From contig JADGPX010000002.1 of the NCBI GenBank assembly GCA_017882215.1, positions 1-37,638 on the forward strand: DNA of 37,638 bases, read 5' to 3'. The notes below the pieces were generated by a model. The model was not told the DNA's origin and made no database searches. It was given only the letters and a program-made list of their open reading frames with translations. This stretch comes from Chitinophagaceae bacterium. GTDB taxonomy: Bacteria > Bacteroidota > Bacteroidia > Chitinophagales > Chitinophagaceae. This document shows positions 1 to 37,638 of this stretch, piece after piece (the first letter of the stretch is position 1; each line of letters opens with the position of its first letter). Made by a program: the position numbers and the translations under genes.

Positions 1-72
1 ACCAGTGACCAGTTATCGGTTATCAGATAGGAGTTACCAAATAACTAATCACTGATTACTGATCACTGATAA

Positions 73-669
73 CTATTTTTTATTCTTAGCGTATAAATCA
101 TTCAGCCCATTAATTACATCTGAGGTAATGTTTAATGCACTGTCTTTATAAAACATAAAACCAGGTTCGTAAGAAAAAACATAATCGTACCTGCCATCAT
201 TGTTATACACTTTCAAAAAATTCTGAATTCTTGTTAAAATATCTTCTTTCATTTTTGAATTGGAATTGTAAAGCGCATTATCCAGATCCTGCTTTTTTGC
301 CTGCAGACCCTGCTGCATTTGGTTTATCTCTTTCATAGCTGCTTCCTGCTCCTGTTGGTTCATGGTTGCGCCTTTTTGCTGCAGCATCATTGCTCTTGCC
401 TGGTAATGTCTTTGCAAATCAGCTACTTCATTATTACTTGCAGCCTGCTTCTTCTCAAAGTCAGTTTTTAAAATTTTATAGTACTCATAGCTGCTTTGTA
501 AAGAATCAAGGTCAATATAAGCAACCTTGTTACCATGATGCGTACTTGAATCTTTACAATGTTGAGCGTTGGCTACAGAAGATATTTTTGATGAGGAAAA
601 CTGAATGTAATACAAATACCCAACTAACAGTAATAAAACAACATTAAGAATTAAGGAAAAATTTTTCAT
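73..669 (-). CDS. OmpH/Skp-family periplasmic chaperone-like protein
   Basis: 198 aa ORF with N-terminal hydrophobic segment, 'VAYIDLDSL' motif followed by a long Gln/Lys-rich coiled coil, typical of OmpH/Skp. Confidence 0.75.
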   Translation of the reverse strand: MKNFSLILNVVLLLLVGYLYYIQFSSSKISSVANAQHCKDSSTHHGNKVAYIDLDSLQSSYEYYKILKTDFEKKQAASNNEVADLQRHYQARAMMLQQKGATMNQQEQEAAMKEINQMQQGLQAKKQDLDNALYNSNSKMKEDILTRIQNFLKVYNNDGRYDYVFSYEPGFMFYKDSALNITSDVINGLNDLYAKNKK

Positions 670-876
670 GCATAAATTTTTATTAGGTAGAGCAAGATAA
701 AGGAAAGAATAAAATGTGAAAAGTTAAAAAGAAGAAGATATTTTTTGTTGCCGGTTAATTAACTTTTGGAAACATTTTGTGGCGACACTCCGTTCAACAT
801 TTACAGTTTTGGTGATCGAATTAATTTGGCGTAAAATAGAATTAAGTTTGTTGGGCAGGCGACCAACAAGGGCGAA

Positions 877-909
877 TAAAAAAAGGAGTAAGAAAAAATC
901 TTACTCCTT
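877..909 (-). terminator. Intrinsic terminator downstream of rpoC
   Basis: Perfect 10-bp stem aaggagtaag (883-892)/cttactcctt (900-909); on the minus strand the stem runs into a T tract. Confidence 0.8.
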
Positions 910-944
910 AATCATTAAATCATTTATATCATTACCATCATTGG

Positions 945-3900
945 TTATTCTTCCTCATCAAATGTCATTGCTTCTTTAGAAGTCATCAGCAATTCATATT
1001 CTTCCTTACTTCCAACAATCATGTTATCAAAATCACGCATGCCAGTACCAGCCGGTATCGGATGACCTGTGATAACGTTCTCTTTCAATCCCATCATCTC
1101 ATCTGTTTTACCCTGTATTGCGGCAGATGATAATACCTTTGTTGTTTCCTGAAAAGATGCTGCAGATATCCAGCTATGCGTACCAAGTGAAGCTTTTGTA
1201 ATACCCAGCAGCAACGGTGAAGATGTTGCCGGCCTTGCATCACGGAACTCAGCGATCTTTTTATCAGCACGGCGTAATACAGAATTTTCTTCCCGTACTT
1301 CACGAAGTGTAACAATTTGTCCGGGTCTCATCTTAGTACTGTCAGCTGCATCAATAACAACTTTTTTATCAAATATCCAGTCGTTCTCAACATTAAAATC
1401 GTAACGGTCTTCAGTATCTCCTTCCAGGAATTTTGTATCACCGGCATCTTCGATAGTTACTTTACGCATCATCTGCCGAACGATAACTTCAATGTGTTTA
1501 TCATTTATCTTAACACCTTGTAAACGGTAAACTTCCTGTATCTCGTTCACCACATATTCCTGTACTGCAAACGGACCTTTGATTGACAAAATATCTGCGG
1601 GAGCAATTTGCCCGTCGGACAAAGCAACACCTGCTTTTATAAAGTCACCATCCTGTGCAAGTATCTGGCGGGTAAGAGGAACAAGATATTTTTTAACAAC
1701 ACCATCTCTTGCTTCAACAATTATTTCCCTGTTACCACGCTTAATGTTTCCGAAAGAAACCACACCATCAATTTCAGAAACTACTGCAGGGTTACCGGGG
1801 TTTCTTGCTTCGAATAATTCTGTTACTCTTGGCAAACCACCTGTTATATCTCTCAATTTACCAAGCACACGTGGAATTTTTACAACCACCTGCCCTGCTT
1901 TTACTTCCTCCTGCTCTTCCATGATAATGTGAGAACCTACCGGTAAATTATATGCCTTACTTTCTTTTTTTCCTTCGATGATCAATGAAGGAATTCTTGC
2001 TTTATCTTTTGTTTCAATAACCACTTTTTCTCTATGACCTGTCTGCTCATCAGCCTCCTCACGGTAAGTGATACCTTCAACAATATGCTCAAACTTAACA
2101 TTACCATCAATTTCAGAAACAATAACATTGTTGAACGGATCCCATGTGCAGATCACATCGCCTTTAGTAACTTTCTGCCTGTCTTTTACATTTAAGGTTG
2201 CACCGTAAGGAACGTTGTTTGTAATTAACAAACGATCATTCTTCACATCCATAATTCTTACTTCACCTGTACGTCCGATTACTACTTTTGTTTTTGTTTT
2301 TGTTTTATCATTAGCAACTGCATCAACAGTTCTTAACCCGTCGAACTGAACAGTGCCATCAAACTTTGCAGTTAATGTTGATTCAACAGATGCAGAACCT
2401 GCCACACCACCCACGTGAAATGTACGTAACGTTAACTGTGTTCCCGGCTCTCCGATTGATTGTGCTGCAATAATTCCTACTGCATCACCACGCTGTGCTG
2501 TATATCCTGAAGCCAAATTCTTACCATAGCATTTTACACAAACACCACGCTTTGCTTCGCATGTTAACACAGAACGGATCTCAACACTTTCAATACCAGC
2601 TTCATCAATCTTCGTTGCTATTTCATCGGTAATTTCAGTACCAGCTTCTGCAATTAACTCATCAGTTAAAGGATTGAAAATATTGTGCAAAGATGTTCTT
2701 CCTAAAATTCTATCGAATAAAGGCTCGATGACATCTTCATTATCTTTTAATGCTGAAGTTGCAATACCTCTTAAAGTTCCGCAATCCTCATCAAGAATAA
2801 CAACATCCTGTGCTACGTCAACCAATCTTCTTGTAAGATAACCTGCATCTGCAGTTTTTAAAGCTGTATCTGCCAAACCTTTACGGGCGCCATGTGTAGA
2901 GATAAAATATTCCAATACATTCAATCCATCTTTAAAATTGGAAAGGATCGGATTTTCAATGATCTCACTTCCGGTGCTGCCGGATTTACGTGGCTTAGCC
3001 ATCAAACCTCTTATACCTGCCAACTGCTTGATCTGTTGTTTAGAACCTCTTGCGCCGGAATCAAGCATCATGAAAACAGAGTTGAAGCCTTGTTTATCTG
3101 CTGCCAATTCACGTATCAAAGTTTCAGTAAGGCGTGTATCAACACGGCTCCAGATATCAATGATACCATTGTATCTTTCGTTATTTGTAATTAAACCTGA
3201 ATTATAGTTATCCCAAACCTCATCTACCTCACCAGTTGCGTTATCAATCATATCCTGCTTTGTATCAGGAATGATAAGATCGTTAATGTTGAATGACAAT
3301 CCACCTTTGAATGCCATGCGGAATCCAAGTGTTTTAATATCATCCAGAAACTTTGCAGTGGCAGGAATGTTTGTCCATTTAATGATGTTACCAATGATTT
3401 CTCTCAATGCTTTTTTAGTAAGCAATGCATTAATATAGCCTGCGCCTTTGGGAACATGCTGGTTAAATATCACACGGCCAACTGTTGTTTCAACTAATTT
3501 CTTTTGGAAAGTGCCGTCATCATTACGAACATCTACTTTAACTTTTACATGAGCGTGCAGATCAATTTGCTGTTCGTTATAAGCGATGATAACTTCTTCA
3601 GGAGAATAAAATGATTTGCCTTCTCCTTTAACTTTTACTTCTTTGGTAGATTTTTTTCCTTTGGTGATGTAATATAATCCCAATACCATGTCCTGTGAAG
3701 GAAGGGTTATTGGGGTACCATTCTGAGGATTTAAAATATTATGAGAAGAAAGCATTAATACCTGTGCTTCCAAAACTGCCGCATGGCTTAATGGAACATG
3801 CACAGCCATCTGGTCACCATCAAAGTCAGCGTTAAATGCTGTAGTTACCAACGGATGCAATTGTATCGCTTTACCTTCAATTAACTTGGGCTGGAAAGCC

Positions 3901-5243
3901 TGTATTGACAAGCGGTGCAGGGTTGGAGCTCTGTTCAACATTACCGGGTGACCTTTCAAAATATTTTCAAGAATATCCCAAATGATCGCTTCTTTTTTAT
4001 CAACTAATTTCCGTGCACTCTTCACGGTTTTTACAATACCTCTTTCAATAAGTTTGCGAATAATGAATGGTTTGAACAATTCTGCAGCCATATCTTTTGG
4101 CAAACCGCATTCGTGCATTTTTAATTCAGGACCAACCACAATTACAGAACGACCTGAATAATCAACACGCTTACCCAAAAGGTTCTGGCGAAAACGTCCC
4201 TGTTTACCTTTCAGTACATCACTTAAAGATTTTAATGCTCTTCCGCCTTCGGCTTTTACAGCGTTTGATTTACGTGAATTATCAAATAAAGAATCAATCG
4301 CTTCCTGCAGCATACGCTTCTCATTTCTAAGAATTACTTCAGGCGCTTTGATCTCTAATAATCTTTTTAAACGATTGTTACGAATGATAACACGACGATA
4401 CAAATCATTAAGATCAGATGATGCAAAACGACCACCATCCAATGGAACAAGTGGACGAAGCTCAGGTGGAATAACAGGAATGTATTGCATTACCATCCAC
4501 TCAGGACGGTTGTTAATTCTTGTGTTAGCATCACGGAAACTTTCTACAACGCTCAAACGCTTTAGTGCATCTGCTTTACGTTGCTGTGAGGTTTCGGTAG
4601 CTGCTGCGTTACGCAAATCGAAAGACAACTGATCAAGATCAATTCTCTGCAACATATCATGCACAGCTTCCGCACCCATTTTAGCAATGAATTTATCAGG
4701 ATCTTCATCAGGCAAATGCTGGTTATCTTTTGGAAGTGTATCCAGAATATCCAGGTATTCTTCTTCAGTTAAAAGATCACTATAATTCTGTCCTTTATCA
4801 GCACGGATCCCGGATTGTATCACTACAAATCTTTCATAATACACGATGGTCTCTAATTTCTTAGAGCTCATTCCCAATAAATAACCGATCTTATTTGGAA
4901 GAGATTTAAAATACCAGATGTGAACAACAGGCACCACCAATTTGATGTGACCCATTCTTTCACGACGAACTTTTTTCTCTGTAACCTCAACACCGCAACG
5001 GTCGCAAACAATACCCTTATAACGGATACGCTTATACTTTCCGCAGGCACACTCATAATCTTTTACAGGACCAAAAATCCTTTCGCAAAACAAACCATCT
5101 CTTTCAGGTTTGTAAGTACGATAGTTAATAGTTTCGGGCTTTAAAACTTCACCGTAACTTCTTTCTAAAATAGAATCAGGCGAAGCCAAACCAATTGTAA
5201 TTTGAGAAAACGTTGGACGTGGACGATTTTCTTTTTTGATCAT
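945..5243 (-). CDS. rpoC: DNA-directed RNA polymerase subunit beta'
   Basis: 1432 aa; [16 protein letters not shown] catalytic motif, zinc-binding [23 protein letters not shown]. Confidence 0.99.
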
Positions 5244-5349
5244 ATTATTATTTCGCTTTTAGCTTAGAGCTGCGAGCATTGAGCTCTAAGCAATTTTACT
5301 TAATTAATTTTCTTACTCACAGCTTGCAACTGTAAGCTCATGGCTTTGA

Positions 5350-8300
5350 TTATTCAAATTTAAGATCCAATCCTAAGCCTCTTAATTCATGAACCAATAC
5401 ATTAAATGATTCAGGAACACCTGGTCTTGGAATATTATCACCTTTAACGATCGCTTCGTAAGTCTTCGCTCTTCCGATAATATCATCTGATTTTAAAGTC
5501 AACAATTCCTGCAGAATGTTTGATGCACCATAAGCTTCCAAAGCCCATACTTCCATTTCACCAAATCTTTGACCACCAAATTGTGCTTTACCACCAAGAG
5601 GTTGCTGGGTAATTAAGCTGTAGGGTCCGATTGAACGGGCATGCATCTTATCATCAACCATGTGGTGAAGTTTTATCACATAGATAATTCCAACCGTTGC
5701 TTTCTGATCAAAACGATCTCCGGTTTCACCGTCATACAAATAAGTATGACCGAATAATGGAAGACCTGCTTTAGCAACCTGCTCTGCAATTTCATCAACA
5801 GAAGCGCCATCAAAAATTGGCGTTGCGAATCTTATTCCCAGTTTTTCACCTGCCCAGCCGAGAACAGTTTCATATATCTGCCCCAGGTTCATACGGCTTG
5901 GTACACCGAGTGGATTTAATACAATATCAACAGGAGTTCCGTCTTCAAGGAAAGGCATATCTTCCTGGCGAACGATCTTTGCTACGATACCTTTATTTCC
6001 GTGACGACCTGCCATCTTATCTCCCACTTTAAGTTTACGCTTAACAGCGAGATAAACTTTAGCAAGTTTTAAAACACCGGCTGGTAGTTCATCCCCGATA
6101 GAGATGTTGAATTTTTCTCTCTTATATCTTCCTAACTCTTCGTTGTATTTAATGTTGTAGTTGTGCAATAACGTATTGATGTGATCGTCTGTTTTTGCAT
6201 CACCGCTCCATCCCAAAGGATTTACATTTTGAAAATCAATGTTAGCAAGGTTCTTAGCAGTTATCTTAGCGCCTTTTCCAATCAATACTTCACCAAAATT
6301 ATTGCTGATACCGGCTGAAGTTTTATCTTTTAATAGAGTAAGGAGTTTGCTTATCAATACTTCTAAAAGATCGGTTTCATTCTTCTCATGTGTCTTTTCA
6401 ATTTTTTCTAAAGAAGCTTTTTCTTTAACTTTTCCGTTCTTATCTTTCTTAGCCCTTTGAAATAATTTTTTATCAATAACAACACCTTCTGTTCCGCTTG
6501 GCGCTTTTAAAGACGCATCTTTTGCATCACCGGCTTTATCACCAAATATTGCTCTTAATAATTTTTCTTCAGGAGTTGGATCGCTTTCACCTTTAGGGGT
6601 TATTTTACCAATGATGATATCTCCTTCTTTTACATGAGCGCCAATTCTTATAACACCATTCTGATCCAGATCTTTGGTAGCTTCTTCACTTACGTTAGGA
6701 ATATCAGGGGTTAATTCTTCCTCTCCCAATTTTGTATCACGAACTTCCAATTCAAATTCATCAATATGTATAGAAGTAAACAAATCTTCTTTCACTACTT
6801 TTTCGCTGATAACAATAGCATCTTCAAAGTTGTAACCCTTCCATGGCATAAATGCCACTTTAAGATTACGACCAAGCGCTAATTCACCATCTTTTGTAGC
6901 ATAACCTTCAGTTAAGAAGTCACCTTCTTTTACTGCCTGACCTTTTTTAACTGCAGGACGAAGGTTAATGCAGGTTGCCTGATTCGTTTTTATAAATTTG
7001 GTAAGCTTGTAAACAATTAAGTCTTCATCAAAGCTTATCAATTTTTGTGTTTGATTTCTGTTGTAGCGAACATGAATTTCATTAGCATCAACATATTCAA
7101 CAACTCCATCTCCATCAGCATGAATTTGGATTCTTGCATCACGTGCAGCCTTTGCTTCCAATCCTGTACCAACAATCGGCACTTCGGGACGGATCAATGG
7201 AACTGCCTGCCGTTGCATGTTTGAGCCCATCAATGCACGGTTAGCATCATCATGCTCAAGGAAAGGAATTAATGAAGCACTTAGACCAACAATTTGGTTT
7301 GGTGCAACGTCCATGTATTCAACTTCATTCTTATCCAGGATCGGAAAATCACCAGTTTGTCTTGATTTTACTTTTTCCTCAATGAAATTTCCTTTCTCAT
7401 CTATCTCTACGTTTGCCTGCGCAATTTTTTTGGTATCTTCTTCTTCAGCACTTAAGAAAGTTACTTTTTTCATATCCACTTTACCATTATTTACCTTATG
7501 GTAAGGTGTTTCAATAAAGCCCATTTCATTGATCTTTGCATGCACACAAAGTGTAGATATCAAACCAATGTTTGGACCTTCAGGAGTTTCAATTGTACAA
7601 AGACGACCATAGTGAGAATAGTGTACGTCACGAACCTCAAAGCCTGCTCTCTCACGACTCAAGCCACCGGGTCCTAGCGCTGAGATACGACGCTTGTGCG
7701 TAATCTCTGACAATGGATTTGTTTGATCTAAGAATTGAGATAACTGTGATGTACCAAAGAATGAATTGATAACAGAAGATAATGTTCTTGCATTAATCAA
7801 ATCTACCGGAGTAAATACTTCGTTATCACGAACGTTCATCCTTTCACGGATGGTACGTGCCATACGTGCAAGACCAACACCAAATTGAGCATATAACTGC
7901 TCACCCACTGTTCTTACACGACGGTTACTTAAATGATCAATATCATCAATCTCACTTTTAGCATTGGTTAACAACACTAAATATTTTATGATAGCGATGA
8001 TATCTTCTTTGGTTAATGTTTTTTTCTCAATAGGATAATTTAAACCAAGCTTTCTGTTGATCTTATAACGACCAACTTCACCAAGATCATAACGCTTATC
8101 ACTAAAGAATAATTTATCGATAATACCTCTTGCAGTTTCATCATCTGGTGCATCAGCGCCACGCAATTGACGATAAATGTGCTGCACCGCTTCTATCTCA
8201 CTGTTGGAAGTATCTTTATTTAATGTGTTGTAGATAATTGCATAATCACCGCTCACTTCTTCTCTTTGAATGAAAACACTTTTTACATTCAACTCAAGAA

Positions 8301-9159
8301 TCATTGCTACATTTTCTTGATCAAGAATGGTGTCTCTTTCAAGAACGATCTCATTTCTTTCAAGACTTACTACTTCGCCGGTATCTTCATCCACAAAATC
8401 CTCTACCCAGCTGCGAAGCACACGGGCTGCTAATCTTTTACCAAGATTTGCATTCAACGTTTTTTTATCAGCCTTTACTTCTACTGCCATTCCAAATAAT
8501 TCCAAAATGTCTTTATCAGTTTCATAACCGATAGAACGCAGTAAAGTGGTTACAGGAAATTTCTTTTTGCGATCAATGTAGGCATACATCACATTGTTAA
8601 TGTCTGTAGCAAACTCCATCCATGCACCTTTAAAAGGAATTACTCTTGCTGAATAAATTTTTGTTCCATTGGGATGTGTTGACTGACCAAAGAATACCCC
8701 GGGAGAACGATGTAATTGAGAAACGACAACTCTTTCGGCGCCATTGATAACAAAAGTACCACGTGGTGTCATGTAAGGAATATTTCCTAAGAAAACATCC
8801 TGAACAATGGTTTGAAAATCCACATGTTCTTCATCGTTACAACTAAGGCGGAGCTTGGCTTTTAAAGGAACAGCATAGGTTAATCCTCTTTCAATACATT
8901 CTTCAATTGTGTAACGTGGAGGATCAACAAAATAATCAAGAAACTCCAATACAAAAATGTTACGGGTATCGGTGATAGGAAAATTTTCCTTGAACACACG
9001 GAATAAACCCTCAACATTTCTTTTGTCTGGTGTAGTTTCTAATTGAAAAAAATCTTTAAATGATTGGATTTGAATTCCAAGCAAATCGGGAGTCTCTGCC
9101 AGATGTTCAATTTTTCCGAAGTTGATTCTTTTGGCAGGAGCTACTTTAGTTGAAGCCAT
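5350..9159 (-). CDS. rpoB: DNA-directed RNA polymerase subunit beta
   Basis: 1269 aa; [17 protein letters not shown] and [27 protein letters not shown] motifs. Confidence 0.99.
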
Positions 9160-9247
9160 ATTGTAGTTAAAACTTTTAAAGTGTAGAAGTGCCTATAACC
9201 GGATTTAAAAACAGGCATAAAGCCACCAATCCGAAATTAAAGGAGTG

Positions 9248-9255
9248 CAAAAGTA
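9248..9255 (-). promoter_or_regulatory. Candidate Bacteroidota -7 box (TACTTTTG) upstream of rpoB
   Basis: Minus-strand TAnnTTTG-type match 5' of rpoB. Confidence 0.5.
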
Positions 9256-9356
9256 AGGAAAATTATCCAAAAATTTAATAACCAATTCCTAATTGATAAG
9301 AATTTAATTTATTTTTTGTATTATTCTCTATTTTCTGCAATTTATTATCAACGTAT

Positions 9357-9384
9357 AAAAGCCAGAGATTGCTCCCCGGCTTTT
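9357..9384 (-). terminator. Hairpin between rplL and rpoB (terminator/attenuator candidate)
   Basis: Inverted repeat aaaagcc...ggctttt immediately 3' of rplL on the minus strand. Confidence 0.5.
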
Positions 9385-9403
9385 AAAGCTTCTTGCTAAT
9401 TAA

Positions 9404-9781
9404 TTATTGAATTTCTACGTCAGCACCAGCTTCTGTAAGCTTATTCTTAATTTCCTCTGAAGTGGCTTTATCAACACCTTCTTTTATTGGTTTTGGAGCG
9501 CCATCAACTAAATCTTTAGCTTCTTTTAAACCAAGACCAGTAAGCTCTTTAACGATCTTTACTATGCCTAATTTATTAGCACCAGGAGATTTAAGAATAA
9601 CATTGAAAGATGTTTTTTCTTCAACTGCCGCTGCACCTCCGCCACCATCAACTTCACTTGCTACAACTGAAACTGCTGCCGGTTCAATACCATATTCTGT
9701 TTTTAAAAATTCAGCTAATTCCTGAACTTCTTTTACTGTTAAGCCTACTAAGTTTTCAGCTAATTGTTTTACGTCTGCCAT
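9404..9781 (-). CDS. rplL: 50S ribosomal protein L7/L12
   Basis: 125 aa; Ala/Gly-rich hinge and C-terminal '[22 protein letters not shown]'. Confidence 0.98.
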
Positions 9782-9807
9782 GATTGTTGTTTTTTTTCCG
9801 ACTTCTT

Positions 9808-9825
9808 ATCCCGAAGCTTCGGGAT
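9808..9825. repeat. 18-bp perfect palindrome ATCCCGAAGCTTCGGGAT
   Basis: Exact self-reverse-complement in the rplJ-rplL spacer; near relative at 11729-11746. Confidence 0.8.
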
Positions 9826-9857
9826 CCGCCGGATGGTTTATTAAAAAATTATTTAAC

Positions 9858-9888
9858 CCTAACCCTAAAGGGGAATATTTAGGGATGA
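9858..9888. repeat. Degenerate copy of CCCCT-hairpin palindromic element
   Basis: accctaaccctaaaggggaatatttaggg resembles ...CCCCTAAAT..CCCCT.AAGGGG... elements seen elsewhere in the window. Confidence 0.5.
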
Positions 9889-9915
9889 TCTATTTAATAG
9901 GGATGATCTATTTAA
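9880..9915. repeat. Two perfect tandem copies of an 18-mer (TAGGGATGATCTATTTAA)
   Basis: Direct reading: 9880-9897 and 9898-9915 identical. Confidence 0.9.
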
Positions 9916-9945
9916 AATAAAAAATTCAAATTTAAACATAACACT

Positions 9946-9974
9946 TTAAGCCCCTTCAGGGGTTTGGGGTGTTC
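9946..9974 (-). repeat. CCCC-hairpin palindromic element forming the rplJ 3' end and stop codon
   Basis: Minus strand: CACCCCAAACCCCTGAAGGGGCTTAA; same layout as the leu/ilv elements. Confidence 0.75.
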
Positions 9975-10452
9975 TATTTTGTAAAGCACCTAACACTCGC
10001 TGAATTGGTGCCTGTAATAAACTGATAACTTCACTAATCAATTCATTTTTAGTTTTGATCTTAGTTAAAGCTGTAAGTTGGTTATCTCCAATAAAAATAT
10101 CGCCATTAAGAAAAGCAGCTTTTAAAACGGGCTTTTCTCCATTTATTTCTTTACGAAAACTGCTGATGATAATTGCCGGCTCTTTAGGGCTTTCACTAAA
10201 CATTAATGCAGTTACTTTATGCAATGAATCATAAACACCTGCATACTTTTCACTATCTAAACTTTCCAATGCTTTTTTTATCAATGTATTTTTAGCAACC
10301 TTTACTTCAACCTGTTTATTAAAACAATGCCTGCGTAAATTTGTTATTTGCGCTACAGATAAATTTTCTGTATCTGTAATATAGAAGTTAGTATACTGAG
10401 AAAACTTGCCTTTCAGCGCTTCAATTACTTCTTGTTTTTCTTCTCTTGTCAT
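9946..10452 (-). CDS. rplJ: 50S ribosomal protein L10
   Basis: L10 family; natural start likely MTREEKQEVIE at 10452 rather than the longer ORF; C-terminus 'NRTPQTPEGA' is encoded by a palindromic element. Confidence 0.95.
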   Translation of the reverse strand: MTREEKQEVIEALKGKFSQYTNFYITDTENLSVAQITNLRRHCFNKQVEVKVAKNTLIKKALESLDSEKYAGVYDSLHKVTALMFSESPKEPAIIISSFRKEINGEKPVLKAAFLNGDIFIGDNQLTALTKIKTKNELISEVISLLQAPIQRVLGALQNRTPQTPEGA

Positions 10453-10503
10453 AAAAATATTTTTAGATGGTTTGTGAATACACAAACCTTGGCGAATTAA
10501 AAT

Positions 10504-11193
10504 TTAACTCTGTACAGATTTTGTATCAATTACAATACCCGGGCTCATTGTACTAGCCATACTCAATCCTTTCAAATAAATTCCTTTAGAACTTGAAGGT
10601 TTTAATTTCATTACAGTATTGATAAGTTCCTGGCTATTTGCTTCAATCTTTTCCGGAGGAAAACTTACCCGTCCAATAGAGGCATGAATAATTCCTACCT
10701 TATCAACTTTAAACGAAATTTTACCGCCTTTTACATCATTAACTGCAGCAGCTACATCATTTGTAACAGTTCCTGTTTTAGGATTTGGCATAAGATTACG
10801 AGGACCTAATACTTTACCCAACCTGCCAATTTTAGGCATCACAGAAGGTGTAGCAACTATTACATCAACATCTGTCCAGCCACCTTCAATCTTTGTAATA
10901 AATTCATCCAAGCCTACATAATCAGCGCCGGCAGCCCTTGCAGCTTCTTCTTTATCAGGAGTGCAAAGCACCAATACTCTTTTAGTTCTTCCTGTACCAT
11001 GAGGTAATGAAACTGTTCCTCTTACTGCCTGGTCTGCTTTTTTAGGATCAACACCTAAACGAATATGCAGATCAACTGAACTATCAAATTTTGTTGTATT
11101 AACTTCTTTTACCAAAGCAGATGCTTCTTTAAGAGAATAGGTTTTGTCTTTCTCTATTTTAGCATTGGCAACTTTTCTTTTTTTAGTGATCAT
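10504..11193 (-). CDS. rplA: 50S ribosomal protein L1
   Basis: 229 aa; [22 protein letters not shown] motif. Confidence 0.99.
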
Positions 11194-11232
11194 TTTTTAA
11201 TATTTTTTGCCGTGTTAAGGCAGATGTTGTAA

Positions 11233-11676
11233 TTAATTTTCCCAGGGAGCTTTACCTTCAACAGTTAAGCCCATACTGCGTGCTGTACCTGCAATCATAC
11301 TCATTGCGCTGTTAAGACTGAAAGCATTGAGATCTTCCATTTTATCCTTGGCAATTTCTTCTACCTGTGCCCAGGTAACTTTACCAACTTTTGAGCGATT
11401 GGGTTCTTTACTGCCGCTTGCAATTTTTGCAGCATCTTTTAATTGTACTGCAGCGGGAGGAGTTTTAATTACAAAATCAAATGATTTATCACCATAAACT
11501 GTAATGAGAACAGGAAGAACTTTTCCCTGTTTATCCTGTGTTCTTGCATTAAATTGTTTGCAGAACTCCATGATATTGATTCCTTTGGAACCGAGTGCCG
11601 GACCGATTGGCGGTGCCGGATTAGCTTGTCCTCCTTTACATTGGAGCTTAACAAAGCCTGTTACTTCTTTTGCCAT
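11233..11676 (-). CDS. rplK: 50S ribosomal protein L11
   Basis: 147 aa; [33 protein letters not shown]. Confidence 0.99.
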
Positions 11677-11697
11677 ATTTTACTTTTTTGGTGTTAG

Positions 11698-11716
11698 CGT
11701 GGCGCTTTTAGCGCCA
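11698..11716. repeat. Hairpin gtggcgc-tttta-gcgccac
   Basis: Perfect 7-bp inverted repeat in nusG-rplK spacer. Confidence 0.7.
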
Positions 11717-11728
11717 CTCCCAATAACA

Positions 11729-11746
11729 ATCCCGAAACTTCGGGAC
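11729..11746. repeat. Imperfect palindrome ATCCCGAAACTTCGGGAC
   Basis: Near-identical to the 9808-9825 palindrome. Confidence 0.7.
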
Positions 11747-11767
11747 TAAAGAACTTTTTTGGGAGGG

Positions 11768-11775
11768 CAAAGGTA
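11768..11775 (-). promoter_or_regulatory. Candidate -7 box (TACCTTTG) upstream of rplK
   Basis: Minus strand TAnnTTTG. Confidence 0.45.
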
Positions 11776-11879
11776 GGGAAATAATTTATAATTTAATAAT
11801 TGATAATGGAGAATTTTAGAAAATACTTCTAAAACAAAAGCCATCTTTTTAGATGATCTTAATTATACAATAATTTTAA

Positions 11880-12548
11880 TTACCCTAATTTTTCTACCTG
11901 CATATAATTTAATTCCACAGGTGTTGCTCTTCCAAAGATTTTAACCTGAACTTTTAGTTTCTTTTTCTCATCATTTACTTCTTCTATCACACCATTAAAG
12001 TCGTTGAAAGGTCCATCAATAATTTTAATTGTTTCACCAATAATGAAAGGCTCACTCATCTTAATACCGCTTGCATCAGCCATTTCATCAACCTTACCAA
12101 GCATTTTATTTACTTCTGCCTTACGAAGAGAAATAATGTTGCCTTTTGAACCTTTACCATCAGTTAAAAAATGCATTACATTACTGATGTTGCTAAGGTG
12201 CTGAACCATTTCATCAGAAAGTTTTCCGTTCTCCACTTCTATCATTACATATCCTGGATAGAAATTTCTTTCTCTCATTACCTTTTTACCATTCTGTACT
12301 TTATACACTTTCTCTACAGGCAAAAATATTTGTTTTATAATCTTATCCCATCCGTTACGAATGATGTCTTTATCTAAATACTCTTTTACTTTACGTTCCT
12401 TTCCACTAACCACTCTCAGCACATACCATTTGCTTTCCTTTTCAGGGATAATTTCCTTTTCAGAAGTAGTTTCATTTGCTGATCCTTCATTTTCAGGTAT
12501 TGCTTCTTCAACCTGGTTTGTTTCTTCTATATTAGTTGTTTCTTCCAT
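11880..12548 (-). CDS. nusG: Transcription termination/antitermination protein NusG
   Basis: 222 aa; KWYVLRVVSGKERKVKEYL...FYPGYVMIEV, KOW motif GPFNDFNGVIEEV; acidic N-terminal extension of about 38 aa. Confidence 0.97.
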   Translation of the reverse strand: MEETTNIEETNQVEEAIPENEGSANETTSEKEIIPEKESKWYVLRVVSGKERKVKEYLDKDIIRNGWDKIIKQIFLPVEKVYKVQNGKKVMRERNFYPGYVMIEVENGKLSDEMVQHLSNISNVMHFLTDGKGSKGNIISLRKAEVNKMLGKVDEMADASGIKMSEPFIIGETIKIIDGPFNDFNGVIEEVNDEKKKLKVQVKIFGRATPVELNYMQVEKLG

Positions 12549-12549
12549 T

Positions 12550-12744
12550 TTATTTAAATAAAGAATAAATAAATTTTAGTATTCCGCTAATGCCAAAGTC
12601 CATAACCCCAACGATAGCTGTTATAAAAAGAGTTGCCACTAAAACGATCATGGTAGACTGTTGTAATTGTTCCCAATTTGGCCAGGTTACTTTTTCTCCC
12701 ATCTCTTTATAGGAGTCTCTTATGTATGCTGATATTTTATTCAT
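12550..12744 (-). CDS. secE: Preprotein translocase subunit SecE
   Basis: 64 aa, 'SYKEMGEKVTWPNWEQLQQSTMIVL', one TM helix, between tRNA-Trp and nusG. Confidence 0.95.
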   Translation of the reverse strand: MNKISAYIRDSYKEMGEKVTWPNWEQLQQSTMIVLVATLFITAIVGVMDFGISGILKFIYSLFK

Positions 12745-12764
12745 AATTAATTTTATTTACCGGG

Positions 12765-12835
12765 CACGGGCACAAGGATTCGAACCCTGATCAAAGGTTT
12801 TGGAGACCTCTATTCTACCATTGAACTATGCCCGT
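12765..12835 (-). tRNA. tRNA-Trp (CCA)
   Basis: Cloverleaf on minus strand: acceptor acgggca/tgcccgt, anticodon loop ctCCAaa, T-loop ggttcgaatcc. Confidence 0.95.
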
Positions 12836-12923
12836 ATTAAAAGTCAATAGTCATTGGTCAATTGTCACTGGAAGTCCTAATGACGGTTGACTAATGACTA
12901 ATGACGTATACGAAATTACAATT

Positions 12924-14111
12924 TTATTTCAGAATTTCTGTAACCTGTCCTGCACCTACTGTACGTCCACCTTCACGAATTGCGAACTTCAATCCTTTTT
13001 CCATCGCAATTGGCTGAATCAACTTAACAATAAGGTTTGTATTATCACCTGGCATAACCATTTCAGTTCCTGCTGGTAATTCAACTTCACCTGTAACGTC
13101 AGTTGTACGGAAATAAAACTGAGGGCGGTATTTTTGGAAGAATGGAGTATGACGTCCGCCTTCTTCTTTGCTTAATACGTAAACCTCACCTTTAAATTCA
13201 GTATGCGGAGTAATTGAACCCGGCTTGCAAAGTACCATACCACGACGGATCTGGTTCTTTTCAATACCACGCAACAATAAACCTGCGTTATCTCCTGCTT
13301 CACCTTCGTCCAAAAGTTTTTTAAACATCTCAACACCTGTAACAACAGATTGTAATGGCTTTTCCATCAAACCTACTATTTCAACAGCATCACCAACTTT
13401 AATCTTTCCTCTTTCAATACGACCAGTAGCAACAGTACCACGGCCTGTAATTGAAAATACGTCCTCAACACTCATTAGGAAAGGCTGATCAACCGGACGG
13501 GGAGGTAATGGAATATATGTATCAACAGCTTCCATTAATTCATCAATCTTAGCAACCCATTTTGCATCGCCGGCTAAAGCACCTGTTGCAGAACCCTGAA
13601 TGATAGGTGTATTATCACCATCAAATCCATAAGAAGTTAATAACTCACGAATTTCCATTTCTACTAATTCCAACAATTCAGGATCATCAACCAGATCTAC
13701 TTTATTCATAAACACAACGATACGAGGAACACCTACCTGGCGAGCCAAAAGAATGTGTTCTTTAGTTTGAGGCATAGGACCATCTGTAGCAGCAACCACT
13801 AAGATTGCGCCATCCATTTGAGCGGCGCCTGTGATCATATTCTTCACATAATCGGCGTGACCCGGACAGTCAACGTGTGCATAGTGGCGATTAACCGTTG
13901 AATATTCCACGTGAGCAGTATTAATAGTGATACCCCTTTCTTTTTCTTCAGGTGCACCATCAATCTCATCATAGTTTTTCTTTTCTGCCAAACCTTTTTT
14001 AGACAAAATATCGGTTATAGCGGCGGTTAATGTGGTTTTACCATGGTCAACGTGACCTATAGTACCAACGTTAACGTGGGGTTTATCCCTTTTAAAATTC
14101 TCTTTTGCCAT
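12924..14111 (-). CDS. tuf: Elongation factor Tu
   Basis: 395 aa; [41 protein letters not shown]. Confidence 0.99.
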
Positions 14112-14280
14112 TTTATTTGTTTTTTAATATGTGTTTTAAAAATTATGTTACCAGCTTAATATTCTTTCATCATCTTCATTGGTGTCGATTTCTTGTACAT
14201 CAGTTCTTTATTCATCAATTAAAGTCATTAGGTCAATCAAGAAATCAATGACAAATGACTTATTGACTTTTAGCGAGAAG

Positions 14281-14352
<72 letters not shown>

Positions 14353-14436
14353 TAGTTATAGTCAGTGGTCATTAGTCAATAGTCAATAAAAAAATTATCT
14401 AATGACCCAATGTCTTAATGACTAATGACTATTTGG

Positions 14437-14509
14437 AGCGGAAGACCGGGCTCGAACCGGCCACCTGAAGCTTGGAAGGCTACCGCTCTACCAAATGAGC
14501 TACTTCCGC
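14437..14509 (-). tRNA. tRNA-Gly (TCC)
   Basis: gcggaag/cttccgc acceptor; anticodon loop ctTCCaa. Confidence 0.93.
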
Positions 14510-14608
14510 TTATTATGATGTGCAGATTTGCTGATGTGCAAATATGCAGATGTAAAAGAACTTTCCAATTTGCACATCTTTATATCTACAAATTTACAAA
14601 TTGTTTTG

Positions 14609-14691
<83 letters not shown>

Positions 14692-14699
14692 TATTTTTG

Positions 14700-14773
14700 A
14701 GCCAGTGGAGGGATTCGAACCCCCGACCAGCTGATTACAAATCAGCTGCTCTGGCCAACTGAGCTACACTGGC
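14700..14773 (-). tRNA. tRNA-Thr (TGT)
   Basis: gccagtg/cactggc acceptor; anticodon loop ttTGTaa. Confidence 0.95.
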
Positions 14774-14846
14774 ATTTAATGTTAAACTCACTCCTGCAAA
14801 GAACTTCCCGCCAAAACATACTTTTAGAGGCTGTTTTTTGGGAAGG

Positions 14847-14854
14847 CAAAGGTA
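14847..14854 (-). promoter_or_regulatory. Candidate -7 box (TACCTTTG) for tRNA-tuf operon
   Basis: Minus strand TAnnTTTG upstream of tRNA-Thr(TGT). Confidence 0.5.
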
Positions 14855-14946
14855 ATGGAAAATGTTTAATGCAAAAATTTTGAAACAGAAATTTTAAAGC
14901 GTTTTGCTAAGAATAAAATCATTTTAAAGAAGATAAGTTTTTCATC

Positions 14947-14976
14947 AAAAAAAATCCTCCGGTTTTTCGGGGGATT
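14947..14976 (-). terminator. Intrinsic terminator downstream of hpf
   Basis: Stem aatcctccg/cgggggatt (one G-T) followed on minus strand by T8. Confidence 0.7.
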
Positions 14977-14984
14977 AATTATAA

Positions 14985-15284
14985 TTAAGCTGCTAACTTT
15001 TCTTTCTTCCGTTTTATTTGGGTGATAACAGAATCGAGTGCTGTATCAAAACTTTCTTCAAAAGATTTAGAAGAATGCTTTACAAAAAAATCATGACGGG
15101 GAACATGTACTTTAATTTCGGCGATCTTGTCCTTAATGTTGTGAACCACATTGTCTAGTTTTAAAAATACATCAACTTTTGTAATTCTTTCATGAAACTG
15201 GGCAAGCTTCGGAAGCTTTTTCTCTACGTATGATACCAGTTTTGTGTCTGCGTCAAAATGCAAGGTTTGAATGTTTACGTTCAT
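14985..15284 (-). CDS. hpf: Ribosome hibernation promoting factor / RaiA-like
   Basis: MNVNIQTLHFDADTKLVSYVEKKLPKLAQFHERITKVDVFLKL; start placed at MNV rather than the longer ORF. Confidence 0.9.
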   Translation of the reverse strand: MNVNIQTLHFDADTKLVSYVEKKLPKLAQFHERITKVDVFLKLDNVVHNIKDKIAEIKVHVPRHDFFVKHSSKSFEESFDTALDSVITQIKRKKEKLAA

Positions 15285-15438
15285 AGTAATCTTAAATTTT
15301 ATCAGTGAACAATAATAATTAGAAGGTAAAATTATAAAGGTCATAAGCAAAAGCTAAATATCAAAGTAAGCAATTGAATAATGAAGTTAAGATTATGAAC
15401 GATTTTTTCAAAATATTGTTTTACACGAAATACTATTT

Positions 15439-16338
15439 TTAAGATTTAGGATGTGCCTTTTTATGAATTTCCTTTAGTTTTTCAATACTGTTATGCGTAT
15501 AGATTTGTGTAGCAGCCAGGCTGCTATGACCAAGCAGTTCCTTTACAGCATTAATGTCGGCGCCGTTATTAGTTAAATGCGTAGCGAAGGTATGGCGTAA
15601 AATATGCGGACTTTTTCTTTCGTTGGTAGTTACATAGCTGAGATACTGTTTTACTTTATTATATACATACTTTGGCTGTAGCTTTTTTCCTTTTTCGTTT
15701 ATCAACAAATATTCGGTATCAAAAATATCAATATTATTTCTCTTAGAATTCATATATTCTAAAATCGGGTAAAGCAGTAGATTGTTTATTGGGATTATCC
15801 TTTCTTTATTTCTTTTTCCCAAAACTTTTAAATTACTATAACCTTTATCAATTTGCGCTTCTTTTAAATTAATTAGTTCACTTAACCGCATACCTGTTTG
15901 ATAAAATATTTGTAACAGTAACCGATTGGTTTTCCCTTCCCATGTATCCGGAAATTCAATATGCTGAAATAAAGTATTAATATCTTTTTCTTCAATAAAA
16001 GATGGCAGCCGTTTGCTTACTTTAAGCGAAACAATAGTAGTCATCGGGCTTACAGAGATCGTTTCTTTTCTTAACTGGTATTTAAAAAAAGATTTTAGCG
16101 TAGATATTTTTCTGTTGATACTTTTAGAAGCAATTTTATTCTGTTTTAAATTCGCTAACCATGTTCTTATTAATGTAGCAGAGATTTCAGTTAAGGAAAG
16201 GCTACCATATTTATCCTCAATAAAATTAAAAAAATCTTTCAGATCATTTTGATAAGAAATAATAGTATGCTGTGAATAACGTTTTTGAAATTTGAGGTAA
16301 TCTAAAAAACTTTGTATGGAAGCTTGGTTTGCAGACAT
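15439..16338 (-). CDS. Tyrosine recombinase XerC/XerD-type
   Basis: 299 aa; C-terminal 'SPHILRHTFATHLTNNGADINAVKELLGHSSLAATQIYTH'. Confidence 0.93.
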   Translation of the reverse strand: MSANQASIQSFLDYLKFQKRYSQHTIISYQNDLKDFFNFIEDKYGSLSLTEISATLIRTWLANLKQNKIASKSINRKISTLKSFFKYQLRKETISVSPMTTIVSLKVSKRLPSFIEEKDINTLFQHIEFPDTWEGKTNRLLLQIFYQTGMRLSELINLKEAQIDKGYSNLKVLGKRNKERIIPINNLLLYPILEYMNSKRNNIDIFDTEYLLINEKGKKLQPKYVYNKVKQYLSYVTTNERKSPHILRHTFATHLTNNGADINAVKELLGHSSLAATQIYTHNSIEKLKEIHKKAHPKS

Positions 16339-16383
16339 AAAAAAACCGGTGGCTCAAAGTTAATAAACTTAAAAGCTACCGGC
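16339..16383 (-). terminator. Intrinsic terminator downstream of rpsU
   Basis: Inverted repeat ccggtggct...agctaccgg with T tract on the minus strand. Confidence 0.6.
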
Positions 16384-16409
16384 AGTATATGCTGGTTAAA
16401 ATTTCGAAA

Positions 16410-16607
16410 TTAAATTTCTATCTTACCGCTTTCTATCTGCTGTTTATAAACAGCTTTTAAAACCTGTCCCCTACGCCTGATAGATGGCTTAATAAATGCC
16501 TGGCGCTCACGAAGCTGTAATAAAATCTTGCTCTTCTCAAATTTCTTTTTGTACTTTTTCAGCGCTTTGTCTATGTTTTCGCAGTCTTTAGAATCAATAA
16601 TGAGCAT
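16410..16607 (-). CDS. rpsU: 30S ribosomal protein S21
   Basis: 65 aa; 'IDKALKKYKKKFEKSKILLQLRERQAFIKPSIRRR'. Confidence 0.96.
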   Translation of the reverse strand: MLIIDSKDCENIDKALKKYKKKFEKSKILLQLRERQAFIKPSIRRRGQVLKAVYKQQIESGKIEI

Positions 16608-16641
16608 AAATTATTTTCTTTTATTATTATTTTTTGGAGGA

Positions 16642-16649
16642 CAAAGGTA
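16642..16649 (-). promoter_or_regulatory. Candidate -7 box (TACCTTTG) upstream of rpsU
   Basis: Minus strand TAnnTTTG. Confidence 0.5.
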
Positions 16650-16712
16650 AATGGAAATTTTTAAATATGGAAATTCTAAAAATGAAATACGAAATTCGCA
16701 TAAATAATTAAC

Positions 16713-17294
16713 ATGTTTACTGGAATTATTGAATGTCTGGGAAAAATAACTGATATAAAAATAAATGGTTCCAATAAAACATTTTGGATAGAAAGTACAA
16801 TATCTGAGCAATTAAAAATTGATGAAAGTATAAGCCATGATGGAGTTTGCCTGACAATAGAAGAAGTAAAAGATAACTCCCATAAAGTAACAGCTATTAA
16901 GGAAACATTGGATAAAACTAATTTAGATGAATTGAACATTGGAGACCTTGTAAACCTTGAAAGATCTCTCCGGATGAATGGACGGATAGACGGACATATT
17001 GTACAAGGACATGTAGATACAACCGGAATTTGCAGTGATAAAAAAATATTGAAAGGAAGTACAGAATTTACTTTCAGTTATAAAAAGAAATTTACTTCAT
17101 TAGTTATTGAAAAAGGATCAATATGTGTAAATGGAGTAAGCCTTACAGCTTTTAATGTTCGCAAAAAAAAGTTTACTGTTGCAATTATACCTTACACTTT
17201 AAAACATACTAACTTATCTTTTATTAAAGAAAGTTCAAAAGTTAATATAGAATTTGATATTTTAGGAAAATATGTACAAAGAGCATTACTCTAA
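16713..17294 (+). CDS. ribE: Riboflavin synthase (alpha chain)
   Basis: 193 aa; MFTGIIECLGKI..., GHIVQGHVDTTG, duplicated lumazine-binding repeats. Confidence 0.95.
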   Translation: MFTGIIECLGKITDIKINGSNKTFWIESTISEQLKIDESISHDGVCLTIEEVKDNSHKVTAIKETLDKTNLDELNIGDLVNLERSLRMNGRIDGHIVQGHVDTTGICSDKKILKGSTEFTFSYKKKFTSLVIEKGSICVNGVSLTAFNVRKKKFTVAIIPYTLKHTNLSFIKESSKVNIEFDILGKYVQRALL

Positions 17295-17323
17295 ATAATT
17301 ATTTTACATTCCAAATCTACTAT

Positions 17324-17590
17324 ATGGCTTTGCTTTTTGGAAAAACAAAATATTCATTTGGTAAAATGACAAAGCTTGCATTAAAAGGAATTACTTCATT
17401 TAGCTTTAAACCTTTACGTATAGCAATTTTGATAGGATCAATAATTTCTTTAGAGAATAAAATTAAGCTGACATTTGAACCGCAAAAAGTAAAAATTGCA
17501 ATGGCGATAAGCCTGATTATTTTTTGCAGTATTGTTTTGTTACTTCTGTATAATCCAAAATTTATCAGGAGATCGCTTTCCCCTTCATAG
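17324..17590 (+). pseudogene. Possible remnant of a GT2 (DPM1/GtrB-like) glycosyltransferase C-terminal region
   Basis: 'GKTKYSFGKMTKLALKGITSFSFKPLRIAILIG' resembles the membrane-proximal part of GT2 polyprenyl-phosphate glycosyltransferases; no catalytic domain in the window. Confidence 0.5.
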
Positions 17591-19451
17591 CCTTTGAAAC
17601 AGCCTGATCCATTATTCTTTCTGCATAAGGACGTGAAATATTATTGAGCTCTTCAATTTTGGAATGAATAAGATCTTTGTCTTCCATTGTTAGTGCTAAT
17701 TGCAAAGCCTGCATAGCTTCGGCGGTAGCCAACAATTCCTCCGGCGTAAGTTCTTTAGAATTTTTTTGAATAAATTTTTCAGTTGTTTCTAAAAGTTGTT
17801 CTCCTTCGGTTCTTGCTTCAAGCAATGCTCTTGTAGCAATATCATCTTTTGCATGCGTGATAGATTCCAACAACATCTTTTCAACTTGCTGGTCTGTTAA
17901 TCCGTATTGCGGCTGCACATCAATGCTTTGCTCTACCCCGCTTCTTAATTCTTTAGCTTTTACAATTAAAATACCGTCAGCATTTATTAAAAAAGAAATT
18001 TCAACTTTTGGCAAACCTGCAGGCATCGCAGGTATATTGGTTAAATTAAATTCAGCCAGCTTCCTGTTGTCTTTTACAAGATCTCTTTCTCCCTGGCAAA
18101 CAGAAATTTTTATTCCGCTTTGTCCGTTAACCTGTGTTGTATATTGCCGTGATACCTTTGTTGGTATTTTAGAATTTCTTGGGATCAAAACATCCATCAA
18201 ACCGCCCCGTGTTTCAATACCTAATGAAAGCGGGGTAATATCAAGCAGCAAAAATTCTTTATTATTTCCAGCTAAAATATCCGCCTGCAAAGCAGCACCC
18301 AAAGCAACAACCTCATCAGGGTTCATTGAATCATTTACTTCCTTACCAAAAAAATCAGAAATGGTTTTCTTTACAATCGGAACTCTTGTTGAACCACCCA
18401 CCATCACTATCACTTCAATATCGGCTGCTGTTAGTTTCGCATCTTGCAAAGCATTTTTGCAGGCTGTAATTGTTTTATCAATGTACGGACGAATCAGTTC
18501 TTCAAATTCTGTTTTAGATATTTTTAATTCTTTCCCATTTAATTTATCCTCAAAATTTTCATTAAAAGAAAGATGCTTTTTTGCTTCTTCAGCTCTTAAC
18601 CTGACGGCTTGCGCAAACTCTTTATTGTTCTTTAATTCATCTTCGTTTATTGATAATTGCTGCAACCAGAATTTCACGATCGCATTATCAAAATCATCAC
18701 CACCAAGATAGGTATCACCATTTGTTGAAAGCACTTCAAAAATTCCGTTAGATATTCTTAAAATAGAAATATCAAAAGTGCCACCACCAAGATCATACAC
18801 AGCAATTGTTTTGTGATCATCTTTATGCAAGCCAATACCATAAGCAAGACTGGCGGCTGTTGGCTCGTTTATAATTCTTAAAACATCAAGCCCGGCAAGC
18901 TTTCCGGCATCTCTTGTAGCCTGCCTTTGTGCATCATTAAAATACGCAGGAACAGTAACAACCGCTTTGTTTACCGGGGTTTTCAGAATGTGCTCAGCTC
19001 TTTGTTTTAATTCTTTCAAAATAAAAGAAGAAAGCTCAACAGGTGAATAAAATTTTTCACCCACCTGAACTTTTACCAGGCTCTCGGTATCATCATCAAT
19101 AATTTTATAAGTAAAAAATGAGCTGTTAATCTTAATGTCATTATAAGATTTTCCCATCAATCTTTTTGCAGAAAAAATGGTGTTCTGTGGTTCGGTAATT
19201 AAATATTGTTTTGCTTCTTCACCCACGGTTACATTTCCCTGCCCGACTGTGTCGTTCAGGCGGGCGTTCTTATCAAAATGAACAATGGATGGAACTAATG
19301 AGCTTGTATTATGTTCTTTAAGTGCAACCGGGTTTTTCGTTTCCGGATGTATGATCGCTATAAGACTATTGGTTGTGCCCAGATCAATACCAACAATTAT
19401 TTCTTCTTTTTGTAAACTTCCTGTTGCTATGTTGATGCCTATTTTTGCCAC
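17565..19451 (-). CDS. hscA: Hsp70-family chaperone, HscA-like (Fe-S cluster assembly type)
   Basis: 628 aa; [71 protein letters not shown]. Confidence 0.85.
19237..19265. repeat. GCCCGCCTGAA..GTCGGGCAGG element inside hscA
   Basis: 29 nt; 25/29 identical to 23093-23121; encodes [10 protein letters not shown] within the N-terminal Hsp70 domain. Confidence 0.75.
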
Positions 19452-19465
19452 TGCTTTTTTTCACA

Positions 19466-19473
19466 CAAAAGTA
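19466..19473 (-). promoter_or_regulatory. Candidate -7 box (TACTTTTG) upstream of hscA
   Basis: Minus strand TAnnTTTG. Confidence 0.5.
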
Positions 19474-19621
19474 AACAAATAGAAAGCCCCGAATAACGGG
19501 ACCCTTTTATTTTGTTTGGTATCGCTACACTTTCATAATCATATTTACCGATGTTGGAGAAATAACTGGCATGGCAGGGGTTTTATACATTAATTTTGGC
19601 GCATCTACAATATAATTTTTG

Positions 19622-20902
19622 ATGAAGAATTTAATAGAAGAATTAAAATGGCGTGGTCTTGTTCAGGATATTATGCCCGGCACCGAAGAGCAATTAAATA
19701 AAGAAATGACAACCGGGTATGTAGGTTTTGATCCTACTGCTGACAGTCTGCATATTGGTAATCTTGTGCCGATAATGTTACTGGCGCATTTACAAAGATG
19801 CGGACATAAACCAATAGCGCTTATTGGTGGCGCCACCGGAATGGTTGGCGATCCGTCCGGAAAAAGTGAAGAAAGAAATTTGTTGAGCGAAGACATTCTG
19901 CAGCATAATCTTTCTTGTGTAAAAAAACAGTTGGAAAAGTTCCTGGATTTTAATGCTGCAAAAGCCAACGGAGCAGAAATAGTAAATAACTACGATTGGT
20001 TTAAAGAATTTACATTTCTTGATTTTATAAGAGATGTAGGAAAACATATTTCAATAAACTATATGCTGGCGAAAGACAGTGTAAAAAAGAGACATGAGAG
20101 TGAAGCAGGGATGAGCTTTACTGAATTTACTTACCAGCTTGTGCAGGGTTATGATTTTTACTGGCTGTATAAAAACAAAAATTGCAAGCTGCAAATGGGC
20201 GGCAGCGACCAATGGGGAAATATTGTTACCGGCACTGAACTGATAAGACGAAAAAGCGGTGGTGAGGCATTTGCATTTACCTGCCCGCTCCTTACTAAAG
20301 CTGATGGCGGAAAATTTGGTAAAACTGAAAAAGGAAATGTATGGTTAGATGCAAAGAAAACATCACCCTACCAGTTCTATCAATTTTGGTTGAACGCTGC
20401 TGATGAAGATGCAGAAAGATATTTAAAAACATTTACCTTTTTAACTAAGGATGAAATAGAAAAATTAAAAGAACAGCATCATGGAAATGAGCATCTGCGG
20501 CTGTTACAGCAAAAGCTGGCAGAAGAAGTTACCACCTTTGTTCACTCAAAAAAAGAATATGATTTTGCTGTGCAGGCTTCACAAATTTTATTCAGTAATG
20601 AAACAGCAGAAATTTTAAAACAACTTAATGAAGAAGAATTATTGCAGGTGATGGAAGGTGTGCCAAAGGTTGAGTTTGCCAAACAAAATTTAGGTATTGA
20701 CATTATTTCATTTCTTGCTGATACAAAGATTTTTGCCAGCAAAGGTGAAGCAAAAAAAATGGTACAGGGCGGCGGTGTAAGCATTAATAAATTAAGAGTT
20801 GAGAGTTTAGAATTTAGAATTGATGCTTCACAATTACTAAATGAAAAATATTTGCTGGTACAAAAAGGAAAAAAGAATTATTGGTTGGTGAAGGTGGTGT
20901 GA
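19622..20902 (+). CDS. tyrS: Tyrosyl-tRNA synthetase
   Basis: [22 protein letters not shown] (HIGH), [13 protein letters not shown] (KMSKS-like), S4 domain C-terminus. Confidence 0.97.
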
Positions 20903-20933
20903 TGCCTTGCTTGATTTTGTATTAACTGCAGTT

Positions 20934-20960
20934 GTTGGCGGGACGCCAACAGAAGCATTA
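20934..20960. repeat. 27-nt repeat copy 1 (GTTGGCGGGACGCCAACAGAAGCATTA)
   Basis: 25/27 match to 22074-22100; contains hairpin gttggcg-gga-cgccaac. Confidence 0.85.
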
Positions 20961-21003
20961 ATCTTTTCTAAGCTGTAAAAATTCTAAATGAGATGAAAAC
21001 AAC

Positions 21004-21090
21004 TTCTTCCCCTGCCGTGTCTCCAATGGCAAGCCTTGTGTATAGCGGAACACGGCTGCAACGTATGGCGCCGTGTCCTGAAAAGAAAAC
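21004..21090. repeat. ~85-nt CCGTGTC repeat copy 1
   Basis: High identity to 22852-22940. Confidence 0.85.
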
Positions 21091-21143
21091 ACTGCTAAGG
21101 AAGGAACAAATTATGTTTCAATTTTTAAAAACTACATAATTAT

Positions 21144-22031
21144 ATGTTTGAAAAAGCTATAGAAAAAACGTTAGAATTTACAAGACCCCTTCATAGTATT
21201 TCAAGAACGTATGGTGGACTGGTAATGCCTGGTACATCAACATTATTTTTTGTGAACGATAATGGAGTTGCTGTTACATGTAAGCATGTTCTTGACCTGA
21301 TACCAGGTGCCGATAATTTAAATCAGACTTACTCAAAATTTAAAGAAGAAAAAGACAAGATTACTAAAGATGCTAAATTTAAAAGAAATCTTAAAGGTCT
21401 TGAGTTAAAATTTAAATATACCAATGAAACAACAGTTCAATTAAAAAATAACTTCATGAATTGTTTTGACAAAATAGAGCAAATAGTTTGTCACGCACAC
21501 CCAACATTAGATTTAGCAATCTTAGAGTTTAAGGGTTTCACAAAAATATTGTATACCTCTCATGCCTCTTTTATCAAAGACAGTAAGAATATAAAACAAG
21601 GAAAATATTTATGCAGAATTGGCTTCCCTTTTCCAGAGTTCAATAATTTTAAACATGATCCTTTAAAAGATGATATTGAATGGACAAATGTAGGAAACGC
21701 AGGTTCTCCATCATTTCCTATAGATGGAATTATTACAAGATTTGTTGGAGATACAACCGGCAAAGTTACAGGAATAGAAATGAGTACACCAGGCCTCAAA
21801 GGACAAAGTGGAGGACCGCTCTTTGACGTTAATGGAACAGTATATGGGATGCAATTTGCTACCAATCATTTGCATTTAGGATTTGATATCAAAGACAAAG
21901 AAATAATAAACGATGGCAAAAAAAGCAAAGTTTCAAATTATCCATTTTTGCATGTGGGCAGATGTATTCATGTTGACCAGATAAAAGAATTTCTTACTGA
22001 ACATAAAATTGCTTTTACTGAAGCAGATTAA
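21144..22031 (+). CDS. Trypsin-like (S1-type) serine protease, cytosolic
   Basis: 295 aa; catalytic triad candidates in CKHVLDL (His), PTLDLAILEF (Asp), LKGQSGGPLFD (Ser); no signal peptide evident. Confidence 0.8.
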   Translation: MFEKAIEKTLEFTRPLHSISRTYGGLVMPGTSTLFFVNDNGVAVTCKHVLDLIPGADNLNQTYSKFKEEKDKITKDAKFKRNLKGLELKFKYTNETTVQLKNNFMNCFDKIEQIVCHAHPTLDLAILEFKGFTKILYTSHASFIKDSKNIKQGKYLCRIGFPFPEFNNFKHDPLKDDIEWTNVGNAGSPSFPIDGIITRFVGDTTGKVTGIEMSTPGLKGQSGGPLFDVNGTVYGMQFATNHLHLGFDIKDKEIINDGKKSKVSNYPFLHVGRCIHVDQIKEFLTEHKIAFTEAD

Positions 22032-22073
22032 AACTGTACATAACAGCATGTTTAACGTTGCTTGTAAACAAAC

Positions 22074-22100
22074 CGTTGGCGAGACGCCAATAGAAGCATT
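22074..22100. repeat. 27-nt repeat copy 2 (GTTGGCGAGACGCCAATAGAAGCATTA)
   Basis: Direct repeat of 20934-20960. Confidence 0.85.
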
Positions 22101-22170
22101 AGGTATATTATAGCGGACTTTAAACCTACCTGTTATTTTTGAGTCGTATAATTCACAAAACATATTTACC

Positions 22171-22848
22171 ATGAAAAGAATACTCATAGTATTAATCGCC
22201 CTCAGTGGCATACTGATCAGTGCCGAAGCACAGAAGAATCCTGTCCAAAGAAACAATCGCGACAGAATAGAAAGACAAAGAAACCCCCAGGAAATGCGCC
22301 GCATCCACCAGATGGAAATAAGGCGCCACCATCAAAGGACGATGATGGCTCTGAATCTGACTCCCGCTCAAAAAGACCAGGCAAAATTGTATAGGGAAAC
22401 CTATAAAAAGAAATTGATTGAACTCAATAAAAATGAGAACATCACGGTAAAAGAATTACGCGACAGAAAATACCAATTGAACAAAGAACTGCAGTCTAAA
22501 ATGAAAGGCTTGTTAACTGCAGAGCAAAAAACAAAACTGCAGCAATTTAAAAATGAAGATAAAATTAAAGCCGAAGCACATTTTGCCATTAAGCTGGAAA
22601 GGATGAAAACCAAACTTAGTTTAACCGATGCACAGGTGGCACAGATGAAGGCGCAAAGAGAAGGCACTATCGCAAAATTGAAAGCAATTCAGGGAAATGA
22701 AAACCTGAGCCGTACCGAAAGAAAGGAAAAATTAATGAGCCTGAAAGCAGAAGCCAAAGAACAACGTACAAAAATATTTACTGAAGAACAATTGAAGAAG
22801 ATGAAGGAAATGAAGGAGCATCATGGTGATAAAGATGCTGCAAAATAA
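22171..22848 (+). CDS. Spy/CpxP-like LTxxQ periplasmic protein
   Basis: Signal peptide, highly basic/Gln-rich helical protein with repeated LTxxQ motifs (LTPAQKDQ, LTAEQKTK, LTDAQVAQ). Confidence 0.75.
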   Translation: MKRILIVLIALSGILISAEAQKNPVQRNNRDRIERQRNPQEMRRIHQMEIRRHHQRTMMALNLTPAQKDQAKLYRETYKKKLIELNKNENITVKELRDRKYQLNKELQSKMKGLLTAEQKTKLQQFKNEDKIKAEAHFAIKLERMKTKLSLTDAQVAQMKAQREGTIAKLKAIQGNENLSRTERKEKLMSLKAEAKEQRTKIFTEEQLKKMKEMKEHHGDKDAAK

Positions 22849-22851
22849 AGA

Positions 22852-22940
22852 TTCTTCCCCTGCCGTGTCTCCAATAGCAAGCCTTGTGCATTGCGGGACA
22901 CGGCTGCATCGTATGGCGCCGTGTCCTGAAAAGAAACACG
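22852..22940. repeat. ~85-nt CCGTGTC repeat copy 2
   Basis: Aligned with 21004-21090 by eye, few substitutions. Confidence 0.85.
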
Positions 22941-22949
22941 GCTTTTTTT
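22918..22949 (+). terminator. Intrinsic terminator after the Spy-like gene
   Basis: gccgtgt...acacggc followed by T7; built from the 3' half of the CCGTGTC repeat. Confidence 0.7.
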
Positions 22950-22998
22950 GTTTTACGTTTTTTACTAACGCAGCATAGTCCTTGTTTGCAACCCTTTC

Positions 22999-23052
22999 AA
23001 CGTCCTTTAGATTTGCTTTATAATTTATTATAAAGCAAATCTAAAGGACGTT
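22999..23052. repeat. 54-nt perfect inverted repeat (25-bp arms, 4-nt loop)
   Basis: aacgtcctttagatttgctttataa-ttta-ttataaagcaaatctaaaggacgtt, exact. Confidence 0.95.
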
Positions 23053-23092
23053 AGTTGTGTTTTATTTTATTAAGATAGTGAAATATGAGATT

Positions 23093-23121
23093 GCCCGCCT
23101 GAATGACGTAGTCGGGCAGGC
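23093..23121. repeat. GCCCGCCTGAATGACGTAGTCGGGCAGGC element (intergenic copy)
   Basis: Homologous to the hscA-internal copy. Confidence 0.8.
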
Positions 23122-23256
23122 TTCAGATTTGCCAACACCCATGGCTCTGAGAAAATCCTCGCAAAGACATCCTTATCCATCCGAAAAACCAAAAACTAAA
23201 AATCCAGTATCAGTCAACTTCTCTTTTTTTAATCCAATTCTAATATTTTCCTAAAG

Positions 23257-24804
23257 TCACATCGCTTTTTTTCTTTCTAAATATTTTTTCCTGATGATTT
23301 CATAAACCGGTTTCTCATATACTTTACTTTCCAGCCATGAAATAATATCCAGGTAAACAAAGGCACGAGTCTCAAACCGGCTTTTTTCAAACTGTTTTAA
23401 TTTTTCTAAAAGCTTTTCAAATTCCGGCTTTAATTCTTTTGGTGATAAATGAAATGACTTGCGTAAGAACTTAAACATTTCTTCTTCTACAAGACTCAGG
23501 TTTTCCATCTTAGCCATAAACCGGTATACAGATTTTACCAGGTATTCCATCAGATCAAAATTTCCCAATTCATAATGTGCTATCAGGTGCAGCAGCCGGG
23601 CATAACATTGAAGGTCATTCCTAAGATCAACTTTCCAGTTAATTATTTTATTCAGATAATCTATGCTGTTGCCAAATTCTCCTGCACCAAAATATAGTGA
23701 AGCGATTTTGTAATAAAATACAAGGATGCGGTGCCTGTCAAGGTGAAGTTGAAATTCATTTAATTTATCCCGGATAGTAGGCACTAACAATAATCCTTCT
23801 GCAAATGTTCCATATAAAATATGCTGATTGATCTTGGCAATGTATAAATATACAAAAACCTGTATGCGGTTATTATCGCTTTGCTTTACGATTTCTGAAT
23901 TGGCAAATTCTTCAAATTGCTGAAGATCCTTTTCAAATTTTGAATAATTGCGTAAAGTGAAATGCGCATTTAATAAGTTATGCAGTCCCTTAATATAACT
24001 GGCAGTTTCTATTTCGATCATTAAAGGCTCCTGTTGAAATAAATCCACCCAATGCTGCGTATAACGGTAATACATTAAAAAATCCTGCCTGATAAAAGCA
24101 TACCAGCAATAGCTTTGATACAAGTACAATTTTTCATAAAACCCATTCGCTTTCTTTAGATCATCTGATAAATAAGTTTGGAAATAATTCTCTATTTCTC
24201 TTTCATCTTTTTCATTTCTTGCATGCCCGTTGTTGATGTACCAACTATATAATTGTAAAGCCAGGTTAGAAAGTTTTGTTATCTGTACCAAACGCTCATT
24301 AACATCATCTGCCTCTCCTATTAGTTGCGCTGCCCTGTCTTTCAGGCTGCGGGTTATGTGGAGGGTTTCAATTTTTTTTTCTAAAAACAAAACCTGTACA
24401 AGAAGGCTGATCTGGTTATTTGCTTTTGCAGTTTCCTTTATTTTATCCAACACTTTAAGACTTTGCAGATAAAGCCCTTTGTTGTAAAGAATTCTTGCAT
24501 AATCTAATTGCTCATGCAGCTGAATGTCTATGTTCTTATTTTCTAAAAGCCGCAGACTTGCTAAAACCTGTTTATATAAATGTGCTTTCGTGTTTGAAAG
24601 CTGTTGCTTTTTTAAAGATGTTGCTTTCCTCAGTAAAACGTCTTCATCATATTCACTCATGGCATCCAAAGCATCAAAAAGCTGGATGATCTTCATGTCT
24701 TCATTAGACGAATTTCTTTTTACGTATAGCTTAAAATTTCGCTTTTCCTGCTTCTGAAGCGAATGGATCAATTGAAAAAGGGCATCTGTTGAGCGGTTGG
24801 GCAT
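23257..24804 (-). CDS. Conserved hypothetical protein, helical (TPR-like) repeat architecture
   Basis: 515 aa ORF with good coding character; helix-rich, no catalytic motif recognised. Confidence 0.7.
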   Translation of the reverse strand: MPNRSTDALFQLIHSLQKQEKRNFKLYVKRNSSNEDMKIIQLFDALDAMSEYDEDVLLRKATSLKKQQLSNTKAHLYKQVLASLRLLENKNIDIQLHEQLDYARILYNKGLYLQSLKVLDKIKETAKANNQISLLVQVLFLEKKIETLHITRSLKDRAAQLIGEADDVNERLVQITKLSNLALQLYSWYINNGHARNEKDEREIENYFQTYLSDDLKKANGFYEKLYLYQSYCWYAFIRQDFLMYYRYTQHWVDLFQQEPLMIEIETASYIKGLHNLLNAHFTLRNYSKFEKDLQQFEEFANSEIVKQSDNNRIQVFVYLYIAKINQHILYGTFAEGLLLVPTIRDKLNEFQLHLDRHRILVFYYKIASLYFGAGEFGNSIDYLNKIINWKVDLRNDLQCYARLLHLIAHYELGNFDLMEYLVKSVYRFMAKMENLSLVEEEMFKFLRKSFHLSPKELKPEFEKLLEKLKQFEKSRFETRAFVYLDIISWLESKVYEKPVYEIIRKKYLERKKAM

Positions 24805-24992
24805 CGTAATTTATTTATCCTGAAACTCAGTGTTCATAAGGGTTTTATACATTTTACCTGGTTTAAGGAGTGTAAAAGTTGCTATATATTGATTAGACAT
24901 TGTTTTCAAGAGAACTTATTTTTATATCCGCCTCTTTCTGAAATCTGCAATATCATTTTATTACTAATAATTCTACTTAAAATTATATCACA

Positions 24993-26165
24993 ATGTCTGA
25001 AAATAAAGTCTTCATTTTTGATACAACCCTTCGGGATGGCGAACAGGTTCCCGGGTGTAAGTTAAATACAAATGAGAAAATCGAACTTGCCTTAGAGCTT
25101 GAAAATTTAGGAGTAGATATTATTGAAGCAGGATTTCCGGTTTCCAGCCCGGGCGACTTTGAATCTGTGAGTGAAATTTCACGCATTATTAAAGATGCCA
25201 CTGTTTGTGCATTAAGCCGTGCTGTACAAAATGATATTGAAATTGCAGCGAAAGCTTTAAGACATGCAATTCGCCCAAGGATACATACAGGTATCGGCAC
25301 ATCAGATTATCATATAAAAAGTAAATTCAATTCTACACAAAGCGAAATTTTAAAAAGAGCTGTTCAATGTGTAAAATGGGCACGCAACTTTACTGATGAT
25401 GTTGAATTTTATGCTGAGGATGCTGGAAGAACTGACAATAAATATTTAGCTAAAGTAATTGAAGCGGTGATCAAAGCCGGTGCAACCACAGTGAATATTC
25501 CTGATACAACCGGTTATTGCCTGCCACATCAGTATGGTGAAAAAATTGCTTTTTTGGTGAACAATGTTCCCAACATTGATAAGGCAATTATTTCCTGTCA
25601 TTGCCATAATGATCTTGGTTTGGCTACAGCTAATTCCATTGAAGGTGTTGTGAACGGCGCCAGGCAAATTGAATGTACCATTAATGGTTTGGGAGAAAGA
25701 GCCGGTAACACTTCTCTTGAAGAAGTTGTAATGATATTAAAGCAACATAAACATCTTGGGCTTTATACAAACATCAATGCAAAAAAATTAAATCCTATAA
25801 GCAGGCTGGTTTCAGATACCATGCGAATGCCGGTGCAGCCTAACAAAGCAATTGTTGGCTCAAATGCATTTTCACATTCTTCCGGTATTCACCAGGATGG
25901 ATTTTTAAAAGACAAACTCACTTACGAAATAATTGATCCGGTAGAAGTAGGCGCTGAAGAAAGTAAAATAGTACTTACTGCAAGAAGCGGCCGCAGTGCA
26001 CTTGCCTTTCGTTTTAAAAAATTAGGATATCAATATAACCGCAATGATATCGATATGTTGTACGGGGAGTTTTTAAAATTAGCGGATATACATAAGGAAA
26101 TAAAAGAAGATAACTTATTACAACTGGCAAAACAATACCAGCCGGCTGAAGCAATCGTAGCATAA
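24993..26165 (+). CDS. leuA: 2-isopropylmalate synthase, short form
   Basis: [29 protein letters not shown], 390 aa, lacks the C-terminal LeuA dimerisation/regulatory domain. Confidence 0.95.
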
Positions 26166-26189
26166 AATATTATGGCTAAAAGTTGAACT

Positions 26190-27671
26190 ATGCAAAAGAA
26201 CAGTAAATCTTTAGATTCTTCAAAAGTTCCCTCCACCGGAGGGGATTTAGGGGAGGCTATGGGTAAAACATTGTTTGAAAAAATATGGGAAAAGCATTTA
26301 GTTAAATCCATACCAGACGGGCCTGATGTTATTTATATTGATAAACATTTTATTCATGAAGTAACAAGCCCGCAGGCTTTTGCCGGAATTGAAAAAAGAG
26401 GATTTAAAATATTCCGTCCAAACCAGGTCGTGGCTACCGCCGATCATAATGTGCCAACAATCAACCAGCATTTACCTATTAAGGATATGTTATCAAGATT
26501 ACAGGTAGATCAATTGATAGAGAATTGCAGCAAACACGGAATAGAATTATATGGACTTGGACATCCTTTTCAGGGAATAGTTCATGTGATTGGTCCTGAA
26601 TTAGGGATCACTCAACCGGGAATGACAATTGTTTGCGGAGATAGCCATACATCCACCCATGGCGCATTTGGCTCAATCGCTTTCGGAATAGGAACCAGTG
26701 AAGTTGAAATGGTTTTTGCATCGCAATGTGTTTTGCAAAGCAGGCCTAAAGTAATGCGGATAAATATTAATGGCGAATTGAATAAAGGAGTTGTTTCAAA
26801 AGATATTATTCTATACATCATTTCAAAAATAAAAGCAAGTGGCGCAACAGGATATTTTGTTGAGTATGCAGGCTCGGCAATCAGAAGCCTTTCTATGGAA
26901 TCACGAATGACCGTTTGTAATATGAGTATTGAAATGGGTGCAAGAGGTGGAATGATAGCGCCCGATGAAACAACATTCAATTATATAAAAGGCAGAAAGT
27001 TTGCTCCGCTGGCTGGCGGAGAAGAATGGGATAAGAAATTAAATGAATGGAAAAAGTTACACACTGATGATGATGCTGTTTTTGATAAGGAAATAAATAT
27101 AAATGCTGCTGACATAGAGCCGATGATAACCTATGGTACTAACCCGGGATTAGGTCTTGCAATAAACGGGTTAATACCTACTGCTGAAAGTATTTCTGAT
27201 GAGGGTGAAAGAAAAAATATTCTGAAAGCCCTGGAATATATGGGTCTGCAACAAGGCAAAGCCTTATTGGGAATGCCGGTTCAAAATATATTTATAGGAA
27301 GTTGTACTAATTCAAGAATTGAAGATCTAAGATTAGTTGCAGGTGTTGTAAAAGGTAAAAAGAAAAGTGAGCATGTGAAAGTGATGATCGTTCCGGGATC
27401 ACAACAGGTGGCTGCACAAATTAAAGCAGAAGGTCTGGATAAAGTTTTTGAAGAAGCAGGATTTGAAGTGCGGCAGGCGGGGTGCAGCGCATGTTTGGGA
27501 ATGAATGAAGATAAAATTCCTGCAGGCGAATATTGTATTTCTACAAGTAATAGAAATTTTGAAGGCAGGCAGGGAGCAGGTGCAAGAACGTTATTGGCAA
27601 GTCCTTTAACGGCAGCTGCTTCGGCTATAACAGGAGTAGTAACTGATGTAAGAAACCCCCTGTCCCCCTAA
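26190..27671 (+). CDS. leuC: 3-isopropylmalate dehydratase large subunit
   Basis: [51 protein letters not shown]; start may instead be ATG 26259. Confidence 0.97.
26211..26258 (+). repeat. Palindromic element, reverse orientation (leuC 5' end)
   Basis: ttagattcttcaaaagttccctccaccggaggggatttaggggaggct; 44/48 identical to 28279-28326. Confidence 0.9.
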
Positions 27672-27683
27672 AGGGGGAACTTA
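27652..27683 (+). repeat. Palindromic element, forward orientation, contains leuC stop codon
   Basis: gaaaccccctgtccccctaaagggggaactta; TAA at 27669-27671 is in the hairpin loop. Confidence 0.9.
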
Positions 27684-27777
27684 GATTGGAGCTACTTTAT
27701 TTCTTTTGATAGTTCTTATAGTTAATGATTATGAAATTAACTCCGTAGAATGAAAAAATAAAAAACGAATTAGAAAA

Positions 27778-28437
27778 ATGTCAGAACAGAAAAATGAAAA
27801 TACAAAATTAGGTTCCCCCTTCAGGGGGGCAGGGGGTTTCACTTCCAGGTTTGTTCCTCTACCATTGGAAAATGTTGACACGGATCAAATAATTCCTGCA
27901 CGCTTTTTAAAAGCTACTACCCGTGAAGGCTTTGGTAAAAACCTTTTTCGAGACTGGCGTTATCAGAATAATGATGAGACCAAACCAAAAAAGGATTTTG
28001 TTTTGAACCAACCTGAATATGAAGGGAAAATTTTTGTGGCAGGAAAAAATTTTGGTTGTGGCTCTTCACGGGAACATGCTGCATGGGCAATTCTTGATTA
28101 TGGTTTTAGGGTTGTTGTGTCCAGCTTTTTTGCCGACATCTTTAAAAGCAATTCTTTAAATAATGGTCTTTTACCGGTACAGGTAAGTGAAGAATTTCTT
28201 CAAAAAATATTTAAAGCGGGCACAAAAGATCCGTTAACCAGGTTAGAAGTAAATCTTGAGCAACAAACTATCAAAATATTAGATTCTTCAAAAGTCCCTT
28301 CTACCGGAAGGGATTTAGGGGAGGCTTTTGAGATCAGCAGTTACAAAAAAAATTGCCTGCTAAATGGTTATGATGATATTGATTATTTAGTAAGCATTAA
28401 GTCAGATATAGAATCTTTTGAAAAACAACTTGCATAA
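27778..28437 (+). CDS. leuD: 3-isopropylmalate dehydratase small subunit
   Basis: [48 protein letters not shown]; carries two element-encoded segments. Confidence 0.97.
27809..27840 (-). repeat. Palindromic element, reverse orientation (leuD N-terminus)
   Basis: Reverse complement is 29/32 identical to 27652-27683. Confidence 0.9.
28279..28326 (+). repeat. Palindromic element inserted inside LeuD coding sequence
   Basis: Encodes [16 protein letters not shown] between 'EQQTIKI' and '[21 protein letters not shown]'. Confidence 0.92.
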
Positions 28438-28447
28438 AATATAAGTT

Positions 28448-29563
28448 ATGGTGAAGAACATTGCAGTAATACCAGGTGATGGCATCGGTCCTGAAGTAAC
28501 ACAACAATCAATAAACGTTTTAAACGCTTTGGCAGAACAATACGGCCACCAGTTTAAGTATACCTATTGTTTGATGGGTGCAGATGCAATTGATAAAACA
28601 GGAAATCCTTTGCCCGATGAAACCATAGAAGTTTGCTTGAACAGCGATGCAATTTTATTTGGCGCCATCGGTCATCCAAAATATGATAATGACCCTTCAG
28701 CGAAAGTGAGACCGGAACAGGGTTTGCTCAAAATAAGAAAGACGCTGCAATTGTTTGCAAACATTCGTCCTGTTACAACTTACCCATCCCTGCAACACTT
28801 ATCTCCTTTAAAAAGCAAGCAACTTGAGGATGTTGATTTTATCATTTATCGTGAATTAACCGGGGGAATTTATTTTGGCAAAAAAGAAACTAACGAAGAT
28901 CTTACTGAAGCTTCTGACCTCTGCACTTATAATAAAACAGAAATAGAACGTATTGCTCATTTGGCATTTAAGTCTGCACAATCAAGAAGAAAAAAATTAA
29001 CACTCGTTGATAAAGCAAACATTTTGGAAACCTCAAGACTCTGGAGAAAAACTGTGCAGCAAATAGCCCTTTCTTATAAAGATGTTACTGTTGATTATAT
29101 GTTTGTTGACAATGCTGCCATGCAGATAATTGTAAATCCAAAACAGTTTGATGTTATTCTTACTGAAAATATGTTTGGAGATATTCTCAGCGATGAGGCA
29201 AGTGTTATCAGTGGCTCATTAGGATTGTTGCCTTCGGCTTCTATCGGTAATTCATCAGCTTTATTTGAACCTATTCACGGTTCCTATCCACAGGCAGCAG
29301 GAAAAGACATTGCCAATCCTTTAGGCTCTGTTTTATCAGCAGCTATGATGCTTGATTATTTTAATTTAAAAGAAGAAGCAGACCTGGTAAGAAAAGCTGT
29401 TGAATGGACTATAAAAAATGGAATGGTTACAAAAGATATTGATCCCATAAATTTTTATTTCATGTCAACTGTTGGAGATTTGATAATTGATTATGTGAAT
29501 GGAAGAATTCCGGGAACAGTTAATAAAAAAAATATTGAATTAAGAAAATCCACTATTATTTAG
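28448..29563 (+). CDS. leuB: 3-isopropylmalate dehydrogenase
   Basis: IPGDGIGPEV, TENMFGDILSDEASVISGSLGLLPSASIG. Confidence 0.98.
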   Translation: MVKNIAVIPGDGIGPEVTQQSINVLNALAEQYGHQFKYTYCLMGADAIDKTGNPLPDETIEVCLNSDAILFGAIGHPKYDNDPSAKVRPEQGLLKIRKTLQLFANIRPVTTYPSLQHLSPLKSKQLEDVDFIIYRELTGGIYFGKKETNEDLTEASDLCTYNKTEIERIAHLAFKSAQSRRKKLTLVDKANILETSRLWRKTVQQIALSYKDVTVDYMFVDNAAMQIIVNPKQFDVILTENMFGDILSDEASVISGSLGLLPSASIGNSSALFEPIHGSYPQAAGKDIANPLGSVLSAAMMLDYFNLKEEADLVRKAVEWTIKNGMVTKDIDPINFYFMSTVGDLIIDYVNGRIPGTVNKKNIELRKSTII

Positions 29564-29565
29564 TT

Positions 29566-30522
29566 ATGTATTACAATGAAAACACGATAATTTATTTAAA
29601 CGGCGAATTTGTAAAAGCAGCAGATGCAAGAACAGGATTGTACGATCAGTCGCTGCATTATGGCTATGCTGTATTTGAAGGCATAAGAGCATACAAAACA
29701 CAAAATGGCACACAAATTTTTAAAGCAGCTGAACATTACGATAGGTTGAAATACTCTGCAGAAGCTATTTTAATTCCATATGAACATTCTACACAACATC
29801 TGATTGATATTTCCTACGAAGTATTGGCAAAAAATAATTTTCAGGATGCATATCTGCGACCTTTGGTTTTCTGTCCGCCAAACATGAAGTTGCAAAAATC
29901 AGAAAGATCTTTTATCATGATCGCCGCATGGGAATGGGATGCATATCTCGGAAATAAATTATTAAGAGTGATGACGTCTTCTTATCAACGACCAAATCCT
30001 AAAGCATTTAAAATTAATGCAAAGGTTAGCGGGCATTACGTAAACTCTATTCTTGCATCCCAGGAAGCAAAAGATAATGGTTATGATGAAGCGTTGTTAT
30101 TGGATGGAAAGGATTTTGTTGCAGAAGGTCCGGGAGCAAATGTTTTTTTTGAAAAGAATGGAAAGTTATTTACTCCTCCTGCAAAAAATATTCTTCCCGG
30201 TATTACAAGAGCTACTGTAATTGAAATATGTAAAGAGCTTGATATTCCGGTAGAAGAAAAATATTTTACTACTGATGAATTAAAAGAAGCAGATACCGCA
30301 TTCTTTTGCGGCACCGCTGCTGAAGTAATTGGATGGGAATCGTTAGACAATGTTAAATTCGCAAAGCCCTGGAATGAAACAGTAAGCAAAGTAATTCAGG
30401 AGGCATATAAATGTAAAGTACTTCAGAAAAATGCCCCCTCTATCTCCCCCGAAGGGGGAGAATTGAAACCTCTGAAATTAAATGGGAATTCTATTAAAAA
30501 TGTTGGTGAAATAAAAGTTTAA
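29566..30522 (+). CDS. ilvE: Branched-chain amino acid aminotransferase
   Basis: GYAVFEGIRAY, EGPGANVFFEKNGKLFTPP, FFCGTAAEVIG; element-derived C-terminal tail. Confidence 0.95.
   Translation: MYYNENTIIYLNGEFVKAADARTGLYDQSLHYGYAVFEGIRAYKTQNGTQIFKAAEHYDRLKYSAEAILIPYEHSTQHLIDISYEVLAKNNFQDAYLRPLVFCPPNMKLQKSERSFIMIAAWEWDAYLGNKLLRVMTSSYQRPNPKAFKINAKVSGHYVNSILASQEAKDNGYDEALLLDGKDFVAEGPGANVFFEKNGKLFTPPAKNILPGITRATVIEICKELDIPVEEKYFTTDELKEADTAFFCGTAAEVIGWESLDNVKFAKPWNETVSKVIQEAYKCKVLQKNAPSISPEGGELKPLKLNGNSIKNVGEIKV
30433..30470 (+). repeat. Palindromic element, forward orientation (ilvE C-terminus)
   Basis: gccccctctatctcccccgaagggggagaattgaaacc; 8-bp stem tctccccc/gggggaga with loop gaa. Confidence 0.85.
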
Positions 30523-32262
30523 ATGAGTAACGAGACCAATAAAAGAAGTAGCCAAACCCCTTCCCCTTCGGGGAAGGATGGGATGGGGCTTAATAAATAC
30601 AGCAAGACAATTACACAGGATGTAACACAGCCGGCTGCGCAGGCAATGCTGTATGGTATTGGTTTAACAGATGATGATCTTAAAAAAGCACAGGTGGGTA
30701 TTGTGAGTATGGGCTATGAAGGCAACACCTGCAATATGCATCTGAATGAATTGGCAAAACTTGTAAAGCAAGGTGTTTGGGATAATGACCTGGTGGGTTT
30801 AATCTTTAATACAATTGGCGTTAGTGATGGAATTAGTATGGGAACTGATGGCATGCGTTATTCTTTGGTGAGCCGTGATATAATTGCAGACTCGATTGAA
30901 ACAGTTTGCGGCGCTCAATATTATGATGCACTGATTGCAGTGCCCGGTTGCGATAAAAATATGCCAGGTTCAATCATTGCAATGGGCAGATTAAACCGTC
31001 CTTCAATAATGGTGTATGGCGGTACAATTGCTCCGGGTCATTATAAGGGGCAGGATCTGAATATTGTTTCTGCATTTGAAGCGCTGGGAGAAAAAATAGC
31101 AGGTAAATTAAGTGAAAAAGATTTTAAAGGAATTGTTCAGCATTCATGTCCCGGCGCCGGAGCATGCGGTGGCATGTACACAGCCAATACAATGTCGAGC
31201 GCTATTGAAGCATTAGGTATGAGCTTGCCTTATTCATCTTCAAATCCTGCAGTAAGTGATGAGAAAAAAATTGAATGTCATGCTGCAGGAAAAGCCATTC
31301 GCTTACTTATAGAAAAAGATATAAAGCCTTCCGACATCATGACAAGAAAAGCATTTGAAAATGCTGTGACTGTGATAATGGCTTTAGGTGGCAGCACTAA
31401 TGCAGTACTGCATTTGATCGCTATGGCTAAAAGTGTTGATGTTGTTTTAACACAGGATGATTTCCAAACCATAAGCGATAAAGTACCTGTTTTAGCCGAC
31501 TTAAAACCAAGTGGAAAATATTTGATGGAAGACCTGCATAATATCGGCGGTGTTCCTTCAGTAATGAAATATTTATTAAAGCAGAATTTATTACATGGCG
31601 ATTGCCTCACTGTTACAGGAAAAACTATTGCAGAAAATTTAGAAGACGTTCCTGAATTAAATTTTGAAACTCAAAAAATTATTTTACCTGTTGAAAAACC
31701 GATTAAACAAACAGGGCATCTGCAAATTTTATATGGCAACCTTGCAGAAGGTGGAAGTGTTGCAAAGATCACCGGAAAAGAAGGAGAAAAATTTACAGGG
31801 CCTGCAAGAGTTTTTGATGGTGAGTTTGAATTAATCACAGGAATTAATTCAGGAAAAATAAAACATGGAGATGTAGTAGTTATAAGATATGTAGGACCAA
31901 AAGGCGGACCGGGTATGCCCGAGATGTTGAAACCAACATCTGCAATCATTGGAGCAGGCTTAGGAAAATCAGTTGCCTTGATAACCGATGGAAGATTCAG
32001 TGGTGGCACTCATGGCTTTGTTGTAGGCCATATAACACCTGAAGCTTTTGATGGAGGATTGATAGCATTTGTAAAAGATGACGACATTATTGAACTGGAT
32101 ACGGTAAATCATAAAATGACATTGCAAATAAACGATGATGAAATTCAGGAAAGAAAAAAAAGCTGGAAACAGCCTGCATTAAAAGCAACAAAGGGAGTTT
32201 TATTTAAATATGCAAGATGTGTTACAAATGCAGCAGAAGGTTGCGTAACAGATACCCCCTAA
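30523..32262 (+). CDS. ilvD: Dihydroxy-acid dehydratase
   Basis: [66 protein letters not shown]. Confidence 0.98.
30551..30591 (-). repeat. Palindromic element, reverse orientation (ilvD N-terminus), contains an in-frame ATG
   Basis: ccttcccc-ttc-ggggaagg 8-bp stem; ATG at 30583-30585 directly precedes GLNKYSK. Confidence 0.85.
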
Positions 32263-32287
32263 ATCCCCCTGAAGGGGGACTTAAGGA
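32253..32287 (+). repeat. Palindromic element, forward orientation, contains ilvD stop codon
   Basis: taccccctaaatccccctgaagggggacttaagg; TAA at 32260-32262. Confidence 0.9.
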
Positions 32288-32371
32288 AACTTTTAAAGAG
32301 AATAGAATCTGCAATGGGAACAAATAAAAAGTTTAAAAGAATTTAAAAGCAAACAAATAAAAAATGATTGT

Positions 32372-34153
32372 ATGTCCATAATACAAAATATAACAAAGTT
32401 GAAAAAAAATGAGGAAGCTGCCGGGTTCCCCCTTAAGGGGGCGGAGGGAGTATTTAATGACATTGTTGAATTGAGTGGATCGCAGGCAGTGATGCACGCT
32501 TTTCTTGCGGAAGATGTCGAAATAATTTTTGGCTATCCGGGTGGAGCGATCATGCCTATCTATGATGCATTGTATGATTTCACTGATAAGATGAAACATA
32601 TTTTAGTCAGGCATGAGCAGGGTGCAATCCATGCTGCACAAGGCTATGCAAGAACTTCCGGTAAAACCGGAGTTGTGTTTGCAACCAGCGGCCCTGGTGC
32701 AACAAACCTGGTTACAGGACTTGCTGATGCAATTATTGACAGCACTCCGGTGGTTTGTATCACGGGACAGGTATTTGCTCATTTATTAGGAACAGATGCT
32801 TTTCAGGAAGTGGATATAATTAATATAACAACACCGGTTACCAAATGGAATTACCAGGTAACTGATGCATCAGAAATTCCCGGGGTATTGGCAAAGGCAT
32901 TTTTTATTGCAGGAAGCGGAAGGCCCGGCCCGGTGTTGATCGACATCACCAAAAATGCGCAACTGCAAAAATTTAATTTTGAAGGATATAAGAAATGCGA
33001 TTTCATCCGCAGCTATCGTCCCAAGCCTGTTATTCGCAAATCAAATATTGAACAGGCTGCTGCACTCATCAATGCTGCTGAAAAACCATTTGTGTTATTT
33101 GGACAAGGTGTAATTCTTGGTAAGGCTGAAAAGGAATTTAAAAATTTTATTGAGAAAGGAGGTCTTCCTGCCGCATGGACAATTCTTGGATTGAGCGCTT
33201 TACCAACTGATCATCCTTTGAATGTTGGTATGCTGGGCATGCATGGAAATTATGGACCCAATGTGCTTACAAATGAATGTGATGTTTTGATTGCAGTAGG
33301 AATGCGTTTTGATGACAGAGTTACCGGCAGGCTTGATAAATATGCAAAGCAGGCAAAAGTAATTCACCTTGATATTGATCCATCAGAAATAGATAAAAAT
33401 GTGAAAGCAACAATAGGCGTATGGGGCGATTGTAAAGAAACCCTTCCTTTGCTCACAGAGTTGCTGGAACAAAAAAATTATCCTCAATGGCTTGATCGTT
33501 TTAAGCAATATAAAACCGAGGAGGAAGAAGCTTGTATATTTCCTGAATTCAATCCCGCAACAGAAGAAATTTCTATGGGAGAAGTAATAAACGTTTTGAA
33601 TGAATTAACAAAAGGCGATGCTGTAATTGTTACCGATGTTGGTCAGCACCAAATGGTAGCCTGCCGTTATGCAAAATTTAACCAGTCAAAAAGCAATATT
33701 ACTTCCGGAGGAGCAGGCACTATGGGTTTTGGATTACCTGCTGCAATTGGCGCAAAGTATGGTGCACCGCAAAGAACAGTAATTGCAATTATTGGTGATG
33801 GCGGTTTTCAAATGACGATACAGGAATTGGGTACCCTTATGCAAACCAAGCTTGATGTAAAAATTCTTATACTTAACAACCGGTTTTTAGGAATGGTAAG
33901 GCAATGGCAGGAATTGTTTCATGAGAAGCGCTATTCGTTCGTAGATATTACCAGTCCTGATTTTGTACAGGTTGCAAAAGGATATTATATAGATGGCAAA
34001 AGTATTTCGGAAAGAGAAAAACTAAAAGATGCTTTACAGGAAATGTTAGATCATAAAGGACCATACCTTCTTGAAGTAATGGTAGGAAAAGAAAATAATG
34101 TATTCCCCATGGTAGCACAGGGAACAAGTGTTGCAGAGATCAGGTTAAAATAA
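32372..34153 (+). CDS. ilvB: Acetolactate synthase large subunit
   Basis: EIIFGYPGGAIMPIYDALYDF, GPGATNLVTGLADA; N-terminal extension with element. Confidence 0.97.
   Translation: MSIIQNITKLKKNEEAAGFPLKGAEGVFNDIVELSGSQAVMHAFLAEDVEIIFGYPGGAIMPIYDALYDFTDKMKHILVRHEQGAIHAAQGYARTSGKTGVVFATSGPGATNLVTGLADAIIDSTPVVCITGQVFAHLLGTDAFQEVDIINITTPVTKWNYQVTDASEIPGVLAKAFFIAGSGRPGPVLIDITKNAQLQKFNFEGYKKCDFIRSYRPKPVIRKSNIEQAAALINAAEKPFVLFGQGVILGKAEKEFKNFIEKGGLPAAWTILGLSALPTDHPLNVGMLGMHGNYGPNVLTNECDVLIAVGMRFDDRVTGRLDKYAKQAKVIHLDIDPSEIDKNVKATIGVWGDCKETLPLLTELLEQKNYPQWLDRFKQYKTEEEEACIFPEFNPATEEISMGEVINVLNELTKGDAVIVTDVGQHQMVACRYAKFNQSKSNITSGGAGTMGFGLPAAIGAKYGAPQRTVIAIIGDGGFQMTIQELGTLMQTKLDVKILILNNRFLGMVRQWQELFHEKRYSFVDITSPDFVQVAKGYYIDGKSISEREKLKDALQEMLDHKGPYLLEVMVGKENNVFPMVAQGTSVAEIRLK
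32424..32450 (-). repeat. Palindromic element, reverse orientation (ilvB N-terminus)
   Basis: gggttcccccttaagggggcggagggagt; translated GFPLKGAEGV in a frame different from the leuD copy. Confidence 0.85.
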
Positions 34154-34171
34154 TTATTTAATAATTTTGAA

Positions 34172-34810
34172 ATGAAAGATGAAAATAAAATAGCATTGGT
34201 AAATTCAGCAATTGCAGTTTCAGGCTGGCAGGAATTCACCATAACTGTGTACACAGAAAACCAGATCGGTTTATTGAATCGTATTGCAATTATTTTTTCG
34301 AGAAGAAAAATAAGTATAGACAGCTTCAATTCATCGCCTTCTGAATTGGAAGGTATTCACAGGTTTACAATTGTTATAAATGAAACGGAAGAAGTAGTTC
34401 GTAAACTGGTACGCCAAATTGAAAAACAGGTTGAAGTATTGAAAGCATACTTTAATACATCTGATGAACTGGTTTGGCAGGAGCTCGCCTTGTATAAAGT
34501 TTCCACTGATGCTATTACAGAAAAGGTAAAAGTTGAAAGATTGCTTCGTGAATATGGTGCAAGAGTTGTGGCGATAAGAAAAGATTATACAGTATTTGAA
34601 ACAACAGGTCACAGGGAAGAAACAGATGCGCTGGTGAAAGTGCTGGAACCTTATGGATTGATAGAATTTGTACGCAGCGCAAGAATTGCGATCATAAAAA
34701 CAAGTTCCGGATTCCATGAAAAGTTGAAAGAGTTTGAAGCCATGGCACCAGGCACAGAATTAATTGAAAATACTTATCTCGATAAAAATGAAGAAGTGTT
34801 TAGTATGTAA
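34172..34810 (+). CDS. ilvN: Acetolactate synthase small (regulatory) subunit
   Basis: ACT domain 'FTITVYTENQIGLLNRIAIIFSRRKISIDSFNSSPSE', 212 aa. Confidence 0.92.
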   Translation: MKDENKIALVNSAIAVSGWQEFTITVYTENQIGLLNRIAIIFSRRKISIDSFNSSPSELEGIHRFTIVINETEEVVRKLVRQIEKQVEVLKAYFNTSDELVWQELALYKVSTDAITEKVKVERLLREYGARVVAIRKDYTVFETTGHREETDALVKVLEPYGLIEFVRSARIAIIKTSSGFHEKLKEFEAMAPGTELIENTYLDKNEEVFSM

Positions 34811-34896
34811 TGTGAGAAGTACGATGTAAGATGTACGATGTGTGATTTTGATAATGATGTGGAACAACAAATGTTTGTAATTGATCAGAAGCACCG

Positions 34897-34933
34897 CTCC
34901 TTCTTCATGTGGAGAAGGAGATGGAGGATGAGG
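34897..34933 (-). repeat. Diverged palindromic element in ilvN-ilvC spacer, reverse orientation
   Basis: ctccttct-tcatgtgg-agaaggag + atggaggatgagg; same layout as the ilvD N-terminal copy. Confidence 0.65.
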
Positions 34934-34973
34934 AAAATAAAATTGTTTTAATTAAAAATTTAAAAATAAAACC

Positions 34974-36077
34974 ATGGCAACATTAAATTTTGGCGGCACG
35001 CAGGAAAACGTTGTAACACGTGAAGAATTTCCATTATCAAAAGCACAGGAAGTGCTAAAAGACGAAGTGGTAGCGGTTATTGGCTATGGCGTTCAAGGTC
35101 CTGGGCAGGCGCTTAATCAAAAAGAAAACGGGATCAATGTAATTGTAGGGCAGCGAAAAAATTCAAAAAGCTGGGACAAGGCAGTACGTGATGGTTTTGT
35201 AGAAGGCAAAACTTTATTTGATATTGAAGAAGCGCTTCAAAGGGGAACCATCATTTGTTATTTATTGAGTGATGCTGCGCAGATAGCTTTGTGGCCAACT
35301 GTAAAAAAATATTTAACGCCGGGCAAAGCCTTATATTTTTCCCATGGTTTTGGTATTACTTATAATGATCAAACAGGTATTGTTCCTCCGCCTGATGTTG
35401 ATGTTTTTTTAGTTGCACCAAAAGGTTCCGGAACTTCTTTACGCAGAATGTTTTTGCAAGGCAGGGGTTTGAACAGCAGCTATTCAATTTTCCAGGATGC
35501 AACAGGAAGAGCATTTGAAAGAGTCGTTGCCTTAGGAATTGCTATTGGGTCAGGATATTTATTTGAAACTGATTTTAGAAAAGAAGTTTATTCCGATCTC
35601 ACCGGAGAAAGAGGAACATTGATGGGTGCGATACAGGGAATTTTTGCAGCGCAATATGAAGTGTTGAGGGCAAAGGGTCACTCGCCTTCTGAAGCATTTA
35701 ATGAAACTGTTGAGGAACTCACACAATCCTTAATGCCATTGGTTGCAGAAAATGGAATGGATTGGATGTATGCCAATTGCTCTACCACTGCACAACGCGG
35801 CGCCTTGGATTGGTGGAAAAAATTTCGTGATGCTACATTGCCTTTGTTTAATGAACTATATGAAAGTGTGGCTGCAGGAAAAGAGGCTGCCCGTTCCATA
35901 GAAAGTAACAGCAAAGCCGATTACAGGGAAAAGCTGGAAGAAGAATTGAAGGAGTTGCGTGACAGTGAATTGTGGCAGGCAGGTAAAACAGTAAGAAGCT
36001 TAAGACCGGAAAATCAAAAACCTGTTGAAGATTCTACGCAGCTAAAAGAAAAAAAAATAAAAGAAACCGTTAATTAA
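34974..36077 (+). CDS. ilvC: Ketol-acid reductoisomerase
   Basis: VAVIGYGVQGPGQALNQKENGINVIVGQR, DLTGERGTLMGAIQGIF. Confidence 0.97.
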   Translation: MATLNFGGTQENVVTREEFPLSKAQEVLKDEVVAVIGYGVQGPGQALNQKENGINVIVGQRKNSKSWDKAVRDGFVEGKTLFDIEEALQRGTIICYLLSDAAQIALWPTVKKYLTPGKALYFSHGFGITYNDQTGIVPPPDVDVFLVAPKGSGTSLRRMFLQGRGLNSSYSIFQDATGRAFERVVALGIAIGSGYLFETDFRKEVYSDLTGERGTLMGAIQGIFAAQYEVLRAKGHSPSEAFNETVEELTQSLMPLVAENGMDWMYANCSTTAQRGALDWWKKFRDATLPLFNELYESVAAGKEAARSIESNSKADYREKLEEELKELRDSELWQAGKTVRSLRPENQKPVEDSTQLKEKKIKETVN

Positions 36078-36092
36078 TCTCTGAAAAAACAA

Positions 36093-37349
36093 ATGAATAT
36101 ATCTGCACATACAATACCAATGCTTGATTTTAAAGAAGCAGCAAAGCGATTGAAGAATGTAGTATACAGAACACCGCTTATGCTCAATCATAATTTATCA
36201 AAAAAATATAAGGCTAATATTTATTTGAAGAGAGAGGATCTGCAGGTTGTTCGCTCGTATAAAATTCGTGGCGCTTTTAATATGATGAGTAGTTTGCCAC
36301 AGGAGCAACTGCAAAAAGGAGTTGTATGTGCCAGCGCCGGCAATCATGCACAGGGCTTTGCGTATTCATGCAAAAAGCTTGGTGTAAAAGGTGTTGTGTT
36401 TATGCCTGTTATTACGCCTAATCAAAAAATAAGTCAGACTAAAATGTTTGGCGAAGATTTTATTGAAATAAAATTAATTGGTGATTCATACGATGAGTGC
36501 GGCATTGCAGCACAGCAATACACTGCAGAAAACGGAATGACCTATGTGCACCCTTTTGATGATTATAAAATAATTGAAGGACAGGGAACAGTGGGTGTAG
36601 AAATTTTGGAAGACCTGTCAGCTATAGATTATTTATTTATTCCTGTTGGCGGCGGCGGATTGTGTTCAGGGGTTGGTACTTATTTTAAAACTTTTTCTCC
36701 GCAAACAAAAATCATAGGCGTAGAGCCTGAAGGCGCTCCTTCAATGAAAGCAGCATTGGAAGCAGGTGAACCTGTTACACTACCAAATATTGAGCGATTT
36801 GTGGATGGCGCTTCTGTAAACAGATCTGGTGATATTACATTTTCTATTTGCAAAGATGTACTTGATGATATGCATTTAGTACCCGAAGGAAAAGTTTGCA
36901 CAACTATTTTAAAATTATATAATGAAGATGCAATTGTTGCAGAGCCTGCAGGTGCATTGTCTATCGCAGCGCTGGATTATTATTCTGAGCAAATAAAAGG
37001 AAAGAATATTGTTTGCATTTTAAGCGGTGGCAATAATGATATTGACAGAATGCAGGAAATAAAAGAGCGTTCATTACTATACGAAGGTTTGATGCATTAT
37101 TTTCTTATACGCTTTGCACAACGCCCCGGTGCGCTAAAGGATTTTGTTAATCATGTACTTGGGCCTGCTGATGATATCACAAGGTTTGAATACGTTCAAA
37201 AACATAACAAAGAATCAGGCCCGGCATTGGTTGGGATTGAGTTAAGATCAAAAGAAGATTATGAAGTATTGTTACGCAATCTTAATCGTTATCATGTAAA
37301 CTATACTGAGCTAAAGAAAGATGATAATACTTTTGGCTACCTGGTTTAA
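36093..37349 (+). CDS. ilvA: Threonine dehydratase (biosynthetic, with C-terminal ACT-like domain)
   Basis: LKREDLQVVRSYKIRGAFNMM (PLP lysine), SAGNHAQGFAYS, GGGGLCSGVG. Confidence 0.96.
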   Translation: MNISAHTIPMLDFKEAAKRLKNVVYRTPLMLNHNLSKKYKANIYLKREDLQVVRSYKIRGAFNMMSSLPQEQLQKGVVCASAGNHAQGFAYSCKKLGVKGVVFMPVITPNQKISQTKMFGEDFIEIKLIGDSYDECGIAAQQYTAENGMTYVHPFDDYKIIEGQGTVGVEILEDLSAIDYLFIPVGGGGLCSGVGTYFKTFSPQTKIIGVEPEGAPSMKAALEAGEPVTLPNIERFVDGASVNRSGDITFSICKDVLDDMHLVPEGKVCTTILKLYNEDAIVAEPAGALSIAALDYYSEQIKGKNIVCILSGGNNDIDRMQEIKERSLLYEGLMHYFLIRFAQRPGALKDFVNHVLGPADDITRFEYVQKHNKESGPALVGIELRSKEDYEVLLRNLNRYHVNYTELKKDDNTFGYLV

Positions 37350-37364
37350 AAAAGATCAAACCTA

Positions 37365-37638
37365 TCAGCATTTTTCCAATGCCTGTAAAATATCATTCAG
37401 AATATCATCTGCATATTCCAATCCCACAGAAATACGAATAAGGCCGGGTGTAATATTTACTTCTAATCTTTCTTCTTCAGTAAGCTTACCATGTGTTGTG
37501 CTTGCAGGGTGAGATGCAATACTTCTTGTATCACCTAAGTTAGCAGTGAGAGACAACATTTGTAAACTATTCAAAAAATTTCTACCGCTTTCCAGTCCCC
37601 CTTTCAGTTCAAAACAAACAATGCCGCCGCCATTTTTC
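37365..37638 (-). CDS. Cys/Met-metabolism PLP-dependent enzyme (O-acetylhomoserine sulfhydrylase / Met gamma-lyase type), partial
   Basis: C-terminus reads KNGGGIVCFELKGGLESGRNFLNSLQMLSLTANLGDTRSIASHPASTTHGKLTEEERLEVNITPGLIRISVGLEYADDILNDI up to window edge. Confidence 0.9.
   Translation of the reverse strand, partial: KNGGGIVCFELKGGLESGRNFLNSLQMLSLTANLGDTRSIASHPASTTHGKLTEEERLEVNITPGLIRISVGLEYADDILNDILQALEKC

What the first reader, a model, noticed from the sequence alone, without database searches (positions are those of the whole stretch)
9808..9974. Repeat pile-up between rplJ and rplL, including an element-encoded L10 C-terminus
Within 170 nt of an essential ribosomal operon there are, in order, an 18-bp perfect palindrome just upstream of rplL, a degenerate CCCTAA/AGGGG element, two perfect tandem 18-mers and a palindromic element that supplies the last residues and stop of L10 (..ALQNRTPQTPEGA). 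The L10 C-terminal helix is the L7/L12 docking site (established), so replacement of its tail could matter. The spacer also separates two subunits made in unequal stoichiometry, so the structures could tune rplL output.
Basis: partly seen in the sequence, partly recalled or inferred. Interest (0 to 1): 0.62.

Follow-up and report, generated by a model that had tools for sequence, protein, structure and literature searches.

The report
Kink-turn RNA switch before rplL
The palindrome in front of the ribosomal gene rplL is the tip of a conserved RNA hairpin with a kink-turn, found directly before rplL across one bacterial family (Chitinophagaceae), and it probably lets the L10-L12 protein complex switch off L12 synthesis; the other repeats in the spacer are ordinary dispersed or local repeats.

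Summary
The repeats are really there, but they are two unrelated things. (1) The 18-bp palindrome before rplL (9808-9825) is the upper stem of a conserved RNA (about 9789-9857, minus strand): U-run and unpaired UAA, 5-bp helix, kink-turn core GGA/NNNGAA, variable upper stem, then an A-run at -9 to -16 of rplL that can pair with the U-run. A covariance model finds it in 138 of 249 family genomes, once each, and every checked hit (94 of 94) ends 4-12 nt before the rplL start. The kink-turn core is kept while its helices covary. Many relatives carry a second such kink-turn directly before rplJ. Kink-turn plus unpaired UAA is the published signature of the L10(L12)4 binding site in rplJL leaders. 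Best reading: an L10(L12)4 autorepression site dedicated to rplL, unrecorded in Rfam and in the papers searched. Ligand and repression are inferred. (2) The CCCCTTCAGGGG element ending rplJ is one of 63 dispersed REP-like palindromes in this genome. It supplies only TPQTPEGA, a predicted disordered tail that is hypervariable in relatives; the L12-docking helix is intact. The tandem 18-mers are unique to this locus, in a roughly 100-nt expansion of the spacer that left the kink-turn untouched.

The parts
9789..9857 (-). whole rplL-upstream RNA element (match to covariance model R1)
   Evidence: 65.3 bits, E 3.3e-8 genome-wide, only hit in the genome
9843..9848 (-). U-run, 5' half of the outer helix (stem 2)
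   Evidence: conserved UUUUU(UU)AA in relatives; can pair with the A-run 9790-9797
9838..9843 (-). unpaired UAA (present twice: UAAUAA)
   Evidence: UAA within 14 nt upstream of the kink-turn helix is part of the descriptor; UAA plus kink-turn is the published L10(L12)4 recognition signature (PMC4538822)
9828..9832 (-). CCGGC, 5' strand of the helix below the kink-turn (NC stem)
   Evidence: pairs with GUCGG 9798-9802; 99.4% of cells paired over 68 sequences against 92.0% when shuffled, with UA, GU, AU and UG replacements
9825..9827 (-). GGA, non-bulged side of the kink-turn core
   Evidence: GGA retained in the rplL elements recovered while the helices vary
9809..9824 (-).
   Evidence: sequence of this stem is free in relatives but pairing is kept
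9803..9808 (-). UAAGAA: 3-nt bulge plus GAA, bulged side of the kink-turn core
   Evidence: NNNGAA retained in relatives
9798..9802 (-). GUCGG, 3' strand of the NC stem
   Evidence: covariation with 9828-9832
9790..9797 (-). A-run at -9 to -16 of rplL, 3' half of stem 2; overlaps the A-rich positions -11 to -14 that favour initiation in Bacteroidota
   Evidence: sequence; PMC6847099
9404..9781 (-). rplL (L7/L12), the downstream gene
   Evidence: Pfam Ribosomal_L12 and Ribosomal_L12_N
9946..10452 (-). rplJ (L10); residues 161-168 TPQTPEGA encoded by a REP-like element
   Evidence: Pfam Ribosomal_L10; AlphaFold model
9940..9973 (.). REP-like palindrome AACACTTTAAGCCCCTTCAGGGGTTTGGGGTGTT overlapping the rplJ 3' end
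   Evidence: one of 63 genomic copies of the core; matches the AAGCCCCTTTAGGGGTTTGGGGT subfamily elsewhere in the genome
9857..9873 (.). degenerate second REP-like half (CCCTAACCCTAAAGGGG), inverted relative to 9951-9961
   Evidence: 91% complementary over 11 nt
9880..9915 (.). two identical tandem 18-mers, unique to this locus

Best explanation
The element directly before rplL is a cis-regulatory RNA that folds into a kink-turn hairpin with an unpaired UAA and acts as an internal binding site for the L10(L12)4 complex. When the complex is in excess over free 23S rRNA it binds the kink-turn and UAA. That stabilises the weak outer U-run/A-run helix, buries the A-rich enhancer at about -9 to -16 of rplL, and lowers L12 translation. 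Many relatives have an equivalent kink-turn before rplJ, whose outer helix pairs the rplA stop region (AACUAA) with UUAGUU at the rplJ start; this genus keeps only the rplL site. Shown here: the conserved element, its position, its uniqueness per genome, its kink-turn sequence signature and covarying helices. Inferred: kink-turn geometry, ligand, repression and the A-run burial step. The REP-like element at the rplJ end and the tandem 18-mers are separate passenger repeats.
For: Relatives show the same element at the same place. The covariance model hits 138 of 249 family genomes, once each, and all 94 hits whose rplL coordinates were listed end 4-12 nt before rplL on the same strand. A kink-turn+UAA descriptor matches 63 of 95 rplL-upstream and 23 of 83 rplJ-upstream regions, against 0.0 and 0.1 expected from dinucleotide shuffles. 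GGA/NNNGAA is kept while the helices change on both sides (covariation 0.313 against 0.103 shuffled). In rplJ leaders, UUAGU(U) at the start codon goes with the kink-turn (21 of 22, against 2 of 61 without the called element), giving a second pairing. Kink-turn plus unpaired UAA is the published L10(L12)4 signature (PMC4538822; PMC10931766). The E. coli rplJ leader folds with the same parts: CCGUC-GAAGA-C, UUAAUCC, GACGG. In Flavobacterium johnsoniae, adenines at -11 to -14 and an unstructured start region favour initiation (PMC6847099), which is where the A-run lies. Sites before both rplJ and rplL point to their joint product as ligand. An independent set of named genomes shows the element in Ferruginibacter, Flavisolibacter, Niastella, Paraflavitalea and Parafilimonas.
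Against: No binding or expression data. In the window A9825 can pair with U9808, which competes with the ideal kink-turn register; the minimum-energy fold shows that pair and does not form the U-run/A-run helix. The outer helix is nearly invariant U-A pairs, so it has little covariation, and one clade uses UUAACC...GGUUAA instead. The UAA of the rplJ element coincides with the rplA stop codon, so it is not independent evidence there. A large minority of the family lacks the element and has an unrelated GGCUUCCAAG motif before rplL.
Confidence: 0.68

Rival explanations
1. The element is a conserved translation-tuning structure for rplL without a protein ligand: a fixed stem that sets initiation rate or protects the mRNA 5' side after cleavage, helping the 4:1 L12:L10 ratio.
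For: Tight, fixed spacing to the start codon and overlap with the translation-initiation region fit any initiation-tuning structure. The ligand is inferred.
Against: A plain stem does not need a conserved GGA/NNNGAA internal loop and UAA while helix letters change. A second kink-turn before rplJ points to a shared binding protein.
Confidence: 0.15
2. The kink-turn binds another protein (a kink-turn binder of the L7Ae/YbxF type, or another ribosomal protein such as L1 or L11 encoded in the same operon).
For: Kink-turns are bound by several protein families (general knowledge). The operon also encodes L11 and L1.
Against: The sites sit before rplJ and rplL, the genes of the known kink-turn-plus-UAA binder, and carry the UAA that marks that complex.
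Confidence: 0.1
3. The palindrome is only a dispersed repeat (TCCCGAANNTTCGGGA, 13 copies in the genome) that landed before rplL together with the REP-like elements; no conserved function.
For: It is a member of a dispersed palindrome set, and two REP-like units lie next to it.
Against: Relatives with other upper-stem sequences keep the rest of the structure at the same position. The covariance model has one hit per genome, unlike a repeat. The repeat only fills the stem whose sequence is free.
Confidence: 0.04
4. The spacer structures form an intrinsic terminator or attenuator between rplJ and rplL.
For: A stable hairpin lies in an operon between genes of unequal output.
Against: No terminator-like site on the sense strand; two only on the opposite strand. 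The U-run precedes the hairpin and an A-run follows it.
Confidence: 0.03

Closest known systems
L10(L12)4 ribosomal leader of rplJL operons (Rfam RF00557 L10_leader; E. coli and B. subtilis rplJ leaders)
   Same: Kink-turn with 3-nt bulge and GA core, nearby UAA on the non-bulged strand just 5' of the helix, same operon, same presumed ligand.
   Different: Placed between rplJ and rplL, hard against the rplL start. Loop closure is permuted: here the C stem carries the hairpin loop and the outer A-U helix is open, while in E. coli the C stem is open and the helix beside the UAA is closed. No Rfam hit in the operon.
Other ribosomal leaders of Bacteroidota (L13, S4, S15, S16; Eckert and Weinberg 2020, PMC7247131)
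   Same: Lineage-restricted, covarying structure upstream of a ribosomal protein gene.
   Different: None of those 20 candidates lists L10 or L12 as ligand.
Kt-7-type kink-turns
   Same: GGA opposite NNNGAA, i.e. 3-nt bulge followed by tandem G-A, A-G and a further A-G pair (comparison from general knowledge).
   Different: Found in mRNA; bending and Mg2+/protein dependence not tested.
REP elements with Y1 transposases (RAYT)
   Same: The CCCCTNNAGGGG elements are short dispersed palindromes with a G-rich side arm; the genome has 5 Y1_Tnp matches.
   Different: Link between these palindromes and a given transposase not tested; one copy here forms the end of a coding sequence.

Membership tests
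ribosomal leader (r-leader) | structured RNA consistently upstream of a ribosomal protein gene | tested here: met
   94 of 94 checked hits end 4-12 nt before rplL
ribosomal leader (r-leader) | covariation supporting the secondary structure | tested here: met
   covariation score 0.313 against 0.103 shuffled and at most 0.091 when slid; helix pairing above all 500 shuffles
ribosomal leader (r-leader) | binding by the encoded protein reduces expression | not testable with these tools
   needs binding and reporter assays
L10(L12)4 leader | kink-turn motif | tested here: met
   GA/NNNGA core flanked by two helices in 63 of 95 rplL-upstream regions, 0.0 expected; sequence signature only
L10(L12)4 leader | unpaired UAA next to the kink-turn helix | tested here: met
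   present in the window (UAAUAA 9838-9843) and in the rplL elements counted; at rplJ it coincides with the rplA stop codon
L10(L12)4 leader | match to Rfam RF00557 | tested here: not met
   no match in 5300-14200 at E up to 5; elsewhere in the genome only sub-threshold matches
L10(L12)4 leader | position in the 5' leader before rplJ | tested here: not met
   in this genus the region before rplJ has a simple hairpin and no kink-turn; the element is before rplL. 22 other relatives do have one before rplJ
kink-turn | 3-nt bulge followed by tandem sheared G-A pairs between two helices | tested here: met
   sequence pattern
kink-turn | sharp bend on ion or protein binding | not testable with these tools
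   needs FRET, gel or structure
REP element | many dispersed short palindromic copies | tested here: met
   63 against 0 control
REP element | dedicated RAYT transposase | tested here: inconclusive
   5 Y1_Tnp matches in the genome, link to this repeat not tested
intrinsic terminator | GC-rich hairpin followed by a U-run on the transcribed strand | tested here: not met
   no sense-strand site

The most novel reading that the evidence does not exclude
Chitinophagaceae run a two-site autoregulation of the ribosomal stalk operon: separate L10(L12)4 kink-turn sensors sit at the rplJ and the rplL start codons, the rplL one with a permuted loop closure, so that L12 output can be set independently of L10. 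Some genera, this one included, keep only the rplL sensor.
Probability: 0.5. Interest if true: 0.7.

Novelty: new variant of a known kind. Interest (0 to 1): 0.57.

Why it matters
L12 is the ribosomal protein needed in several copies per ribosome, and how cells make more L12 than L10 from one operon is usually assigned to translation efficiency alone. A dedicated kink-turn sensor at the rplL start would give a direct, testable feedback loop on L12. It would be a leader found inside an operon, placed on a start codon without a Shine-Dalgarno sequence, and a natural rearrangement of the same protein-binding site.

Tried and rejected
Single functional 'repeat pile-up': rejected, the parts have different histories. 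L10 docking helix replaced: rejected. Intrinsic terminator: rejected on the sense strand. Known Rfam family: none. Internal promoter: sigma-70-like scan empty; the Bacteroidota -7 motif TANNTTTG occurs at chance level, one copy at about 9927-9934(-). 23S mimicry: the H42 region of one relative was read; a CGA-GA bulge on the 3' strand suggests the same strand polarity as here, but without a structural assignment it was left as inconclusive. The RF00557 consensus was only visible through a sub-threshold chance match, so the E. coli leader was used for comparison instead. Helix counts come from related sequences, so shuffles overstate independence; the slid-register control and the independent genome set were used to offset this. 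Kink-turn sites in other families of the order were looked for by descriptor and not found.

Full report
The window is part of a contig of a Bacteroidota genome whose closest named relatives by rplL are Ferruginibacter (Chitinophagaceae). The stretch lies between rplJ (L10, 9946-10452, minus strand) and rplL (L7/L12, 9404-9781, minus strand), within nusG-rplK-rplA-rplJ-rplL-rpoB.

The repeats fall into separate classes. CCCCTNNAGGGG occurs 63 times in this 2.95-Mb genome against none for the reversed pattern. The copy at 9951-9962 has the same arms as a subfamily reading AAGCCCCTTTAGGGGTTTGGGGT elsewhere in the genome, and the genome has five Y1-type transposase matches; this is a REP-like element. 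TCCCGAANNTTCGGGA occurs 13 times against none for the control. The tandem 18-mer occurs only here. In the three nearest relatives the rplJ-rplL spacer is 60-81 nt and lacks the REP-like units and the 18-mers; here it is 164 nt. So about 100 nt were probably added on this lineage.

The L10 tail. Across 85 L10 sequences from the fetched loci (one is the window's own) the conserved part ends near LLQxPxxRVxxAL and is followed by a tail of very different length, often rich in A, P and E. In an AlphaFold model of the window protein built on an alignment of 35 sequences, a helix runs from residue 135 to 158 and residues 161-168, exactly the REP-encoded TPQTPEGA, have pLDDT below 50. The docking helix is therefore not replaced. 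The element has overwritten a tail that varies freely.

The conserved element. Aligning the region upstream of rplL in relatives shows a shared block just before the start codon: UUUUUUUAA, a few bases, a 5-bp helix such as CCGCC/GGCGG, GGA on the 5' side and NNNGAA on the 3' side, an upper stem of free sequence, then AAAAAA. GGA opposite a 3-base bulge plus GAA is the sequence signature of a kink-turn with three tandem non-Watson-Crick pairs (general knowledge). The helix changes on both sides: CG, UA, GU, AU and UG forms in the lower helix, GC, UA and CG at the base of the upper stem. On the 20-sequence alignment the covariation score is 0.313, against 0.103 when shuffled and at most 0.091 when slid.

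A covariance model built from 20 sequences finds one hit, never more, in 138 of 249 genomes of the family. For all 94 hits whose rplL position was listed, the hit ends 4-12 nt before the rplL start on the same strand. In a class-wide draw of 396 genomes only members of this family are hit. Forty family genomes without a hit were read: some carry the same kink-turn in a variant with UUAACC before and GGUUAA after the helix, plus an extra hairpin; the others lack it and have a GGCUUCCAAG motif. In named genomes it is present in Ferruginibacter, Flavisolibacter, Niastella, Paraflavitalea and Parafilimonas, and not found in Flavobacterium, Pedobacter, Sphingobacterium, Mucilaginibacter or Bacteroides.

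A second site. Reading the rplA-rplJ spacer of the same relatives gave a second kink-turn: UAAUCCUGG-UGA-stem-AAUGAC-CCGGG or UAAUCCUGU-GGA-stem-AAUGAA-ACAGG. A descriptor made of UAA, a 5-bp helix, the kink-turn core and at least two pairs of upper stem matches 63 of 95 rplL-upstream and 23 of 83 rplJ-upstream regions, against 0.0 and 0.1 expected from dinucleotide shuffles. The same descriptor gives 31 other matches in about 608,000 strand-bases of the loci, so a single match means little; the clustering at these two sites is the evidence. In 21 of 22 rplJ elements UUAGU lies in the bases just before the start codon, complementary to ACUAA at the rplA stop; UUAGUU ends 2 of 61 rplJ leaders without the called element, and one of those two (L020) has a kink-turn that the caller missed (sequence inspection). 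This genus has only a simple hairpin before rplJ.

What it most likely does. In Firmicutes and Enterobacteria the L10(L12)4 complex recognises a kink-turn in the rplJL leader, with an unpaired UAA shown to matter in Geobacillus, and binding lowers expression, by attenuation in B. subtilis and at translation in E. coli (PMC4538822; PMC10931766). The E. coli leader folds with the same parts in the same strand order, but with the loop closing the other end: there the helix beside the UAA is closed and the kink-turn C stem is open; here the C stem is closed and the outer U/A helix is open. In Bacteroidota, which lack Shine-Dalgarno sequences, adenines at -11 to -14 and an unstructured start region favour initiation (PMC6847099). 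The A-run of the element lies at -9 to -16 of rplL in the window and is the partner of the U-run. Binding that stabilises this weak helix would bury the enhancer. This last step is inference; the minimum-energy fold of the window RNA alone does not form that helix, which would fit a helix that needs the protein but does not show it.

Alternatives. A terminator is unlikely, as no sense-strand site was found. A pure repeat is excluded by single-copy occurrence and fixed position. A ligand-free tuning structure or another kink-turn binder cannot be excluded, but explains the conserved internal loop and the paired sites less well.

Status. The element's existence, position, conservation and sequence signature are shown. 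Ligand, geometry and repression are inferred. Rfam had no match, and the paper searches found no report of a leader between rplJ and rplL; subscription papers are mostly not in that library. It is filed as a new variant of a known kind: it works like an L10(L12)4 leader, but fails the family's location and Rfam-model tests.

Noticed in passing
L025, L028, L034, L035, L082, L085, L105, L109, L116, L152 (just upstream of rplL): Relatives without the kink-turn share a different motif, GGCUUCCAAG followed by an AU-rich stretch; also seen once in another family of the order. Possibly an older or alternative rplL leader.
   Followed up: partly
L089, L095, L103, L108, L112, L118 (upstream of the kink-turn): A clade has an extra hairpin with covarying stem (GCCAC/GUGGC, GCCUC/GAGGC, GCCCU/AGGGC) and conserved loop like UGAGGUUAAAAU before the rplL kink-turn.
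   Followed up: no
L029, L030, L031 (upstream of rplL): Some genera have an upstream hairpin loop GCCUGA complementary to CAGGC in the kink-turn's apical loop, a possible loop-loop contact.
   Followed up: no
window 11730-11745: Another copy of the TCCCGAA..TTCGGGA palindrome lies between nusG and rplK.
   Followed up: no
window 27665-27827 and 32266-32440: Two further pairs of CCCCTNNAGGGG palindromes about 150-160 bases apart.
   Followed up: no
L029, L030, L031, L034, L036 (L10 C-terminus): Some genera and the outgroup have a longer ordered-looking L10 C-terminus (for example GGKLASLVKALEERAN) that others replace by low-complexity tails; it may bear on L12 copy number.
   Followed up: no
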